This document shows, piece after piece, positions 1 through 64,000 of a stretch of 64,000 bases of DNA. Under the pieces are notes generated by a model. The model searched no databases. It saw only the letters and a list, made by a program, of their open reading frames with translations, and was not told where the DNA came from. The position numbers were made by a program, and so were the translations under genes. Source of the stretch: Janibacter cremeus (GTDB taxonomy: Bacteria > Actinomycetota > Actinomycetes > Actinomycetales > Dermatophilaceae); NCBI RefSeq assembly GCF_029395675.1, contig NZ_CP115184.1, positions 1 to 64,000 of the forward strand, given 5' to 3'. How positions within the stretch are numbered: the first letter of the stretch is position 1; each line of letters starts with the position of its first letter.

Positions 1-519
1 ATGAGCCCCTACGCGGTTAGTAAGCTAGCCGCAGAGCAGTACACCCTGGCCTTCCAGCAGGCTTATGGGTTCGACTCAATCGCATTCCGATTCTTTAACG
101 TGTACGGACCCGGGCAGCGTGCTGGTCACGCATATGCCGCGGTGATTCCTACTTGGATCGATGCAATGCTCAAGGGTGAGCCGGTTTGGATTAATGGCGA
201 TGGGCAGCACTCGCGCGACTTTACCTACGTTGAGACCGTCTGTGATGCGCTCCTGCAAGCAGTGGAGCGCCGGCTCACACACGTGGAGCCCGTCAACCTC
301 GCCTTCGGCACGAACACGACCCTCATGAACCTCATCGAGCATCTGACCCAGATAAGCGGCGTAGAACCTGATGTCCGACACCGAGAGCCCAGGGCAGGCG
401 ATGTTCCGCATTCACAGGCACAGAACGACACGCTCACTGCCTTGTTCCCAGAAATATTCCCAACGGACATCGAAGTCGGTCTGGAATCGACATGGCGATG
501 GATGGCGGAACGATCCTAG
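1..519 (+). CDS. NAD-dependent sugar epimerase/dehydratase, C-terminal part
   Basis: Extended short-chain dehydrogenase acting on a nucleotide sugar, cut by the window edge, so the Rossmann NAD site is missing. The fragment opens at the YAVSK active site (Tyr and Lys of YxxxK) and continues with RFFNVYGPGQR and the substrate-domain motif GDGQHSRDFTYV, typical of UDP-glucose 4-epimerase or dTDP-glucose 4,6-dehydratase relatives. The Met at base 1 is internal, not a start. It points towards the polysaccharide operon on the other strand and is separated from it by IS debris. It probably belongs to the same surface-sugar locus; its exact substrate cannot be told. Confidence 0.8.
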   Translation: MSPYAVSKLAAEQYTLAFQQAYGFDSIAFRFFNVYGPGQRAGHAYAAVIPTWIDAMLKGEPVWINGDGQHSRDFTYVETVCDALLQAVERRLTHVEPVNLAFGTNTTLMNLIEHLTQISGVEPDVRHREPRAGDVPHSQAQNDTLTALFPEIFPTDIEVGLESTWRWMAERS

Positions 520-705
520 GTGTACGGACCCAGAGGTTGGCGCATCGGTGAGGGGTTGACGAGATTGCTAGAACCTCCGGTTAGGTGCGGCTTGTCTAGG
601 TCAATCCACTCCGAAGGCTCCCCGTGGCTCACGCTCACGCACGTTGGAACGCAATGTCGGCTGCTGATGGTCCGGGACTGCTGCACGAACAGGTGACAGG
701 TTGGG

Positions 706-1608
706 TCAGGCTGCCTGACTGGTGGGTGTGGTCATGATGGTCTCGTACTCGATGGGGGTCAATCGACCGAGTGCGGCTTGGCGACGGCGGCGGTGGTAGG
801 TCCGCTCGATCCAGGTCACGATCGCGATGCGCAGTTCCTCGCGGGTGGTCCACGAGCGGCGGTCCAGGACGTTCTTCTGCAGCAGCGCGAAGAAGGACTC
901 CATGGCGGCGTTGTCGCCGGCAGCGCCGACGCGGCCCATCGATCCGACCATGGCGTGTCGGTTGAGGGCATGGACGAATTTCCTCGATCGGAACTGACTG
1001 CCGCGGTCGCTGTGGACTACGCAGCCGGCGACGTCACCGCGCCTGGCGACGGCGTTGTCCAGCGCAGCGACCGCGAGCCGGGACTTCATCCGTGAGTCGA
1101 TGGAGTACCCGACGATCCGGTTGGAGTAGACGTCCTTGATCGCGCACAGGTAGAGCTTGCCCTCATCGGTGCGGTGCTCGGTGATGTCGGTCAGCCACAG
1201 CTTGTTAGGGGCATGTGCGGTGAACTGGTGATGGACCCTGCCCTTGTCGTCGACGATCGCGCACAGGTCGTCGTGGACCGGTGGACCGGGCTTCTTGGCC
1301 TTGCCGCGCCTGGGCTTGTCGAACTCGCTCCACCAGCCCAGGTCCGAGCAGATGCGCCACGCGGTGCGCTCCGCCATCGCTTCACCGGCTTGGCGCGCCT
1401 CGTCCAGGAGGAACCGGTACCCGAACTCGGGGTCGTCCTTGTGCGCGTCGAACAGCGCGTTGGCGCGGTAGGCGGCTGCGAGCTCGGCGACGGTGACCGG
1501 ACGTGCTAGCCACCGGTAGTAAGGCTGTCGAGCGATCTTGAGCACCCGGCACGTCACCGTCACGGGGATCCCGTCGACGGCCAGCTCACGAACGAGCGGG
1601 TACAACAT
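706..1608 (-). CDS. IS3-family transposase OrfB (DDE catalytic domain)
   Basis: Catalytic half of an IS3 transposase, normally made as an OrfAB fusion by -1 frameshifting. An HTH_21-like N-terminal region is followed by an rve integrase core with the three acidic residues visible in LWLTDITEH, VVHSDRGSQF and NAAMESFFALLQ. The C-terminal RRRRQAALGRLTPIEYE stretch is typical of the family. The 300-residue length is normal. The frame starts at an ATG inside the run GGGAAAATG, where it overlaps the 3' end of orfA, the expected slippage site. No frame damage is seen, so the element may be active. Confidence 0.9.
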   Translation of the reverse strand: MLYPLVRELAVDGIPVTVTCRVLKIARQPYYRWLARPVTVAELAAAYRANALFDAHKDDPEFGYRFLLDEARQAGEAMAERTAWRICSDLGWWSEFDKPRRGKAKKPGPPVHDDLCAIVDDKGRVHHQFTAHAPNKLWLTDITEHRTDEGKLYLCAIKDVYSNRIVGYSIDSRMKSRLAVAALDNAVARRGDVAGCVVHSDRGSQFRSRKFVHALNRHAMVGSMGRVGAAGDNAAMESFFALLQKNVLDRRSWTTREELRIAIVTWIERTYHRRRRQAALGRLTPIEYETIMTTPTSQAA

Positions 1609-1898
1609 TTTCCCGGCAGGTTCGCCTGCGACAGGTAGGCCGCTGCGCGGCGCAGGACCTCGTTCTCCTGCTCGAGCAACCGCACGCGCTTCTTCAGCTC
1701 CCGGTTCTCACGCGATTCCTTCTCGGTGGTACCGGACTTGCCACCGTCCTCGACGTCGGCCTGGTGCATCCAGTTACGCAGGCAGGACTCCGCGATCCCG
1801 AAGTCCGCCGCGATCTGCTTGATGGTCTGTCCCTGCTCGCGGTTACGGGCGACGTTCACCACGTCCTCGCGGAACTCTTTCGGATAAGGCTTGGGCAC
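1560..1898 (-). CDS. IS3-family transposase OrfA (helix-turn-helix)
   Basis: DNA-binding half of the IS3 transposase, recognising the element ends. A HTH_Tnp_1 domain (KPYPKEFREDVVNVAR ... IKQIAADFGIAESCLRNWM) is followed by a leucine-zipper-like helix (ENRELKKRVRLLEQENEVLRR) before the frameshift site. GTG at 1898 is chosen because an AAGGA box lies eight bases upstream and the family usually begins PKPYPKEF; ATG at 1907 is the alternative but has no spacing from that box. Slippage at GGGAAAATG (about 1606-1614) would join it to OrfB. Confidence 0.85.
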   Translation of the reverse strand: MPKPYPKEFREDVVNVARNREQGQTIKQIAADFGIAESCLRNWMHQADVEDGGKSGTTEKESRENRELKKRVRLLEQENEVLRRAAAYLSQANLPGKCCTRSFVSWPSTGSP

Positions 1899-1984
1899 GA
1901 TGTACATCCTTCCAGCGACGCTCCTCAGCGCCACAGATCAGATGTCACCTGTTCGTGCAGCAGTCCCTCCGACCAAGCCCCAGG

Positions 1985-2109
1985 TAGTGGTGTAGCGCCT
2001 GCGTGTTCTCGCTCACGGTTCAGGCGGTCAGTGTTCACTCGAAGGATCACGCGGTGGCCGCACCCATGTCCACTACCGGGACGATGTCGACGACTGCGCT
2101 ACACCACTA
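1985..2109. mobile_element. Miniature element with IS256-like terminal repeats
   Basis: A 125-bp segment bounded by perfect 14-bp inverted repeats (1985-1998, TAGTGGTGTAGCGC; 2096-2109, its complement). GTGGTGTAG-type ends are characteristic of IS256-family elements in actinobacteria. There is no coding capacity between them, so this looks like an internally deleted IS256 remnant or a MITE. No convincing 8-9 bp target duplication is visible, so the origin is inferred from the ends only. Confidence 0.5.
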
Positions 2110-2194
2110 TGCGGGACTCAAGTGATGATCCAGTGCCGTCAGCCAGGGCTGGTCGCAGGCCGCGATCGCGGAGAAAATGGGCATCTCAGGCCGA

Positions 2195-2250
2195 GTACAT
2201 CTTAAGGAGAGGTAGGTGCTTTAAGCGCTGCCGCGGGGAAGACGACATCG
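2195..2250 (-). pseudogene. Relic of a capD-type dehydratase gene
   Basis: This 56-base stretch is nearly identical to 11825-11879 inside the polysaccharide dehydratase gene, where the minus strand encodes DVVFHAAALKHLPLLEMY. Here the same reading begins DVVFPAAALK, then an extra base shifts the frame and gives a TAA. Similarity stops abruptly on both sides, at 2251 against the IS3 relic. It is the scar of a second copy or of a recombination event within the locus. Confidence 0.7.
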
Positions 2251-2405
2251 CTCCTGCGAGACGCCCTACTGCTTCGAGACCGCGACCATCATCGCCTCGG
2301 TCACCGAGGAATACTCCTGCTGGTGCTCCTGCATCAACCTGACTGCTCGAACGCGCAGTTCGGGATCAATCTTCTTCGGCTTGTGCTCTTTCCTCCTGGA
2401 CTCAA
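2251..2405 (-). pseudogene. Decayed IS3-family orfA fragment
   Basis: Minus-strand translation gives KPKKIDPELRVRAVRL followed by MQEHQQEYSSVTEAMM, the N-terminus of a common actinobacterial IS3 OrfA, then a TAG within the SKQ*GVSQER stretch and loss of similarity at 2251. A good ribosome-binding box AGGAGG lies just upstream (about 2390-2400), but the expected ATG is replaced by ACAAG, so the start is also lost. It is a different IS3 subgroup from the intact element nearby. The 200 bases between it and the next gene (2406-2606) may be its left end; nothing else is recognised there. Confidence 0.65.
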
Positions 2406-2606
2406 ACAGGAGCGGGCATCAAACCCAAGGGCGCTTCACTGGTGCTGACGCGGCCCATTAGCCCAAATCTAACTGGGACTCGTTGCGAGCATGGGGCGGG
2501 GTCCAGAGGGCGGCCTGAGCCAGGTGACACATTAGAGGAATCCTGGGATGGGCGGGATCGTTTCGGTCGAGTCCTGTGCGCACTGGGGGACGTCGGAACT
2601 ACCGGG

Positions 2607-3761
2607 TTACTCAATAGCCAATGTTTGCGCGACCCAAACATCCGCGATTTTCGCTGCATCAAAATTGGAAACCGCTCGCGCGCGAGCAGCACGGCCATGC
2701 TCATGGGCTAAATGCGGGTTCAGAATATAATGACGCATCGCTTGAGCTAACGATTCGACGTTCCGCGGCTCGACCAACAAACCCTCTTGGCCGTCTTCGA
2801 TCGTCTCGCGGCAGCCCGGCGCAGTGGTTGTGATAACTGCTCTCCCTGAGGCCATGGCTTCGATAGTACTTCGCGAAGTACCTTCTCGATACGAAGGTAG
2901 AACGAAAACAAGTGACCTGGCGAGAGCCTCTCGGACATCTGCGAGGGGACCCGTTATCGAGATCGGTGCCCCACTGTCTGCGATAATCCGCGCGACTTGC
3001 GATTCCTCAAAGCCATCGGGATTCTCTCCATCGTGCCACCCGACCAACTCTACTGAGAAATCAAAGCCCTGCCTGGTGAGGAAAGAGCTTGCCTCAATAA
3101 GCTCGGACAAGCCTTTGCTGCGCAGAAATCTCCCTACGAACAAAAACGAAACTTTGCCCTCAGGGTAGGGGAGGGGGGTAAAGTGCGACCGAGTATCGAC
3201 GCCGGATCCATGAACCACACTCGCTTCTCGGCCTGCACGCAAAATACCAAGCCTGCTGAAGAGCTCCAAATCATCCGAGTTTTGAAAAACCGTATGGTCG
3301 TAACTTGGCAAGGTAATCTTATATAGAAGCAGTTGAATCCGCCGTAGTATGGAGAATCGCGGCCGCATATCTCCAGAGAACCCAACCCCCAACCCCGTTA
3401 TAACGGCGACCCGGCGGGACCAACGGCGCCCTCCGGCGGCGAAACTAGCATAAAGAACGGGCTTAACGCCAAAGGCGACCAAGATCGCACCACGGCGGGC
3501 CTTGAGGGCTCGGCGCAGAGACCAAACACTGACCAGCTCGCTAACCGGATTGGCTCCACCTCGATTCAACTGAAAATGCCGCTGACTCAATCCTGTAGGG
3601 GCGTCATGGTCCCATGCGTTCGCGGCCATAGGTGATACGCCAACCACCGGGTTTCCACGCTCGAGAAGTTGGGTGACGTAGGTTTTGCGAAAAGAACCGA
3701 ACGCTCTACCGTGGGCTTCCACAATCCAGACCTCACGATGGGTGTGACAATGTGCACTCAC
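2607..3761 (-). CDS. Glycosyltransferase family 4 protein
   Basis: GT-B fold, retaining glycosyltransferase of 384 residues that would transfer a sugar from an activated nucleotide donor to the lipid-linked polysaccharide repeat at the cytoplasmic membrane. The C-terminal domain shows FLFVGRFLRSKGLSELIEA and the donor-binding EGTSRSTIEAMASGRAVI motif (E-x7-E). GTG at 3761 is chosen over an upstream in-frame start because AAGGAG precedes it and it makes a GTGA overlap with the GNAT gene upstream. It is the last gene of the leftward operon. Donor and acceptor sugars cannot be assigned. Confidence 0.85.
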   Translation of the reverse strand: MSAHCHTHREVWIVEAHGRAFGSFRKTYVTQLLERGNPVVGVSPMAANAWDHDAPTGLSQRHFQLNRGGANPVSELVSVWSLRRALKARRGAILVAFGVKPVLYASFAAGGRRWSRRVAVITGLGVGFSGDMRPRFSILRRIQLLLYKITLPSYDHTVFQNSDDLELFSRLGILRAGREASVVHGSGVDTRSHFTPLPYPEGKVSFLFVGRFLRSKGLSELIEASSFLTRQGFDFSVELVGWHDGENPDGFEESQVARIIADSGAPISITGPLADVREALARSLVFVLPSYREGTSRSTIEAMASGRAVITTTAPGCRETIEDGQEGLLVEPRNVESLAQAMRHYILNPHLAHEHGRAARARAVSNFDAAKIADVWVAQTLAIE

Positions 3762-4369
3762 GCAAGCTCCTTGGTATAAATGTTCAGAATTCGTCCTTGG
3801 CTCCCAGCGCGAGACCCCGCCACGCGCCACCCAGAATTTCGGTAGAATCGATTCACATAGTCATTGCCTAACGCGTCAGTCTCAAGCACCATGCACGGGA
3901 ATCCGCGCCACTGTGCCTCCTTCTGAAAAGCTCCCAGGAGCAGACGTCCACAGCCTGCACTTGCGGACTGGGGTAGCACCCCGATGGAAGCCAACAGAAT
4001 GGCTTCAGCTGGCACGGAGTCGGGCCTAGTAGACCTGTTAGCGGCAGTAAGCCTCTGTGCGAGCGTAAAGATTTTGATGGGACGATGAAGCAGTACGTCG
4101 ATTCCTGCGATAAGCCAGCCCATCGGGTTGGCAACCAAGAGTGCCCAGGCCCGCCCACTTAAGGGGCCGGAACCTGCAACAAACCCAACTATGTTGCCTT
4201 CTTTGAGGCAAACTAGGGTGACTCCATCGATCTTGATGTATGCCCGATAGAGTTGCTCAAGAAACCGTGGACCAAGTGAGGTCAAGAAAAACCCTTCGAA
4301 GGCTGCAGCGTGCACGTTTGCCATGACTTTGGCATCTTCTAAGACCGCTTCTCGAACTCGTGGATGCAC
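3758..4369 (-). CDS. GNAT family N-acetyltransferase
   Basis: GCN5-related acetyltransferase of 203 residues that would move an acyl group from acyl-CoA to an amine. N-terminal [20 protein letters not shown] and C-terminal NDYVNRFYRNSGWRV are the usual first and last motifs; the acetyl-CoA loop (SAGCGRLLLGAF) is a variant of Q/RxxGxG/A. Start is GTG at 4369 with AGGAG upstream, overlapping the sugar transferase end by 31 bases. Its place between an initiating sugar transferase and a glycosyltransferase, with a PLP aminotransferase nearby, suggests N-acylation of an amino sugar, which is inference. Confidence 0.75.
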   Translation of the reverse strand: MHPRVREAVLEDAKVMANVHAAAFEGFFLTSLGPRFLEQLYRAYIKIDGVTLVCLKEGNIVGFVAGSGPLSGRAWALLVANPMGWLIAGIDVLLHRPIKIFTLAQRLTAANRSTRPDSVPAEAILLASIGVLPQSASAGCGRLLLGAFQKEAQWRGFPCMVLETDALGNDYVNRFYRNSGWRVAGSRAGSQGRILNIYTKELA

Positions 4370-5013
4370 GATTCGGCTCCTAGCCTTTCGATAATTCGCT
4401 GCCGAGCTTTGTTGCTAACTGCATGGAGACCCATGAGCCTAGCGAGAGTACCAAAGAGGATAGCCATATCGGTGGCGGTCGTCGCAGTCTCGGCATACTT
4501 CACGTACATGCAACACTTGAAGGGAATGAGAACTTCTTCGTAGTACGTGTTGGGCCGAGCTTGATTGGCCAGCAACGCGCCCTCGTCGATGAGTAGCCAA
4601 CTTGCCGGGTCGGTTATTCCTGGTCGCACGGACAACGAGATGCGCCGCGATGCAGTCGGCCACTTAGCCACGTAGTACGGAACTTCAGGTCGTGGGCCGA
4701 CAAGTGACATACTTCCCCTGAGGACGTTCCAGAGCTGGGGGATTTCGTCCAACTTAGTTTTTCGTAGTATGGCTCCGACGCGGGTGATGCGGGGGTCGTC
4801 CTCACCGGTAAATAGCGGCCCGGGCGAGCCAGCGCGCATGGATCGAAACTTCAGGATCTCAAATGTTCCGCCTCCGCGACCGACCCTCTCCTGAACATAG
4901 AACACTGGTTTGCCTTCGACCACTCGCAATAAGAGTGCGAGCAGCAGAAGTAGGGGGCTAAGCAGAACGAGGGCCGACCCGGCAGAGAGGACGTCAATGG
5001 TCCGTTTAACCAT
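4339..5013 (-). CDS. Undecaprenyl-phosphate sugar phosphotransferase (initiating enzyme)
   Basis: Bacterial sugar transferase of the WcaJ/PglC type: it moves a sugar-1-phosphate from a UDP-sugar to undecaprenyl phosphate and so starts repeat-unit assembly. One hydrophobic membrane segment (about residues 10-30) is followed by the catalytic region [41 protein letters not shown] and [10 protein letters not shown]. At 224 residues it is the short PglC-like form without the extra N-terminal membrane domain. ATG at 5013 overlaps the aminotransferase stop by eight bases. Operon position fits a diacetamido-sugar or similar start. Confidence 0.9.
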
Positions 5014-6190
5014 GGCACCACTCTCGTACGGCGGAAATGACACGTTCCACCTGATCATCTGACATAGCTGAAAAGATCGGAAGCGACAAGGCTAGCTCAG
5101 CGCACGCCTCAGCATTGGCCACGTCGCCCCAAGTCCAGCGTGCATTAGCCTCCCAAAAAGACAACCTATGCAGGGGTGTAAAGTGAACCGAAGTACCTAT
5201 GCCCTTCTCCTTCAAAAAGCGAGCTAACGCATCTCGACCCCCCTTGCGTTTTGAGGGGATCTGTAGAACGTACAGATGCCAGGCGTGTAGACCCTTGCTG
5301 GCTGTCATGGGAGGCGCACCCAGTTCCAGGGCCGCAAATGCGGATGAATAGCGTCTTGCGATTTCGCTGCGTCTCGCCAGCATCTGTTCCGACCGAGATA
5401 GTTGCACACGTCCTAGTGAGGCTGCAATATCGGTCATGTTGTATTTGTATCCAGGTGCGATGACGTCGTAATTCCACCCTGAAGTGTTACCTCGGTAGCG
5501 ATCGTAGACATCGCGGTCGATTCCGTGGAGACGCATGGTTCGCATTCGTGACGCCGCGTCGGAGTCAGGGGTTAATACCATTCCTCCCTCGCCGGTGCAC
5601 AGGGTCTTAGTCGCGTAGAAACTGAAGACGGTTGCGAAACTTCCGCCTGCACCAACCATCTCGCCTTCCGTGGAACGTGCAGGAAAGGCGTGCGCGGCAT
5701 CCTCAATCACGTAAACTTGAGTGGCTTGGGCGAATTCGGTCAACGCTTGCGAACTCAACGCTCTGCCCGCGAAGTGCACTGGAATGATGGCTTTGGTGTT
5801 ACTGCTCATTACCCGACTGGCGGAATCCAAGTCAATGTTCAATGTTTGCGGATCAACATCCGCCAAGACCGGAGTCGCCCCAAGATATGCGCACACCTCA
5901 GCAGTTGCGGTGAAGGTCCACGTAGGTACGATCACCTCATCGCCAGGGCCAATGCCTGCGGCCTCGAGGGCCAAATGTAGACCGGCGGTTGCGGAGTTAA
6001 CGGCCACTGGGACCGGAGGCGCGTGTCCTCCGTCCACGAACCTGGCGAATTCAGCCTCAAAAGCGGCTACTTGCGGACCGCTAGTGAGCCAGCCAGAGGC
6101 CACCGCCTCCGCGACGGCGGCCGTCTCTCGCTCGGTCATGTCGGGAACTGCAAAAGGTATTGCCGACTCGTGCGTGGACACTAGATCCAT
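5006..6190 (-). CDS. DegT/DnrJ/EryC1/StrS family sugar aminotransferase
   Basis: PLP-dependent enzyme (394 aa) that converts a nucleotide 4-keto or 3-keto sugar into the amino sugar, usually with glutamate as donor. Visible features are the substrate/PLP region SGWLTSGPQVAAFEAEF, the phosphate loop NSATAGLHLALEAAGI, the PLP ring Asp in VIEDAAHAFP and the Schiff-base Lys in FSFYATKTLCTGEGG. Start ATG 6190 shares one base with the stop of the acetyltransferase gene (TGATG). With the CapD-type dehydratase, the hexapeptide acetyltransferase and the initiating transferase it would complete synthesis of an N-acylated amino sugar; this pathway is inferred. Confidence 0.9.
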   Translation of the reverse strand: MDLVSTHESAIPFAVPDMTERETAAVAEAVASGWLTSGPQVAAFEAEFARFVDGGHAPPVPVAVNSATAGLHLALEAAGIGPGDEVIVPTWTFTATAEVCAYLGATPVLADVDPQTLNIDLDSASRVMSSNTKAIIPVHFAGRALSSQALTEFAQATQVYVIEDAAHAFPARSTEGEMVGAGGSFATVFSFYATKTLCTGEGGMVLTPDSDAASRMRTMRLHGIDRDVYDRYRGNTSGWNYDVIAPGYKYNMTDIAASLGRVQLSRSEQMLARRSEIARRYSSAFAALELGAPPMTASKGLHAWHLYVLQIPSKRKGGRDALARFLKEKGIGTSVHFTPLHRLSFWEANARWTWGDVANAEACAELALSLPIFSAMSDDQVERVISAVREWCHG

Positions 6191-6699
6191 CACACCTTTC
6201 GCTGACGGATAATGCGGGCGGGATTGCCGACTACGGTGGCGCCGGGCGGCACGTCTTTAGCGACCACGCTGCCAGCTCCAACTGCTGCCCCTCGACCAAT
6301 GGTCACACCAGGAAGGACGATTACCCTACCGCCAAGAAAGACATCCTCTTCAACGAAGATTTCCCCGCGAGTCGATACCTCATCTCGGAAGCGTCCGTAG
6401 TCCTTGGGGACAGGATGATCTCCAGTTATGAAGTAGCAGTATGGGCCCATTGTCACATGGGGACCGATATGAACGCCGCCGCTCAAGATGGAACCTTCAC
6501 CAACGCCGCCGTGATCCGCGACCGAACAGTCCCAACTGAGACGCGCGTGACGGTTGATGTTGGCCTTGCGGGACACATGAGCGAAGTGTGAGGCGCAGTA
6601 GGCGCGGAAGGGGCGCAATGGGCGAACCCAGCTTGGGAACCGCGATGCAACCAGTTGGTAGAGGGCCCACCAGAACAGTCTCTTAGGTGTGTACTTCAT
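6190..6699 (-). CDS. Left-handed beta-helix (hexapeptide) acyltransferase
   Basis: A 169-residue trimeric LbetaH acyltransferase of the WcaF/maltose O-acetyltransferase type. Hexapeptide repeats run through GSILSGGVHIGPHVTMGPYC and VFLGGRVIVLPGVTIGRGAAVGAGSVV, ending in the standard VVGNPARIIRQR. It would acetylate a hydroxyl or amino group of the polysaccharide precursor from acetyl-CoA. ATG at 6699 has an AAAGGAGA box and overlaps the preceding gene's TAA (TAATG), so translation is probably coupled. Confidence 0.85.
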   Translation of the reverse strand: MKYTPKRLFWWALYQLVASRFPSWVRPLRPFRAYCASHFAHVSRKANINRHARLSWDCSVADHGGVGEGSILSGGVHIGPHVTMGPYCYFITGDHPVPKDYGRFRDEVSTRGEIFVEEDVFLGGRVIVLPGVTIGRGAAVGAGSVVAKDVPPGATVVGNPARIIRQRKV

Positions 6700-7784
6700 T
6701 ATTTCTCCTTTGTGCCTTTGATTACTTCGCGCCAAAGAACGCGGACAGACTCTGTGTCTGGAACGGACTGGGCCGCGCCTCGAGGTAGGGACAACAACGA
6801 GCCTAGCTTGTCTGAGAACCCCTCAGGATCATATGGGTCGCTGACTACTACGTTGTCTGGAAAGGAGTCCATCAGTTCCATCATGGCGTTGTTCTTGACG
6901 CCGAGCACACGGCACCCGGCAGCGAGCGCCTGTAATGCGACATTCGGCATACCCTCAAATAGGGTCGTGTTGAGGAGGACTCTATGCCTCGCGCATACTC
7001 CTCTAACGTCATCAACCCAGCCGAGGTTCACAGTATTCGACGGAGCTGAAGGTAGTTCCCGACCGATCACAGTGAAACGTGCCTTCGGGTATCGGTTGGC
7101 AAGATGCAGCAGCAATTGCTGGCTCGCTTCGGTCGCATCCTTGCGGTGGTACCAAAGGACGTCGCCACTCACGCCTATATTACTCGCGGAGCTGGCGCAG
7201 TCTGTAACGGCGTTGGGAACGTAAAACCGTCCACTGAGCGTCGACGGAAGATGTTCTTCAGCGTCCCGAAGGAGATGACGTCCCGGCGCAACTAATGTTG
7301 CACCCTTAGTTATCCAGCGCATGTGTAGCCTGGACGGCCATTTCTGAGATCGTGCGACCGGTTCGCTCCGTGCCCCCATGCGCGCCCCGCCGGTGAGTCG
7401 AATGATATGGCTTGCTGACGTACTACGAGCAGCGATGCTAGCAGCAGTGGACGCAGCTCCAAGTTGGAGACTGAGTACAGTCTCCGGCTTGGCTTGTATG
7501 GCACGGATGGTTCCCACAGTTAGAAAGTAGATTTGGCCTAGCGCCTTCAATCGACCACGGAAAAGGGGTGGCCAACCAACACGAACCACTCGGAGTTCCT
7601 CGGGTGTGTCGTGGACGTCCTTAGGTAATTGGGCGCCAGTATTGCGAGTCACTACACTCGTATCGATATCTTCGTGAAGGCTGCCCAGTACCGTCCGCAG
7701 CTGGCGTTCAGCGCCACCTTCAACGGGATAGAAACTGCTGGTAAGAAGAACGAGCCGGTGGCGCCGTTGGGGTGCACTCTTCAT
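6699..7784 (-). CDS. Glycosyltransferase family 4 protein
   Basis: GT-B retaining glycosyltransferase, about 361 residues. It opens LVLLTSSFYPVEGGAERQLRTV, the classic GT4 N-terminus, and has the donor-binding TTLFEGMPNVALQALAAGCRVLGV near residue 300. ATG at 7784 is preferred to an in-frame start at 7814 because it reduces overlap with the polymerase-like gene to 65 bases and fits the family N-terminus. It is one of three GT4 enzymes in the operon, each likely adding one sugar to the repeat unit. Confidence 0.85.
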   Translation of the reverse strand: MKSAPQRRHRLVLLTSSFYPVEGGAERQLRTVLGSLHEDIDTSVVTRNTGAQLPKDVHDTPEELRVVRVGWPPLFRGRLKALGQIYFLTVGTIRAIQAKPETVLSLQLGAASTAASIAARSTSASHIIRLTGGARMGARSEPVARSQKWPSRLHMRWITKGATLVAPGRHLLRDAEEHLPSTLSGRFYVPNAVTDCASSASNIGVSGDVLWYHRKDATEASQQLLLHLANRYPKARFTVIGRELPSAPSNTVNLGWVDDVRGVCARHRVLLNTTLFEGMPNVALQALAAGCRVLGVKNNAMMELMDSFPDNVVVSDPYDPEGFSDKLGSLLSLPRGAAQSVPDTESVRVLWREVIKGTKEK

Positions 7785-8904
7785 TCCCTGATTCCTTATT
7801 GTTTTTAGGGCCAATTCCGATCGCGGCGGCCAGGATGAGCCAAGAGAGAGGTTGGTGGTGCAAATTCTGTACGAGTTGGAGGAGGGCGAGGGCGAAGAGG
7901 CTCAACTGAACCGGATGGCCAAAAGGAAGTCGAGCAACCCTACTAATAGCAATAAGGAGGATGGCCAACCACATAAGACCAGCAAGGACGCCCGCTTGGG
8001 CCATAAGCGCTAGGGGGGTAGAATGCGCGGAGCCTTCAAGGCCGAGGCCCGATACATGCGTTGCTCCACTGCCGAATACAGGCGCGTTGGAGATGGTCTC
8101 GACAGCCGCATAGTAGTACGGCAATCGATCGCCCAAAGTGGTCAAGTCGCTCTGTACTAGGTCAGTAGCGGACAAATTGTAGACGACGAGTGCGAATGCG
8201 ACTCCAATACTGATTAAAGCCCAAGGAAAGAATCTCCGCGGGAGTTGGCTGGTGAGCCATAGGAGTGCAGTGATGGCAATTGCTATCATCCCCTGTCGGG
8301 ACTCCGACAGGAAGATGGAATGACCTGTGACGATTACCAGTGCTAACTGTTTGAGGCCAGCGAGGTGACGACTTCTTTTCAGGGTCGCGAGGCCGAAGGG
8401 AAGCATCAGCGCGACGCCGAAGGCCAGGCGGTTGGGATTCCCACTCAGAGCTGCAAATCGGGATGCCTGGTCCGTAATCAGGTACTGCAACCAAGCCGCT
8501 CCGATGAAAACGATGTAGACGCGCCCAACTGCCTCAACCATGCGGTCGACGGAAGATCTTGCCACGAACACAACTGCGATAAGCGACGCAAAAAGCGCAT
8601 AGAACACGCCTGCCCCGGCCGCACCACTGCTGGCCGAGCCAATCCATACCAAGAGGGCGGAGAGGAGGCCGACAGTTCTTAGCCGACTGTAGACATCACC
8701 GCTTGGCATTCTGGTGATGAGGAATCCGCCTAGCCCTGCGCCCATGAGAGCATAGCCAATTGCAATGAGGTTACTATGCACACCGCCAGAGAAGGACAGG
8801 ACGATGCCCGTTCCGAACAGCAGACTGGGAGTTAGTAGCGCCACGTATAAGCAAATCAGGGCACCAATAGAGAAAATTAGAATAGGTGGGCCGAAGGTCA
8901 GCAA
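7720..8904 (-). CDS. O-antigen polymerase/ligase-like membrane protein (Wzy type)
   Basis: A 394-residue polytopic protein with about ten hydrophobic segments. A central stretch (LSGNPNRLAFGVALMLPFGL, then SESRQGMIAIAITALLWL) resembles the NPN and SR(Q/S)G signatures of the O-antigen ligase/Wzy superfamily. It would polymerise lipid-linked repeat units on the outer face of the membrane. The start is TTG at 8904, overlapping the upstream glycosyltransferase stop by seven bases. Sequence conservation in Wzy proteins is poor, so polymerase versus ligase is a judgement from operon context beside a flippase. Confidence 0.75.
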   Translation of the reverse strand: MLTFGPPILIFSIGALICLYVALLTPSLLFGTGIVLSFSGGVHSNLIAIGYALMGAGLGGFLITRMPSGDVYSRLRTVGLLSALLVWIGSASSGAAGAGVFYALFASLIAVVFVARSSVDRMVEAVGRVYIVFIGAAWLQYLITDQASRFAALSGNPNRLAFGVALMLPFGLATLKRSRHLAGLKQLALVIVTGHSIFLSESRQGMIAIAITALLWLTSQLPRRFFPWALISIGVAFALVVYNLSATDLVQSDLTTLGDRLPYYYAAVETISNAPVFGSGATHVSGLGLEGSAHSTPLALMAQAGVLAGLMWLAILLIAISRVARLPFGHPVQLSLFALALLQLVQNLHHQPLSWLILAAAIGIGPKNNKESGNEECTPTAPPARSSYQQFLSR

Positions 8905-9989
8905 GGGCTTGGCGCTTCGCGATTACGAAGAACGTTGTCCAAGAACGCGCAACTGTATGCCGTCAAAGTCCACGAGTTTGTGATGCGGACCCTCTCTGGA
9001 GCATCGAGTGGGGCGGAGGGTGCAATATCGAGCAAGGCTTGGGTGACCTCGTCCATGCTGGGTTCTGGAGAGAGGAGGCGGTGAACCGTGCCCTGCAATA
9101 CTGAGTCTGTTGAACCGACGTCAGTGGCAATGATTCTGCATCCTCGAGAAGCCGCCTCAAGCAGAACGCGAGGGACGCTTTCACTTAGCGACGTGTGGAG
9201 GACAACGTCGACCTCGTCGTAGTCCGACGGTTCCATGGTGTGATTAGTTATCGCTTGTACTCGCGCCAGTTCTGGAATTTCCCACCGAGCCAACTCGCTC
9301 GGGAGCCACTCTGCGCTATCTGTATAGATGATCAATTCTGCACGGATGCGGCTAGAGAGAAAGGCACGAACGCCTAATACTTGATTCTTTTCCGGTCGAT
9401 GGTTTCCTATCATCGCAATCCGGAGGGGCCGCTTTGTCCGCGGAGTAAGCGTGGAGAACCACTCGTCCGGAAGTGCTGGGGGTAGTACGTGAATCCGTTT
9501 CGCCGCGATCCCATGGGCTATGAGATGTTCCTTCACCGCCTGAGAGTTGGCGAGGAATTTGTTACCGGCTTGAGTCGCTCTATCTAGGGCATGCCACCAC
9601 GTCGGCCAGTTCATGTCTAGTCCATTCCTGGCGTTGTACAACGAGCCAGATATGATTCCTAGCACAGAGAGGGCTCTCGCCGGGAGAGTCATCCTCATCC
9701 CGTATGTCACGACTGCGTTCGCGTTTATCTGGGAGCAGCGTTTCAGGGCGGAGGTGACGCTCTTTTCTGGATGCAGTGTCGTGAAATGCTTTTTGAAGAA
9801 CTGGCTGGCCGCGGAATTGCCGCTAGACACGTTCACTGCTATGACTTCGGTGCCCCTGCTCCTCAGCAGCGAGGCGACCTCGCCAGCGCGGCGTTCTGAT
9901 CCGCCAATGCGGTCGGTCCTAAAGAGGAACACGAGGCAAGAGTGACGTTTGCCCGAATTAACTGACGGGATGGACTGGTTCCGGGTCAT
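8898..9989 (-). CDS. Glycosyltransferase family 4 protein
   Basis: A 363-residue GT4 enzyme. The N-terminus carries FLFRTDRIGGSERRAGEVA; the C-terminal Rossmann half begins LRIAMIGNHRPEKNQVLGVRAF and has LHTSLSESVPRVLLEAASRGCRIIATDVG, the donor-binding acidic motif. ATG at 9989 has a GGAAAGGA box and overlaps the flippase 3' end by 32 bases. It belongs to the same overlapping run as its neighbours and should add a sugar at the cytoplasmic face. Confidence 0.85.
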   Translation of the reverse strand: MTRNQSIPSVNSGKRHSCLVFLFRTDRIGGSERRAGEVASLLRSRGTEVIAVNVSSGNSAASQFFKKHFTTLHPEKSVTSALKRCSQINANAVVTYGMRMTLPARALSVLGIISGSLYNARNGLDMNWPTWWHALDRATQAGNKFLANSQAVKEHLIAHGIAAKRIHVLPPALPDEWFSTLTPRTKRPLRIAMIGNHRPEKNQVLGVRAFLSSRIRAELIIYTDSAEWLPSELARWEIPELARVQAITNHTMEPSDYDEVDVVLHTSLSESVPRVLLEAASRGCRIIATDVGSTDSVLQGTVHRLLSPEPSMDEVTQALLDIAPSAPLDAPERVRITNSWTLTAYSCAFLDNVLRNREAPSPC

Positions 9990-11163
9990 GATTAGTTCGG
10001 TCCTTTCCAATGAAGTACTTGAGAGCGAATGTGGTCATCGCCAAACATGAGACCGACCAAGCTGCCGCGATTCCTACCTCTTCGAGGGGCCGCATAAGAA
10101 GAGCGGTCGTCATGAGGACTGCCACTCCAAGAATGGCTAGCTTCGTGTAGTCTTTGGCAGAACCTGTAATTCGAAGGTGCGTTATTGCGACCTGCACAAT
10201 GCTGTAAGCAACCACACCAGGGATCGCTGCGTACATAACGGGTATAGATTTCGCGAAGTCGGCGCCAAACAGCGGGACGATGGCGTAAGTTCCGACTCCC
10301 GCTATGAGTGCCCCGGAAGCTGTTGCTAATATTGCTGACTGCAAGAGGCGTCGAGTGGTTCGGTCGGGTCCCGAGCCCGACGCTTCGTGGAGTGTTTGAT
10401 GGGCTACTTGCTGGGGGATGACATTGGCCAGCATCGCTAGTGACGTGCCGACGGAATAGATTCCTGCTGAGCTGGCGCCCAAGAGCCAGGCAGCGATGAG
10501 TACGTCGGCTTTAAGTGTCGCTGTATGAAACAGCCTTCCCACTTGCCATTCGCTCGATGTTCGGAGGACGGCCTGGAGTGGGACTACGCCATCTTCGACG
10601 TCTGAGTGATGCTGATCCGAGATGATCAGCGGAAGGGCGATTAGTGTGAGTGGTGTTAGGAAACTGAGTGCAGTGGCAGCAAAGATGTTACTTGAAGTAA
10701 GGGCATCGAGGTGCGCCAATACCAATACACCCGAGCCCAGTGTGAGGGGTTGAAGGACGCCAGTCCAATTGGCGATGGCGGGACCTCTGAGTCCAACGAG
10801 AACCACAGTCGTGATGGTCATAGCGGCATGTACTGTCGCTCCAGCGACAAGCCAAAAGACTTTCGAGTCGTAAATTGCGGCCGTAATCGCCGCTGCGCTA
10901 GACAGAACCAGAAACAGAATGGTTATAGTGAGGATAGGTCTTAGTAGACCTATGGGAATGGAGGATTCGCGGCGCACCCGCAGTGCCTGTTGCCCGATAT
11001 CGAAGTTCAGAACAGTGGAGCCTAGGATGACAGCGGCGGTATATGCGCTTGCTACCCCTTTAAGATCGGGTCCTCCGAGCCTTGCGATCAAGATCCCGAC
11101 GCTGATGCCCAAGCCGAGGGCAAGAAGCCGCAGCCCTGACGCCCTAACGAGTGGCGTGAACAT
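9958..11163 (-). CDS. Polysaccharide flippase (Wzx/MOP superfamily)
   Basis: A 401-residue membrane protein with about 12 hydrophobic segments, an oligosaccharidyl-lipid flippase of the MOP exporter superfamily. It would move undecaprenyl-linked repeat units across the membrane to the polymerase. It begins MFTPLVRASGLRLLALGLG, a usual Wzx opening. ATG at 11163 is chosen because the longer frame (to 11337) would bury 190 bases in the dehydratase gene and adds a sequence without membrane character. Overlap with the dehydratase is then 20 bases. Confidence 0.85.
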   Translation of the reverse strand: MFTPLVRASGLRLLALGLGISVGILIARLGGPDLKGVASAYTAAVILGSTVLNFDIGQQALRVRRESSIPIGLLRPILTITILFLVLSSAAAITAAIYDSKVFWLVAGATVHAAMTITTVVLVGLRGPAIANWTGVLQPLTLGSGVLVLAHLDALTSSNIFAATALSFLTPLTLIALPLIISDQHHSDVEDGVVPLQAVLRTSSEWQVGRLFHTATLKADVLIAAWLLGASSAGIYSVGTSLAMLANVIPQQVAHQTLHEASGSGPDRTTRRLLQSAILATASGALIAGVGTYAIVPLFGADFAKSIPVMYAAIPGVVAYSIVQVAITHLRITGSAKDYTKLAILGVAVLMTTALLMRPLEEVGIAAAWSVSCLAMTTFALKYFIGKDRTNHDPEPVHPVS

Positions 11164-12985
11164 CTGCTGGGTACGCGCACTGGCGCATCCAAGCGACTGC
11201 GGAGTGTCTGGGACTAGTCGTGGACGCCAGCAATTGGTCGGCAGCAAGGCTCGGGACGTCGACACTTGATACAAGCTCGTGAGCAGTGGATTCGATGGAC
11301 TCCCCGGGTGTAAAGAGCTCTTCGGACATCTTCTCACCAGGACGCAGGCCGGTATAAATGATCTCGATGTCCTTCTGCTGCGACAGGTCGATGAGTGTTT
11401 TGGCCACGTCGACGATTTTCATCGGCTCGCCCATATCGAGCACCATGACTTGACCATCGCGCCCTATGGCGGCTGCTTGGAGCACGAGCTGACATGCCTC
11501 TGGAATGAGCATGAAGTATCGCTCGACGTCGGGGTGGGTTACTGTGATCGGACCGCCTCGCTCAATCTGCGAGGTGAAGGCCGTGATGACTGATCCGCGG
11601 GACCCGAGGACGTTGCCGAATCGGACGCTGACGTAGGTGTGATCGTCTATGTCCGCGAAGTAGGCCGTCAGCCGTTCTGTGACCCGCTTGCTGTAGCCAA
11701 GTACGCAGGAGGGGTTCGCCGCCTTGTCCGTCGATACGTTGACGAAGGTGGACACGCTGGCGGTGTGCGCCGCCCGCAGGACATTGAGCGTGCCGAGCAC
11801 ATTGGTCTTCCAGGCCTCCTCTGGGTACATCTCAAGGAGGGGTAGGTGCTTTAGCGCTGCCGCGTGGAAGACGACATCGGGACGATGATGTTGGAAGACC
11901 TCGACCATGCGGTCGGCGTCGCGGATATCGGCAAGGACGACGTCATCGGACTCGAGGAGCCCTTGTCCCGTGACGGACAGTTGGGTGCCGTGCAGCGCGG
12001 ACTCATCACGATCGAGCATGATGAGCCGACTGGGCCCGAACTTGCCGATCTGGCGACACAACTCGGATCCGATGGAGCCTCCTGCGCCCGTAACGAGGAC
12101 GGTGCGTCCGGAAATGGTGTCGGCGATGGCGGTGGCGTCGAGCTCGATCGGGCGACGCCCCAGGAAGTCAGCCAGATCAAGACTGCGCAGGTCGCTCCCA
12201 CCGACCGGGCCCAGGATCTCGTCAGCACGGGGGAGGATCAACGTCGACAGGCCCGCATCCTCTGCGAGGGCGCGTAGGGTGCGCACCAACTCGGCGCTCG
12301 CGCTCGGAACTGCGATGGCGAGCGTGGTCGCTTCCGTCTTCTCGGCGATGTTCACGAGGTCCGGCGTGGCTCCGAGGACGCGGACCCCGTCGATGCGCAT
12401 CCTGCGCTTGGACTTGTTGTCGTCGATGAGCCCGACGGGGACCATGCTTCCCGATGGGTCCCGGACAAGGGTGCGCACGAGCTGGCGACCCCCTTCACCG
12501 GCTCCGAACACGAGGACTCGTTGCTCCGCTGCCGAGGAGGGAGCGATGTGCGAGCGAGCAGTACGCAGGACGAAACGTGCGCCGAACATCCCGATCAGCG
12601 CCACCGCGCCAGCCGTGACGGGGAGGGATCGGGGACCGAGGTTCCACGGCCCGAACACGGTCACGACCTGCAAGGGCAGCGCCCACAGCGCGACTGTGCG
12701 GGTGAGGTCGATGATCTCCTCGTAGGAACCCCGAAGGTGACCCACGGCATATGGGCCGGCAATGCCGCCCAGTAGAAGGTGAGCGGCAAGGGCGATCAGC
12801 GCGAGTTGAGCGATGGGAGCCGAAAACGTGGCCGCCGGGTTGAAGTCATACCGTAGCCACGCTGCGAGGAACACGGCGGTGGTGAGCACGAGGAGGTCGA
12901 CGAAGGCCCACAGCCACCGGCCGGCTCGTTGACCCGCCGGCGGTCGAGGATTACGCGAAGACACCGATGACCTCGACATTCTCAT
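11144..12985 (-). CDS. Membrane nucleoside-diphosphate-sugar 4,6-dehydratase (CapD/PglF type)
   Basis: A 613-residue integral-membrane SDR. Four N-terminal hydrophobic segments are followed by a first Rossmann-like domain (VLVFGAGEGGRQLVRTL) and the catalytic SDR domain with VTGAGGSIGSELCRQI near residue 300 and STDKAANPSCVLGYSKRVTE. As in FlaA1/PglF relatives the usual active-site Tyr is replaced (here by Leu) while the Lys stays. It would make the UDP-4-keto-6-deoxy sugar used by the downstream aminotransferase. First gene of the overlapping run; 103 bases separate it from the tyrosine kinase gene. Confidence 0.9.
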   Translation of the reverse strand: MRMSRSSVSSRNPRPPAGQRAGRWLWAFVDLLVLTTAVFLAAWLRYDFNPAATFSAPIAQLALIALAAHLLLGGIAGPYAVGHLRGSYEEIIDLTRTVALWALPLQVVTVFGPWNLGPRSLPVTAGAVALIGMFGARFVLRTARSHIAPSSAAEQRVLVFGAGEGGRQLVRTLVRDPSGSMVPVGLIDDNKSKRRMRIDGVRVLGATPDLVNIAEKTEATTLAIAVPSASAELVRTLRALAEDAGLSTLILPRADEILGPVGGSDLRSLDLADFLGRRPIELDATAIADTISGRTVLVTGAGGSIGSELCRQIGKFGPSRLIMLDRDESALHGTQLSVTGQGLLESDDVVLADIRDADRMVEVFQHHRPDVVFHAAALKHLPLLEMYPEEAWKTNVLGTLNVLRAAHTASVSTFVNVSTDKAANPSCVLGYSKRVTERLTAYFADIDDHTYVSVRFGNVLGSRGSVITAFTSQIERGGPITVTHPDVERYFMLIPEACQLVLQAAAIGRDGQVMVLDMGEPMKIVDVAKTLIDLSQQKDIEIIYTGLRPGEKMSEELFTPGESIESTAHELVSSVDVPSLAADQLLASTTSPRHSAVAWMRQCAYPADVHATR

Positions 12986-13088
12986 TCATGCTGTTCGGCA
13001 CGCGTCCTTCGTCCTCCCTGGCCTCGTGGCGTCGCGTCGAGAGTCCTTCGGCCCCTCGTCGCGGAATCTATCAGTCGCGCTCATGGGC

Positions 13089-14543
13089 TCATCGACGGCT
13101 GTTGGCCAAGCGCCTCTCGCGACCTTGCTTGCGCGCCGCCCGCGACGTCGGGTGGTGCTCCTCGGCGTAGTAACCGTAGTAACCGCTGCCGTAGCCACCC
13201 GACGAGGCGTGCCCGACGCGGTTGAGGACCAGGCCGAGGAGCGTGTTGTCGACAGCGCATAGGGACTCGAGGGTTGCCTTGAGCTGCTCCTTGCGCACGA
13301 TGGTCGTCCCTACGAGGACGATCACACCGTCGACCTTCGTGCTGAGGACCACGGCATCCGTGACGGGCAGGACCGGTGGGGTGTCGATGAGCACGTAGTC
13401 GAACCGGACGGACAGCTGCGCGAGAACGCGACTCATGGCCTCGGACGCGAGGAGCTCGCTCGGGTTCGGTGGGATCGCCCCTGCCCCGATCACCTCAAGC
13501 CTGTCAGCGCCGTACGGCTGGAGCACGTCGTCGAGATCCGCCCGGTCGATGAGGACATCGGTCAGTCCAGCAGAACCCTCGAGGCCGAGGTACTCCAGCA
13601 GTCGGGGGCGGCGCAGGTCGGCCTCGATGAGACATACGCTGGAGCCGGACTGGGCCAGAGTGAGCGCGAGGTTCGCGATCGTCGTGGACTTGCCCTCGCC
13701 TGGGATGGAGGAGGTGAGCATGATCGTCCGGGGATGGTTGGCGGCGTCCACGAACATCAGGTTGGTGCGCACCGCACGGAAGGCCTCGGAGCGCGGTGAC
13801 GACGGGTCCGACTGCACGATGAGCGGCTCCTTGCCGGCACGCGGGTCGTAGTGAACCGCGCCGATGACCGGCTCCTCGGTGACCTCATCGACGTCCTCGT
13901 CGGTGCGCACCGTGGTATCCACCATGTGGCGCAGGACGGCCAGACCGACTCCGAGCAGCAGGCCGAGGACGAGCCCGAGTCCGAGATTGCGCACGGGAAC
14001 AGGGCTCGTCGGGGTCTCACTTGTGACCGCCGGCTCGACGAGAGTGACCTTGATCGGCGACATGCCGGACCCCTCCGGTGTCTCCACCTCGGCAACGACC
14101 TCGGGGAAGGTCTCGCCGATCGCGTCGGCAACCGCCTCGGCGTGCGTGGGCGAGGAGTCGGTAACACTCACCTCGATCAGGACGGTGTCCGGAGGAGTGG
14201 TGACCGTGATCTGCTCCGCCAGGTCCGCGCTCGTCTCCTCGCCACCGAGCTCGTCGATCACCGGGTTCAACGCCCGGGGGGTAGTCAACAGCGAGGCATA
14301 GGACTTCACCCGCTGCTGGGTGAAGGTGCTTCCCTGCTGCAGGGCCGTGCTGTCCTCGGCGCCAGAGACCGAGACGAAGAACTGCGTGCTGGAGGTGTAC
14401 TGCTTCGTCTGCAGGGCGGTCCACCCAGCTGCCAGTCCGACGACGACGAGCGTCGTGATGACGATGGTCATCCATCGTTTGCGAACGATCCTCAGGTAGT
14501 CCTGCAGCTCCACGAGCTTGGTGCCTCTCGATAAGTTGGTCAC
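13089..14543 (-). CDS. Polysaccharide co-polymerase with tyrosine autokinase domain (Wzc-like)
   Basis: A 484-residue Wzz-plus-BY-kinase fusion that controls chain length and export. The N-terminal Wzz domain is framed by two membrane helices (about residues 25-45 and 185-205). The kinase half has Walker A SIPGEGKSTT, Walker A' CLIEADLRRPRL and Walker B YVLIDTPPVLPVTDA. A tyrosine cluster (GGYGSGYYGYYAEE) near the C-terminus is the autophosphorylation tail. It lies upstream of the polysaccharide operon on the same strand and 50 bases from the divergent phosphatase gene, so the two may share a promoter region. Confidence 0.93.
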   Translation of the reverse strand: MTNLSRGTKLVELQDYLRIVRKRWMTIVITTLVVVGLAAGWTALQTKQYTSSTQFFVSVSGAEDSTALQQGSTFTQQRVKSYASLLTTPRALNPVIDELGGEETSADLAEQITVTTPPDTVLIEVSVTDSSPTHAEAVADAIGETFPEVVAEVETPEGSGMSPIKVTLVEPAVTSETPTSPVPVRNLGLGLVLGLLLGVGLAVLRHMVDTTVRTDEDVDEVTEEPVIGAVHYDPRAGKEPLIVQSDPSSPRSEAFRAVRTNLMFVDAANHPRTIMLTSSIPGEGKSTTIANLALTLAQSGSSVCLIEADLRRPRLLEYLGLEGSAGLTDVLIDRADLDDVLQPYGADRLEVIGAGAIPPNPSELLASEAMSRVLAQLSVRFDYVLIDTPPVLPVTDAVVLSTKVDGVIVLVGTTIVRKEQLKATLESLCAVDNTLLGLVLNRVGHASSGGYGSGYYGYYAEEHHPTSRAARKQGRERRLANSRR

Positions 14544-14593
14544 ACGGCAACCGCGAGTGTTTCACAACGGAGGCATTACGGCAGGATGTGCCC

Positions 14594-15181
14594 ATGAGCG
14601 TGCGCATCCTGACCATCTGCACCGGCAACATCTGCCGCTCGCCATACGCCCACCTGGCGCTCCAGCACGGACTCGACGCGGTCCGGCCCGGTGCCTTCGA
14701 GGTGGCCAGCGCCGGCACCCACGCGATGATCGACAACCCGGTCGACCCGGGCAGCGCGCGCATCCTGCAAGGGCGAGGCATCATCCACGACGACTTCGCG
14801 GCCCGCCAGATCACCGAGCGGATACTCGAGGACGTCGACATCGTCCTCCCGCTCGAGGTCGCCCACCGCAAGATCGTGCTCTCCTACTCCCCACGCCACC
14901 TCAAGCGGGCATTCACCCTCAAGGAGTTCGCTCGGCTGCTCGACTCGGCCGATGCCCGCGAGCCGTGGACCCAGCGCCTCGCCGGCATGGGGACGCCTGA
15001 GGAGCGGTGGGCGGCGCTCCCTTCGCACCTGGCGCGTGAGCGCGGGCTGAACCGGGCCGAGGAGGGGGCCGATGACATCGCCGATCCCTACCGGCGACCG
15101 CAGGAGGCCTTCGACCAGATGGCTGTCGAGGTGGATGCTGCTGTCGATCGGATCGTGGCGTTTGAGCGGCAGTTCAGCTGA
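14594..15181 (+). CDS. Low-molecular-weight protein tyrosine phosphatase
   Basis: Would dephosphorylate the tyrosine autokinase encoded divergently upstream (Wzb-Wzc logic). The P-loop CTGNICRSPYAHLAL sits at the N-terminus with nucleophile Cys and Arg of CX5R, and the acid Asp lies in ADDIADPYRRP near residue 165. At 195 residues it is somewhat longer than the usual 150-160. ATG at 14594 is preferred over GTG at 14588. The 3' end overlaps the convergent PGPGW gene by eight bases. Confidence 0.9.
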   Translation: MSVRILTICTGNICRSPYAHLALQHGLDAVRPGAFEVASAGTHAMIDNPVDPGSARILQGRGIIHDDFAARQITERILEDVDIVLPLEVAHRKIVLSYSPRHLKRAFTLKEFARLLDSADAREPWTQRLAGMGTPEERWAALPSHLARERGLNRAEEGADDIADPYRRPQEAFDQMAVEVDAAVDRIVAFERQFS

Positions 15182-15617
15182 GGGCAGTCTCCGGGCCGTC
15201 ACTGCGGAACCGTCGCCAGCTGTAGATCATCAGCCCAATGGCGACGATGCCGGAGAAGATCAGTGTGGAGCCTGTGCCCCAGCCTGCGAAGAGCCACCAC
15301 CTGTCCGGCAGCGGCCACCAGCCGGGTGCGGGCGGGTGGATGCCCCACACCGCTCCCACGGCTATGACCAGGAGCGCACCGCACAGCGTGATCAGGGCCC
15401 TGGGTGCCGACTGCACGCTCTCCGCGGCGGCCTTGAGTGCGGCCCGCCGGACCGGCTCGACCCGACGGCGGGCCCACTCGTATTGCTGCGACAGCAGGAG
15501 GAGGCCGGCGGCGAGCGCCAGCAGTCCTGGTCCGGGGAGGACCAGGGCTGCCACGCCGACGACGACGAGGAGCCATCCGAGGGTGAGCTTGGCGATGCGT
15601 TTGGTTTGGTTGGTCAT
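15174..15617 (-). CDS. PGPGW-type putative transmembrane protein
   Basis: A 147-residue small membrane protein of the actinobacterial family sometimes called PGPGW. After a basic start (MTNQTKRIAKL) come two adjacent hydrophobic stretches around LVLPGPGLLALAAGLLLL, then a cytoplasmic helix (QQYEWARRRVEPVRRAAL) and two further membrane segments. ATG at 15617 is used; an in-frame start at 15713 would run through the direct repeats described at 15684-15746. Function is unknown. Confidence 0.65.
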   Translation of the reverse strand: MTNQTKRIAKLTLGWLLVVVGVAALVLPGPGLLALAAGLLLLSQQYEWARRRVEPVRRAALKAAAESVQSAPRALITLCGALLVIAVGAVWGIHPPAPGWWPLPDRWWLFAGWGTGSTLIFSGIVAIGLMIYSWRRFRSDGPETALS

Positions 15618-15659
15618 GGTGCTTCTTGGGTTGGGGTTCGTGATTGCGAGGTCGTGATT

Positions 15660-15746
15660 TCGAGGCTCGCCCGCTGCGCGGACTCGCACCTCAATCACCG
15701 GGGTGCGCCTCAATCACTAACCGGTTCCTCGCACCTCAATCACCGG
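15660..15746. repeat. Three short direct repeats next to a dispersed repeat unit
   Basis: The unit TCGCACCTCAATCACCGG occurs at 15684-15701 and 15729-15746, with a diverged copy at 15704-15724. The first copy is preceded by TCGAGGCTCGCCCGCTGCG (from 15660), which matches a repeat also seen at 21564-21608 and 52199-52279. The third copy overlaps the rmlA stop codon (15736-15738) and its last codons, so the repeat has reached into the gene end. Confidence 0.7.
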
Positions 15747-16602
15747 TGAGGAGGTCGAGGAGGTAGCGGCCGTAGCCGCTCTTGATCAGCGGCTCGGCGC
15801 GTGAGCGCAGGCCGTCGTCGTCGATGAAGCCCATCCGCCAGGCGACCTCCTCGGGGCAGCCCACCTTTAGGCCCTGCCGGCTCTCGAGGGTGCGCACGTA
15901 GGTGCTCGCGTCGTTGAGGGAGTCGAAGGTGCCGGTGTCCAGCCACGCCGTGCCGCGGGGGAGGACCTCGACGTGCAGCCGGCCCTCGTCGAGGTAGGCG
16001 CGGTTGAGGTCGGTGATCTCCAGCTCGCCCCGCGCCGAGGGCCGCAGCTGCCGAGCGCGGTCGACGACGGTGTCGTCGTAGAAGTACAGACCCGGCACCG
16101 CGTAGCGGCTGCGCGGATTCTCCGGCTTCTCCTCCAGGGAGGTGGCCCTCCCTTCGCCATCGAAGTCCACCACGCCGTAGGCGCGCGGGTCGGCGACCTG
16201 GTAGCCGAAGATCGCCGCCCCGTCGACGTGCGCGAACCGGCGCAGCCGGGTGCCCAGCCCCGGCCCGTAGAAGATGTTGTCGCCGAGCACGAGCGCGGCC
16301 GGCCCACCGGCGAGGTGCTCCTCCCCGATGAGGAAGGCCTGTGCCAGTCCGTCCGGGGAGGGCTGCTGCGCATACGTGATCGAGACGCCGAACTGGTGGC
16401 CGTCACCGAGCAGCCGCTCGAAGTCGGGCGCCTCGTGCGGAGTCGTGATGACGAGGACGTCCGTGATCCCCGCAAGCATCAGCGTGCTCAGCGGGTAGTA
16501 GATCATCGGCTTGTCGTAGACCGGCACCAGCTGCTTGGAGACGCCGAGCGTGATCGGGTGCAGTCTGGTCCCGGTCCCCCCGGCGAGGATGATCCCGCGC
16601 AT
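15736..16602 (-). CDS. rmlA: Glucose-1-phosphate thymidylyltransferase
   Basis: Makes dTDP-glucose from dTTP and glucose-1-phosphate, the first step of dTDP-L-rhamnose synthesis in the cytoplasm. It has the nucleotidyltransferase signature [22 protein letters not shown] split across residues 3-24, then [28 protein letters not shown] with the metal-binding Asp, and [20 protein letters not shown]. At 288 residues it is full length. The other rhamnose genes (rmlCD fusion and rmlB) lie on the opposite strand 2-5 kb away rather than in one operon. Confidence 0.97.
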
Positions 16603-16636
16603 CCCTCAAGGTAGCGCCCCGCAGTAGTGTGCCGCC

Positions 16637-17473
16637 ATGGCTCGCTCTCCGGATCGCCGCTCGTCCGCCCTGGCGCTCGTCGTGGCCCTCGTGCTCCTGG
16701 TGCTCGTCGTGGGCCTGTGGGCCTTCGTCTTCCTCGACCATCGGCAGGCATCCTCTGCCCAGGCGTCCACGACCGGCAGCGGCGCGGGTTCCTCGTCCTC
16801 CGGCGAGTCGAGCAGCTCCCCGAGCCCGGAGTCGAGCAGCTCCGATGGCGACGAGGGCGCGGCCGAGGGGGAGTGGAGCATGGACGACGCGCGCGAGGCC
16901 TTCGCCGCCGACGGGTCGCGAGTGCTCGTGCTCGGCGACGAGACCGGTGACGGCTGGGACGAGTGGGCCTTCCTGCTGGCGGAGTCGCAGGGCATGCCCG
17001 GGGCGATGTGGATGACCCAGACGGAGAACGGCTACAGCGGGGTCACCGAGGACACGCGGCTGTGGTCCGGCGGGATGACCGAGGCCACCGCCGACTACCC
17101 GGTGGAGCACTGGGACCCGATGTGGCCCTCGGCCGACCCGGACCTGGTGCTGCTGAGCTACGGGCACCACTACTCCTCCGAGGACGAGGCGACGCAGTCC
17201 ATGGAGGAGCTGCGCGCGGCCATCGCCGAGGAGGCCCCGAAGACCCCGATCGTCGTCGTCCTGCAGAACCCGCAGGCCGACGACGCCAACGCGTCGGTGC
17301 GCGAGGCGATCGCCGGGTGGGCGGAGGAGTCCGGGCTGCCGACGATCGACGTGGCGGCCGCCTTCGCCGAGTCCGACCAGCCGCCGGACAATCTGCGGCT
17401 GGACGAGATGCACCCCTCGACCGCCGGCTCGCAGCTGTGGGCGGAGACGGTGGAGGAGGCGCTCGCCGGCTGA
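16637..17473 (+). CDS. Membrane-anchored SGNH-like protein with altered nucleophile site
   Basis: A 278-residue protein: one N-terminal membrane helix (about residues 10-32), a Ser/Gly/Glu linker (about 38-70), then an SGNH-hydrolase-like domain resembling the extracellular partner of O-acyltransferases. Block I reads RVLVLGDETGDGW where GDS is expected, so the usual nucleophile Ser is absent; block III is LLSYGHHY; block V LDEMHPSTAGSQLW keeps the DxxH pair. It may bind or modify surface glycan acyl groups, but catalysis is doubtful. Divergent from rmlA, 34 bases apart. Confidence 0.65.
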   Translation: MARSPDRRSSALALVVALVLLVLVVGLWAFVFLDHRQASSAQASTTGSGAGSSSSGESSSSPSPESSSSDGDEGAAEGEWSMDDAREAFAADGSRVLVLGDETGDGWDEWAFLLAESQGMPGAMWMTQTENGYSGVTEDTRLWSGGMTEATADYPVEHWDPMWPSADPDLVLLSYGHHYSSEDEATQSMEELRAAIAEEAPKTPIVVVLQNPQADDANASVREAIAGWAEESGLPTIDVAAAFAESDQPPDNLRLDEMHPSTAGSQLWAETVEEALAG

Positions 17474-17572
17474 CGCGACGTCCCGCGAGTTCGTGTCGCG
17501 CACGACCGATAGCGACAGCCCCGGCTGTCGGCACCCGCTGACACGCTTCCTTCCACCCGAGAGAAGGAACGA

Positions 17573-18070
17573 ATGGGCATGGGACGACGACGGTGGGTAA
17601 CCATTGCCGATCCGGTTGGCCTGCGATCGTGCTACGACCCGTGGGGCAACCCCGGGTTGGGCGGTGAACGGACACTTGCCGGCCAGCCGAAGGCGATGCT
17701 GACCGACTTGGAGACGCTGAGCGGACTGGTCTCAGACCTCGAGTTCACGATGCTGCGGGCGGAGCTGCGCAAGAAGTTCAGCCGGGCGAGTCAGGGGAAG
17801 CTCCGTCTGACGCGCAATGAGCATCGCGAGGAGGTCGTTCAAAGCGAACGCCAACGCAGGATTCTTGAGATACGCCTCAATGACTGACAGGAGCGCCCGC
17901 CCGGCGCTGGGGCATGGAAGATCCGCTGCTACTACTCCGAGCCCGCACATCAACAGCGCATGTTGCTGGCCCTCGCAATTCATGCAAAGCCACCTGGGCG
18001 CTCGGGTCTTGATGAGCAGAACCGTCGCATGGACGAGGCCTCGGACCGCTTGGACAACCATTACTCCTGA
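17573..18070 (+). pseudogene. Broken ORF upstream of an XRE regulator, interrupted by TGA
   Basis: One reading frame runs from 17573 (or the internal ATG near 17696) to TGA at 17885-17887, and the same frame continues open to TGA at 18068-18070. The second part reads AWKIRCYYSEPAHQQRML followed by ALAIHAKPPGR and a helix-like DEQNRRMDEASDRLDNHYS, which has clear protein character. It could be a degenerate toxin paired with the XRE gene 92 bases downstream; similarity to RelE/Gp49-type toxins is only an impression. The 17474-17572 interval holds nothing recognisable. Confidence 0.4.
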
Positions 18071-18162
18071 CCCGGCAGAAGGCGCCGTACGGGTTCCGTA
18101 CACATGACTTATCAGTCATACTGGCACCTTGATCGAAGGGGCGACGAGCGTGAGGAGGCGAC

Positions 18163-18573
18163 ATGGACCTGGACGAGATCTTCGGAATTGACCAGGAGGA
18201 CGCGACGGCCCGATTGGCTGCTCTCCTGGTCGACGAGGACGAGAGGCTGATCGACCGCCTCATCGAGATGCGTCGAGCCGCCGGCCTGAAGCAGAGGGAC
18301 GTTGCCGAGCTCCTTGGCATCACCCAGAGCGCGATCGCCAAGTTTGAGTCCGCCGAGCGCGACCCGAGGCTGAGCACGGTCCGAAGGTATGCGTTGGCGG
18401 TTGGCGCGGCCGTGCGGCATGACGTGCAGGCGAACGAGGAGACGACTGATTCCGATGTGCCCGTGCGGGGTTCGCGCCCGGTGAAGACCGAGGCCAAGAA
18501 GAAGTCGGTCAACAAGATGTCCGGTGGGCGATTTGCCCAGCCGACGAGAGCACGGCGACGTCCGGTCGGCTGA
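18163..18573 (+). CDS. XRE-family helix-turn-helix regulator (possible antitoxin)
   Basis: A 136-residue DNA-binding protein. The Cro/C1-type HTH spans about residues 38-85: LIEMRRAAGLKQRDVAELLG then ITQSAIAKFESAERDPRLST. It is preceded by an acidic N-terminus and followed by a basic, lysine/arginine-rich tail (KTEAKKKSVNKMSGGRF). A GAGGCGAC box lies upstream of ATG 18163. The preceding broken ORF in the same direction gives a toxin-then-antitoxin order like HigBA, but that pairing is not established. Confidence 0.8.
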   Translation: MDLDEIFGIDQEDATARLAALLVDEDERLIDRLIEMRRAAGLKQRDVAELLGITQSAIAKFESAERDPRLSTVRRYALAVGAAVRHDVQANEETTDSDVPVRGSRPVKTEAKKKSVNKMSGGRFAQPTRARRRPVG

Positions 18574-18597
18574 CGCGGGAACAGATAGCCTCCGATC

Positions 18598-20013
18598 ATG
18601 GCGATGCAGCTCGAGCACACCGAGGTCCCCGGACTGCTCGTGCTGCGTATGCCGGTCCACCGGGACACGCGCGGCTGGTTCCAGGAGGCCTGGCAGCGGG
18701 AGAAGATGACCGCGCTCGGGCTGCCCGACTTCGGCCCGGTGCAGCACAACGTCTCCCACAACGCCGTCCGCGGGTCCACGCGCGGGATCCACGCCGAGCC
18801 GTGGGACAAGCTCGTCACCGTCGTGCACGGGGCGGTCTTCGGCGCGTGGGTCGACCTGCGCGAGGGGGAGACCTTCGGCGCGACCTTCACCACCGAGATC
18901 GCGCCGGGTACCGCGGTCTTCGTGCCCCGCGGCGTCGGTAACTCCTACCAGGCGCTCACCGACGGAGCCGTCTACTCCTACCTCGTCAACGCGCACTGGC
19001 GCCCCGACCTGACCTACACCGCGCTCGCCCTCGACGACCCCACCGCCGCCATCGACTGGCCGATCCCGCTGTCGCAGGCCGAGATCTCGCCCAAGGACCA
19101 GGCGAACCCGACCCTGGAGGGGGTCACCCCCTTCGCCCGGCGTCGGCCGTTGATCCTCGGGGGGAGCGGGCAGATCGGCTCGGCCCTGCGCGCGCTGCTG
19201 CCCGATGCGCTCGCGCCCACGCGCGCGGAGCTGGACCTGACCGACCGCGCGGCCGTGGCCGCCCTCGCCCTCGGCGAGCACGACCTGGTCATCAACGCCG
19301 CCGCGATGACCGCCGTCGACGCCGCCGAGAGCGACGAAGGGCGCCGCCTGGCCTGGCGGCTCAACGCCGAGCTGCCCACCCAGCTGGCCCGCCGCGCCGC
19401 GAGCGAGCGCTTCACCCTCGTGCACTACTCCACCGACTACGTCTTCGACGGGCAGACCGAGGTCCACGACGAGGACGAAGCCCTCGCCCCGCTGTCCGTC
19501 TACGGGCAGAGCAAGGCCGCCGGGGACCTCGCCGTCACGCTCGCCCCGCGCCACTACCTGCTGCGCACAGCGTGGGTGGTCGGGGACGGGGCCAACTTCG
19601 TGCGCACCATGGCCCGCCTCGCGGACGAAGGGGGTACCCCCGCCGTCGTCGACGACCAGCACGGGCGGATCTCCCTCGCCTCGGAGATCGCGGCGGCGAC
19701 GCTGCACCTGGTGGAGCGCTCCGCTTCCTTCGGCACGTACAACGTCACCCAGGCCGGTGAGCCGTTGACCTGGGCGGGGGTCGCCCGGGAGGTCTTCGCG
19801 CTGCGCGGGCGCTCGCGGGAGGGCGTCACCGGGATCAGCACGCAGGAGTACGGCGCCCCGGCGCCGCGGCCGCGGCACAGCACCCTGTCGCTGGACCGGT
19901 TGCGCCAGACGGGTTTCCAGCCCGTCGACCAGGTCGAGGCGCTGCGCCGGTACGTGGCCTCGGGGCTCGCGCCCGGGGACGCCCACGCCCCGGCCACCGA
20001 TTCAGGTGTCTGA
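18598..20013 (+). CDS. Fused dTDP-4-dehydrorhamnose 3,5-epimerase / reductase (RmlC-RmlD)
   Basis: A 471-residue bifunctional enzyme for the last two steps of dTDP-L-rhamnose synthesis. Residues 1-180 form the RmlC cupin (HRDTRGWFQEAWQ, VQHNVSHNAVRGSTRGIHAE, FVPRGVGNSYQAL). Residues 183-460 form the RmlD SDR with LILGGSGQIGSALRALL, INAAAMTAVDAAE, HYSTDYVFDG and the YGQSK catalytic Tyr/Lys. In the RmlC half the usual catalytic His-Asp dyad region is recognisable (GIHAEPWDKLVTVV). Fusion would channel the unstable keto intermediate. It starts 24 bases after the XRE gene. Confidence 0.93.
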   Translation: MAMQLEHTEVPGLLVLRMPVHRDTRGWFQEAWQREKMTALGLPDFGPVQHNVSHNAVRGSTRGIHAEPWDKLVTVVHGAVFGAWVDLREGETFGATFTTEIAPGTAVFVPRGVGNSYQALTDGAVYSYLVNAHWRPDLTYTALALDDPTAAIDWPIPLSQAEISPKDQANPTLEGVTPFARRRPLILGGSGQIGSALRALLPDALAPTRAELDLTDRAAVAALALGEHDLVINAAAMTAVDAAESDEGRRLAWRLNAELPTQLARRAASERFTLVHYSTDYVFDGQTEVHDEDEALAPLSVYGQSKAAGDLAVTLAPRHYLLRTAWVVGDGANFVRTMARLADEGGTPAVVDDQHGRISLASEIAAATLHLVERSASFGTYNVTQAGEPLTWAGVAREVFALRGRSREGVTGISTQEYGAPAPRPRHSTLSLDRLRQTGFQPVDQVEALRRYVASGLAPGDAHAPATDSGV

Positions 20014-20078
20014 GGGGCAGGTCAGAAAACTTACTGCTCTCTTACCCTTGATTTACCATTCAATGTACTCCAGAGTAG

Positions 20079-20115
20079 GAGTGCACCCCCGCTGGGGAAG
20101 AGCGGGGGTGCACTC
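20079..20115. terminator. Perfect 15-bp hairpin downstream of rmlCD
   Basis: Arms GAGTGCACCCCCGCT (20079-20093) and its exact complement (20101-20115) enclose a 7-base loop. No T-run follows, which is common for actinobacterial terminators. It lies 65 bases after the rmlC-rmlD stop and before the small membrane protein gene. Confidence 0.7.
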
Positions 20116-20160
20116 ACGGGCCGCCCAGCCGAGGGCGGTCGGAAGGTGCGGAAGGTGGAC

Positions 20161-20436
20161 ATGGCGCGGTCGACGCAGGGGCCGGACCTCCAGCTGAGCC
20201 TGGTCACGCCCATCGCCGCGATCTTCGCCGCGCTCATGGTGGCGCTCGGCTCGTACGGTGTGGTGACGGACCTGGCCGACACCTCGGGCAGCGAGCGGTC
20301 GTTCGGGTTCTCGGTGGGGAGCGACGACAGCGCGGCCACCGCCGGTTCGCTGGTCGGCGATCGCCCCGGCGGGGCGGACCCGAAGGCGATCGAGGCCCTG
20401 CACGAGGCGATCCTCGAGCACTACCGCACCCGCTGA
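20161..20436 (+). CDS. Small single-pass membrane protein, unknown function
   Basis: 91 residues with a short polar N-terminus, one membrane helix (LVTPIAAIFAALMVALGSYG, about residues 14-33) and an acidic, Ser/Gly-rich exterior tail ending in a predicted helix (AIEALHEAILEHYRTR). ATG at 20161 is preferred over 20146 because GGAAGG lies nine bases upstream. It is followed 21 bases later by rmlB. I do not recognise the family. Confidence 0.6.
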   Translation: MARSTQGPDLQLSLVTPIAAIFAALMVALGSYGVVTDLADTSGSERSFGFSVGSDDSAATAGSLVGDRPGGADPKAIEALHEAILEHYRTR

Positions 20437-21450
<1,014 letters not shown>

Positions 21451-21480
21451 GCGCCGGCCGGGCCCCCCTTCGCCCCGGTC

Positions 21481-21518
21481 GATGTAATCCCGCGGCTACG
21501 GAGGCGCGGGATTACATC
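21481..21518. terminator. Hairpin between rmlB and the convergent GDYXXLXY gene
   Basis: Perfect 14-bp arms GATGTAATCCCGCG (21481-21494) and complement (21505-21518) around a 10-base loop. Outer bases CGGTCGATGTA are shared with the hairpins at 24777 and 25914. Placed between two convergent gene ends, it probably terminates both. Confidence 0.75.
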
Positions 21519-21563
21519 CAACCGAGTACACGGGGCGGCGCAGTGAGCGAGGGCGGCCACACG

Positions 21564-21608
21564 GTCCCTGAGGTGCGAGTTCGCGGAGCGAGCGAGCCTC
21601 GAAGGGAC
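21564..21608. repeat. Copy of a dispersed intergenic repeat
   Basis: The complement of this stretch contains TCGAGGCTCGCTCGCTCCGCG followed by AACTCGCACCTC, matching the units at 15660 and 52199. It is bounded by GTCCCT and AGGGAC. It ends 13 bases before the stop of the GDYXXLXY gene. Confidence 0.6.
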
Positions 21609-21620
21609 AGCCCCCGAACC

Positions 21621-22127
21621 TCAGGGCGACTCCCGCACGTCGACGAGGGCGGCGTGGCCCCACCTGTCGACGCGGACCTCGGCGTAGGCCCCGTCGGCGA
21701 GGTCGCCCTCCATGGCCAGCGCCTCGTCCTGGGGCAGGAACCAGCTGTCGATGCCGCACCGGACGTTCCACGAGTGGTCGTCGCAGGCCAGGTACGGGGT
21801 GTCCGAAGGGCGCTCGCGGAGCCACTCGTCCGCGACCCAGACGTCCCCGTCGCGGCGCAGCGTGATGTAGACGTCTCCCGACTCGCCGTCGTCGAGGCTC
21901 CAGGCGCCGGGTGGCATCTCGCCGGAGGCCGGGTCGGGTGGCGGCTGCAGGTCGGGGTAGCCCAGGCTGACGTAGGCCCCGCGGAAGGGGTCGATCAGGT
22001 CGATGGGTTCGACCCGCAGGACGTGGCTGTCGCCGATGAGCCGCGCCGAGAGCTGGGGAGCGACGGCGACCCCCACGAGGACCAGCTGGGCAACCGCGAT
22101 GGTCGCGACGGTGGCGATGCGCTTCAT
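21621..22127 (-). CDS. GDYXXLXY domain-containing membrane-anchored protein
   Basis: 168 residues with an N-terminal signal anchor (MKRIATVATIAVAQLVLVGV) and an extracytoplasmic domain. The family motif appears as VEPIDLIDPFRGAYVSLGYP (RG-x-YVxLxY), here GAYVSLGY in place of GDYXXLXY. ATG at 22127 makes an ATGA overlap with the DUF2157 gene. The pairing with DUF2157 is a recurring arrangement; function unknown. Confidence 0.8.
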   Translation of the reverse strand: MKRIATVATIAVAQLVLVGVAVAPQLSARLIGDSHVLRVEPIDLIDPFRGAYVSLGYPDLQPPPDPASGEMPPGAWSLDDGESGDVYITLRRDGDVWVADEWLRERPSDTPYLACDDHSWNVRCGIDSWFLPQDEALAMEGDLADGAYAEVRVDRWGHAALVDVRESP

Positions 22128-23359
22128 CGCTGCACCCCCTCGTCGGAGCCCGGTCCGGTGACGGGATCGAGCGTCTTGGCCATTCGTCGGCGAGCACGGT
22201 CGAAGAGCAGCCCGGTCCCGAGGAAGACGACGCCCAGGACCACGAAGAGCAGGGCCCCCGTGACGATCGGCGCGAAGACCGCGAAGCTCTGGAAGGTCGT
22301 GAAGGCCACGAGGGCCGCCATCGCGACCCAGTTGAGCGCGCGGTGCTCGCGCAGCACGTCCAGGGCGAGGAGGGCGACCGCCAGACCGACGTAGGCCACG
22401 ACACTGAGCACGGCGTGCGCCCACTGGCTGGGCCCGACGTCGCTGATGTCCGTGCCGGTGTCCCACAGGGCCAGCAGCACCGCTGCGGCGAGGACGACGA
22501 AGGCCCCCACCGGCTCGATCCACGCGTGGTCGGGCCGGCGCACCGCCAGGGCGACCGCCACGATGCCGAGCAGCACGGCCGCGATGAGCTCGACGATCAA
22601 CCACAGCGACCAGTCGAGCCCGTCGTAGATCCCCGGGATCGCCGCGACGAAGAGGGCGGCCAGGGCGAGGGCCGCGGCGACCAGTCGCCACCCCCACGCG
22701 AAGGAGCGGACCCAGCCGTCGCTGAGCACCGCGAGCGAGGCGGTGACGACGGCGCCGGCGCCGAGGGAGATGACGCCGGCCATCGCGCTGCCCTCGGTCC
22801 ACAGGGGCTGCCAGATCCACCACTGGACGCCGGTCCCGAGGCCGACGAGGAAGGGCATCGTCGACTTCGTGAGGTGGGCGTGCAGCAGGGCGCCCAGCGA
22901 CCACAGGCCCACCAGCGTCGGCTCGTACGCGGGCACCTGCAGCGACTGCGCGGCCTGCATGATCACGGCACCGATGCCGAGCGCGGCGAGCAGCCGGATC
23001 GCTCCCACGAGGGGAAGGGGGGCGCGGCGCGCGGCGAGGACCTCACCGCCGATGAGGAAGGCCAACCACAGGGCGACGACGGCGATGAAGCGGGTCATCG
23101 GGCTCAGCTCGTCGAGGTTGGAGGCGACGAGCCAGATCAGACCGACGCCGACGAAGGCGCCGCCGAGCAGGAGCATGATGCGTCCGAGCACGGACGAGGC
23201 GGACGAGCCACCGCGGACGTCGTACCGACCGGTGATCCTCTCCGCCTGGGTGGCGTCGATGACGCCCGAGGCCCGCCAGTCGGCGACCTCCGCGCGCAGC
23301 CAGTCGAGCTGCTGGCGGCTGACCTCACGCGGCGCGCTCGCGTGGGATGTGGTGTCCAT
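22124..23359 (-). CDS. DUF2157 domain-containing polytopic membrane protein
   Basis: 411 residues. A cytoplasmic N-terminus with the DUF2157 pattern (SRQQLDWLRAEVADWRASGV, then ITGRYDV) precedes about twelve hydrophobic helices from residue 55 on. ATG at 23359 is used rather than the upstream start at 23395, which adds an atypical sequence. It is translationally coupled to the GDYXXLXY gene. Transport or sensory roles have been guessed for the family but none is shown. Confidence 0.8.
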   Translation of the reverse strand: MDTTSHASAPREVSRQQLDWLRAEVADWRASGVIDATQAERITGRYDVRGGSSASSVLGRIMLLLGGAFVGVGLIWLVASNLDELSPMTRFIAVVALWLAFLIGGEVLAARRAPLPLVGAIRLLAALGIGAVIMQAAQSLQVPAYEPTLVGLWSLGALLHAHLTKSTMPFLVGLGTGVQWWIWQPLWTEGSAMAGVISLGAGAVVTASLAVLSDGWVRSFAWGWRLVAAALALAALFVAAIPGIYDGLDWSLWLIVELIAAVLLGIVAVALAVRRPDHAWIEPVGAFVVLAAAVLLALWDTGTDISDVGPSQWAHAVLSVVAYVGLAVALLALDVLREHRALNWVAMAALVAFTTFQSFAVFAPIVTGALLFVVLGVVFLGTGLLFDRARRRMAKTLDPVTGPGSDEGVQR

Positions 23360-23446
23360 GGACAAAGCATGGCCCCTCGCCGGCGGCTTGCCCATGAGTA
23401 CGGCGCCCCAACCCCCTTCGCCCGTCGTGCGTGGGGTGGGGAGGAC

Positions 23447-24712
23447 TCAGAGCAGGCCCAGCTCCGAGACGAGGAAGAGCCCGCCGAAGCCGACGAGGAA
23501 GGCCAGACCGGCGTACGCGAGCACGCGGATGCCGACGGAGAGCCGGCGCTCGCTGCGGATGATCGAGAAGTTCAGCCAGGCGAAGACCGGGGCGGTGAGG
23601 AAGGCGCTGATCATCGCGAAGCGCAGCATCGTGCCGAGCTCGGCGCTCATCCACACGACGATCGCCAGACCGACGCCGGCGATGCCGGTGATCCACAGGT
23701 CCTTGTGGCGGCGGGTCATCTCCGAGCGGCCGCTCAGCAGCCGCAGGGACTCCGCACAGGCGCGACCGTAGCCGTCGACGACGGAGATCACGGTGCCGAA
23801 CATGACGGCGAAAGCGATGACGGCCATGATCGGGGTCGCCCATGCGCCGATGGCGTCCCCGTACATCGACATCAGCTGCGGGATGTAGGCGCCGCCGGCC
23901 AGCTCGAGCTCCTTGCCGCTGCCGTACTGGACGAAGACGCCGAGCCCGACGAAGAACACCGCCAGGATCGTCGAGACGACGTAGCCCATGTTGAAGTCGA
24001 AGAGGACGTCGCGGGTGAGGACCGTGCGGTCCTCGGCCTTGGCCTTGACCCACAGCGAGTTGAGCGCGCTGATCTCGATCGGCGCGGGCATCCACCCGAC
24101 GAGCGCGACGAGGAAGGGGAGGGTCGCGAGGTTCCACGGCGAGGGCTCGACGAAGTCCGGCTGGCGCACCGCGCCCTGGCTGGCGGCCATCACCACGGCC
24201 ACGACCGTGGAGAGCGCCAGCACGCTGAGGATGACCTTGGTGACCCCGTCGAGCGCCTTGTAGTGACCGCCGACGAGCAGCAGCCAGGTGATGACCATCA
24301 GGGCGCCGGCCAGGACCGGGACGCCGAGGCCCCACGACGCCGGCACGAGGTAGGACAGGATCACCGTGCACAGCAGCGCGACGCCCGCGGTCGAGACGAC
24401 CGACGACAGCGCGGCGAGGACGAAGAAGACCCACAGGTAGACCCGGCCACGGCGCGCGTAGCCCTCGACGAGGCTGTGGCCGGTCTCGGCGGTGTACTGG
24501 GGCCCGAACCGGAAGAAGGGGTACTTCAGCAGGTTGGCCAGCAGGATCAGCCCGACGAGCTGCCAGCCGAAGAGCGCGCCCGCCTGGGTGGAGGAGATCA
24601 GGTGGGAGGCGCCGATCGCGGCCGACGCGGCGAGCAGGCCGGGGCCGAGGGCCAACCACCGGCTGCGCCAGGTCGATCGTGGTGTGACATGGCTCTCATC
24701 GGTGATCGTCAT
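23447..24712 (-). CDS. Divergent Nramp-family metal ion transporter
   Basis: A 421-residue polytopic protein with eleven or so helices and an Nramp-like layout. TM1 reads GPGLLAASAAIGASHLISSTQAG where canonical members have DPGNF-NIQAGA, and the TM6 region has MPAPIEISALNS where MPH is expected. The metal-coordinating Asp/Asn and Met-Pro-His set is therefore mostly changed. Known Nramp-related clades with altered sites include non-manganese transporters, so the ion is uncertain. ATG at 24712 is used; the longer frame to 24931 would run antisense through the next gene's promoter. Confidence 0.8.
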   Translation of the reverse strand: MTITDESHVTPRSTWRSRWLALGPGLLAASAAIGASHLISSTQAGALFGWQLVGLILLANLLKYPFFRFGPQYTAETGHSLVEGYARRGRVYLWVFFVLAALSSVVSTAGVALLCTVILSYLVPASWGLGVPVLAGALMVITWLLLVGGHYKALDGVTKVILSVLALSTVVAVVMAASQGAVRQPDFVEPSPWNLATLPFLVALVGWMPAPIEISALNSLWVKAKAEDRTVLTRDVLFDFNMGYVVSTILAVFFVGLGVFVQYGSGKELELAGGAYIPQLMSMYGDAIGAWATPIMAVIAFAVMFGTVISVVDGYGRACAESLRLLSGRSEMTRRHKDLWITGIAGVGLAIVVWMSAELGTMLRFAMISAFLTAPVFAWLNFSIIRSERRLSVGIRVLAYAGLAFLVGFGGLFLVSELGLL

Positions 24713-24776
24713 GCGCGGCACCGTAGCAGCGGGGAGGCCCGCGGCCCGCATCCGCGGGAGTCGCCCCCGCTCCGCC

Positions 24777-24824
24777 GGGTCGATGTATTCGTGCGTGGTG
24801 GGATGCGCGGGGATACATCGACCC
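24777..24824. repeat. Hairpin repeat, left flank of the first AbiEi/DUF559-like gene
   Basis: Perfect 12-bp arms GGGTCGATGTAT (24777-24788) and ATACATCGACCC (24813-24824); the stem extends inward with G-U pairs. The region is divergent (Nramp start on one side, next gene start on the other), where a terminator is not expected. The same outer arms recur at 25914-25925 and 27295-27306 on the far side of the gene. Confidence 0.8.
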
Positions 24825-24924
24825 AGGGCGGCTCGCTGTCCACAGCCGGACGTCGTGCTGGCTCGTCGTCCCCAGCTGCACGGGGTCGGGTCCATCGTGA
24901 CGAGGCGGCCAGCACGGTGTTCCC

Positions 24925-25878
24925 ATGCCACCTCGCGAGACCGCCATCGAGCGTCACCGCCGCGTGCTCGCTGCGTCCGAGGAGACCGGCTTCGTGCTGA
25001 GTCGGCGACGTCTGCGTGAGCTCGGGGTCACGCGTCACCAGGCCGACGCCCAGGCCGCAGCGGGGCGGTGGGTCAGGCTGGGGAACCAGACATTCGGCAT
25101 GCGCGACGCGCCGTTGGACGATGACGCTCGGTGCTGGCGTGCGGTGTGGGAGACGGGCGAGCGGATCGCCCTCGTCGACGGGGCGTCGGCGCTCCTGGCC
25201 GCGGGGCTGAAGGGATGGACCGAGGACGTCGTGCACGTGTCGGCCATCCACAACCACGTGGTCGCCCCGATCGACGGGGTGAAGATCCACAAGGTGATCC
25301 GTCGTGTCGAGGACGAAGCGGTCCGAGTCGGCATACCGAGGACGACACCTGCCGTCGCGGCGATCCGAGCCGCACACTGGGCCGTCAGTGATCGACAGGC
25401 GGCGACGATCCTCGCCATGCCGGTGCAGCAACGCCTCGTGACCGGGGAGCGTCTCGTGGCCGCGCTCGAGCTGGTGCGGGGGCGGACACGACGGGCCCTG
25501 ATCCGTCAGCTCGTGATGGACATCGTCGACGGGGCGCAGTCGCTGGGCGAGATCGACTTCGCCGCGGCGTGCCGCAAGCGGGGGCTGCCCGTCCCGAGCC
25601 GGCAGGTCATGCGAAGGGGGCCGCGCGGACGGGTCTACCTCGATGTCTACTTCGAGGAGTACGGATTCGTCGTCGAGATCGACGGGGCGGGTCACCTGTG
25701 GGGGTTGGCCCAGGTCGACGACAACCTGCGTGAGAACCAGGTCGTCATCGACGGTGACAGGGTGCTACGGATCAATGTCGTCGGGCTCCGCCTCAACGAG
25801 GAGACCGTCATGGACCAGGTGGCCGCCGCCCTTCGCTCCGATTGGGCCCAGGACAACCTGGCTCGCCGGCGCCGCTGA
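24925..25878 (+). CDS. AbiEi-like N-terminal / DUF559-Vsr-like endonuclease-domain protein
   Basis: 317 residues. An N-terminal winged-helix-like region (SRRRLRELGVTRHQADAQAA, then GRWVRLGNQTFGM) resembles the AbiEi antitoxin DNA-binding domain. The C-terminal 85 residues (YLDVYFEEYGFVVEIDGAGH, then HLWG and RENQVVIDGDRVLRINV) resemble DUF559/Vsr PD-(D/E)xK nuclease-like domains, with candidate acidic residues at about 239 and 250-252. No AbiEii toxin is adjacent, so it is a solitary gene. ATG 24925 gives the family-like start. It is flanked on both sides by copies of the same hairpin. Actual nuclease activity is untested. Confidence 0.7.
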   Translation: MPPRETAIERHRRVLAASEETGFVLSRRRLRELGVTRHQADAQAAAGRWVRLGNQTFGMRDAPLDDDARCWRAVWETGERIALVDGASALLAAGLKGWTEDVVHVSAIHNHVVAPIDGVKIHKVIRRVEDEAVRVGIPRTTPAVAAIRAAHWAVSDRQAATILAMPVQQRLVTGERLVAALELVRGRTRRALIRQLVMDIVDGAQSLGEIDFAAACRKRGLPVPSRQVMRRGPRGRVYLDVYFEEYGFVVEIDGAGHLWGLAQVDDNLRENQVVIDGDRVLRINVVGLRLNEETVMDQVAAALRSDWAQDNLARRRR

Positions 25879-25944
25879 GCTGGGGGACCGGCGCGGAGAG
25901 CCGGCACGTCGCCCGGTCGATGTATTGGTGCGCCTCCCGGGACG

Positions 25945-27277
25945 TGTCCTGTGAAGGGACATGTCGGACAGTCGTGAAGGGACATGTCTGACAGTCAGGG
26001 GCGTGCTTCGACTCGATAGTACGTGCGGCCGGTTTTGGGCGTGGTGATCTTGTCCGGGTCGAGTTGGATGTGTCCCAGGATGCGTTCTTCGTGGAAGAGG
26101 ACGGCGTGGTCCTGGTCGATGAGGTAGTGCAGGGTCGCGCCGGCCCAGGCGACGCCGAGGCTGACCCGGGCTCCGGGCAGGTCGAAGTACCCGGCCGGGG
26201 GCAGAGTGACCTCACGCACGAACTGGCGTTCCTTGAGCTGCTCAGGGTCTGGAAGGGCCTTGTCGGTGGCTGCGTAGCGCCGCGCGGGCGTGCTTCCGGC
26301 GATGCCCTGGTGCGGGCGTTCGGTGTTGAAGATCAGGTCGTAGGCATCGAGCAGGCGTTGCAGCTCGGGTAGGTCCGTGGCGCGCTCACGCGCTCTGAGC
26401 CACTGCTCCAGCGTCTGCCACTCGCGTTCCTTCTTGCCGTTGGTCTGCGGGTGCTTGGGGCTGGAGTTGATCATCCCGACCCCGATGCGGTGCAGGCGAG
26501 CCTCCAGGATGGAGTAGCCCCCGCCCTTGATCAGCCGGGCGGTGAAGGCCGTGCTGTTGTCGCACTGGATGAACGCCGGCTTTGCGTGGCGGTCCATAGC
26601 GGCGACCATGCATTTCCAGGTGTCCTCGCCCGTTTCGGCGCTGGCGGCGCGTGAGGCCATCAGCATGCGGGAGTGGTCGTCCTGGAAGCGCAGCACGACG
26701 CCCTTGCCCTCGGTGAGCTTGACCTCGTGCCCGTCCAGCTGCCACACCCCGTTGGGTTTCATCGCCTCGAAGCGGCGGTAGCTGGACTTGGGCCGCTTGG
26801 ACGGTGTCGGCTCGGTGCGCCCGTGGTCGGTCAGGATCTTGTGGCAGGTGCGCGCCGAGGGGACCTCCACGCCCGCCAGGGTGAGCCAATCGTGCACCGA
26901 CATGGCCCCGCCGTCCCAGCCCTCTGCAACCAGCTCGTCGTGCTTGTCGAGCACCGCCGCGACCGTGTCAGCGTCCGTGGCCCTGGGCGAGTTGTTCGGC
27001 CGCCTCGAGCGCGGGATCAAACCTTGAACGCCCTCTTCGCGCATCCGGCGCCGATACCGGTAGTACGTATCCCGCGAGATGCCCTGCTGCTTGCACAGCT
27101 CGCTCACCGAGGTCCCCGAGGCATCCTCCAAGACAGCGTGAGCACCGACCGCCAACCGAACTTCCACCGAGACCGCCTGCTGACTCATGCAGCCCATCTT
27201 CCGGGCCGCTACCGAGCCCCCGGTTGTCAGCGATGTCTCTTCACATACCTGTCAGGCATGTCCCTTCAAATCACAAG
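25945..27277 (-). mobile_element. IS481-family insertion sequence inside a hairpin loop
   Basis: About 1.33 kb with one DDE transposase. Both ends carry two tandem sub-repeats built on TGAAGGGACATG: 25953-25964 and 25975-25986 on the left, complementary copies near 27227-27270 on the right. Exact borders and target duplication are unclear because the flanking bases GGGACG and CGTCCC are part of the split hairpin. Confidence 0.8.
25995..27188 (-). CDS. IS481-family transposase (DDE)
   Basis: A 397-residue transposase. N-terminal helix-turn-helix (VSELCKQQGISRDTYYRYRR) and a second HTH region (MSVHDWLTLAGVEVPSARTC) precede an rve core with the catalytic acids in WQLDGHEVKL, FIQCDNSTAF and PQTNGKKEREWQ. 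The NTERPHQGI motif is standard for the family. ATG 27188 is chosen; an in-frame ATG at 27197 is possible. No damage is visible. Confidence 0.9.
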   Translation of the reverse strand: MSQQAVSVEVRLAVGAHAVLEDASGTSVSELCKQQGISRDTYYRYRRRMREEGVQGLIPRSRRPNNSPRATDADTVAAVLDKHDELVAEGWDGGAMSVHDWLTLAGVEVPSARTCHKILTDHGRTEPTPSKRPKSSYRRFEAMKPNGVWQLDGHEVKLTEGKGVVLRFQDDHSRMLMASRAASAETGEDTWKCMVAAMDRHAKPAFIQCDNSTAFTARLIKGGGYSILEARLHRIGVGMINSSPKHPQTNGKKEREWQTLEQWLRARERATDLPELQRLLDAYDLIFNTERPHQGIAGSTPARRYAATDKALPDPEQLKERQFVREVTLPPAGYFDLPGARVSLGVAWAGATLHYLIDQDHAVLFHEERILGHIQLDPDKITTPKTGRTYYRVEARP

Positions 27278-27316
27278 CGTCCCAGCGCGCCGGGATACAT
27301 CGACCCGACGGGACCC

Positions 27317-28627
27317 TCACTCCTCGGCGAAGCCCGGCAGGTAGCGCTGCATCGAGCCGCGGGCCGCGATGGTCGCGCCGAGCTGGGCGAGCACGCCGGT
27401 GGAGCCGACGAAGACCCGGTGGATCATCGCGTACTCCCGGGGCATGTTCAGCCGCAACCCGGTGGAGAACTCCGGTGTCCGCAGGTCGGTGAGGCCCTTG
27501 GTCGCGGAGCGCAGCCACTCGCGGGTGAAGGAGTGCGTCGGCGTGCTCAGCGGCTCGATGAGGGGCAGCAGGTAGGCGAGCACGTCCTGTGCGTCGACCT
27601 CGATCCCCGGACGGATGAAGCCCTCGGCGCGCAGTCCCTCGATGACCGCCTCGGCGTCGCCCGCCAGGGCCTTGCGCACGAGGGTGCCGATGAGCGGCGG
27701 GAACCCCTCGGACAGCCGGGTGACGGCCCCGTAGTCGATGACGCCGAGCCGTCCGTCGGGGGTGAGGCGGAAGTTGCCCGGGTGCGGGTCGGAGTGGAGC
27801 AGGCCCACACGCTCCGGTCCGGAGAGCAGGAAGTCCAGGTAGAGCTGGCCGACCCGGTCGCGCACGTCCTGGTCGGCCTCGCGGATGATCTGGCTCAGTG
27901 GCGCGCCCTCGAGCCACTCGCTGATCAGGACGTGTCGGCTCTGCCGGACCACGTCGGGGACGGCGACGTCGGGATCGTCGCGGTAGGCCTGTGCGAAGGC
28001 GCGCTGGTTGGCGGCCTCGAGCCCGTAGTCGAGCTCCTCGTCCGCGGCGGCGAGCAGCTCGTCGGTCACCGGCTTGATGTCCATCGCGGGCATCCACGTC
28101 GTGGCCACGCGTGCCAGCCGGGCGATCTGCTGCAGGTCGCTGCGCAAGGCCCGGTCGGCGCCGGGGTACTGGACCTTCACCGCGACGACCCGGCCGTCGG
28201 AGGTGACTCCGCGGTGCACCTGGCCGATCGAGGCGGCCGCGACGGGACCGTCCTCGAGCTCCAGGTCCTCGCGCCAGTCGGGACCGAGGTCGCGGGTGAG
28301 GACGGAGTGGACCTCCGCGGTGGACATCGGCGGCGCCGCGTCCTGCAGCCGCACGAGCATCTCGCGGTAGGGCTCGACGTACTCCTCGGGCAGTGCGGCC
28401 TCGAGGACGGAGAGGGCCTGACCGACCTTCATCGCGCCGCCCTTGAGGGAGCCGAGCACGGCGAAGAGCTGCTCGGCGGTGCGTCGCTGGATGTCCTCGT
28501 TGACCACCTCGGCGGGGGTCCCGCTGAGGCGTCTGCCCAGCCCTCGGGCACTGCGCCCGGCATGGCCGAGCGGCAGGGATGCGAGCCGCGCGGCGCGACC
28601 GGCGGCTCCTCGGGGGATCTCACTCAC
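27317..28627 (-). CDS. AarF/ABC1/UbiB-family atypical kinase
   Basis: A 436-residue protein-kinase-like (ADCK/UbiB) protein. The family's KxGQ motif is seen in GGAMKVGQALSVLEAALP, the invariant Lys in VVAVKVQYPGADR, the catalytic loop in LLHSDPHPGNFRL and the metal-binding Asp in LGVIDYGAVTRL. The family acts on lipid or quinone metabolism via ATPase activity. GTG at 28627 makes a GTGA overlap with the ThiF-like gene, so it is the last gene of an operon running from 31709. Confidence 0.9.
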   Translation of the reverse strand: MSEIPRGAAGRAARLASLPLGHAGRSARGLGRRLSGTPAEVVNEDIQRRTAEQLFAVLGSLKGGAMKVGQALSVLEAALPEEYVEPYREMLVRLQDAAPPMSTAEVHSVLTRDLGPDWREDLELEDGPVAAASIGQVHRGVTSDGRVVAVKVQYPGADRALRSDLQQIARLARVATTWMPAMDIKPVTDELLAAADEELDYGLEAANQRAFAQAYRDDPDVAVPDVVRQSRHVLISEWLEGAPLSQIIREADQDVRDRVGQLYLDFLLSGPERVGLLHSDPHPGNFRLTPDGRLGVIDYGAVTRLSEGFPPLIGTLVRKALAGDAEAVIEGLRAEGFIRPGIEVDAQDVLAYLLPLIEPLSTPTHSFTREWLRSATKGLTDLRTPEFSTGLRLNMPREYAMIHRVFVGSTGVLAQLGATIAARGSMQRYLPGFAEE

Positions 28628-29517
28628 CCGGCCATTGTGTCGTCCCTCCCTGTGTCCGGGCTGGACCCCCCTTCGTCCCCGGGTGTCGGGACCACCCGCA
28701 GCGGTGCGGTGGTGCACCGGCTGCACCCCGGGTGGACCGGCCACAGGTGCCGCTCGAGGGTGGGCCCGGGGGTGGCGATCTCGAAGGACCACTCGGGTGT
28801 CGCCAGGCGCCCGCCGACGTGGTCGAGCACGAGCGTGGTCGTCAGCCCGGCCGCGAGAAGGCGCAGCGCGGGGACGCCGTCGACGGGAGCGGGCCCGGTG
28901 ATGCCGGGGCGGTCCAGCTGGGCGCTCAGCCACGGCCAGGCCGGGTCGACCTCGGCCCGGGTGAGGTCGAGGCAGTGCAGGCAGGGCCCCTGCCCGGGCA
29001 GGAGAAGGGGGCCGATGCTCGCCTGCTCGTGCTGGCACCACAGCGGCAGCACCGGGACCCGCGCCACCAGCCAGGGGTGCACCGACTCGGCGGCCGGTGG
29101 CGTTGTGCTGACGACCACGGCCAGGTCGGTGGCACCGCCCTCACCGCCCGGACGCACCCGTGTGGTGTCCACGCGCTCGCTCTGGCGCAGGCCGTCGACG
29201 AGCAGCGCCGGCAGCGCCCCGGACCCGACGACGGCGACTCGCGCCTCCTCGCCGCCGGCGTCCGGGTGCAGGAGGCCGCCGGCGACGAGCTGGTCGAGGA
29301 CACTCGTGGCGCGGCCCGGGTCGAGGCCCTCGAGGGCCGCCGTGGTGACGGCCTCGGTGAGCGTGCGGGAGGGGTCGACGCCGGTGAGCCAGCGGCACTC
29401 GGCGTCGGAAAGGCCCTGCAGCCGGACCGAGCGGGCACCCAGCCCGATCTGCACGCTGCCGTCCGGTCGGCGCAGTGGTCGCAGGTGCGGCGTGGTGCCG
29501 GGGCCGGGAAGGTGCAT
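28624..29517 (-). CDS. ThiF/cyclodehydratase-like zinc protein (TOMM-type E1-like)
   Basis: About 297 residues resembling the leader-binding/E1-like subunit of azol(in)e (TOMM) cyclodehydratases. An N-terminal wHTH-like region (LRPLRRPDGSVQIGLGARSV) is followed by a Rossmann-like start (VAVVGSGALPALLVDGLRQ) and two cysteine pairs, GPCLHCLDL and HPGCSRC, likely a zinc site. No YcaO protein or precursor peptide gene is near. ATG 29517 is chosen over GTG 29595 because the latter's N-terminus overlaps the hairpin margin and looks non-conserved. Neighbours AarF and DUF2342 recur beside such genes in actinobacteria. Confidence 0.6.
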   Translation of the reverse strand: MHLPGPGTTPHLRPLRRPDGSVQIGLGARSVRLQGLSDAECRWLTGVDPSRTLTEAVTTAALEGLDPGRATSVLDQLVAGGLLHPDAGGEEARVAVVGSGALPALLVDGLRQSERVDTTRVRPGGEGGATDLAVVVSTTPPAAESVHPWLVARVPVLPLWCQHEQASIGPLLLPGQGPCLHCLDLTRAEVDPAWPWLSAQLDRPGITGPAPVDGVPALRLLAAGLTTTLVLDHVGGRLATPEWSFEIATPGPTLERHLWPVHPGCSRCTTAPLRVVPTPGDEGGSSPDTGRDDTMAG

Positions 29518-29611
29518 CGTCGTCTCGCTCGGTGGCCGGGATCGGTGGACGACCACTGTGGCGCAGTTCGCGAGGAGGCCCGACCGGTTGTCCACAGGCC
29601 CCGCGCCACAT

Positions 29612-29697
29612 ACGAACTACTGCAGGCAGCAGTACGTTTCGTGTGCAGTAGTTCGAGCTACTGCCGACGATACGAGGTGCTGCCTGCAGTAGTTCGT
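29612..29697. repeat. Large nested hairpin between NUDIX and ThiF-like genes
   Basis: Perfect 20-bp arms at 29612-29631 (ACGAACTACTGCAGGCAGCA) and 29678-29697. The 46-base loop holds a smaller inverted repeat, CAGTAG-TTCGAG-CTACTG, near 29646-29663, and the ACGAACTACTGCA theme is repeated. It lies between two genes of the same direction. Confidence 0.8.
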
Positions 29698-29718
29698 TTC
29701 TGCGGGACCGCTGAGCGC

Positions 29719-30270
29719 TCAGACCCGGCTGGCGAGCTCCACGAGCGAGCGGAGCGAGTCGTCCATGTCGTCCGGCAGCGCGTCGACGGGCCACCACGCG
29801 AGGTCCTCGGACTCCTCGGAGGCGACCGGCTCGGCCCCCTCCGCGGCGATGGCGATCCAGCGCAGGTCGAGGTGCTCGGTGCACCGGGTGAAGCCCGAGC
29901 CGAGCGCGTGCCGGTCCAGCTGGGCCGGGCCCGGCCGCAGCTGCAGCGTCGCCGCAGTCAGGCCCGACTCCTCGAGGGCCTCGCGCAGGGCACCGGCGGC
30001 GACGGAGGTGTCGTGCTCCTCCAGGTGCCCGCCGAACTGCAGCCAGCGGCCGACCTTGGGGTGCAGGGTCAGCAGGACGTGCTCGGCGCCCGGGTCGACG
30101 ACGAGGCAGGAGGCGGTGAAGTGCGCCGGCGGTCCGGACCGGTCGGTGGCTGCCTCGTGCGCGTCGAGGTGGGCCAGGTACTCGAGCCGCAGCGCCTCCT
30201 GCTCGGCCGTCGGTGACGGCCAGGTCGTCAGCAGTCCGCGCAGGTCGTCGGCGAGCGCCGCGTGGCTCAT
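29719..30270 (-). CDS. NUDIX hydrolase
   Basis: A 183-residue pyrophosphohydrolase for an X-linked nucleoside diphosphate. The Nudix box is nearly canonical: GGHLEEHDTSVAAGALREAL followed by EESG (G-x5-E-x7-REUxEExGU), near residues 80-102. The substrate is unknown. ATG 30270 overlaps the DUF2342 gene stop (ATGA), so translation is coupled. Confidence 0.9.
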   Translation of the reverse strand: MSHAALADDLRGLLTTWPSPTAEQEALRLEYLAHLDAHEAATDRSGPPAHFTASCLVVDPGAEHVLLTLHPKVGRWLQFGGHLEEHDTSVAAGALREALEESGLTAATLQLRPGPAQLDRHALGSGFTRCTEHLDLRWIAIAAEGAEPVASEESEDLAWWPVDALPDDMDDSLRSLVELASRV

Positions 30271-31709
30271 CGGTCCTCTCCGGGGTCGGTGCCGTCCTCG
30301 GGTGCGTCGGTGTCCCGGTCCGCGTCCGCCTCGCTGAGGATCGACTCGAGCGCGGCGTCGAGGTCCTCGCTCCCGGAGGACTCCCCGGCGGCGGCGCGCT
30401 CGACGAAGCCGAGCACGTCGTCCAGGTCGTCGGCGCTCGGCGCGACGTCCGGGTGCGCCCACACGGCGTCGCGGCCCTCGGCCCCGACGCGCTCCTCGAG
30501 CGCGGCGAAGAGGCTGGCCGCATCACGCAGGCGGCGCGGCCGCAGCTCCAGCCCGACCAGGCCGGCGAAGGTCTTCTCCGCCGGACCACCCGTGGCCCGG
30601 CGCCGCCGGATCGTCTCGGTCATCGCGGAGGTGGCCGGCAGCTGGTTCCTCGTCGCCTGCACCGACACGTGCTCGACCCAGCCCTCGATCAGGGCCAGCC
30701 ACGTCTCGAGCTGGGCCAGGGCGCTGCGCTGCGCGGGGGAGGGCGCCGGGTTGAGGAAACCGCCGGTCAGCGCCTCCTGGATGGCGCCCGGGTCGGTCGG
30801 GTCGATCTCGCGCACCGCGGCGTCGATCGCGTCGGTGTCGATGGCGATGCCCCGCGCGTAGGCCTGCACGGCCGCCAGGATCTGCGGGCCCAGCCACGGC
30901 ACCGCCGTGAAGAGGCGCATCCGGGCCGACTCGCGCGTCGCCAGGTGCAGCCACACCTCGTCGAGCTCGACGTCGAGGCCCTCGGCGAATCCGGCGACAT
31001 TGCCCGGCAGCAGCGCCACCCGGTCGCTGACGAGGGGCACGCCGGCCTCGGTCGCGGTGAGGGTGTCGGAGGCCAGGGCGCCGACGGCCTGGGCGGTCTG
31101 CCCGGTGATCAGGGTGGAGGCCATCCGGTCGACGAAGGGGGCCATCTGCTGGCTGAGCATGGACATGTCCATGCCCGGCGGCAGGCCCAGAGACTGCAGG
31201 TCGGGGGCGCTCGGGTCGTTCATCCGCGAGGTGAAGGAGTCGCGGATCGCGCCGGCGAGACCGTCGGCGATCGGGTCGACGAGCGAGGCCCACACCGGCA
31301 TGGTCGCCTCGACCCACTCCTCGCGGGAGAACGCCTCACCGGTGAGCGCGGGCGCCTCGAGGGAGGTCACCTGGTCCAGCCACAGCGCCGCGAGGCGGGT
31401 GGCCTGCTCGACGAGGACGAGCTCGCGGTCGCCCATGGTGTGGTCCGACTCGGAGATCACCTCGCGGGCGGCCGACGTCGCCGCGGTGACGTCCACCCCC
31501 TTCGCCTGGGCGCCGGGGGCGAACATCGCCTTGATCTGCGAGGTCATGGCCGCGACCTGGGCCGGGTCGGCATCGGTGATGCCGAGGGCCTTGAGCTGGT
31601 CGACGACCTCCGGGGGGAGGTCCCGACCGCCGTTGAGGTCGCGGAAGATCCGGGCAAGGTCCTCAGGCAGCCCGTCGTCGCCGGAGGGGGTGCTGGGGTC
31701 GTTGCTCAC
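30267..31709 (-). CDS. DUF2342/zincin-like protein, zinc motif apparently degenerate
   Basis: A 480-residue member of the actinobacterial putative zinc-dependent metalloprotease family (DUF2342). Recognisable parts are LPPEVVDQLKALGI, the central GVPLVSDRVALLPGNVAGFA and DEVWLHLATRESARMRLFTA. In that last segment relatives carry a His-containing zinc motif, whereas here the position reads ESAR. The C-terminus is acidic and Asp/Ser-rich. GTG at 31709 has GGAAGAG upstream. It leads the operon DUF2342-NUDIX-ThiF-like-AarF and is divergent from the Lon-like protease gene. Confidence 0.8.
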   Translation of the reverse strand: MSNDPSTPSGDDGLPEDLARIFRDLNGGRDLPPEVVDQLKALGITDADPAQVAAMTSQIKAMFAPGAQAKGVDVTAATSAAREVISESDHTMGDRELVLVEQATRLAALWLDQVTSLEAPALTGEAFSREEWVEATMPVWASLVDPIADGLAGAIRDSFTSRMNDPSAPDLQSLGLPPGMDMSMLSQQMAPFVDRMASTLITGQTAQAVGALASDTLTATEAGVPLVSDRVALLPGNVAGFAEGLDVELDEVWLHLATRESARMRLFTAVPWLGPQILAAVQAYARGIAIDTDAIDAAVREIDPTDPGAIQEALTGGFLNPAPSPAQRSALAQLETWLALIEGWVEHVSVQATRNQLPATSAMTETIRRRRATGGPAEKTFAGLVGLELRPRRLRDAASLFAALEERVGAEGRDAVWAHPDVAPSADDLDDVLGFVERAAAGESSGSEDLDAALESILSEADADRDTDAPEDGTDPGEDR

Positions 31710-31797
31710 GTGTGTGCTCTCTTCCTGAGAGGATGTGCTGTCCTTTAGACCCAACCACGAGCGGCGCCGGATGGTTCCCCGACCCCCAGGAGGTCAT

Positions 31798-32883
31798 GTG
31801 CTGGACGAGCCGGCCCAGCCACCACGCAGTGAGCGGATCGCCCGTTACATACTCGTCGTGTCGGTGCTCTTCCTCATCGTCGCGCTCCTCGGCAGCTTCA
31901 TCAAGGTGAGCTACGCGGTGGAGAGTCCCGGACCGGTCACCGACACCCTCGGCGAGCTCGACGACGGCACGCAGCTCGTCCGCGTGGACGGTGCGAAGAC
32001 CTACCCGACCGAGGGGGAGCTCTACTTCACGACCGTGCGCATCCTCGGTGGCCCCGAGCGCCACATCAGCGTCTGGGAGTGGGTCCAGGGACACCTCGAC
32101 CCCGACTCGCGGGTCGTGCCGGAGGACAAGGTCTTCGGCGAGGACCGCAGCGCCGAGGAGGTCGAGGAGCTCAACGCCGCCCTCATGGAGGGCTCGCAGC
32201 ACACCTCCATCGCCGTCGCCCTGCGCAGCCTCGGCGAGGAGGTGGGCCAGGAGAACGTCGTCGCACGGATCGCCAAGAAGATGCCCGCCGCCGGCGCCCT
32301 GCGTCTCGAGGACGTCATCGTCTCCGTCGACGGCGAGCGCCCCGGGAGCCTCGAGGAGCTCGTCAACGCGATCGCCGACCGCGAGGTCGGCGAGGAGGTC
32401 ACCCTCGAGGTCCGGCGCGACGGCAGGACGAGGACCGTCACGCTCGAGACGGCCGACATCGGCAACGACCGCGCCGGCGTCGGTGTCGTCCTCGAGCCGA
32501 AGTACGACTACCCCTACGAGGTGCGGATCGACGCCGGCCACGTCGGCGGACCGAGCGCGGGGATGATGTTCGCGCTCGCCGTGCGCGACCGGCTGACCCC
32601 GGGCGCCATGACGGGCGGGAAGTCCGTCGCCGGCACCGGCACGATCGCCGACTCCGGCCAGATCGGGCCGATCGGCGGCATCCGGCAGAAGATGGTCGGC
32701 GCCCGGCAGGCCGACGCGCGGTGGTTCCTCGCGCCGGAGGACAACTGCTCCGCCGTCGTCGGCAACGTCCCCGACGGCCTGGGCGTGGTGGCCGTGGACA
32801 CCTACGACGACGCGGTCACCGCGGTCGAGGGCATCGCGAAGGGGGAGACCGCGGACCTGCCGACGTGCGAGGACGCGGCGTAG
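31798..32883 (+). CDS. PDZ-containing Lon-like serine protease (YlbL family)
   Basis: A 361-residue membrane-anchored protease. A single N-terminal helix (YILVVSVLFLIVALLGSF) is followed by a PDZ domain (GALRLEDVIVSVDGERPGS, about residues 165-240) and a Lon proteolytic domain with the Ser-Lys dyad in GGPSAGMMFALAV and GGIRQKMVGARQ. GTG at 31798 is chosen because AGGAGG sits just upstream; an in-frame GTG at 31735 and ATG at 31771 are weaker. Likely involved in quality control at the membrane. Confidence 0.9.
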   Translation: MLDEPAQPPRSERIARYILVVSVLFLIVALLGSFIKVSYAVESPGPVTDTLGELDDGTQLVRVDGAKTYPTEGELYFTTVRILGGPERHISVWEWVQGHLDPDSRVVPEDKVFGEDRSAEEVEELNAALMEGSQHTSIAVALRSLGEEVGQENVVARIAKKMPAAGALRLEDVIVSVDGERPGSLEELVNAIADREVGEEVTLEVRRDGRTRTVTLETADIGNDRAGVGVVLEPKYDYPYEVRIDAGHVGGPSAGMMFALAVRDRLTPGAMTGGKSVAGTGTIADSGQIGPIGGIRQKMVGARQADARWFLAPEDNCSAVVGNVPDGLGVVAVDTYDDAVTAVEGIAKGETADLPTCEDAA

Positions 32884-32966
32884 TTCCCCGCTCGCAGACG
32901 AAGGGCGCCGCTCTTTGGCGCGAAGTCCGCCCGTCGCGGACGAAGGGGGTACGGCAGGCCTTGGCG

Positions 32967-33022
32967 CACAGTCCGCACCCCCGCAGGGGATCCCGCACCG
33001 AACGCACTCAGTGCGGACTGTG
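32967..33022. terminator. Bidirectional terminator hairpin
   Basis: Arms CACAGTCCGCAC (32967-32978) and GTGCGGACTGTG (33011-33022), perfect over 12 bp, with a 32-base GC-rich loop that can pair further. It lies between the convergent Lon-like protease and PPA1309 genes. Confidence 0.7.
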
Positions 33023-33070
33023 GCCTGAGTCGGCCGACCGCACCCCTTCGTCCACTCCTGTCCGTACTGC

Positions 33071-33622
33071 TCAGTCCTCGAAGGTCGCCCGCAGCGCGTG
33101 GACGAGGCCAGGGGCGATGTCCTCACCGGTGGCGACCCGGTCGTCCCGGTCGTGGGCGCGCTGACGCAGCAGGCACACGGCCCGACCGTCGCGGTGGACG
33201 GCCACGAGCAGGCGCACGTCCTGGCGCTGCGGGTGGTCAGCGAGGGCGTCCACGGCCTCGTCCGGGTCCTCCGGCAGGTCGCGCTCGGCACCCGGGGGGA
33301 TGACGACGCGCTCGACGGCCAGCGCCGCGCCGTGCACGGTCTCCGGCCAGGCCATCCGGCCGAGCAGCGACTCCAGCGAGGAGGTCCGCGGCAGGTCCTC
33401 CTGCTCGATGGCCGTGAGGGCCCCGGGCGCGCGGTCGGCCGCACCGTCGAGGGCGAGCTGCGGCTCGGCCTCGACGAGGGTGGCGGTGTCGACGAGCGCG
33501 AAGACCCGGGGGTTCTGGTCCCATCCGGAGATCGCGACATGGCGCTCGGTCTCGAGCGCGGCGACGGTCAGGGGTTCGGTCGTGGGGATGTTGTCAGATG
33601 ACGAGTCGGGCACGGGGACCAT
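33071..33622 (-). CDS. PPA1309-family protein
   Basis: A 183-residue soluble protein of the conserved actinobacterial PPA1309 family. Recognised from WDQNPRVFALVDTATLVEAEP, AIEQEDLP and the VVIPPGAERDLPEDPDEAVD region. Acidic, no membrane segment or known catalytic motif. It is divergent from the UPF0182 gene with 45 bases between starts, and next to the Lon-like protease, a usual neighbourhood for the family. Function unknown. Confidence 0.8.
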   Translation of the reverse strand: MVPVPDSSSDNIPTTEPLTVAALETERHVAISGWDQNPRVFALVDTATLVEAEPQLALDGAADRAPGALTAIEQEDLPRTSSLESLLGRMAWPETVHGAALAVERVVIPPGAERDLPEDPDEAVDALADHPQRQDVRLLVAVHRDGRAVCLLRQRAHDRDDRVATGEDIAPGLVHALRATFED

Positions 33623-33667
33623 GCTGCCCTACGTCCTGTCAGGTCCTCTGGGTACGGTAGGCGCACC

Positions 33668-36655
33668 ATGAGCAGCGCGAGTTGGCCGCACGGCGGTGAC
33701 AAGGGGGGCGCGGTGCCGCCCCGTGACCACGACGGGACCCCACCGAGGCGTGGCCCGGGCAGGGTGGCGAAGGCGGCCATCGCGATCGCCGTGCTGCTCG
33801 TGATCATCAGCATCGTCGCGGGGTTGTGGACCGAGTCGCTGTGGTTCAGCGCACTCGGCTTCTCCGAGGAGTGGTGGTCGCGGCTGAGCACCCAGGCCCT
33901 CCTCTTCATCATCGGGGGCCTGGTCACCGGCCTACCCGTCGGCCTGAGCCTGTGGCTCGCCCACCGCACGCGTCCGCTGACCGTGCCGATGTCCGCCGGG
34001 GAGCAGGCCCTCGCGCAGTACCGCCAGGCCATCGAGCCCTTCCGCAGGGTGACCGCGTGGGCGTTGCCCACCGTGCTCGGCCTGCTCGGCGGTCTCACGG
34101 CCGCGGGGCAGTGGCAGGTCTGGCTGCTGTGGCGCAACGGCGAGGCGACCGGCGTCACCGACCCGCAGTTCGGGCGGGACATCGGTTACTACCTCTTCGG
34201 GCTGCCGTGGTGGAGCTTCCTCGTCGGCTTCCTCACCGTCGCGATGCTCGCGAGCCTGCTCAGCGCGGTCTTCGCGCACTACATCTACGGCGGCATCGTC
34301 CCGCCCGGACGCGGTCGCTCCACGCGGGCCGCCTTCCTCCACCTGGCCGTCATCGCCGCGGTGCTCGCGGTGCTGCGGGCCTGGAGCTACCTGCTCGACG
34401 CGCACGCCCTGACCACTCGCGAGGGCGAGGTGCTCACCGGCGTCGGGTACACCGCGGACCACGCGATCATCCCCACCAAGTACATCCTCGCGGTCGCGGC
34501 GGTGCTGTGCGCCGTGCTCTTCCTCGCCTCGGTCCGCTCCCGCTCTTGGCGGCTGCCGATGATCGCGGTCGGCACCCTCGTCGTCCTCTCGATCGTCGTC
34601 GGGGCGATCTACCCGGCCCTGGTGGAGACCTACCAGGTCTCGCCCTCGCGCAACACGCTCGAGGAGCCCTACCTGCAGCGCAACATCAACGCCACGCGGG
34701 AGGCGCACGGTGTCGCCGAGACCGAGGAGACGACCTACGACGCCGTCTCGGACGTCACCTCCGGGCAGCTGCGCCAGGACGCGCAGTCCATCCCCGGCAT
34801 CCGACTGCTGGACCCCGCGGTCGTCAGTCAGACCTATCAGGAGCTGCAGGCACAGCAGCAGTACTACACCTTCCAGGACGAGCTGGACGTCGACCGCTAC
34901 GAGATCGACGGGGAGACCACCGACGTCGTCGTCGGGGCGCGCGAGCTCGAGCTCGACAACGTCCCCGCCGACCGGCGCGACTGGGTCAACGACCACACCG
35001 TCTACACGCACGGCTACGGCCTCGTCATGGCCCGCGGCACGCAGGTGCAGGCCGGCAACCCCGAGTGGATCAACCCGGCGTCGGCGATCGGCGAGTACGA
35101 GCCGCGCATCTACTTCGGCGAGCAGATGGACCACTTCTCGATCGTCGGCCGCAGCGACAACCAGGAGCCGCGCGAGGTCGACCGCCCCACCGGTGGTGAG
35201 GACTCGCGCTACACCTACCAGGGTGACGGGGGAGTGGACATCGGGTCCCCCCTTCGTCAGGCGGCGTACGCGCTGACCCACCGCGACCTGAAGTTCATGC
35301 TCTCCGACGCGGTCGGGCCCAACTCCCGGCTGATGGAGCACCGCACCCCCAGGGAGCGTGTGGAGCGGGTGGCGCCGTGGCTCACCCTCGACGACGACGT
35401 CTACCCGGCGATCGTCGACGGGCGCATCAAGTGGATCGTGGATGCCTACACGACCTCGCGGCAGTACCCGTACAGCACCGCCTTCTCGATGTCCGGCGTG
35501 CAGACCGGTCAGGTCTCCTCCCGGGAGACGCAGCAGGCGAGCGCGCTGGTCGGCGATCGGGTCAACTACATGCGCAACTCGGTCAAGGCCACCGTCGACG
35601 CCTTCGACGGCAGCGTCGACCTGTACAAGTGGGACAAGGACGACCCGATCGTCGAGGCCTGGGACAAGGCCTTCCCCGACCTGATGCAGGACCGCGACGA
35701 CATCAGCGGTGAGCTCATGACGCACCTGCGCTACCCGGAGGACCTCTTCCTCATGCAGCGGGCCGTCCTCGCCGACTACCACATCACCTCCGCGAGCGAC
35801 TTCCGCGCCGGGCAGGACCGCTGGCGCGTGCCGGACGACCCCTCGCGCGGTGACGAGGGCGTGGCCCAGCCGCCGTACTACCTGTCGCTGGCGATGCCCG
35901 AGCAGAACCGGCCCTCGTGGAAGCTGACCTCGACCTACATCCCGCGCGGTCCGCGCAACGTCATGGCCGGGTACCTGGCCGTCGACGCCGATGCCGGTGC
36001 GACCGACGGCGACCCGGCCCAGGGCTACGGGAAGCTGCGTCTGCTCTCGGTGCCACGCAACACCACCGTGCCGGGTGTCGGCCAGGTGCAGAACGACATC
36101 GTCTCCTCCAACGCCACCTCCGGCGACGGCAGCCAGACCCTGCAGGACTACCTCAACAACGCCAACCGCGGCGGCTCGCAGGTGCACTTCGGCAACCAGC
36201 TGGCGCTGCCGGTCGGGGAGGGCTTCCTGCACGTCGAGCCGATCTACCTCTCCTCGTCCTCGGGGACGTCCTACCCGCAGCTGCGGATCGTGGTGGCGAC
36301 CTTCGGCGGCAAGGTCGCCTGGGGCCCGACGCTCGACTCGGCGCTGGACCAGCTCTTCGAGGGCGATGCCGGTGTCGAGGGCGGCGACTCCACGCCGGCT
36401 GAGGGCGAGCCCGGGTCCGGGGACGAAGGGGGTGACGGTGGCGGTGACGAGCCGGCAGCGCCCGCGGCGAGCGACCCCGAGGCCCTGCGCGAGGCCATCG
36501 CCGGCATGGAGCAGGCCTACGCGGACGGCCAGGAGGCGCTGCGCAACGGCGACTTCGCCGCCTACGACCAGGCGCAGAAGGAGCTCAAGCGCTACCTCGA
36601 GCAGGCCGCTGCCGCACAGCCCGAAGGGGGCTCGGCAGAGCTGGAGGGCAACTGA
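33668..36655 (+). CDS. UPF0182 family large membrane protein
   Basis: 995 residues. Seven hydrophobic helices lie in the first 320 residues (for example IAIAVLLVIISIVAGLW and LLFIIGGLVTGLPVGLSLWL), followed by a large extracytoplasmic domain (VETYQVSPSRNTLEEPYLQR, LKFMLSDAVGPNSRLMEH, DAYTTSRQYPYS). Near the C-terminus is an acidic Gly/Asp/Glu/Pro linker (about 905-940) and an amphipathic helix, AIAGMEQAYADGQEALRNG. Length is typical. The family is near-universal in actinobacteria; function unknown. Confidence 0.93.
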   Translation: MSSASWPHGGDKGGAVPPRDHDGTPPRRGPGRVAKAAIAIAVLLVIISIVAGLWTESLWFSALGFSEEWWSRLSTQALLFIIGGLVTGLPVGLSLWLAHRTRPLTVPMSAGEQALAQYRQAIEPFRRVTAWALPTVLGLLGGLTAAGQWQVWLLWRNGEATGVTDPQFGRDIGYYLFGLPWWSFLVGFLTVAMLASLLSAVFAHYIYGGIVPPGRGRSTRAAFLHLAVIAAVLAVLRAWSYLLDAHALTTREGEVLTGVGYTADHAIIPTKYILAVAAVLCAVLFLASVRSRSWRLPMIAVGTLVVLSIVVGAIYPALVETYQVSPSRNTLEEPYLQRNINATREAHGVAETEETTYDAVSDVTSGQLRQDAQSIPGIRLLDPAVVSQTYQELQAQQQYYTFQDELDVDRYEIDGETTDVVVGARELELDNVPADRRDWVNDHTVYTHGYGLVMARGTQVQAGNPEWINPASAIGEYEPRIYFGEQMDHFSIVGRSDNQEPREVDRPTGGEDSRYTYQGDGGVDIGSPLRQAAYALTHRDLKFMLSDAVGPNSRLMEHRTPRERVERVAPWLTLDDDVYPAIVDGRIKWIVDAYTTSRQYPYSTAFSMSGVQTGQVSSRETQQASALVGDRVNYMRNSVKATVDAFDGSVDLYKWDKDDPIVEAWDKAFPDLMQDRDDISGELMTHLRYPEDLFLMQRAVLADYHITSASDFRAGQDRWRVPDDPSRGDEGVAQPPYYLSLAMPEQNRPSWKLTSTYIPRGPRNVMAGYLAVDADAGATDGDPAQGYGKLRLLSVPRNTTVPGVGQVQNDIVSSNATSGDGSQTLQDYLNNANRGGSQVHFGNQLALPVGEGFLHVEPIYLSSSSGTSYPQLRIVVATFGGKVAWGPTLDSALDQLFEGDAGVEGGDSTPAEGEPGSGDEGGDGGGDEPAAPAASDPEALREAIAGMEQAYADGQEALRNGDFAAYDQAQKELKRYLEQAAAAQPEGGSAELEGN

Positions 36656-36699
36656 TTTGGTCCTCCCCGTGCGGTCACGTAGAGTTGCAACTGCAACGA

Positions 36700-36776
36700 C
36701 GCGGGGTGGAGCAGTTCGGTAGCTCGCCGGGCTCATAACCCGGAGGTCGCAGGTTCAAATCCTGCCCCCGCTACCA
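36700..36776 (+). tRNA. tRNA-fMet: Initiator tRNA-fMet (CAT)
   Basis: 77 bases with encoded CCA. Acceptor CGCGGGG faces CCCCGCT, giving the unpaired first base of initiators. The D-loop contains AGCAGTTCGGTAGCT. The anticodon arm is CCGGG-CTCATAA-CCCGG, with three G-C pairs next to the CAT anticodon loop, the initiator hallmark. The T arm is GCAGG-TTCAAAT-CCTGC. Confidence 0.95.
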
Positions 36777-36778
36777 GG

Positions 36779-36815
36779 TTCAGGCCCGGGATTCAGTGCG
36801 AATCCCGGGCCTGAA
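36779..36815 (+). terminator. Terminator hairpin of the tRNA-fMet gene
   Basis: Perfect 16-bp arms TTCAGGCCCGGGATTC (36779-36794) and complement (36800-36815) with a 5-base loop, starting two bases after the CCA end. No T-run. Confidence 0.85.
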
Positions 36816-36885
36816 GCATGTGCGGGGCCGCGCCCCCGTGCCGCGGGGCGAGCGGAGCGACGAGGCCGGGTCTACGGTGAAGTCC

Positions 36886-37617
36886 ATGACGACCCACCGC
36901 GCCGACCCTGTTCCCCGGAGTGCGGACCACCCCGTGAGTCCGGACGGCCCCCGACGGCCGGCCCTCCTGGTCTTCGACGTCAACGAGACGCTCTCGGACA
37001 TGTCGTCGATGGGTCAGCAGTTCGAGGACGTCGGTGCACCGGCCCACCTGGCGAAGGCCTGGTTCGCGGGAGTGCTCCGCGACGGCTTCGCACTGACCGC
37101 TGTCGGTGCCAGCGAGCCCTTCGCCCAGATCGCGGCGGAGTCCCTGCGCGGCCATCTGCACGGGTTACCGCTCAACCGCGGCACGGAGGAGGCGGTTGAG
37201 CACGTCATGGCCGGGTTCACCGAGCTCCCGGTCCACGCGGACGTCCCGGCCGGTGTCCGGACCTTGACGGATCTCGGGATCCGACTGGTGACGCTGAGCA
37301 ACGGGTCCGCGTCCGTCGCCGAGGCACTGTTCGACCGGGCCGGGATCCGCACCCACTTCGATGCCCTCCTGTCCGTCGAGCAGGCGGGCGTCTGGAAGCC
37401 GGACAGGGGCGCGTACGCCTACGCCCTCGAGCGGTGCGACGTCGACCCGATGGACGCCATGCTGGTCGCCGTGCACCCCTGGGACATCGACGGCGCCGCG
37501 CGAGCAGGACTCGCCACTGCCTGGATCAACCGCGAGGGCGGCGTCTACCCCGGGTACTTCCGCTCCCCGGACCTGCATGCACGGTCGCTGACCGAGCTGG
37601 CCGAGCAGCTCACGTGA
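36886..37617 (+). CDS. Haloacid dehalogenase type II (HAD superfamily)
   Basis: A 243-residue L-2-haloacid dehalogenase-like hydrolase. HAD motif I is LLVFDVNETLSDM with the nucleophile Asp, motif II LVTLSNGSASVAEALF, motif III GVWKPDRGAYAYAL with the Lys, and motif IV LVAVHPWDIDGAARAGLATAW. Relatives hydrolyse 2-haloacids or small phosphate esters; the substrate is unknown. ATG 36886 is used because an earlier in-frame start at 36796 lies inside the tRNA terminator. Confidence 0.88.
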   Translation: MTTHRADPVPRSADHPVSPDGPRRPALLVFDVNETLSDMSSMGQQFEDVGAPAHLAKAWFAGVLRDGFALTAVGASEPFAQIAAESLRGHLHGLPLNRGTEEAVEHVMAGFTELPVHADVPAGVRTLTDLGIRLVTLSNGSASVAEALFDRAGIRTHFDALLSVEQAGVWKPDRGAYAYALERCDVDPMDAMLVAVHPWDIDGAARAGLATAWINREGGVYPGYFRSPDLHARSLTELAEQLT

Positions 37618-37650
37618 CATGCGCTCCGGGGAGGAGCGACGGGGCACCGG

Positions 37651-37688
37651 GCCGCCGAACCGAGGACTCGCGACCTCGGCTCGGCGGC
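37651..37688. terminator. Bidirectional terminator hairpin
   Basis: 14-bp arms with one mismatch, GCCGCCGAACCGAG (37651-37664) and CTCGGCTCGGCGGC (37675-37688), around a 10-base loop. Lies between the convergent dehalogenase and carboxymuconolactone decarboxylase-like genes. Confidence 0.75.
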
Positions 37689-37694
37689 TCGCGA

Positions 37695-38237
37695 TCAGAG
37701 CGCGGGTGCGGCCGGGAGGTCGAGGTCCGTCTGCACGAAGTGGTTGAAGTAGTTCGTGAACAGGTTCAGCGTGACGTGCACGGACAGCTCGGTGAGCTGC
37801 TCATCGCTCCACCCGGAGTCGAGCGCCGTCTGCCAGGTCGCATCGCGGACCGAGCCCACGTCCGCGGTGTACTCGCGCGCCAGCTCCAGCAGCGCAGCGA
37901 GCGTCGGGTCGAAGTCCACGGCACCTGCGCGGATCGCCACCATCTCGTCGTCGGAGAGTCCGGCAGCCCTGCCCCCGCCGGTGTGCGCGGCCTGGCAGTA
38001 GGAGCAGTCGTCGACATTGCCGACCGCGAGTGCAATGGCCTCGCGGGTGCGTCCGTCGAACGATCCGTGGTCGGCGATGACCTCTTGCAGGGCGACGTAC
38101 GACTGGAGCGCGACCGGGGAGTGCGCCATCTCGCCGTGGATGTTCAGGACCTTGCCGAACTTCACATCCAGGGCCTTCAGTGCGTCCCGGCTGTCCTCCG
38201 GGGCGGTCTCGAGCGTGTGGACGGGGATGCGGGGCAT
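37695..38237 (-). CDS. Carboxymuconolactone decarboxylase/AhpD-like protein
   Basis: A 180-residue all-helical protein of the CMD superfamily. The core motif is EAIALAVGNVDDCSYCQAAH, with the redox CxxC and downstream His typical of AhpD-like peroxidase partners rather than of true decarboxylases. A strong AGGAGG precedes ATG 38237. It is divergent from the Crp-type regulator gene, 133 bases apart, suggesting control by that regulator. Confidence 0.87.
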   Translation of the reverse strand: MPRIPVHTLETAPEDSRDALKALDVKFGKVLNIHGEMAHSPVALQSYVALQEVIADHGSFDGRTREAIALAVGNVDDCSYCQAAHTGGGRAAGLSDDEMVAIRAGAVDFDPTLAALLELAREYTADVGSVRDATWQTALDSGWSDEQLTELSVHVTLNLFTNYFNHFVQTDLDLPAAPAL

Positions 38238-38370
38238 GGGAGCCTCCTGTGCGTAGCGGTTTCTTCCTGTCACCGCCCACAACGGCCCCCGCGTGGGGGA
38301 GCGTCCTCGAATGTCACCGGGGAGACACTCTTGGCTCCGAACAGGGACACGGATCCAGGAAGGGCCACCG

Positions 38371-39078
38371 ATGCGCAACCGTGAGCATCCGTCCGCCGAG
38401 TTCCGCGAGGCGCTGTGGATCTCGCGGTGCGTGGGACACGCCGAGACGACCCCGCTGCGGCCGGAGGACGTCGAGGGCCTGGCGAGCTTCCTCCACGTCC
38501 GCAGCCTGGCGGCCGGCGAACCGCTGGTGCGAGCCGGGGACGAGCCCACGGACGTCTACATCGTCCGTGACGGCTGCCTGGAGCTGGCGGTCCGCAGCGC
38601 CGGGCGACGCATCGTCATCCAGATCCTGCGCCCCGGCGACATCGACGGCGACATCCAGATGCTGCTCGGCAAGGCGATGCCGTACGAGACACGGGCCCAG
38701 ACCGACACCACCTGCCTGATGCTGGAACGGGAGGCGTTCGAGCGGCTCCTCGCCACCCACCCCCAGCTGTCACGACGGTGGCTGACGAGCGTGTCGGAAC
38801 GCCTGGCCCGCTCCCACTCCCGCTTGACCAACCTGCTCGGGCAACCGCTGGACGTCCAGGTCGCCCAGCTGCTCCTCGAGGAGCGCGTCGACGACGTCGT
38901 CGTGCTGACCCAGACGACGGTGGCGGCGTTGCTCGGCGTGCGCCGGCCCTCGATCAATCGCGTCCTCAAGCGCTTCGCGCGGGACGGCATGGTGGAGGTC
39001 AGCTACGGCAGGGTGCGGGTCCTCGACGCTCTCGCCCTGGCCAAGCACACGGCACCCTCGGATACGGGGACCGCGTGA
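38371..39078 (+). CDS. Crp/Fnr-family transcriptional regulator
   Basis: 235 residues. An N-terminal cyclic-nucleotide-binding-like beta-barrel (GEPLVRAGDEPTDVYIVRDG, then ILRPGDIDGDIQMLL) is followed by a dimer helix and a winged HTH_Crp domain with VVLTQTTVAALLGVRRPSIN as recognition region. The first residues hold one Cys (ISRCVGH) but no Fnr-like cluster. ATG 38371 has GGAAGG upstream. Probably controls the divergent CMD-like gene; direct repeats of TGTCACCG near 38267 and 38312 in between are possible operator parts. Confidence 0.88.
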   Translation: MRNREHPSAEFREALWISRCVGHAETTPLRPEDVEGLASFLHVRSLAAGEPLVRAGDEPTDVYIVRDGCLELAVRSAGRRIVIQILRPGDIDGDIQMLLGKAMPYETRAQTDTTCLMLEREAFERLLATHPQLSRRWLTSVSERLARSHSRLTNLLGQPLDVQVAQLLLEERVDDVVVLTQTTVAALLGVRRPSINRVLKRFARDGMVEVSYGRVRVLDALALAKHTAPSDTGTA

Positions 39079-39142
39079 ATGAGGCCTCGGTGGCTCCGGC
39101 TGTTCGTCGTCTGCGCGCACGCCCGTCCACTAGCGTCCGACC

Positions 39143-40153
39143 ATGAGAGCGATCGTCCAGGACGGCTACGGATCCATCGATCACCTCAGCCTCGGCGAGG
39201 TCCCCCCGCCGGTGCCGGCCGAGGACGAGGTGTTGGTCCGGGTCCGGGCAGCGTCCGTGCATCCGGATGTGTGGCACGTCATGGCCGGCCGGCCGGTGGT
39301 GCTGCGCCTCATGGGCTCCGGGGTCAGGGGCCCGCGCGAACGAGTGCCCGGGACCGACGTCGCGGGGGTGGTGGAGTCCGTCGGCAGCGCGGTCACCAGG
39401 TTCACGCCGGGTGACGAGGTTTTCGGGGAGACCATCCGCGGCATCCAGTGGAGCAACGGCGGTGCATTCGCCGAGTACGCCACCGCCCCTGAGGACGGAC
39501 TGGCTCCCAAGCCTCCCCGCGTCAGCTTCGAGGAGGCAGCGGCAGTGCCGACCGCGGGGCTCATCGCTTTGAAGAACCTGCCGCCACACCGAGTGCCCTC
39601 CGGTGCGCGAGTCCTGGTCAATGGTGCCGCAGGAGGCGTCGGCTCGATCGCCGTGCAACTCGCCAAGGCCTACGGCGCGCAGGTCACCGGTGTCGACCAC
39701 GCGAGCAAGCTGGCACTGGTGCAGTCCCTGGGCGCAGACCAAGTCATCGACTACACCGTGGAGGACTTCACCCGCACCGGTGAGCAGTGGGACCTCATCT
39801 TCGACGTGCCCGGCAACCACTCCTTCGGTGCCATACGCCGTGCACTGCGACCGCAGGGGAAATACGTCCTGATAGGGCACGATGCATTTGGCGCGACCGG
39901 GCACCACTGGCTCGGCAGCATCCCGCGCATGCTGGGACTCATGGCGCGCTCGGCCGTGTCCCCTCAGCTGCGCGGCGGGTCCTTTGCATCACCAGAGAAG
40001 CGGCAGCTGCTGGCCATGCTGGCGGAACTCATGGAATCGGGACAGCTGCGCACAGTGGTCGACTCGACGTATCCCTTGGAGCAGGTGCGAGAGGCGATGC
40101 GCCACCTCATGTCCGGCCAGGCGCTGGGACGGGTCATTGTCCGCATCGACTGA
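39143..40153 (+). CDS. Zinc-free MDR-family NAD(P)-dependent oxidoreductase
   Basis: A 336-residue quinone oxidoreductase-like member of the medium-chain dehydrogenase superfamily. It begins MRAIVQDGYGSIDHLSLGEV, has the GroES-like segment GTDVAGVVESVGSAVTRFTPGDEV, and the Rossmann motif VLVNGAAGGVGSIAVQLAKAYGA trimmed to GAAGGVGS at its core. Structural zinc cysteines are absent, as in zeta-crystallin relatives. It starts 64 bases after the Crp-like gene. The electron acceptor is unknown. Confidence 0.9.
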   Translation: MRAIVQDGYGSIDHLSLGEVPPPVPAEDEVLVRVRAASVHPDVWHVMAGRPVVLRLMGSGVRGPRERVPGTDVAGVVESVGSAVTRFTPGDEVFGETIRGIQWSNGGAFAEYATAPEDGLAPKPPRVSFEEAAAVPTAGLIALKNLPPHRVPSGARVLVNGAAGGVGSIAVQLAKAYGAQVTGVDHASKLALVQSLGADQVIDYTVEDFTRTGEQWDLIFDVPGNHSFGAIRRALRPQGKYVLIGHDAFGATGHHWLGSIPRMLGLMARSAVSPQLRGGSFASPEKRQLLAMLAELMESGQLRTVVDSTYPLEQVREAMRHLMSGQALGRVIVRID

Positions 40154-40165
40154 GACACCCACCGG

Positions 40166-41584
40166 TCAGTCCACGTCACCGACGACCGCGGGACTCTCCG
40201 CCGGGCCCTGGTCCAGCCGGAACGGCGGGTAGGTGTCGGTCATCAGGGCGACGTACGCGATCACCCGGTAGACCCACCGGTTCAGGCCGACCAGCAGGTC
40301 GAACAACGGGGCCGGGTAGCGGCCGGTGAAGAGCAGCAGCAGCCCGGCCGCCAACGTCAGCGCGCCGACCAGGCCGCCGACGGCGACGTGAAAGCCGTCC
40401 GCGTCACCGAACTGCCACGTGCCCGCGAGCACGGACAGCACGATCAGGTGCGGCAGGGCCAGCAGCCACGACTTGACCAGCACCAGACCGCGCGAGAGCC
40501 GCTCGGGGTAGGCGACGTCGAGGTCGGCCGGGTAGTCGGTGTGGCCGAGGGTGAACGGCGGGTAGCGGTCGGTGCCGATCGCAGCCGTCGCGTAGAACTG
40601 CACCCGCCAGCTCCACCGCAGGATGCCGACGTTGAGGTCGAAGAGGCCGCGCGGGTAGCGACCGGTGACGAGGATGGCGAGGAACGCCACCACGGTGAGC
40701 ACCAGGAAGACCAGCCACAGGAGCGCGAGCACGACGAAGTGCGGGATCGCCAGGAACCACTTGACGAGCCAGAGCACACGGTTCAGCTGCGGGTCCTTCG
40801 CGCCGACCAGGGCCACGGGGGTGTCGGACCGGACGGCCAAGGGAGGTTGACCGAGCGCGGACCGGCGGGCGTCCCGCGGTCCCGGCGCCGAGGCGCCGTA
40901 CACGACGAGCAGTGCGCCGCCGAGGACCAGGGCGCCGCCGAGCAGGCCGAGACCCCACGCCAGGGGTGCGAGCCAATCGAGGCGTCCGCCCGCGGACAGG
41001 TCGACTGTGACTCCCGGGGAGCCGTCGACGTTCATCACCACGGCGGTGTAGGTGCCGGGCTCGACGTCCCAGGTCAGCGTCTGGGTGTCGGGGCCGCTGC
41101 TCTGCGCGGTCCAGAAGCCCTGGTCCGTGGGGGCCTCGCTCAGGTCGCCGCCGGTGCCACGGCGGGTCAGCGAGTAGTCGAACGGGTCGGTGCGCAGGTC
41201 GCTGACCTCGTCGTACGACGCACCGTCCAGATAGTCCGCGACGTCGGTGCTCGGTGCGATCCCGATGAAGACGGCCGAGGCGTCCGCGGACCGAGCGCTC
41301 AGCCGCACGGTGGCGAGGTCACGGTCGGCCCACCCGTCGTCGGGGTCGGGGTCGCCGAAGTCCACGACCTCGCTGGAGAGGGCCACCGTCTCGGTGGTGA
41401 GCTGCTCGGGCGGGGTGCTGAAGAACCCGTCGTCGGCGCGCTGGGTGGCCATCGCCCAGCCGAGGCCGAGGCCGCCGAGCAGTAGCGGGAAGCCCGCGAG
41501 CGCGACCAGGATGCCGATGACGAGGGGGACCGGGCGGCTCCTGCGTGAACTGGTGCGGTCTGGATGTGGGGTGTAGGTGCCCAT
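40166..41584 (-). CDS. DUF4389 membrane protein with extra N-terminal extracytoplasmic domain
   Basis: 472 residues. After a basic start and one membrane helix (VIGILVALAGFPLLLGGLGL) comes an extracytoplasmic region of about 170 residues, a second helix near residue 235, and then the DUF4389 core: [50 protein letters not shown] and its second-half repeat. ATG 41584 has GGAGG. It is twice the size of the paralogue at 43714. Function unknown; it converges on the MDR gene. Confidence 0.85.
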   Translation of the reverse strand: MGTYTPHPDRTSSRRSRPVPLVIGILVALAGFPLLLGGLGLGWAMATQRADDGFFSTPPEQLTTETVALSSEVVDFGDPDPDDGWADRDLATVRLSARSADASAVFIGIAPSTDVADYLDGASYDEVSDLRTDPFDYSLTRRGTGGDLSEAPTDQGFWTAQSSGPDTQTLTWDVEPGTYTAVVMNVDGSPGVTVDLSAGGRLDWLAPLAWGLGLLGGALVLGGALLVVYGASAPGPRDARRSALGQPPLAVRSDTPVALVGAKDPQLNRVLWLVKWFLAIPHFVVLALLWLVFLVLTVVAFLAILVTGRYPRGLFDLNVGILRWSWRVQFYATAAIGTDRYPPFTLGHTDYPADLDVAYPERLSRGLVLVKSWLLALPHLIVLSVLAGTWQFGDADGFHVAVGGLVGALTLAAGLLLLFTGRYPAPLFDLLVGLNRWVYRVIAYVALMTDTYPPFRLDQGPAESPAVVGDVD

Positions 41585-41711
41585 GGGAGCCTCCTGTGCC
41601 GTTCTGCACCGGGTGCGCAGGACCAGGACTCCACCGTGACGGCTCTCGTGGTCGTCAGACATCGGCCGTGAGGCTCCGAGCCGCTCGTGCCTTCGGCCGG
41701 GGGCAGGTCAG

Positions 41712-41721
41712 ACTTTCGGCC
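41712..41721 (+). promoter_or_regulatory. ACTTTCGGCC motif upstream of the histidine kinase gene
   Basis: ACTTTCGGCCGG lies 36 bases before the kinase GTG. The same ten bases occur in the same orientation relative to the ABC operon start (47054-47063). It may be a binding site for the linked response regulator or a shared promoter element. Confidence 0.35.
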
Positions 41722-41757
41722 GGTCCCTGGGCGGCGTTCCATCCGTACGCTGAGGGG

Positions 41758-42903
41758 GTGAGCACTCCACTGCGGTCGCTGCTGGAGGAACCCAGGCCCC
41801 CGGCCCCACCGGTTCGGGTGTGGCGGGACTGGGTGCTGCTCGCGGTCGTGACCGTCTCCGCGGTGTGCGAGGCGCTCCTGCGGGAGGACCTGCCACTGCC
41901 GGCGCTGTCGGTGGCGCTGACCCTCGTCCTGGCGCCCTTGGTGCTGTGGCGGCGTACCCACCCGTTCGCGGTGGTCGCGGCCGCCTTCGGCGCGACCCTC
42001 GTGGTTGACATCGGGCTGATGGCGGCAGACGCGCCAGCCCTCGAGATGTACACCATGGTCTACCTCCTGGTGTTCCCCTACTCCCTCTTCCGGTGGGGCT
42101 CCGGGCGTGAGGCGGTGGCGGGCCTGGCGATCATCCTGGTCGCGGCGACCCGCGCGATCGTCGTCGACTGGGCCGGGGTGGCCGACGCGATCGGCGGGGT
42201 CGCTGTGCTGATGTCCGCCTTCGCCCTGGGCTGGGCCGTGCGTTCCCAGCACGGCGCCAGGGAGCGAAGGACCGAGCAGGTGAAGTCGCAGGAGCGGGTC
42301 CTGTTGGCGCGCGAGCTGCACGACACGGTGGCCCACCACGTCTCTGCCATCGCCGTCCAGGCACAGGCAGGGCGCGCCCTCGCGGCCACCAGCCCGTCGT
42401 CGCCGCTGAAGGCACTGGAGGTGATCGAGATGGAGGCAACGCGCACGCTTGCGGAGATGCGGGCGATGGTCCGTGTGCTGCGCAGCGAGGCACCCGTCGA
42501 CTACGCCCCGCAACCCGGTGTGGCCGACCTCGAGCAGCTGTCCGGGGCCTCGCCTGCCGGGCCGCGGGTGGAGGTCACGGTCTCCGGTGACCTTGCCGCC
42601 CTCCCTGCGGCGATCGACGCCGCCGTGTTCCGGATCGCCCAGGAGGCGGTCACCAACGCACTGCGGCATGCCCGCAACGCCACCCTGGTGGACGTGCACG
42701 TCGCCGGTGACCAGTCGACGGTCAGCCTCGTCGTCCGCGACGACGGTGATCCGGCCCCGGCAGACCCCGCCCACGAAGTGGGGTTCGGGCTCACCGGGAT
42801 GGTGGAACGTGCACTGCTCCTGGGTGGCGCGTGCCGGGCAGGTCCCTGCCCCGGTCGCGGTTGGGCCGTCAGCGCGACACTGCCGCGGCAGGTGCCGGCG
42901 TGA
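41758..42903 (+). CDS. Sensor histidine kinase (DesK/NarX-like, HisKA_3)
   Basis: A 381-residue membrane kinase. Four or five hydrophobic helices fill residues 20-155. The dimerisation domain carries the phospho-acceptor His in LLARELHDTVAHHVSAIAVQ, and the HATPase domain has IAQEAVTNALRHARNA and VRDDGDPAPAD with GFGLTGMVERALLLGG. GTG 41758 follows GAGGGG directly; the frame is open further upstream. GTGA overlap with the response regulator shows an operon. Short extracellular loops suggest a membrane-derived signal. Confidence 0.92.
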   Translation: MSTPLRSLLEEPRPPAPPVRVWRDWVLLAVVTVSAVCEALLREDLPLPALSVALTLVLAPLVLWRRTHPFAVVAAAFGATLVVDIGLMAADAPALEMYTMVYLLVFPYSLFRWGSGREAVAGLAIILVAATRAIVVDWAGVADAIGGVAVLMSAFALGWAVRSQHGARERRTEQVKSQERVLLARELHDTVAHHVSAIAVQAQAGRALAATSPSSPLKALEVIEMEATRTLAEMRAMVRVLRSEAPVDYAPQPGVADLEQLSGASPAGPRVEVTVSGDLAALPAAIDAAVFRIAQEAVTNALRHARNATLVDVHVAGDQSTVSLVVRDDGDPAPADPAHEVGFGLTGMVERALLLGGACRAGPCPGRGWAVSATLPRQVPA

Positions 42904-43556
42904 GCATCCGGGTGCTGGTTGCCGACGACCAGGATCTCGTGCGAACCGGACTGCGGCTGATCCTCGGCACCCTGGACGGCATCGAGGTCGTGGGGGAGGC
43001 GCGCAACGGGCACGAGGTGGTGCGGCTGGCTCGCGAGCTGCGCCCCGACGTGTGCCTGATGGACATCCGGATGCCCGTCCTCGACGGGGTCGAGGCGACC
43101 CGCCTGCTGGCCGGACCGGGCGTCGAGGACCCGGTCGCAGTCGTCGTGATCACCACCTTCGACCTCGATGAGTACGTGCACGGTGCGCTCCTGGCCGGCG
43201 CCACCGGCTTCCTGCTCAAGGACGCCGGACCCGAGCTGCTCGGCGAGGCGATCCGGGCGGCCACCCGAGGTGACTCACTCATCTCGCCCAGCATCACCCG
43301 CCGGCTGCTGTCGACCTTCGCGGGCACGGGTCGGGCAGCGCCCCCCGCCCAGCCCCTCGACGCGCTCACCGAGCGCGAGGAGCAGGTGCTGCTCACCATC
43401 GCGCGGGGCCGTACCAACGCAGAGATCGCTGCCGAGCTGCACATCAGCCTCAGCACCGTGAAGACCCACATCGGCAGCCTCATGGCCAAGCTCGGCGCCC
43501 GGAACCGGGTGGAGGTCGCGATGTGGGGGTACGAGACCGGCCGGGTCCGGGAGTAG
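42900..43556 (+). CDS. NarL/LuxR-type response regulator
   Basis: 218 residues. The receiver domain starts IRVLVADDQDLVRTGL and has the phospho-acceptor Asp in DVCLMDIRMPVLDGVEAT, the switch Thr in VVVITTFDLDEYV and the Lys in GFLLKDAGPELL. The LuxR HTH lies at about residues 150-205 (LTEREEQVLLTIARGRTNAE, then STVKTHIGSLMAKLGA). Partner of the overlapping kinase. It may regulate the ABC exporter encoded 2.5 kb away. Confidence 0.95.
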   Translation: MSIRVLVADDQDLVRTGLRLILGTLDGIEVVGEARNGHEVVRLARELRPDVCLMDIRMPVLDGVEATRLLAGPGVEDPVAVVVITTFDLDEYVHGALLAGATGFLLKDAGPELLGEAIRAATRGDSLISPSITRRLLSTFAGTGRAAPPAQPLDALTEREEQVLLTIARGRTNAEIAAELHISLSTVKTHIGSLMAKLGARNRVEVAMWGYETGRVRE

Positions 43557-43713
43557 CGGCCGGCCAGCTCCGCCCGGGACGAAGGCCGGAGGAGGCGAAC
43601 GCCCCCGTTGAGTCCGGCGGCGCCATTGACCTTGCCACTGGTCGGGAGGAGAGTCGAGGGAGGACGACCTGCGCGACGATCGCGTTCGCCATCCTGGCTT
43701 GGAGGCGAACATC

Positions 43714-44424
43714 ATGAGCCTGTCGACCTATCCGGTGCGTGTGGACGCGCACCTCGATCCAGGACTGAACCGCTGGTTGTGGCTGGTCAAGTGGGTGCTC
43801 GTCTTACCGCACTACGTGGTCCTGGTCTTTCTCTGGATCGCCTTCGTGGCGTGCAGCGTGGCAGCCTTTTTCGCGATCCTGTTCACCGGCCGCTATCCGC
43901 GCCCGATCTTCGACTTCAATGTCGGAGTGATGCGCTGGAGCTGGCGAGTGAGCTATTACGCCTACGGTGCGCTGGGCACCGATCGGTATCCGCCCTTCAC
44001 GCTGGCGGAGGTGCCGGACTACCCGGCCCACCTCGAGGTGGACTATCCGGAGCATCTCAAACGTGGTCTGGTGCTGGTGAAGTGGTGGCTGTTGGCAATC
44101 CCGCACTACCTCGTCATCGCCTTCTTCGCCGGTGGCGGGGTGTATCTCGTCAATGAGGCGACGACAAGCGACCAGAGTTACTGGAACTGGGGCAGCGGAC
44201 TCATCGGTCTGTTGGTGCTCTTCGCGGCGGTGGTGCTCCTGTTCACCGGCCGGTATCCCCAGTCGATCTACGACCTCGTGCTCGGCATGAACCGGTGGGT
44301 TCTGCGGGTCGCCGCGTACGCGGGCCTCATGACCGACCAGTACCCGCCATTCCGCTTGGATCAGGGCGGTGACGACCCCCGTGGGGCGAGGTTGGCCGTG
44401 CCGCCCCCGAGCCAGCAGCAGTAG
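43714..44424 (+). CDS. DUF4389 membrane protein (short form)
   Basis: 236 residues made of the two DUF4389 halves: [60 protein letters not shown] and second-half [20 protein letters not shown], with four membrane helices. GGAGG precedes ATG 43714. It lies 157 bases after the response regulator. Codons are a little less GC-rich than its paralogue at 40166. Function unknown, but co-location of two DUF4389 genes with a two-component system suggests a membrane stress role. Confidence 0.85.
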
Positions 44425-44438
44425 GAGGGGATCCACTT

Positions 44439-44470
44439 CGAGGCGAGCACCGCCCACTCCTCACCGGTGT
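44439..44470. repeat. Duplicated fragment of the ABC permease coding sequence
   Basis: CGAGGCGAGCACCGCCCACT and the following bases match 45339-45370 inside the permease gene with few differences. On the minus strand it reads TGEEWAVLASK against TGEEWAMLAST in the permease. It overlaps the stop codon of the gene starting at 45234, so that gene's 3' end is fused to permease-derived DNA. Confidence 0.7.
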
Positions 44471-45234
44471 TCGTGGTGTGGAGCGACGTCAGCCCTTCCA
44501 CGGATGAGCCGTAGGCCGGTGACACCGAGCCAGACGAGCCACGCGGCCAAGCCCGCAACCCCGGCGAACACCAGTGGCGAGCCATCCGCGATGGCGAGGT
44601 TTCCGGCGCCAGCGAGAATGAGCACGCTGCCGCCCGCCACGCCGAGCAGCCGCTGCCACGGCCGTGTCAACCCGCTGGCGTGGGTGGCCAGCGACGCACC
44701 GATGAAGGTCGCCCCGAGCGCGGGCAGCGCGAGCGCGAAGAGCGCGGCGTGGAGCTGCCAGACCAGCTCGAAGACGGGGGTTGGCTCGGCCAGGCCCTCC
44801 GCGGCGAGCACGACCGCGATGTGCGTGGCTATGACGAGAGCGAATATCGCAGAGAACGTCGCTCCGGCTGCCACCGTGAGCCGCGACCAGTCCGCCCCTG
44901 CGGCGCCGCGGCGCTGCACCAGCCCCTGCAGTCCAGTGACGAACAGCAGGAGCAGGGGCATGTTCAGGGCCTCCAGACCCGCGGCGACGGACACGGCCCC
45001 CCGGTTCGCGGCGTGGTAGGCGAGGACCTCACCAAGAGGATCGCCGTAGGCGGGCGCGGCAGTGCCGTCGCCAAGGCCGAGGAGCTGGGCTGCAGAACCG
45101 TCGAACATCGCGTTCTGAAGGATCACTGACGCGGCGTAGGCAACCGCGAGGCCGCCGACCAGTCGCGTCGTGGACACCCGGTCCAGGACCTGCCGGTCCT
45201 CCAGCGCGGTGCGCTCTGCCTTCTGGGTTCTCAC
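44461..45234 (-). CDS. Polytopic membrane protein of unknown family
   Basis: 257 residues with about seven hydrophobic helices (for example LVGGLAVAYAASVILQNAMF and LALPALGATFIGASLATHAS). I do not recognise the family. GTG at 45234 is chosen for AAGGAG seven bases upstream. It follows the ABC permease by 32 bases on the same strand and likely belongs to that operon. Its last codons run into the duplicated permease fragment, so the natural C-terminus may have been changed. Confidence 0.65.
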   Translation of the reverse strand: MRTQKAERTALEDRQVLDRVSTTRLVGGLAVAYAASVILQNAMFDGSAAQLLGLGDGTAAPAYGDPLGEVLAYHAANRGAVSVAAGLEALNMPLLLLFVTGLQGLVQRRGAAGADWSRLTVAAGATFSAIFALVIATHIAVVLAAEGLAEPTPVFELVWQLHAALFALALPALGATFIGASLATHASGLTRPWQRLLGVAGGSVLILAGAGNLAIADGSPLVFAGVAGLAAWLVWLGVTGLRLIRGRADVAPHHEHR

Positions 45235-45266
45235 GTCGCTACTCCTTCGTCTCATTCGTTGTGTGG

Positions 45267-46097
45267 TTACTTGACCTCGGAGCGGCGCATGAACAGCAAC
45301 CCGACGACGAGCGGGACGACGATCCAGATCGTCGTGGTCGAGGCGAGCATCGCCCACTCCTCCCCGGTGTCCATGGCGCCCTCGAGGAGCGCCACCTGCG
45401 TCTCGTTCCAGTCGACCCACGGCTGCAGGTCCTCGAACCACGAGCGCACCTGGGCCAGGAGGAGCAGGACGCCCGGCAGGACCAGTGAGACGACGAAGTA
45501 GCCCACGATCGCGGCCGCGGAGTTGCGCAGCAGGACACCGAGGGTGAAGCCGATGGCCATGCCGATCAGGTTGAAGAGCACCATCTGGGACGCCATGACC
45601 ATGGAGATGTCCCACACCGTGTCGACGCCGGCGAGTGCGGAACCGGCCACGTTGCCGAGGGCGCCCACGGCGAAGGCGAGGGCCACGGAGACCAGTCCCA
45701 CCAGGAGGGTCGCGATCGACTTGGCGCCGATGACCCGTCCGCGACTCGGCACGAGCGTGAACGTCGTGAGCCCGCTGCGCTGGCTCCACTCATTCGTGAC
45801 GGCCAGGATCGCGAGCATCGGCAGGATCAACGACATCGGGAACCCGCTCGCCCTCGCGAAGCTCTCGTAGGTGACGTCGCTGTCCGGAGCGAAGATGACG
45901 ACCGACCCGGCCGCGATGGGCGTCAGGACGCCGATGCTGACGAGCATCCAGAATCCTGAGCGGGTGTTGAACATCTTGCGCAGCTCGACCAAGACGAGGC
46001 GGGCGGTCGGGATGGGATGGGTGGTCCGGCGGACCGGCGCAGCCTGCGTGGGGGTGGTCGTGGTGGTCGTGGTTGGCGGGACGATCGTGGTGGTCAT
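45267..46097 (-). CDS. ABC transporter permease (ABC-2 type)
   Basis: A 276-residue membrane subunit with six hydrophobic helices after a long cytoplasmic N-terminus that contains an unusual Thr/Pro run (PPTTTTTTTPTQAAP). The LVELRKMFNTRSGFWMLVSI segment is typical of ABC-2 exporter permeases of the bacitracin/lantibiotic-resistance type. Start overlaps the ATPase stop (ATGA). Together they would export a hydrophobic compound or lipid; the substrate is unknown. Confidence 0.88.
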   Translation of the reverse strand: MTTTIVPPTTTTTTTPTQAAPVRRTTHPIPTARLVLVELRKMFNTRSGFWMLVSIGVLTPIAAGSVVIFAPDSDVTYESFARASGFPMSLILPMLAILAVTNEWSQRSGLTTFTLVPSRGRVIGAKSIATLLVGLVSVALAFAVGALGNVAGSALAGVDTVWDISMVMASQMVLFNLIGMAIGFTLGVLLRNSAAAIVGYFVVSLVLPGVLLLLAQVRSWFEDLQPWVDWNETQVALLEGAMDTGEEWAMLASTTTIWIVVPLVVGLLFMRRSEVK

Positions 46098-46993
46098 GAC
46101 AAAACTCCTTCGCGTTGGGTGTCGGCAGTGAGCGACAAGAACATCTCTTCGAGTCCCGCGCCCTCGGCGGACCGGAGCTCGGTGAGGGTGATGCCGGCGG
46201 TCAGGGCCACGGCCCCGACCCGAGCGGGATCGGCATCCGTGCGGACCGAGCCGTCCCCGGCGAGCGTGCTGGGGATCCCGGCCTGCTCGAGTGCGTGCGC
46301 GAGGTCGCGCGGTGACGGCGAGCGGGCCAGCGTCCCTGCCGCGGCGAGGAGCTCCTCCTTGGTGCCGGACGCGACGATCCTGCCGTTGCCGATCACGACC
46401 AGGTCATCGGCGATGACCTCGATCTCGTGGAGCAGGTGTGAGGACAGCAGCACCGTGCCGCCCCGGCCGGCGAATCCCGTCAGCAGGTCGCGCATCCACC
46501 GGATCCCCGCGGGGTCGAGCCCGTTGGCGGGCTCGTCGAGGATCAGCACCCTCGGGTCTCCGAGGAGAGCCGTGGCGATACCGAGTCGTTGACGCATGCC
46601 GAGCGAGTAGTTGCGCAGCCGGCGCTTGGCCTCGGTGGGCGTCAGGCTCACCAGCTCGAGCATCTCGTCGACGCGAGAGCGGGGCAGGCCCATCGTGGCG
46701 GCGGCGACCGCGAGGATCTCGCGGCCGGTGCGACCGGCGTGCTGCGCCGAGGCGTCCAGCAGGACGCCCACCTCGAGGCCGGGGTTGGGGAGGTCGGCGA
46801 ACCGCACTCCGTTGATGGTCGCGGACCCGGAGGTCGGGACGGTCAGGCCGACCATCACTCGCATCGTGGTGGACTTCCCGGCGCCGTTCGGGCCGAGGAA
46901 ACCGGTCACGCGGCCGGGCCGGGCGGTGAAGGAGACGTTGTCGACGGCGGTGAAGTCGGCGTAGCGGCGGGTCAGGTACTCAACGGTGATCAT
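46094..46993 (-). CDS. ABC transporter ATP-binding protein
   Basis: A 299-residue ATPase. Walker A GFLGPNGAGKSTTMRVM, Q-loop region LPNPGLEVGVLLDA, signature LRNYSLGMRQRLGIATALLG, Walker B RVLILDEPANGLDPAG and H-loop LLSSHLLHEIEVIADD are all intact. The C-terminal extension (residues 215-299) resembles the DUF4162-like tail of drug exporters. First gene of the leftward operon with the permease and a membrane protein. Confidence 0.95.
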   Translation of the reverse strand: MITVEYLTRRYADFTAVDNVSFTARPGRVTGFLGPNGAGKSTTMRVMVGLTVPTSGSATINGVRFADLPNPGLEVGVLLDASAQHAGRTGREILAVAAATMGLPRSRVDEMLELVSLTPTEAKRRLRNYSLGMRQRLGIATALLGDPRVLILDEPANGLDPAGIRWMRDLLTGFAGRGGTVLLSSHLLHEIEVIADDLVVIGNGRIVASGTKEELLAAAGTLARSPSPRDLAHALEQAGIPSTLAGDGSVRTDADPARVGAVALTAGITLTELRSAEGAGLEEMFLSLTADTQREGVLS

Positions 46994-47053
46994 GGACTCA
47001 ACCCTCGCGGCATCGCGTCGTGCGCGTATCGGCTCGAGGGCCCGTCTTGTCCT

Positions 47054-47063
47054 GGCCGAAAGT
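47054..47063 (-). promoter_or_regulatory. ACTTTCGGCC motif upstream of the ABC operon
   Basis: The minus strand reads ACTTTCGGCCAG about 60 bases before the ATPase ATG, matching the motif before the histidine kinase gene in the same relative orientation. A GGTCCCGG stretch lies nearby in both cases. Confidence 0.35.
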
Positions 47064-47157
47064 ACGGGCCGGGACCGGGCGTTGGGCCGATCCCGGGACC
47101 GTGAGGCAGCCCTACGATTGCGACAGTGACCGGCGTCGGTCGCAGACAGGGGTCCCG

Positions 47158-48123
47158 ATGCGAGCTGTCATCCAGGACAGGTACGGCCGACCGGACGTGC
47201 TCCGGTTGGGCGAGCTCCCGGAGCCCGCCCCCGCTGCCGACGAGATCCTGCTGCGAGTGCGTGCGGTCTCCTTGAACGGCTCGGACCGGGAGAACCTGGT
47301 GGGAAGTCCGGCGTACGCGCGATGGACCAACGGACTGCGCCGACCGCGGGACCCGGTGCCTGGGTCCGACGTCGCGGGCGTCGTTGCCGCGGTCGGCAGG
47401 GCGGTCACGGAGTACGCCGTGGGGGACGAGCTGTTCGGCGAGCTGGCCGGATACCGGGGTGGGCTTGCCGACTTCGTCTGCGCACGACCCACGCTGTTGG
47501 CCCGGAAGCCCGCGGGGCTCTCGTTCGTGGAGGCCTCGACGATCCCGCAGGCGGGCGGCATCGCGCGCAGGGCGACCGCTGACGTCCGGTCGGGTGATCG
47601 GGTTCTGGTCAACGGCGCGGGCGGCGCCGGCGGTGTGTTCGTCGTCGCACTGGCCAAGCACTCCGGGGCGGAGGTGACGGCGGTCGACAGGGCCGACAAG
47701 GGTGACTTCCTGCGCGAGATCGGGGCCGACCGAACGATCGACTTCGCCACTGAGGACTGGGCCGACGCGCACGACCGCTTCGACCTGATCGTGGATCTCG
47801 TGGCCCATCGCTCGCCGCTCCGCGTGCACCGCCCCCTGCGGCGCGGTGGGAGGTACGCGGCGGTGGGCGGCCCCGCCAGGATCCTGCTGGGCACCGCGGT
47901 CGCCGGACCGCTCGTGGGGCGTGCCACCGGGAAGAGAGTCGGCGTGCTGGTCGTCCCCCAGTCGCGGGCCGAGCTCGAGGCGGTGACCGCCCTCGTCGTC
48001 CAGGGCGCCGTCACGCCGCGGATCGACCGCGTGTACTCACTCCGCGATGCACCCGCAGCCTTCGACCGACTCGCGGCGGGCGAAAGCCGCGGCAAGCTCG
48101 TGGTGGACGTGTCCGAAGGCTGA
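47158..48123 (+). CDS. MDR-family NAD(P)-dependent oxidoreductase
   Basis: A 321-residue medium-chain reductase/dehydrogenase lacking zinc ligands. MRAVIQDRYGRPDVLRLGEL opens the GroES-like domain; VPGSDVAGVVAAVGRAV and the Rossmann VLVNGAGGAGGVFVVALAKH follow. It resembles the enzyme at 39143 (same MRA-IQD-YG start), so the two are paralogues. ATG 47158 follows a weak GGGG. Divergent from the ABC operon; quinone-reductase-like activity is inferred. Confidence 0.88.
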   Translation: MRAVIQDRYGRPDVLRLGELPEPAPAADEILLRVRAVSLNGSDRENLVGSPAYARWTNGLRRPRDPVPGSDVAGVVAAVGRAVTEYAVGDELFGELAGYRGGLADFVCARPTLLARKPAGLSFVEASTIPQAGGIARRATADVRSGDRVLVNGAGGAGGVFVVALAKHSGAEVTAVDRADKGDFLREIGADRTIDFATEDWADAHDRFDLIVDLVAHRSPLRVHRPLRRGGRYAAVGGPARILLGTAVAGPLVGRATGKRVGVLVVPQSRAELEAVTALVVQGAVTPRIDRVYSLRDAPAAFDRLAAGESRGKLVVDVSEG

Positions 48124-48219
48124 CGGCCGGGGCCGGTACGACGGTCTACCGCCAGGTCACATCCGCCACGCCGAGCGCACCTGATGTGGTCACCCGCGAC
48201 GGCCCCTGATACTCGGGGG

Positions 48220-49707
48220 ATGCGATCTCGTCGATCAGGGGCGCCGACGGCCGCCACGGCCGCGGCGAGCGTCCTCGTGCTGAGTGGGCTCACGGCCTGC
48301 TCGAGCGAGCGTGCGGCAGTGGACTTCGCCGATGCGGTGGCCGAGCCGATCGTGGCCGCCGCTGGTGCGTCCGCGGCCTCGGTCGCCTCGAGCCGAGCCG
48401 CCTTCGCCGCCTCCGACGTCGTCTTCCTCGCCACTGGCGACTCCGTCGACCAGCTGGCCGACAACAGCCGGGAGGCGCACCTGCCGCTCCTGGTGGCCGG
48501 CCACGACGACGTCGCGGCGGAGATCGACCGTCTGGGGGCCGACACCCTCGTCGTCGCCGAGGGCAGCGACGCCCCCGAGGCCCTCACCGACGACCACGCC
48601 ACCATCGAGGTCGACCCGGACGCGACGACCGAGGCGATGTCCCTCCCTTCGCTCGACACGGACGACGCGCACGCCCCGGTGACGGCCGTGCTCGACCCGA
48701 CGGCGGACCATGACCGGTCGGCCGCCGTGGTCACGGCCAACGTCCGGGCCGCGGGCGGTCACGCGATCGAGGTGCCGGGCGGGGACCCACGAGCCACCCG
48801 GGCGACCGTCCGGGCGACCACTGCGGCCAAGGAGACCTCCTGGGTGGCCGTCGGTGGGTCCTTCGGGACCAGCGAGCAGCTCGCCGCCCGGGTGGAGACC
48901 GCCACGTCGGTGCCCCAGCTGCCCGGCGGTGGCCAGACCGTCTTCCCCGGGCGTCGCCTCGTCGGCCTGTACGGGACGCCGGGCACCTCGGAGCTGGGAC
49001 CGCTCGGGGAGCAGGGCATCGAGGCGAGCATCGAGCGGGCGAAGGGCCTCGCAGGCGACTACGACGACCACAGCGAGGTTCCAGTCCTCCCGGCCTTCGA
49101 GATCATCGCGACCGTCGCGGACTCCGAGCCGGGGGCCGACGGGGACCACTCCCGCGAGGTCGATCCCGCCAGCCTCCGCCCCTGGGTCGAGGCCGCCGGC
49201 GACGCCGGGGTGTACGTCGTGCTGGACCTGCAGCCGGGCCACTCCGACTTCCTCACCCAGGCGAAGCGGTACGAGGACCTGCTGCGGGAACCGCACGTCG
49301 GCCTCGCCCTGGACCCGGAGTGGCGGCTCGAGCCCGGTCAGCGGCACATGGACCAGATCGGGTCGGTGGCCATCGACGAGGTCAATGCGACCGCCGACTG
49401 GCTGGCCCGGCTGACGCGCGAGCACTCGCTGCCGCAGAAGACCTTCCTGCTGCACCAGTTCAGCTCGCACATGATCGCCGACCGGGAGCAGCTGGACACC
49501 TCGCACGAGGAGCTCGCGACCGTCCTCCACGCCGACGGCCACGGCACGCCCGGCCTGAAGATGGGCACGTGGCGCAGGCTGCAGCAGGACCTGCCCGAGG
49601 ACGTGTGGATGGGGTGGAAGAACTTCTACGACGAGGACACGCCGACCTTCACGCCCGAGCGGACGTACGACCTCGAGCCGCGGCCGTGGTTCGTCTCGTA
49701 CCAGTAG
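48220..49707 (+). CDS. Putative lipoprotein, unknown function
   Basis: 495 residues with a lipoprotein signal (VLVLSGLTAC, Cys at about residue 27). The first half, with DVVFLATGDSVDQLADNSRE and repeated LLVAGHDDVAAEIDRLGAD-type units, resembles cell-wall-binding repeat 2 domains. The second half (PVLPAFEIIATVAD, GVYVVLDLQPGHSDFLTQAK, LALDPEWRL, MGWKNFYDEDTPTF) looks like a TIM-barrel hydrolase-type domain with several conserved acids. Together it could be a surface-bound glycan-acting protein. ATG 48220 follows GGGGG; a start at 48184 is less likely because it delays the signal sequence. Confidence 0.6.
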   Translation: MRSRRSGAPTAATAAASVLVLSGLTACSSERAAVDFADAVAEPIVAAAGASAASVASSRAAFAASDVVFLATGDSVDQLADNSREAHLPLLVAGHDDVAAEIDRLGADTLVVAEGSDAPEALTDDHATIEVDPDATTEAMSLPSLDTDDAHAPVTAVLDPTADHDRSAAVVTANVRAAGGHAIEVPGGDPRATRATVRATTAAKETSWVAVGGSFGTSEQLAARVETATSVPQLPGGGQTVFPGRRLVGLYGTPGTSELGPLGEQGIEASIERAKGLAGDYDDHSEVPVLPAFEIIATVADSEPGADGDHSREVDPASLRPWVEAAGDAGVYVVLDLQPGHSDFLTQAKRYEDLLREPHVGLALDPEWRLEPGQRHMDQIGSVAIDEVNATADWLARLTREHSLPQKTFLLHQFSSHMIADREQLDTSHEELATVLHADGHGTPGLKMGTWRRLQQDLPEDVWMGWKNFYDEDTPTFTPERTYDLEPRPWFVSYQ

Positions 49708-49720
49708 GGCGGCACGGATC

Positions 49721-50314
49721 TCAGGCCGGTGAGCTCGCCCGCTCCTGACGGCGCGCGTACGCCCGGGCCGCGCGCACGCGGTCCCCGCAGCGAGTGGAGC
49801 ACCACTGCCGACGACCGTGGGTGCGCACGAGGAACCGGTCGCAGGGGGCGGCGGTGCAGAGCGCGATCAGCGGCGCGCGATCACCGGTCAGCAGCTCGGC
49901 GGCGTCCTCGGCGATCTGCGCCATCGCGTGCTCGACGACCTGCGTCGCCGGGTGCTCCGGTGAGCGGTGCAGACCGTCGTGCGGGTCGTACCGCAGAAGG
50001 GGGGCGCTCGGCACCCGCGTCAGCGCCCGGTTGATCCGGTCCAGCACGCTCGGGTCCGGGGCGCGGTCCTCGACGTGGGCGGTGAAGGCGGCCCGCAGGT
50101 CCGTGCGCAGGCCGGCGAGCTTGCCCTGGCAGTAGGTCAGGAGCGCCGCCTCGTCGGGGGCGAGGGAGCGCTCGACGAGCCAGGCGGTCGCCTCGTCGGG
50201 GCTGCCCAGCTCGTCGACCCGCTGACCGCCCGGGAGGGTGACCGCACTGTTGACCAGCGCGAGGCTGGCGTGCTCGTCGGCCCCGGGAGCGGGCGGGAGA
50301 GGGGTCTGGGCCAT
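49721..50314 (-). CDS. CGNR zinc-finger / ABATE domain regulator
   Basis: A 197-residue putative transcription factor. The N-terminal ABATE-type domain (ALVNSAVTLPGGQRVDELGS, DEATAWLVE) precedes the C-terminal zinc finger CTAAPCDRFLVRTHGRRQWC followed by STRCGDRVRAARAYARR, where the CGNR motif appears as CGDR. ATG 50314 is used; GTG 50323 is three codons upstream. It is divergent from the LLM monooxygenase gene, 99 bases apart, which it may control. Confidence 0.88.
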   Translation of the reverse strand: MAQTPLPPAPGADEHASLALVNSAVTLPGGQRVDELGSPDEATAWLVERSLAPDEAALLTYCQGKLAGLRTDLRAAFTAHVEDRAPDPSVLDRINRALTRVPSAPLLRYDPHDGLHRSPEHPATQVVEHAMAQIAEDAAELLTGDRAPLIALCTAAPCDRFLVRTHGRRQWCSTRCGDRVRAARAYARRQERASSPA

Positions 50315-50413
50315 GTGTCTCACGGTATCAGTTGCACTATTCCGTGAGGTGCCTGCTACCGTTCATCACGCATAACGTCCTGTACTTCCGTGAGAACCGG
50401 AGATTGCCAGCCC

Positions 50414-51478
50414 ATGGCCCCCACCTCGCCCGCCGGCACCGCCCCCTTCGCCCTGTCGGTGCTCGACAACGCCCACACCGGTGTGGGGCAGACCGCCGCC
50501 GAGGCATTCGGCGAGATCATCGCGCTCGCCCGGCTTGCCGAGCGGCGCGGATACCGCCGGTTCTGGATGTCCGAGCACCACGCGATGCCCGGTGCGTCGA
50601 CCTCGTCCCCGCAGCTGATGCTGGCGCGCCTGACCGGCGAGACCGAGCGCATCCGCCTGGGTGCGGGCGGGGTGATGCTGCCCAACCACGCACCCCTCGT
50701 CATCGCCGAGCAGTTCGGGATGCTGGAGGCGCTCGCGCCCGGCCGGATCGACCTGGGCCTCGGGCGCGCACCCGGCACCGACCCGGCGACAGCGGCGGCA
50801 CTGCGTCGCGGAGCGGACGCCAACGACGGGTTCCCGGACCAGGTGGACGAGCTACTCGGCTTCCTGTCCGACGACTTCCCCGAGGGCCACCCGTACCGGC
50901 ACGTCCACGCCGCGCCCGGTCCGTGGCAGGCCGAGCAGAACCGGGTGGCGCGCCCGGGCATCCCGCAGGCGTGGGTCCTTGGCTCGTCCCCGTACTCGGC
51001 GCAGCTCGCGGCCCACCTCGGACGGCCCTACGCCTTCGCGCTGCAGTTCGGCGACGCCGACGTGGACACGGCGATGCGGATCTACCGGGAGCGGTTCCGC
51101 CCGTCCGAGCAGCTGCAGGAGCCGTACACCCTGCTCAGCGTCCCGGCCGTCGCCCACGACGACCCGGGAGAGGCCCGCCGCCAGGCGCGCTCGGCGGCGA
51201 TGGCCATGCTGCGGATGTTCAAGCGGGAGCCCTACGCCGTGCTGCCGCCGGAGGAGGTCGAGGCCTACCCCGCCACCGCGCAAGAGGAGCAGGTCCTCGA
51301 CGTCTACACCGAGCGCTTCACCAACGGCACCGCCGCCGACGTGGCCGCGGCCCTCGAGCGACTCCACGACCGCACGCAGGTCGACGAGCTGATGCTCGTC
51401 GTGATGGGGCACTCGCGCCGGACCCAGGCGCGCACCCTCGAGCTGCTCGCCGACCACTACGGGCTCCCGGACGCCTGA
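50414..51478 (+). CDS. LLM class flavin-dependent oxidoreductase (MsnO8-like)
   Basis: A 354-residue luciferase-like monooxygenase using reduced FMN. Recognised from FALSVLDNAHTGVGQTAAEA, YRRFWMSEHHAMPGASTSSP, ERIRLGAGGVMLPNHAPLVI and LAPGRIDLGLGRAPGTDP, the family's barrel motifs. The substrate is unknown. ATG 50414 is preferred to 50390. Followed 38 bases later by the cysteine hydrolase gene, probably one unit under the CGNR regulator. Confidence 0.92.
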   Translation: MAPTSPAGTAPFALSVLDNAHTGVGQTAAEAFGEIIALARLAERRGYRRFWMSEHHAMPGASTSSPQLMLARLTGETERIRLGAGGVMLPNHAPLVIAEQFGMLEALAPGRIDLGLGRAPGTDPATAAALRRGADANDGFPDQVDELLGFLSDDFPEGHPYRHVHAAPGPWQAEQNRVARPGIPQAWVLGSSPYSAQLAAHLGRPYAFALQFGDADVDTAMRIYRERFRPSEQLQEPYTLLSVPAVAHDDPGEARRQARSAAMAMLRMFKREPYAVLPPEEVEAYPATAQEEQVLDVYTERFTNGTAADVAAALERLHDRTQVDELMLVVMGHSRRTQARTLELLADHYGLPDA

Positions 51479-51516
51479 CCGGCCCACCACGCACCACCCA
51501 CCAAGGAGAAGAACAC

Positions 51517-52152
51517 ATGAGCGCACCGAAGCGAGCCCTCGTCGTCATCGACGTCCAGCAGGAGTACTTCGACGGCATCCTGCAGATCCAGGCGCCGTCC
51601 CCCGAGACGTCCCTGGCCAACATCACCACCGCCCTCGACGTGGCCGCAGAGCAGGACCTGCCGGTCGTCGTCGTGCAGCACCAGGCGCCGGAGGGGTCTC
51701 CCGTCTTCGCGGAGGGCAGCCACAGCTGGTCGCTGCACCCCGAGGTCGAGAAGCGGCTGCAGCCGTCGTGGAAGCGCGCCACCAAGGACAAGGCCAGCGT
51801 CTTCGCCGGCACCGACGTCGCGCCGTGGCTGGCCGAGCAGGGCGTCGACACGATCACGATCGTCGGCTTCATGACCAACAACTGCGACATCGGCACCGCG
51901 GTGGGCGCGGAGGAGCTCGGCCTCTCGGCGGAGATCCTCTCCGACGCCAGCGGCGCCATCCACCTGGCCAACGAGGCCGGCAAGGTCTCCGCCGAGCAGC
52001 TGCACGAGACCCTGCTCGTGCTGCTGCACTCCAACTTCGCCGCCGTCGCGAGCACGCAGGACTGGACCGCGGCCGTCGTCGCGGGTGAGGCCCTGCCCAA
52101 GAGCGATCTGGGCTCCTCCGCCATGCAGGGGCAGGCGGCCTTCGCCGGCTGA
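51517..52152 (+). CDS. Cysteine hydrolase (isochorismatase family)
   Basis: A 211-residue alpha/beta hydrolase of the isochorismatase-like type. The catalytic triad is visible: Asp in LVVIDVQQEYFDG, Lys in SWKRATKDKASVF and Cys in VGFMTNNCDIGTA, with the cis-peptide region before it. Substrate could be a nicotinamide-like amide or another small molecule. AAGGAG precedes ATG 51517. Co-directional with the LLM enzyme. Confidence 0.9.
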   Translation: MSAPKRALVVIDVQQEYFDGILQIQAPSPETSLANITTALDVAAEQDLPVVVVQHQAPEGSPVFAEGSHSWSLHPEVEKRLQPSWKRATKDKASVFAGTDVAPWLAEQGVDTITIVGFMTNNCDIGTAVGAEELGLSAEILSDASGAIHLANEAGKVSAEQLHETLLVLLHSNFAAVASTQDWTAAVVAGEALPKSDLGSSAMQGQAAFAG

Positions 52153-52198
52153 GCACGTGGGGCGAAGGGGGGCGCCCGGGTCGGTCGCGGGCCGGGGT

Positions 52199-52279
52199 CT
52201 CGAGGCTCGGCCGCGGGCGGCCTCGCACCTCGACCATCGCGAACTGCACCTCGGCCGCGGGCGGCCTCGCACCTCGACC
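52199..52279. repeat. Tandem 30-bp direct repeats after the cysteine hydrolase gene
   Basis: Two copies of CTCGGCCGCGGGCGGCCTCG followed by CACCTCGACC occur at 52206-52235 and 52250-52279, 14 bases apart. The first is preceded by TCTCGAGG, matching the dispersed unit at 15660 and 21564. Only two copies with one spacer, so not a CRISPR. Confidence 0.8.
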
Positions 52280-52366
52280 GTCGGTGACTCATCGCCGTCG
52301 ACCGTGTGACTCGAGGAACTCCGGGTGGATTTCCCCCTTCGTCCGAACCTGCGCGACAATGGACGG

Positions 52367-53749
52367 GTGAGCGCTAACTCCGGCAAGCACCATGTCGTCA
52401 TCATCGGGTCCGGCTTCGGCGGCCTCTTCGCCGCCAAGGAGCTGGGCAACGAGGACGTCGACGTCACCCTGATCTCCAGGACGAGTCACCACCTCTTCCA
52501 GCCGCTGCTGTACCAGGTGGCCACGGGCATCCTGTCCGAGGGCGACATCGCCCCGACGACCCGCGACATCCTCGGCCACCAGCGCAATGTGCGCGTCATC
52601 CTCGGCGACGTCCAGCGGATCGACGTCGAGGCGAGGACCGTGCACTCGGAGTCGCTGAACCAGCACACGGTCACCCACTACGACAGCCTGATCGTCGCTG
52701 CCGGTGCCGGCCAGTCCTACTTCGGCAACAACCACTTCGCCCGGTTCGCGCCGGGGATGAAGAGCATCGACGACGCCCTCGAGCTGCGTGGCCGCATCTT
52801 CGGTTCCTTCGAGCTCGCCGAGACCTCGACCGACCCGGAGCAGCGCCGTCGCCTGCTCACCTTCGTCGTCGTCGGTGCGGGGCCGACCGGGGTGGAGATG
52901 GCCGGCCAGATCGCCGAGCTGGCCCAGCGCACCCTGGCCGACGAGTTCCGCCACATCGACCCGGGCGAGGCGCGGGTCGTCCTGCTGGACGGCGCGCCGA
53001 AGGTCCTGCCCACCTTCGGTGACCGGCTCAGCGACAAGGCCCGCCGCAGCCTGGAGAAGCAGGGCGTCGAGGTCCAGCTCGAGGCGATGGTGACCGACGT
53101 CAACCAGTACGGCATCGAGGTCAAGGACGGTGACGGCAGCCACCGCACCATCGAGACGATGACCAAGGTCTGGGCTGCCGGTGTCGCCGGATCCCCCCTG
53201 GGCGCGATGCTCGCCGAGCAGACCGACGTCGAGGTCGACCGCGCCGGGCGCGTGCACGTCGAGGAGAACCTGACCGTCCCGGGCCACCCCGAGATCTTCG
53301 TCGTCGGCGACATGATCAACCTCAAGGGCTACCCGGGCGTTGCCCAGTTGGCGATCCAGGGCGGTCGCTACGCGGCCAAGGAGATCCTCGCCCGGCTGGC
53401 GGGCAAGGAGCCGCAGGCCCCCTTCCGCTACCGGGACAAGGGCTCCATGGCCACGATCTCGAAGTACTCGGCCGTCGCGAGCATCGGCCGGATCAACTTC
53501 ACCGGCTTCCTCGCCTGGCTCGCGTGGCTGGCCGTGCACCTCATGGCCATGGTGGGCTTCAAGAACCGCGTCTCGACACTGCTGAACTGGATCATCACCT
53601 TCGTAGGGGACAGCCGCAACGAGCGGGTCTCGACCTTCCAGCAGGTCTTCGCGCGCACCGCGATGCAGGACCTCGGGCCGAGCGCCTACCCCAACCTCGC
53701 GGACCCGGGACCGGACGGCGACGACGAGCTGGAGCACCACGCGTCGTAG
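52367..53749 (+). CDS. Type II NADH:quinone oxidoreductase-like FAD enzyme
   Basis: A 460-residue NDH-2-like flavoprotein feeding electrons from NADH to the quinone pool at the inner face of the membrane. FAD site VVIIGSGFGGLFAAKEL, NAD site FVVVGAGPTGVEMAGQIAEL and the second FAD motif IFVVGDMINLKGYPGVAQLA are intact. The C-terminal hydrophobic helix TGFLAWLAWLAVHLMAMVGF is the membrane anchor. GTG 52367 follows GGACGGG. Next to it lies the M16 pair, ten bases away. Confidence 0.92.
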   Translation: MSANSGKHHVVIIGSGFGGLFAAKELGNEDVDVTLISRTSHHLFQPLLYQVATGILSEGDIAPTTRDILGHQRNVRVILGDVQRIDVEARTVHSESLNQHTVTHYDSLIVAAGAGQSYFGNNHFARFAPGMKSIDDALELRGRIFGSFELAETSTDPEQRRRLLTFVVVGAGPTGVEMAGQIAELAQRTLADEFRHIDPGEARVVLLDGAPKVLPTFGDRLSDKARRSLEKQGVEVQLEAMVTDVNQYGIEVKDGDGSHRTIETMTKVWAAGVAGSPLGAMLAEQTDVEVDRAGRVHVEENLTVPGHPEIFVVGDMINLKGYPGVAQLAIQGGRYAAKEILARLAGKEPQAPFRYRDKGSMATISKYSAVASIGRINFTGFLAWLAWLAVHLMAMVGFKNRVSTLLNWIITFVGDSRNERVSTFQQVFARTAMQDLGPSAYPNLADPGPDGDDELEHHAS

Positions 53750-53759
53750 GCTCGAGGGC

Positions 53760-55055
53760 ATGCCTCTGGACTTTCCCTTCGAGGACCACACCCTCTCCAA
53801 CGGGTTGCGCGTCATCGTGCAGCCCGACGCCACGACGCCCACCGTCACCCTCAACATGTGGGTGGGCGTCGGCTCGCGACACGAGGAGGCGGGGGCGACC
53901 GGCTTCGCCCACCTCTTCGAGCACCTGATGTTCCAGGGCAGCGAGCACGTCGCCAACGGTGAGCACTTCCAGGCGCTCATGGGCGTCGGTGGCCGGCTCA
54001 ACGCGACGACGTGGTTCGACCGCACGACGTACTTCGAGACGATCCCCTCCGGCGCGCTCGAGCTCGCGCTGTGGCTGGAGGCCGACCGGCACGCCAACCT
54101 CCTGGCGGCCGTGACGCAGGACAACCTCGACAACCAGCGCGACGTCGTCAAGGAGGAGAAGCGCCAGCGCTACGACAACCAGCCGTACGGCCAGGCGATG
54201 ACGCGGATCTACGCGACCGTCTTCCCCGAGGGACACCCGTACCACCACCCGACGATCGGGTCGATGGAGGACCTCGACGCGGCGACGGTGGACGACGTGC
54301 ACGACTTCTTCCGCCGGCACTACGCCCCGGACAACACGGTCCTGACGATCGTCGGTGACGTCACCGCGGAGCGGGGGCTGGAGCTCGTCGAGCGCTACTT
54401 CGGTCACCTCGACCACCACGCCGAGCCGCGAAGGGGGCCGGTCGCCCCCCTTCGCCCGCTGCCGGAGCCGGCGCGCGAGGAGGTCGTCGACGAGGTGCCC
54501 AACGACCGCATCCACCTCGCCTTCCGCCTCCCTGCCGAAGGGGGCAGGACCGGTGACGAGTTCCTCGCCTCCTCGATGGCCCTCGACTGCCTCGGCGGGT
54601 TGAGCTTCTCGCCGCTGGAGCAGCGGCTCGTGCGCGACGAGCAGCGCGCCAACGCGATCGACGTCGGGGCGATGGGCTTCGTCGACGGGGTCTCCCTCGG
54701 CCTGGTGATCGTCGACGTCGCGGACGGGGTCGACGCGGACGAGCTGGAGGAGCAGGTCTGCGCCGAGCTGACCGCCTTCGCCGACGCGGGCCCGACGCCC
54801 GAGCAGATGGAGGCGGTGCGGGCCCAGGCGGAGCGCGCGTGGCTGTCGTCGCTGGCCGCCAAGGACGAGCGCGCCGACCTGATCAGCCACTACACGTGCC
54901 TGCACGACGACCCCGGCTACATCAACACCTTCCTCGACCGGCTGGCGGCGATCACCCCCGAGGACGTGCGCGCCGCTGCCGACACCTGGCTGCGCCCGCA
55001 GCACCGCGCCGCCGTCGTCTACCGAGCCGCCGAGCAGCAGGAGGAGGCAGCATGA
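53760..55055 (+). CDS. M16 family zinc metallopeptidase, catalytic subunit
   Basis: 431 residues. The inverted zinc motif HXXEH is present in GFAHLFEHLMFQGSEH, with a distal Glu in the DVVKEEKRQRYDNQPYG region about 75 residues later. The fold consists of two homologous M16 halves. It would cleave small peptides as a heterodimer with the next gene's product, whose start overlaps it (ATGA). Processing of a mobile secreted peptide is possible. Confidence 0.92.
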   Translation: MPLDFPFEDHTLSNGLRVIVQPDATTPTVTLNMWVGVGSRHEEAGATGFAHLFEHLMFQGSEHVANGEHFQALMGVGGRLNATTWFDRTTYFETIPSGALELALWLEADRHANLLAAVTQDNLDNQRDVVKEEKRQRYDNQPYGQAMTRIYATVFPEGHPYHHPTIGSMEDLDAATVDDVHDFFRRHYAPDNTVLTIVGDVTAERGLELVERYFGHLDHHAEPRRGPVAPLRPLPEPAREEVVDEVPNDRIHLAFRLPAEGGRTGDEFLASSMALDCLGGLSFSPLEQRLVRDEQRANAIDVGAMGFVDGVSLGLVIVDVADGVDADELEEQVCAELTAFADAGPTPEQMEAVRAQAERAWLSSLAAKDERADLISHYTCLHDDPGYINTFLDRLAAITPEDVRAAADTWLRPQHRAAVVYRAAEQQEEAA

Positions 55056-56407
55056 GCACGCCCACGGTCCCGCGTCCGCAGGTCGCCGCGCCGGGGGAGT
55101 GGTCCTTCCCCCAGCCGCGTGAGCTCACCCTGCCCAACGGCATCGGTGCCCTCGTGCACGACGTGCCGGGGCAGTACGTCATCTCGGTGCGCCTGACCGT
55201 GCCGGTCGCGCTGCGCCACGAGCCGGAGGCCACGGAGGGCGTCGCCTGGATCATGGCGCGGCTGCTCGACGAGGGCACGCGCACGCACAGCCAGCGCGAG
55301 CTGTCGGAGCTGCTCGAGCGGCGGGGCATCGCGATCGGTGCCGGCATGAGCGAGGCTGCGCTCGGCGTCGACCTCGACGTCCCGCAGCGCTTCCTCGGGG
55401 AGGCGCTGGAGCTGCTCACCGAGTGCATCTCCGAGCCGGTCTTCGACGAGTCGGAGGTCTCGCGCATCAAGCGCACCCGCCTGGCCGAGATCGAGCAGGA
55501 GCGCGCCTCGGCCGGCCGTCGCGCCTTCAAGGAGTGGGCGAGGACCTACTACGACCCCGCCATCCGCGCCTCGCGGCCCGGTGGGGGTACCGCGGAGACG
55601 GTCGCCGCGGTGACCCGCCAGGACGTCGTCGACTTCCACGCCGAGCACGTCCACCCCGAGGGGGCGACGGTCGTCGTGGCCGGCGACCTCACCGGGGTCG
55701 ACGTCGAGGGGCTGCTGGGCTCGACCCTCGGCGCCTGGACCACCTCCGGTCGTGTGCGGTCGGTCGACCGTGAGCCGGCTCCGCGTGCCGCCGATGCCGC
55801 CCGCGTCGTCCTCGTCGACCGGCCCGGCTCGGTGCAGTCGGAGATCCTCATCGGCGCCCCGGGCCCGGACCGGCGGGTCGAGTCCGGGTGGGCCCCCTTC
55901 CCCGTGCTGGCCTACGTCATGGGCGGCGCCCCGAACGCCCGCATCGACCAGGTGCTGCGCGAGGAGAAGGGCTACACCTACGGCATCCGCTCCGGGTTCC
56001 GCCCCCGCCAGGTGGGCTCTGCCTTCACCGTCGCCGGCTCCGTGCGCGCCGACTCGACCGTGGACTCGCTGCGCCTGCTCAAGGGCATCCTCACCGACGC
56101 CCCCGGTTTCACCGAGGAGGAGACCCGCGCGGGCGTGGACTTCATGAGCCTCACCGCACCGGGTCGCTACGACACCGCGGACGCGATCGCCGACGAGACC
56201 GCCGGCCTCGCGGGCGACGAACTGCCGCTGACCTTCACCAGCGACACCATCGCGGCGATGCGCCGGCTGACGGCCGACGACCTCAGCCGTGCCTGGCGCG
56301 AGCAGGTCACCCACGAGTGGACGGTCGTCGTCGTGGGTGACGCCTCGCTGTACCGGGACCAGGTCGAGGACCTCGGCCTCGGCCCGGTCACCGTCGTCCC
56401 GAACTGA
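55052..56407 (+). CDS. M16 family protein, non-catalytic partner subunit
   Basis: 451 residues. It has the M16 fold but the metal motif is lost: the aligned segment reads GVAWIMARLLDEGTRTHS in place of HLLEH. The C-terminal half keeps the R/Y-type signature LREEKGYTYGIRSGFRPRQV. Such catalytic/non-catalytic pairs form heterodimers in bacteria and mitochondria (MPP). Translationally coupled to the catalytic subunit; a GGAGGAGG box precedes ATG 55052. Confidence 0.9.
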   Translation: MSTPTVPRPQVAAPGEWSFPQPRELTLPNGIGALVHDVPGQYVISVRLTVPVALRHEPEATEGVAWIMARLLDEGTRTHSQRELSELLERRGIAIGAGMSEAALGVDLDVPQRFLGEALELLTECISEPVFDESEVSRIKRTRLAEIEQERASAGRRAFKEWARTYYDPAIRASRPGGGTAETVAAVTRQDVVDFHAEHVHPEGATVVVAGDLTGVDVEGLLGSTLGAWTTSGRVRSVDREPAPRAADAARVVLVDRPGSVQSEILIGAPGPDRRVESGWAPFPVLAYVMGGAPNARIDQVLREEKGYTYGIRSGFRPRQVGSAFTVAGSVRADSTVDSLRLLKGILTDAPGFTEEETRAGVDFMSLTAPGRYDTADAIADETAGLAGDELPLTFTSDTIAAMRRLTADDLSRAWREQVTHEWTVVVVGDASLYRDQVEDLGLGPVTVVPN

Positions 56408-56457
56408 TCCGGTCGGCTCGGCCCGGACAGGGCTGGTATCCGTCGTCCCGGGCTGAC

Positions 56458-56544
56458 GGTTGTGGGTTGAACCGGTAGTCCCGGAAGCCGGCAGCGCACT
56501 GGGGGCATCCCCGGCAGCCGTGGCGACCGGTTCAACACACAACC
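56458..56544. repeat. Palindromic repeat, left flank of the second AbiEi/DUF559-like gene
   Basis: 87 bp. Arms 56458-56476 (GGTTGTGGGTTGAACCGGT) and 56526-56544 pair with one mismatch; the interior contains CTGGGGGCATCCCCGG, which can fold too. About 90% identical to the repeat at 57443-57533 on the other side of the gene. It may act as terminator of the M16 operon. Confidence 0.85.
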
Positions 56545-56642
56545 ACGCCGGCTGCAACCCACAAGTACGTCGGCGTGAGCCGGTGGTCCACAGGCAGGCA
56601 GCGACGGCGCATCCGTAGGCACGAGGCCGCTGGGCTGGTCTC

Positions 56643-57440
56643 GTGATCTACACGAGGAGCGACTGGCAGGGGACCGCACGTGAGCTGTCGGCAGCGGTGG
56701 CGAAGGGGGAGGTCGAGCGCGCGGGCAGGTACTACGTCACGCCCGACACGTCTCCCGAGGTCCGAGATGCCTTGGCCGAGGGGTTGCGACCGACCTGCGT
56801 CATGGCGGCCCGGGAGCACGGACTGTGGGTTCCGCCGGCCTCGGGCCTGCACGTCTACGGTCGCCGGCGGCCGGTCGGGCCGGGATGGGTCGGACACGGG
56901 TGGCACGGGAGCTGGCCCGAGGAGGCGGCCGTCGCGTCACCACGTCTGCTGCTCGAGCACGCCGTCGCCTGCCTCGCCCCACTCGACGTCGGGATCCTGG
57001 CCGACTCCGCGCTCCACCAGGGCCTCATCAGCGCTGAGGACGTGGCTGCCTTGGCGTGTTCGGCCCCGCGGGGCGTTGCCCGTGTGCTGGCCCGGGTCTC
57101 GGGCCTGGCCGAGTCCGGCACGGAGAGCAAGGTCAGGCTCTTCCTGCAGCTGCACAACGTGACGGTGACGCCGCAGGTCGAGATCCCCGGTCTCGGGAGG
57201 GTCGACAACCTGGCCGGACGGCGCTGGATCCTCGAGAGTGACAGCCGGGCGCACCACACGGGGGAGGACACCTACGCCAAGGACCGCACTCGGGACCTGC
57301 ACGCGCTCGAACTCGGGTACTTCACCACGCGGCTGACCCACTGGATGACCTTCGGTGGGTGGGGGAGGGCGTCGCAGACGTTGCTCAGGGTGATCCGGTC
57401 GGGTCGGCACCTGGAGGACCCGGCCAGATACGCGCTGTAG
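56643..57440 (+). CDS. AbiEi-like / DUF559-Vsr-like domain protein
   Basis: 265 residues. The N-terminal segment (TARELSAAVAKGEVERAGRY, then YVTPDTSPEVRDAL) resembles the AbiEi winged-helix region. The C-terminal part (EIPGLGRVDNLAGRRWILES, DSRAHHTGEDTYAKDRTRDL) looks like a DUF559/Vsr PD-(D/E)xK-type fold with candidate acids at about 188, 198 and 200. No toxin partner is adjacent. The start is GTG 56643 with no good ribosome-binding box. The layout matches the gene at 24925: hairpin about 100 bases upstream and a second one right after the stop. Confidence 0.65.
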   Translation: MIYTRSDWQGTARELSAAVAKGEVERAGRYYVTPDTSPEVRDALAEGLRPTCVMAAREHGLWVPPASGLHVYGRRRPVGPGWVGHGWHGSWPEEAAVASPRLLLEHAVACLAPLDVGILADSALHQGLISAEDVAALACSAPRGVARVLARVSGLAESGTESKVRLFLQLHNVTVTPQVEIPGLGRVDNLAGRRWILESDSRAHHTGEDTYAKDRTRDLHALELGYFTTRLTHWMTFGGWGRASQTLLRVIRSGRHLEDPARYAL

Positions 57441-57442
57441 CC

Positions 57443-57533
57443 GGTTGATTGTGTGTTGAACCGGTAGGCCCGGGAGCCGGCACCGCCCTGGGGGCATCCC
57501 CGGCCGCCGTGGCTACCGGTTCAACACACAACC
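57443..57533. repeat. Palindromic repeat, right flank of the second AbiEi/DUF559-like gene
   Basis: Arms TGTGTGTTGAACCGGTAG (57450-57467) and exact complement (57513-57530), starting three bases after the gene's stop codon. The interior contains CTGGGGGCATCCCCGG as in the left copy. It lies between convergent genes and can serve as terminator. Confidence 0.85.
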
Positions 57534-57592
57534 TTCGATGGCCGGCGGAACGGGTGGGGCGTGCCCACGAGAGCACACCCCACCCGAGGGAG

Positions 57593-58942
57593 TTACTTCT
57601 TCCCGAACTCCCCGGAGGACTTCACCCGCGGCTCGAGGACGAACAGGCCCTCCTCGACGCCGGTGACGACGACCTTCCCGGACTCGAAGTAGGGGTAGTT
57701 GCCCCAGGTGCCAGCGAACTTCGTCTCGTCGTCGTTGGGGTAGACGTCGAGGAAGCCACGCTCGGTGAGGCGGCCCTGCTCGGCCTTCCAGGTGTCCATG
57801 ACCCGCAGACCGGAGGTGTAGTTGCTCTGGTAGGCGAGACCGTCCTTGATGAAGATGTTGTGGTCGATCGACGGGTTCCCGCTGCCGTCGGCGCCACGCA
57901 GGACCGGGTTGTCCAGGTCCTGCAGGTCCCACACGTAGGTCGTCGTGCTGTCGACCGTGCCGGTGAGCTCGTCGAGCTCGTCACCCAGCAGGAAGTAGGC
58001 CTGGTCCTCGGTGAACCAGCCCTGGTGGGTGTAGGCGGCCGTCGTGTACGAGACGCGCGCGAGCATGTCGATCGCGGACTTGTCCGTGACGTCGAGGATC
58101 GTCACCGTGTCCTCGTTGGAGGCCACGCAGATCTCGCGACCGGCGTGCTCGGTGTCCGGGCCCGCGTACTCCACGCACTGGATGTCGTGGGTGTAGCCGT
58201 CCTCGCCGTAGCATCCGGCGAGCTCCGGCTGGCCCGGGCTGGAGAGGTCGTACATGATCGGCCCGCCGTCCACGTCGGCGCAGCCGGGGGCGGTGACGCC
58301 GCGCGTGGAGCCGACGACGTAGAGCGACGCACTCTCCTCGTTGACGTAGAGGTTGTGCGACTGCCCGACTCCTGTGATCCGGGTGTCTTCGCTCCAGTCC
58401 TGCTCGGACGTGACGCCGCGCAGCCTCGTGAGGTCGAAGACCTGCACGCCGTGCCCGGCGGCCTCGGAGCCGATGTAGGCGTGGTTGCCGTAGGTCTTGA
58501 TGTCACCCCAGATGTTGCCGGAGCCCTCGGCGGCGGCCGGCAGCACGCCGAGGTGGACGGGGTTGGCCGCGTCGGTGATGTCGACGAAGGCGGTGCCCTC
58601 GTAGAGCTTGGCCAGGGCGTACTCCCTGCCGGTCTGCGGGTCGGTCCAGCCCCAGACGTCATTGGCCCAGATGCTGTCGCCGAGGTCCTTCAGCGGGGTG
58701 AAGGAGGCGACATCGACCTTGTGGCAGGGGAAGAGGTCCCCGGCCATGCCGTCCTCGCAGCGCAGATCGCTCATCGGCTCCTGTGGCACCCCACCGGGGC
58801 TGATGTCCTCCTGGACCAGATCGAAGCCGGCCGCCTTGCCCTCGCCCTCCTTGTGGGTGGGATGCGCTGCGGCGGTGGTGGCGCTGATCAACAAGCCAAG
58901 ACTCGCGACGGCGACGGTGGCGACGCGGGTTGGTCGTCTCAT
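57593..58942 (-). CDS. Secreted LVIVD/choice-of-anchor-B-type beta-propeller protein
   Basis: 449 residues with a signal peptide (VATVAVASLGLLISATTAAA, cleaved after about residue 27). The mature part has repeated beta-propeller units of the LVIVD type: TAFVDITDAANPVHLGVLPA, HGVQVFDLTRLRG, VTILDVTDKSAIDML and LRVMDTWKAEQGRL, with AYIGSEAAGHG and YTHDIQCVEYAGPD as family hallmarks. Probably displayed or released at the cell surface. ATG 58942 follows GAGAGGAA. Function unknown. Confidence 0.85.
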   Translation of the reverse strand: MRRPTRVATVAVASLGLLISATTAAAHPTHKEGEGKAAGFDLVQEDISPGGVPQEPMSDLRCEDGMAGDLFPCHKVDVASFTPLKDLGDSIWANDVWGWTDPQTGREYALAKLYEGTAFVDITDAANPVHLGVLPAAAEGSGNIWGDIKTYGNHAYIGSEAAGHGVQVFDLTRLRGVTSEQDWSEDTRITGVGQSHNLYVNEESASLYVVGSTRGVTAPGCADVDGGPIMYDLSSPGQPELAGCYGEDGYTHDIQCVEYAGPDTEHAGREICVASNEDTVTILDVTDKSAIDMLARVSYTTAAYTHQGWFTEDQAYFLLGDELDELTGTVDSTTTYVWDLQDLDNPVLRGADGSGNPSIDHNIFIKDGLAYQSNYTSGLRVMDTWKAEQGRLTERGFLDVYPNDDETKFAGTWGNYPYFESGKVVVTGVEEGLFVLEPRVKSSGEFGKK

Positions 58943-59040
58943 GGTGCGTTCCTCTCGGTAGGGGTGCACCGCACGTTATGGCCTGGATCACACTCCCGCA
59001 TGTTGAGACGAGCTCCAGCACCGCGCCCTGCGCCGGGCGG

Positions 59041-59838
59041 TCAGGCGTCGGGGGCCAACCGCCGCAGCACCTCGTCGTGCAGCAACCCGTTGGTGGCCAA
59101 GGCGTTGCCACCCCAGGGGCCGGGCTCGCCGTCCAGGGACGTGAACCGCCCGCCGGCCTCCTGGACGATCGCGGCGAGGGCGGCCATGTCGTGCAGCTCG
59201 AGCTCGGGCTCGGCGGCCAGGTCGACCGCCCCCTCGGCGACGAGCATGTAGGACCAGAAGTCCCCGAACGCCCGGGTGCGCCACAGGTCGGAGGTGAGGT
59301 TGAGGAAGGAGCGGGCACGGCCCAGCTTCCGCCACCCCTCGAGGGAGCTGTAGGAGAGCGAGGCGTCACCCAGCCGGGAGACCTTCGACACCGAGACCGG
59401 CCGGGCCTGCGCGAGTGACCGCCCGGTCCAGGCGCCGGCCCCCTTCGCCGCCCACCAGCGACGGCCGAGGGCGGGTGCGGCGACCAGGCCCATGACGCAC
59501 TCGTCCCCGTCGACGAGTCCGATGAGCGTGGCCCAGACGGGCACGCCGCGGACGTAGTTCTTCGTGCCGTCGATCGGGTCGATGATCCAGCGTCGCTGGG
59601 CGGAGCCGGTCGTGCCGTACTCCTCCCCGACGACGGCGTCCCGCCCACGGGCGCGCGCGAGCTGGGAGCGGATGGCCTCCTCGCACGCGCGGTCGGCGTC
59701 GCTGACGGGGCTGAGGTCGGGCTTGGACTCGACGACGAGGTCGTCGGCCCGGAAGCGTGCCAAGGAGATCGGCTCGACCTGGTCCGCGAGGACGTGGGCC
59801 AGACGCAGGTCATCGGCGTAGGGGGAGCTTGCGGACAT
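59041..59838 (-). CDS. hisN: Histidinol-phosphatase, inositol monophosphatase type
   Basis: A 265-residue Mg-dependent phosphatase of the IMPase fold, which in actinobacteria supplies the histidinol-phosphate phosphatase step. Metal ligands lie in VGEEYGTTG, WIIDPIDGTKNYVRG and the C-terminal AEPELELHDMAALAAIVQEA. The early KPDLSPVSDADRACEEAI motif is typical of HisN. It follows rsgA by 21 bases in an aroA-rsgA-hisN operon, a common actinobacterial order that supports this name over a general IMPase. Confidence 0.9.
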   Translation of the reverse strand: MSASSPYADDLRLAHVLADQVEPISLARFRADDLVVESKPDLSPVSDADRACEEAIRSQLARARGRDAVVGEEYGTTGSAQRRWIIDPIDGTKNYVRGVPVWATLIGLVDGDECVMGLVAAPALGRRWWAAKGAGAWTGRSLAQARPVSVSKVSRLGDASLSYSSLEGWRKLGRARSFLNLTSDLWRTRAFGDFWSYMLVAEGAVDLAAEPELELHDMAALAAIVQEAGGRFTSLDGEPGPWGGNALATNGLLHDEVLRRLAPDA

Positions 59839-59859
59839 TGCGTCAACGTACCCGAGGGA

Positions 59860-60987
59860 TCAGCTGTCCTCGCCGGAGCGTGCCCGCAGCAACCGGCGAA
59901 GGGAGTCCAGCCGCTGCTCCCCGCCCGGACCCGCGTGGCCCTCGGCCACCCAGGCGTCGAGGGCGCAGTCCGGCTCGTCGTGGCTGCAGCCTCGCGGGCA
60001 CCCGTCCTCGGCGCCCTCCCAGAGCTCGGGGAAGTGCCGGATGATCGTGTCGGCCTCGACGTGCGCGAGCCCGAAGGAGCGGATCCCCGGGGTGTCGATG
60101 ATCCACCCGGCCGCATCCGGGTCCCCCTCTCGCAGCTGCTTAGGCTCCTGCGAGTTCTCCGGGTCCCCCTCTCGCAACTGCCTAGGCTCCTGCGAAGGGG
60201 TGGGCTCGGGTCGGGAAACGCCGGGCAGCCGCAGCGCGAGGGCGCTGGTCGAGGTGTGCCGCCCCCGGCCGGTGACGTCGTTGACGTGGCCGGTGGCGCG
60301 GTGGGCCTGCGGCACGAGCGCGTTGACGAGCGTGGACTTGCCGACGCCGGAGTGGCCGACGAGCACGGACACGCGACCGGCGAGGCGCTCGCGCAGCTCG
60401 TCCAGTGCGGGGATCTGCGCGCCGAGCACCGACGTGACGACGTGCGGCACGTCCAGCGGCGCGTACTGCGCCAGGAAGTCCTCGGCGGACGCGAGGTCGG
60501 ACTTCGTCAGCACGAGCAGCGGGTCCATACCGGCGTCGTACGCGGCGACGAGGCACCGGTCGATCAGGCGCGGCCGCGGCTCGGGATCGGCAAGCGCCGC
60601 CACGACGACGAGCTGGTCGGCGTTGGCGACGATGACCCGCTCGACCGGGTCGGTGTCGTCGGCGGTGCGCCGCAGCACCGTGTCCCGCTCCTCGACCCGC
60701 ACGATCCGGGCGAGCGTGTCGCGCTGCCCGGAGGTGTCACCGACCATGCCGACCCGGTCACCGACGACGATCGGGGTGCGGCCGAGCTCGCGGGCGCGCA
60801 TGGCGGTGACGACGCGCTCGGGTGGACCGGGGACCAGGGTCGTCCACCGTCCCCGGTCCACGGCGGTGACGCGACCGATGACCGCGTCCTCGTGCTTGGG
60901 GCGTTCCTTGGTGCGCGGTCGTGAGCCCCGGCGGTTGGGGCGCACGCGGATGTCGGACTCGTCCCACTGGCGCGCCGAGCGGCCCAT
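59860..60987 (-). CDS. rsgA: Ribosome small-subunit GTPase RsgA with a tandem-repeat insertion
   Basis: A 375-residue circularly permuted GTPase for late 30S maturation. OB-fold N-terminus (VIGRVTAVDRGRWTTLVPG); G4 LLVLTKSDLAS, G1 VLVGHSGVGKSTLVNALVP, G2 GRGRHTSTSALAL, G3 IIDTPGIRSFGLAHV; C-terminal zinc region CPRGCSHDEPDCAL. Between G2 and G3 sit two 14-residue repeats, SQEPRQLREGDPEN and SQEPKQLREGDPDA, where relatives have a short loop. ATG 60987 shares a base with the aroA stop (TGATG). Confidence 0.93.
   Translation of the reverse strand: MGRSARQWDESDIRVRPNRRGSRPRTKERPKHEDAVIGRVTAVDRGRWTTLVPGPPERVVTAMRARELGRTPIVVGDRVGMVGDTSGQRDTLARIVRVEERDTVLRRTADDTDPVERVIVANADQLVVVAALADPEPRPRLIDRCLVAAYDAGMDPLLVLTKSDLASAEDFLAQYAPLDVPHVVTSVLGAQIPALDELRERLAGRVSVLVGHSGVGKSTLVNALVPQAHRATGHVNDVTGRGRHTSTSALALRLPGVSRPEPTPSQEPRQLREGDPENSQEPKQLREGDPDAAGWIIDTPGIRSFGLAHVEADTIIRHFPELWEGAEDGCPRGCSHDEPDCALDAWVAEGHAGPGGEQRLDSLRRLLRARSGEDS
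60117..60200. repeat. Two 42-bp tandem repeats inside rsgA
   Basis: Units 60117-60158 and 60159-60200 differ at only a few positions. Each contains the imperfect inverted repeat CTCGCA ... TGCGAG. Because 42 is a multiple of three the reading frame of rsgA is kept. Confidence 0.85.
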
Positions 60988-62291
60988 CAGCCGGCCGACG
61001 TCCTGATCATGGACTCCCAGAGTCCGACGAACCCGGGCAGCGTCTTCGCGACGGTCCCGGGGTCCTCGATGACGGTCCCGGGGGCGGCGATCGACATGAC
61101 CGCCCCGGCCATGACCATGCGGTGGTCGGCGTAGGTGTGGAAGGTCGCCGGGCGCAGCGGCCGCGGGTCGATCCGCAGCCCGTCCTCGCGCTCGGTCACC
61201 TCGACGCCAAGGGCGCCCAGCTCCTGCGCGAGCGCGACGATCCGGTCGGTCTCGTGCCCGCGGATGTGCCCGACGCCGCGGATGATCGAGGGCCCCTCGG
61301 CGCACGCGGCGAGGGCGGCGACGACCGGCGTGAGCTCGGCCGCGTCGCTGAGGTCGAGGTCGACCCCCTGCGGGTGCCCGTCACCGGCCACGGTGAGCGT
61401 CCGCGCGTCCAGCCGGACCTCGGCACCCATCTGGTCGAGCACGTCGCGGATGCGGTCCCCGGCCTGGGTGGTGTGCTGCGGCCAGTCCGGTACGACGACC
61501 GTCCCGCCCGCGACGAGCGCGGCGGCGAGGAAGGGTGCGGCGTTGGACAGGTCCGGCTCGACCGTGACGTCCAGCGGCAACAGCTCTCCCGGCTCGACGC
61601 GCCAGGTGTTGGGCTCGGAGTCGTCGACCTCGGCACCGGCATCGCGGAGCGTCTCGACGGTCATCTCGATGTGGGGGAGCGAGGGCAGCGGCCCGCCGTT
61701 GTGCACGACGGTGATCCCCTCCCCGTACCGTGCGCCGGCCAGGAGCAGCGCGGAGACGAACTGCGAGGAGGCCGAGGCGTCGAGGGTGACGGTGCCGCCG
61801 TCGACGGAGCCCTGTCCCTCCACGACGAAGGGGAGGGTGCCGGTCCCGCCGTCGTCGACGCCGACCGAGAGGTCGCGGAGCGCATCGAGGACAGCGGCCA
61901 TGGGCCGGGTGCGGGCGTGCTCGTCGCCGTCGAAGGAGACCGGCCCGCGTGCGAGGGCCGCCACGGGCGGCAGGAAGCGCATCACGGTACCGGCGAGACC
62001 GCAGTCGATCGTCCCGCCGCCGCGCAGGGTGGCGGGGGTGACGAGCCAGTCGGGGGAGGTCAGCGCGTCGGCCGAGGAGGTGGCGTCGTCGACGCCGGCG
62101 CCGAGCTGGCGCAGTCCCTGCGCCATCAACTCGGTGTCACGGGAGCGAAGGGGGCGGCGCAGCCGGGATGTCCCGCTCGCCAGGGCGGCCAGGACGAGAT
62201 AGCGGTTGGTCAGCGACTTGCTCCCCGGCAGCGTCACGGTCGCATCGAGCGGTCCGGACGCTGCCGGGGGATGCCAATCTGGGCTGGTCAT
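60987..62291 (-). CDS. aroA: 3-phosphoshikimate 1-carboxyvinyltransferase (EPSP synthase)
   Basis: A 434-residue enzyme joining PEP to shikimate-3-phosphate in the chorismate pathway. Motifs seen: VTLPGSKSLTNRYLVLAAL, the GLAGTVMRFLPPVAAL loop (family LxNAGTxxR variant), TLDASASSQFVSALLLAGAR, EPDLSNAAPFLAAALVAGG and TYADHRMVMAGAV. It heads the aroA-rsgA-hisN operon. The N-terminal WHPPAASGPLDATV start is usual for actinobacteria. Confidence 0.95.
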   Translation of the reverse strand: MTSPDWHPPAASGPLDATVTLPGSKSLTNRYLVLAALASGTSRLRRPLRSRDTELMAQGLRQLGAGVDDATSSADALTSPDWLVTPATLRGGGTIDCGLAGTVMRFLPPVAALARGPVSFDGDEHARTRPMAAVLDALRDLSVGVDDGGTGTLPFVVEGQGSVDGGTVTLDASASSQFVSALLLAGARYGEGITVVHNGGPLPSLPHIEMTVETLRDAGAEVDDSEPNTWRVEPGELLPLDVTVEPDLSNAAPFLAAALVAGGTVVVPDWPQHTTQAGDRIRDVLDQMGAEVRLDARTLTVAGDGHPQGVDLDLSDAAELTPVVAALAACAEGPSIIRGVGHIRGHETDRIVALAQELGALGVEVTEREDGLRIDPRPLRPATFHTYADHRMVMAGAVMSIAAPGTVIEDPGTVAKTLPGFVGLWESMIRTSAG

Positions 62292-62296
62292 CCGGG

Positions 62297-62779
62297 TCAG
62301 TGCGCCGCGTTCTTCGCCTGGAGGGCCGCGAGCTTGGCCTCACGGCGGGCACTGTTCTTGGCCTGCTTGGCGCGGTAGCTCAGCCCGGGCTTGCCCTCGG
62401 TGTCGGCGGCCGCGAGCAGCAGACCACCGAGGAGGGAGAGGTTCTTGAAGAACTGGACCTGCTCACCCTGCTTCTTCTCCGGGTCGGTCTCGGTCCACCA
62501 CTGGTGGGTCAGCGTCGTGGGGACGATCGAGCCGAGCAGCACGAGCGAGCCGAGGCGGGGGGCCTTGCCGGTCGCGACGAGCACACCGCCGCCGATCATC
62601 GCCGCACCGTTGGCGCGCACGAGCAGCTCGGAGTCCTCCGGCAGGCCGAGCGGGGCGGCGAGCTTCTTGATCACCGGCTCGGCGGCGTCCTTGTGCGCGG
62701 AGGCGTAGCGCACGGCGTTGATGCCGCCGAGGATGAAGATGCTCGAGAGGAGCGGACGGGCGATTCGACGAACGATCAT
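62297..62779 (-). CDS. DoxX-family membrane protein
   Basis: 160 residues with four hydrophobic helices and a highly basic, Ala/Lys-rich C-terminal tail (AKQAKNSARREAKLAALQAK). The start MIVRRIARPLLSSIFILGGI and NGAAMIGGGVLVATGKAPRL fit DoxX. AAGGAG precedes ATG 62779. It ends five bases before the aroA start and may share its transcript. DoxX proteins relate to thiol and oxidative stress; the role here is unknown. Confidence 0.85.
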   Translation of the reverse strand: MIVRRIARPLLSSIFILGGINAVRYASAHKDAAEPVIKKLAAPLGLPEDSELLVRANGAAMIGGGVLVATGKAPRLGSLVLLGSIVPTTLTHQWWTETDPEKKQGEQVQFFKNLSLLGGLLLAAADTEGKPGLSYRAKQAKNSARREAKLAALQAKNAAH

Positions 62780-62910
62780 GGTGCGGTCTCCTTGTCGTCG
62801 TGGGGTGTGTCGCTGCACCGACCGGGCGGGTCCCGGTCGGGTCGGTACATGCCTACCGTAGTTCGTTACATCCTGCCCGTACCCGCCGACAGGGCGCCTA
62901 TGCTGGAGCA

Positions 62911-63741
62911 GTGTGTGGACGATATGCGGCCACGGCCGACCCGGGTGAGCTCATCGAGGAGTTCGAGATCGACGCCGACCGGACGGGCGAGCCCACCCGT
63001 TCGATCCTCAAGTCCCCGCAGGACCCGCCGCCGGCCACCCCGGACCACAACATGGCGCCGACGAAGCAGGCGCCGGTCATCCTCACGCGCGCGCCGAAGG
63101 ACGAGCCGGGAGCACCCCTTCGCCAGCTGCGGTTGCTGACCTGGGGCCTGGTGCCGTCCTGGGCCAAGGACACCAAGGTGGGGCTGCGGATGACCAATGC
63201 CCGCGCGGAGAGCGTGCTGGAGAAGTCCTCCTTCGCCCGGGCGGCCGCCGTGCGGCGCTGCCTCGTGCCGGCGGCCGGCTGGTACGAGTGGCAGGCCTCG
63301 CCGGTCGCGACCGATGCCAAGGGCAAGCCGCGCAAGCAGCCCTTCTTCATCCACCGCGGGGACGGTGACCTGCTGACCTTCGCGGGGCTGTACGAGTTCT
63401 GGCGGGACCGCGCGCTGCCCGACGACGACCCGGCGGCATGGCTGGTCAGCTTCACGATCATCACCACCGCTGCGGAGCCGGGGATGGACCGCATCCACGA
63501 CCGCCAGCCCCTCGTCCTCGAGCGCGCGGACCACGAGCGCTGGCTCGACCCGGACCTCACCGACCCGACGGGGATCGAGGACCTGCTCGCCTTCTCGCAG
63601 CCGGGACGGTTCGCGGCCCATCCGATCTCGACGGCGGTCAATGCCACGCGCAACAATGGTCCGGGCCTCCTCGAGCCACTCCCGCAGAGCGAGCTGGTCG
63701 GCGTCGTCGACCCGGAGACCGGAGAGGTGATCGGGGCATGA
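62911..63741 (+). CDS. SOS response-associated peptidase (SRAP/HMCES)
   Basis: A 276-residue protein that forms a covalent DNA-protein crosslink at abasic sites in single-stranded DNA. After processing of the initiator (GTG 62911) the Cys2 of CGRYA is the active residue. Further family motifs: NMAPTKQAPVIL, LTWGLVPSWAKD, TNARAESVLEKSSF, RRCLVPAAGWYEWQ with the active Glu, and the active His in RFAAHPISTAVN. Overlaps the hydrolase gene (ATGA). Confidence 0.95.
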   Translation: MCGRYAATADPGELIEEFEIDADRTGEPTRSILKSPQDPPPATPDHNMAPTKQAPVILTRAPKDEPGAPLRQLRLLTWGLVPSWAKDTKVGLRMTNARAESVLEKSSFARAAAVRRCLVPAAGWYEWQASPVATDAKGKPRKQPFFIHRGDGDLLTFAGLYEFWRDRALPDDDPAAWLVSFTIITTAAEPGMDRIHDRQPLVLERADHERWLDPDLTDPTGIEDLLAFSQPGRFAAHPISTAVNATRNNGPGLLEPLPQSELVGVVDPETGEVIGA

Positions 63742-64000
63742 TCGAGGTAGTGACGCAGCAGGGCCCGGCCAGGGTCCACTTCCACGAGGCGAAGGGGGAC
63801 CCGGCCGGCTCCCTGCTCCTCACCCACGGAGCCGGCGGCGGGGTCGACGCGAAGGACCTCGCCGCGATCGCGGCGGCGCTGCCGCCGCTGGGCTGGACCG
63901 TCGCGCTCGTCGAGATGCCGTGGCGGGTGGCCGGCAAGAAGGTCGCGCCGATGCCGCCGAGGCTCGATGCCGACTGGCGCGAGATCGTGGCCGCGGTGCG
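63738..64000 (+). CDS. Alpha/beta hydrolase, N-terminal part
   Basis: Starts ATG 63738 overlapping the SRAP stop and is cut by the window end after 87 codons. GSLLLTHGAGGGVDAKDLAA near residue 25 is the oxyanion-loop signature of KANL3/Tex30-like alpha/beta hydrolases; VALVEMPWRVAGKKVAPMPP follows. The nucleophile elbow lies beyond the window. Role unknown. Confidence 0.75.
   Translation, partial: MIEVVTQQGPARVHFHEAKGDPAGSLLLTHGAGGGVDAKDLAAIAAALPPLGWTVALVEMPWRVAGKKVAPMPPRLDADWREIVAAV

Follow-up and report, generated by a model that had tools for sequence, protein, structure and literature searches.

Why should a single gene of Janibacter cremeus lie between two matched copies of a long palindrome, and does the palindrome belong to the gene? 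The window analysed (the whole stretch of DNA, 64,000 nucleotides) comprises positions 1 to 64,000 of NZ_CP115184.1 (GCF_029395675.1); the same genome, a single contig of 3.50 Mb, is referred to as G000. A first-pass annotation of the window had described an AbiEi/DUF559-like gene with its own pair of palindromes, and had attributed the arrangement to local duplication of a pre-existing terminator. The description is retained here and the explanation is not. The arrangement looks like a gene/DNA-repeat partnership of a new kind, in which genes of a nuclease-like family each have their own palindrome, which is also scattered in the genome.

The locus and its palindrome pair

The features of the locus and its direct neighbours are as follows.
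54839..56407, + strand: M16 peptidase (Pfam), upstream neighbour, pointing toward the element
56458..56544, no strand: family-1 palindrome, upstream copy, ~87 bp (self and pair sequence comparison, ssDNA folding)
56643..57440, + strand: 265-aa gene with GTG start; AbiEi-like N-terminal part and Vsr/EDxHD-type nuclease domain, as predicted (ORF and predicted structure)
57447..57533, no strand: family-1 palindrome, downstream copy, ~87 bp, span given in the register of the first copy (sequence comparison, ssDNA folding)
57593..58969, - strand: ORF of 458 aa, downstream neighbour, convergent, without Pfam match at E 1e-3 (ORF list, Pfam)

The matched ~87-bp palindrome pair around the 265-aa gene was confirmed as real. 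The two copies (56460-56544 and 57449-57533) were 92% identical across 85 nt. Each is an imperfect palindrome with a 19-nt centre, copy 1 having arms of 34 nt with 82% complementarity and copy 2 arms of 32 nt with 88% complementarity, and folding as ssDNA gave z values of -5.7 and -8.4, respectively. Between the first copy and the GTG at 56643 there are 98 nt, and the second copy follows the stop at 57440 at a distance of 6-8 nt; the interval between them is filled by one ORF only, that of the 265-aa gene, while other ORFs there do not fill it. When upstream and downstream sequences were compared for the 42 non-overlapping ORFs of the window (target included), the 265-aa gene had the highest score, 71, followed by an IS481-like transposase ORF at 40; the remaining 40 ORFs scored 22 or less. 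The score of 71 was for the direct orientation, against 46 for the inverted one; the inverted score was higher at other loci, and near-palindromes match either way. No empty site with one palindrome copy was found between the M16 and LVIVD-type genes, and G002, which is without an orthologue, has a different gene after M16.

The same layout with different hairpins, which the first-pass annotation had also reported for another DUF559 locus of the window, was borne out there too.
24777..24824, no strand: upstream palindrome of the first DUF559 locus, of a family differing from family 1 (sequence comparison)
24925..25878, + strand: first-locus gene, 317 aa, DUF559/AbiEi-like (PF04480 match)
25913..25942, no strand: first part of the palindrome downstream of the first-locus gene, interrupted by an insertion sequence (sequence comparison; Pfam for the insertion sequence)

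The interruption lies at about 25943, and the insertion sequence (~25943-27280) is IS481-like, its transposase ORF being recognised by Pfam. A stretch resembling the other half of the downstream palindrome (ATACATCGAACC) was found after another copy of the insertion sequence, at ~117.96 kb of the contig. Because the insertion sequence cuts the downstream copy, the pair score of the first-locus gene was just 20, against 34 for its orthologue in the sister species G013. The G000 contig also contains a tandem duplication of 90,678 bp with its junction at this IS481-like element; the duplication is either real or a feature of the assembly; compared stretches of the duplicates were identical or 1 base apart. 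A near-identical copy at 3.461-3.462 Mb is part of this duplication and is therefore not independent evidence.

Matched pairs in the genus and the order

A protein search with the 265-aa gene gave matches in 15 of 16 genus genomes. There were 11 orthologues, with 53-98% identity, whose flanks were matched; yet the flanking sequences differ between clades, so that orthologues of different clades carry different palindrome pairs. We compared the sequence upstream of each DUF559-family place in the 16 genomes with the sequence downstream, using as threshold a score of 25.3, the 99th percentile of 2472 cross-pairings between different gene clusters (null maximum 31). The comparison excluded one place with an unreliable frame (L069), the orthologues that are split (in G005 and G006), and the copies within the tandem duplication of G000. 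The threshold was exceeded at 55 of 71 places, made up of 46/58 in the first set and 9/13 in a further set; eight of these nine had a self-complementary score of at least 15 in both copies. Two of the 16 failures (L351 and L354) were DUF559 domains within open frames of more than 1800 aa. The matched-pair layout is thus general for DUF559-family genes of the genus, and different genes have different palindromes.

Beyond the genus, a DUF559 match at E 1e-5 was present in 164 of 297 genomes sampled across the order. Two sets of order-level loci were compared in the same way; these were top-ranked or chosen matches and hence a non-random sample, and some of the matches between flanks are not palindromes. 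In the first set (30 loci chosen, one too short), 16 of 29 loci scored at least 26 and 17 of 29 at least 24, the cross-null having a 99th percentile of 25.9 and a tail up to 132; 11 of the 16 were clearly self-complementary in both copies. In the second set, 14 of 20 loci lay above both 25.9 and the threshold of their own null (380 cross-pairings, 99th percentile 30.5, maximum 83), and eight of the 14 were self-complementary. In the first order-level set (29 loci), the start of the gene served as the reference for the upstream window; in the genus tests and the second set, the stop did.

Scattered copies and their turnover

The palindrome around the 265-aa gene is not confined to it. Ten of the 16 Janibacter genomes also have family 1 as single copies, 33 places in all. 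The element measures 87-88 bp, and the outer 22 pairs were 85% Watson-Crick across 51 copies, compared with 26-33% when the pairing was slid by 1-3 columns; at 4 of these 22 pairs, two Watson-Crick types were seen. A family-1-flanked orthologue was found in nine genomes, all of which also had singles, and no match to family 1 was obtained at E 1e-4 in the six genomes without a family-1 flank (G001-G005 and G010). The nine genomes are not independent, because the species are related. G014, an assembly that is 79% complete, had one family-1 single and no orthologue match. By a rough ORF method, the gene context of the 33 singles was co-directional in 14, convergent in 12 and divergent in two, with one lying in an ORF and four without call. 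The first-pass annotation had named as refutation of its proposal a widespread REP-like element with no link to these genes; copies at unrelated places were indeed found, but the link to the genes is strong, so that this description applies only in part.

Other gene-flanking palindromes are dispersed as well. Seven palindromes taken from the flanks of DUF559 genes were searched in eight genomes at E 1e-3, with places counted by hand from the match list, and dispersal in the own genome was seen for seven of these eight further genome/palindrome pairs. The number of extra places beyond the gene pair was 14 in G239, 8 in G044, 7 and a partial one in G009, 5 in G000, 4 in G013, approximately 3 in G199, 1 and some partial ones in G286, and none in G243. 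Different palindrome families can sit at one intergenic spot in different species: at one such site, family 1 was present in G008 (L159), another family in G000 (2219810) and G013, and neither in G005. A further observation concerns the family-2 site at L030 4738-4809, where the sister species (L164) has, over a similar length, another sequence that looks like a hairpin.

Family 2 allowed the presence and absence of single copies to be compared directly between sister species, and one of its copies lies in the window.
29612..29697, no strand: family-2 single copy; family with 14 unique sites in G000, also found around a DUF559 gene in G005

Besides the DUF559 gene of G005, family 2 surrounds its relative in G001 at 72-74% identity; searches at E 1e-8 gave no match to it in G007, G009, G011, G012 or G015. 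There were 14 unique sites in G000 and two in the sister G013, although the flanking DNA was mostly 96-98% identical. When the 14 sites of G000 were looked up in G013, two were filled, four were without the element (2206473, 3377356, 1794771 and 1688990), one (2049032) had ~2.8 kb of other sequence, two (2991697 and 1692428) had a remnant of 14-16 nt, and five had unrelated sequence of similar length. The cleanest empty site is 2206473, at which G013 reads straight through. In G001, G005, G007 and G012 this site contains other sequence, of 21-51 nt; in G009 and G011 the interval is longer or has been rearranged, and in G015 its left side is unreadable. Family 2 is absent in the other relatives that are readable there. 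The comparison supports a gain of family 2 at 2206473 in the G000 lineage. At 3377356, a related-looking palindrome was present in G005 and terminator-like hairpins in other species.

Loss is also indicated, because remnants remain at 2991697 and 1692428 and at the L157 site in G011. In addition, the copies within G000 had a median pairwise identity of 84% (best pair 93%), whereas the two sites common to G000 and G013 were 94 and 99% identical between the species. Many G000 copies may therefore be older than the separation of the two species, with later loss in G013. As judged from sequence divergence among the copies, either gain or loss may account for the difference between the species, and the safe reading is turnover of family 2 by gain and loss rather than a dated expansion. 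Four G000 copies (2991697, 2256192, 1692428 and 2775737) were without 13-14 nt at one end, measuring 72-73 nt instead of 86, which marks a recurrent truncation point. By the rough ORF method, four of the family-2 sites were co-directional, four convergent, four 'inside' ORFs (possibly method errors in GC-rich DNA) and two without call.

We then asked how far the gene and its palindrome change together. The two family-1 copies at one locus had an identity of 0.79-0.95, compared with a mean of 0.71-0.79 to copies around orthologues of other species, and the within-locus value exceeded this mean in nine of nine genomes. It exceeded the best match in another species in only four of the nine (G006, G008, G009 and G011); in the other five species, a gene-flanking copy was nearer another species' copy than its own partner, which is expected under plain vertical descent. 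Co-change was clearest in G011, with 0.95 within the locus and at most 0.77 to any other species, and there the singles retain the older sequence though the gene pair has changed. Singles resembled the gene-flanking copies of the genome in which they lie slightly more than expected (mean rank 4.0 of 9, against 5.0; 32 singles), with a permutation p of 0.0025 that ignores shared ancestry, several singles being at sites common to sister species.

The encoded protein and the explanations weighed

The AlphaFold model of the 265-aa protein (pLDDT 94.6) predicts two fused parts, one AbiEi-like and the other a nuclease domain of the Vsr/EDxHD type. The top Foldseek match of the N-terminal part was AbiEi 6y8q with a probability of 1.00, but with an E value of 3e-3, TM scores of 0.36/0.46 and an rmsd of 6.4; the catalytic domain has, in the predicted structure, the Vsr/EDxHD-type fold. 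In an alignment of 67 rows, E161, D188, E198, D200 and H205 were invariant and D214 nearly so, and we take these acidic and histidine residues to form the EDxHD catalytic motif. The dN/dS ratio was 0.20-0.32, with the nuclease-fold residues invariant. In Pfam, the 265-aa protein itself had no match to DUF559 (PF04480) or MTES_1575 (PF18741) at E 1, two of its orthologues matched MTES_1575 below the cut-off, and the DUF559 cut-off was passed by four of five paralogues, with the first-locus gene just under it. The match of the 265-aa protein to AbiEi_4 was below the cut-off only, while paralogues matched AbiEi models down to 1e-9. The earlier naming of the gene as AbiEi/DUF559-like is upheld.

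Two orthologues deserve separate mention. That of the sister G013 (L045) is without one codon exactly at the conserved E198, and its nuclease may be impaired for this reason; copies of families 1 and 2 are few in G013. The orthologue of G005 is split into two parts (L177 and L178) that lie ~26 kb apart, and transposase-end-like DNA was seen by eye beside one part.

The closest likeness is to REPs and RAYTs, for which one gene flanked by a palindrome pair and joint change of enzyme and palindrome are reported in PMC2817692 and PMC3733652. Shared features are a gene between two palindrome copies, a palindrome scattered intergenically, co-change of gene and palindrome, and several families per genome. 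The RAYT enzyme, however, is a Y1/HUH transposase, whereas the Janibacter enzyme is a predicted Vsr/DUF559-type nuclease; no Pfam match to the Y1/HUH transposase (PF01797) was found in the 265-aa protein, and no Y1 transposase or RAYT was detected in any of the 16 genus genomes, the control search being positive in E. coli. REP palindromes are 20-40 bp long and usually present in more than 100 copies, compared with ~50-110 bp (86-88 bp for families 1 and 2) and 1 to 14 scattered copies per genome in Janibacter, as counted for families 1 and 2 in the genus-wide search. The foot of the REP hairpin is GTAG, unlike the palindromes described here, which have no consistent GTAG there; their outer ends vary by family (for example GGTTGTG, ACGAACT, TCAACGTG and GCCGAGAG), with GTAG/CTAC further inside in families 1 and 2. 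The REPs on either side of a RAYT gene are in inverted orientation; the near-palindromes of Janibacter match in both orientations. Given the differences in enzyme, in length and number of the palindromes and in the tag, the Janibacter system would be REP/RAYT-like in its working and not a member of that group.

Other known systems share single parts. The type IV toxin-antitoxin protein AbiEi shares the N-terminal fold, and known AbiEi proteins bind promoter inverted repeats; the Janibacter gene differs in its added nuclease domain and in having palindromes on both sides and scattered, and there is no AbiEii (DUF1814) toxin gene inside it, nor is either direct neighbour recognisable as one (Pfam: M16 and no match, respectively). 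EDxHD homing endonucleases (I-Bth0305I) and Vsr share the fold of the C-terminal domain and the conserved acidic and histidine residues, but the Janibacter gene is free-standing between palindromes. MITEs are likewise short inverted-repeat elements that do not code for protein, occur scattered and have empty sites; in contrast to them, the Janibacter palindromes are without target-site duplication (by eye), and no transposase with matching ends was found in searches for the Y1 family. In searches of open-licence papers in PMC, no link was found between DUF559, Vsr-like or AbiEi genes and palindromes beside them or dispersed in the genome.

On balance, we lean towards the gene and its two palindromes being one unit of a REP/RAYT-like partnership built on an unrelated enzyme. 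The gene, resident and inherited vertically, would encode an AbiEi-like DNA-binding part and a Vsr-type nuclease; the former would bind the palindrome flanking its own gene, and the latter would nick or cut it, probably in its extruded hairpin form. Repair or copying after the cut would spread, homogenise or delete the palindrome, the outcome being family-specific single copies scattered in intergenic DNA, and gene lineages would switch the palindrome pair along with the protein. We infer that recognition, cutting and spread of the palindrome are driven by the 265-aa protein rather than by another enzyme. The strongest fact against a tight link between gene and palindrome is that G000 is richest in family 2, while the closest of its collected DUF559 ORFs is just 37% identical to the family-2-flanked genes. 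The abundance of family 2 in G000 without a close cognate gene would require gene loss, cross-action by a paralogue or another driver.

The main rival is regulation in the style of AbiEi, because AbiEi proteins bind inverted repeats in promoters; autoregulation of AbiEi antitoxins via inverted repeats in their own promoter is described in PMC7319586. The upstream palindrome, ~100 bp before the start, would be an operator that silences the gene, the downstream copy would insulate, and the scattered copies would form a regulon or act as decoys, all without mobilisation. The AbiEi-like N-terminal part (6y8q) and the AbiEi matches of the paralogues are consistent with such a role. However, the pair test demands a downstream match, and most genus places passed it (55/71); singles in divergent, and hence promoter, intergenic regions are rare (2/33, by the rough method), sites vary between close species, and palindromes of ~50-110 bp with long arms fit an operator poorly. 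We therefore consider pure regulation unlikely.

Slightly less likely again is movement of REP- or MITE-like repeats by another enzyme, or by replication slippage or recombination, with DUF559 genes merely favoured neighbours, for example where terminator-like hairpins shield a poorly tolerated gene. The 14 family-2 copies in G000 without an identified cognate gene, the terminator-like hairpins at 3377356 in other species, and the single site with different families in different species (G000:2219810 and L159 of G008) all point in this direction. Left unexplained would be the locus-specific pairs and the dispersal of exactly those palindromes that flank genes, and no transposase was found within the Y1 family searched.

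Vsr/EDxHD nuclease and AbiEi-like domains occur in conflict systems. The predicted combination of both could thus belong to a defence or addiction module, whose nuclease attacks hairpin-forming DNA, such as that of invaders, while the flanking copies control or guard it. This is improbable: the 265-aa protein had no match in PADLOC, the unit between the palindromes is a single gene, and the scattered copies would be left unexplained. Most improbable is the first-pass proposal that a pre-existing terminator was duplicated locally and independently at each locus, which suits palindromes that have their own sequence per locus and fold as hairpins, but not repeats that match before and after the gene, in the same layout each time, at 55 of 71 places, family 1 at 33 other places in 10 genomes, family 2 at 14 sites, and the dispersal of other gene palindromes.

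To return to the partnership of nuclease gene and palindrome, we regard it as an even call whether a whole class of palindromes scattered in bacterial genomes has AbiEi-fused Vsr-type nucleases as partners and owes its spread to them, which would be a REP system of an origin independent of HUH transposases, with many family-specific pairs in one Actinomycetota order. If so, REP-like repeat systems would have had two or more separate origins, their enzymes being unrelated, and the palindromic repeats of genomes that have no RAYT could be accounted for. DUF559-type genes are common and little explained; if many of them are paired with cognate palindromes, a testable substrate and a role would follow.

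A minor observation concerns the consensus of family 1, in which GCCGGC is prominent on either side of the centre. Since family 2 is without GCCGGC, it is probably a coincidence that this resembles YGCCGGCR, the methylation of which is linked to a Caulobacter Vsr-like/DUF559 protein in a passage of PMC12907096.
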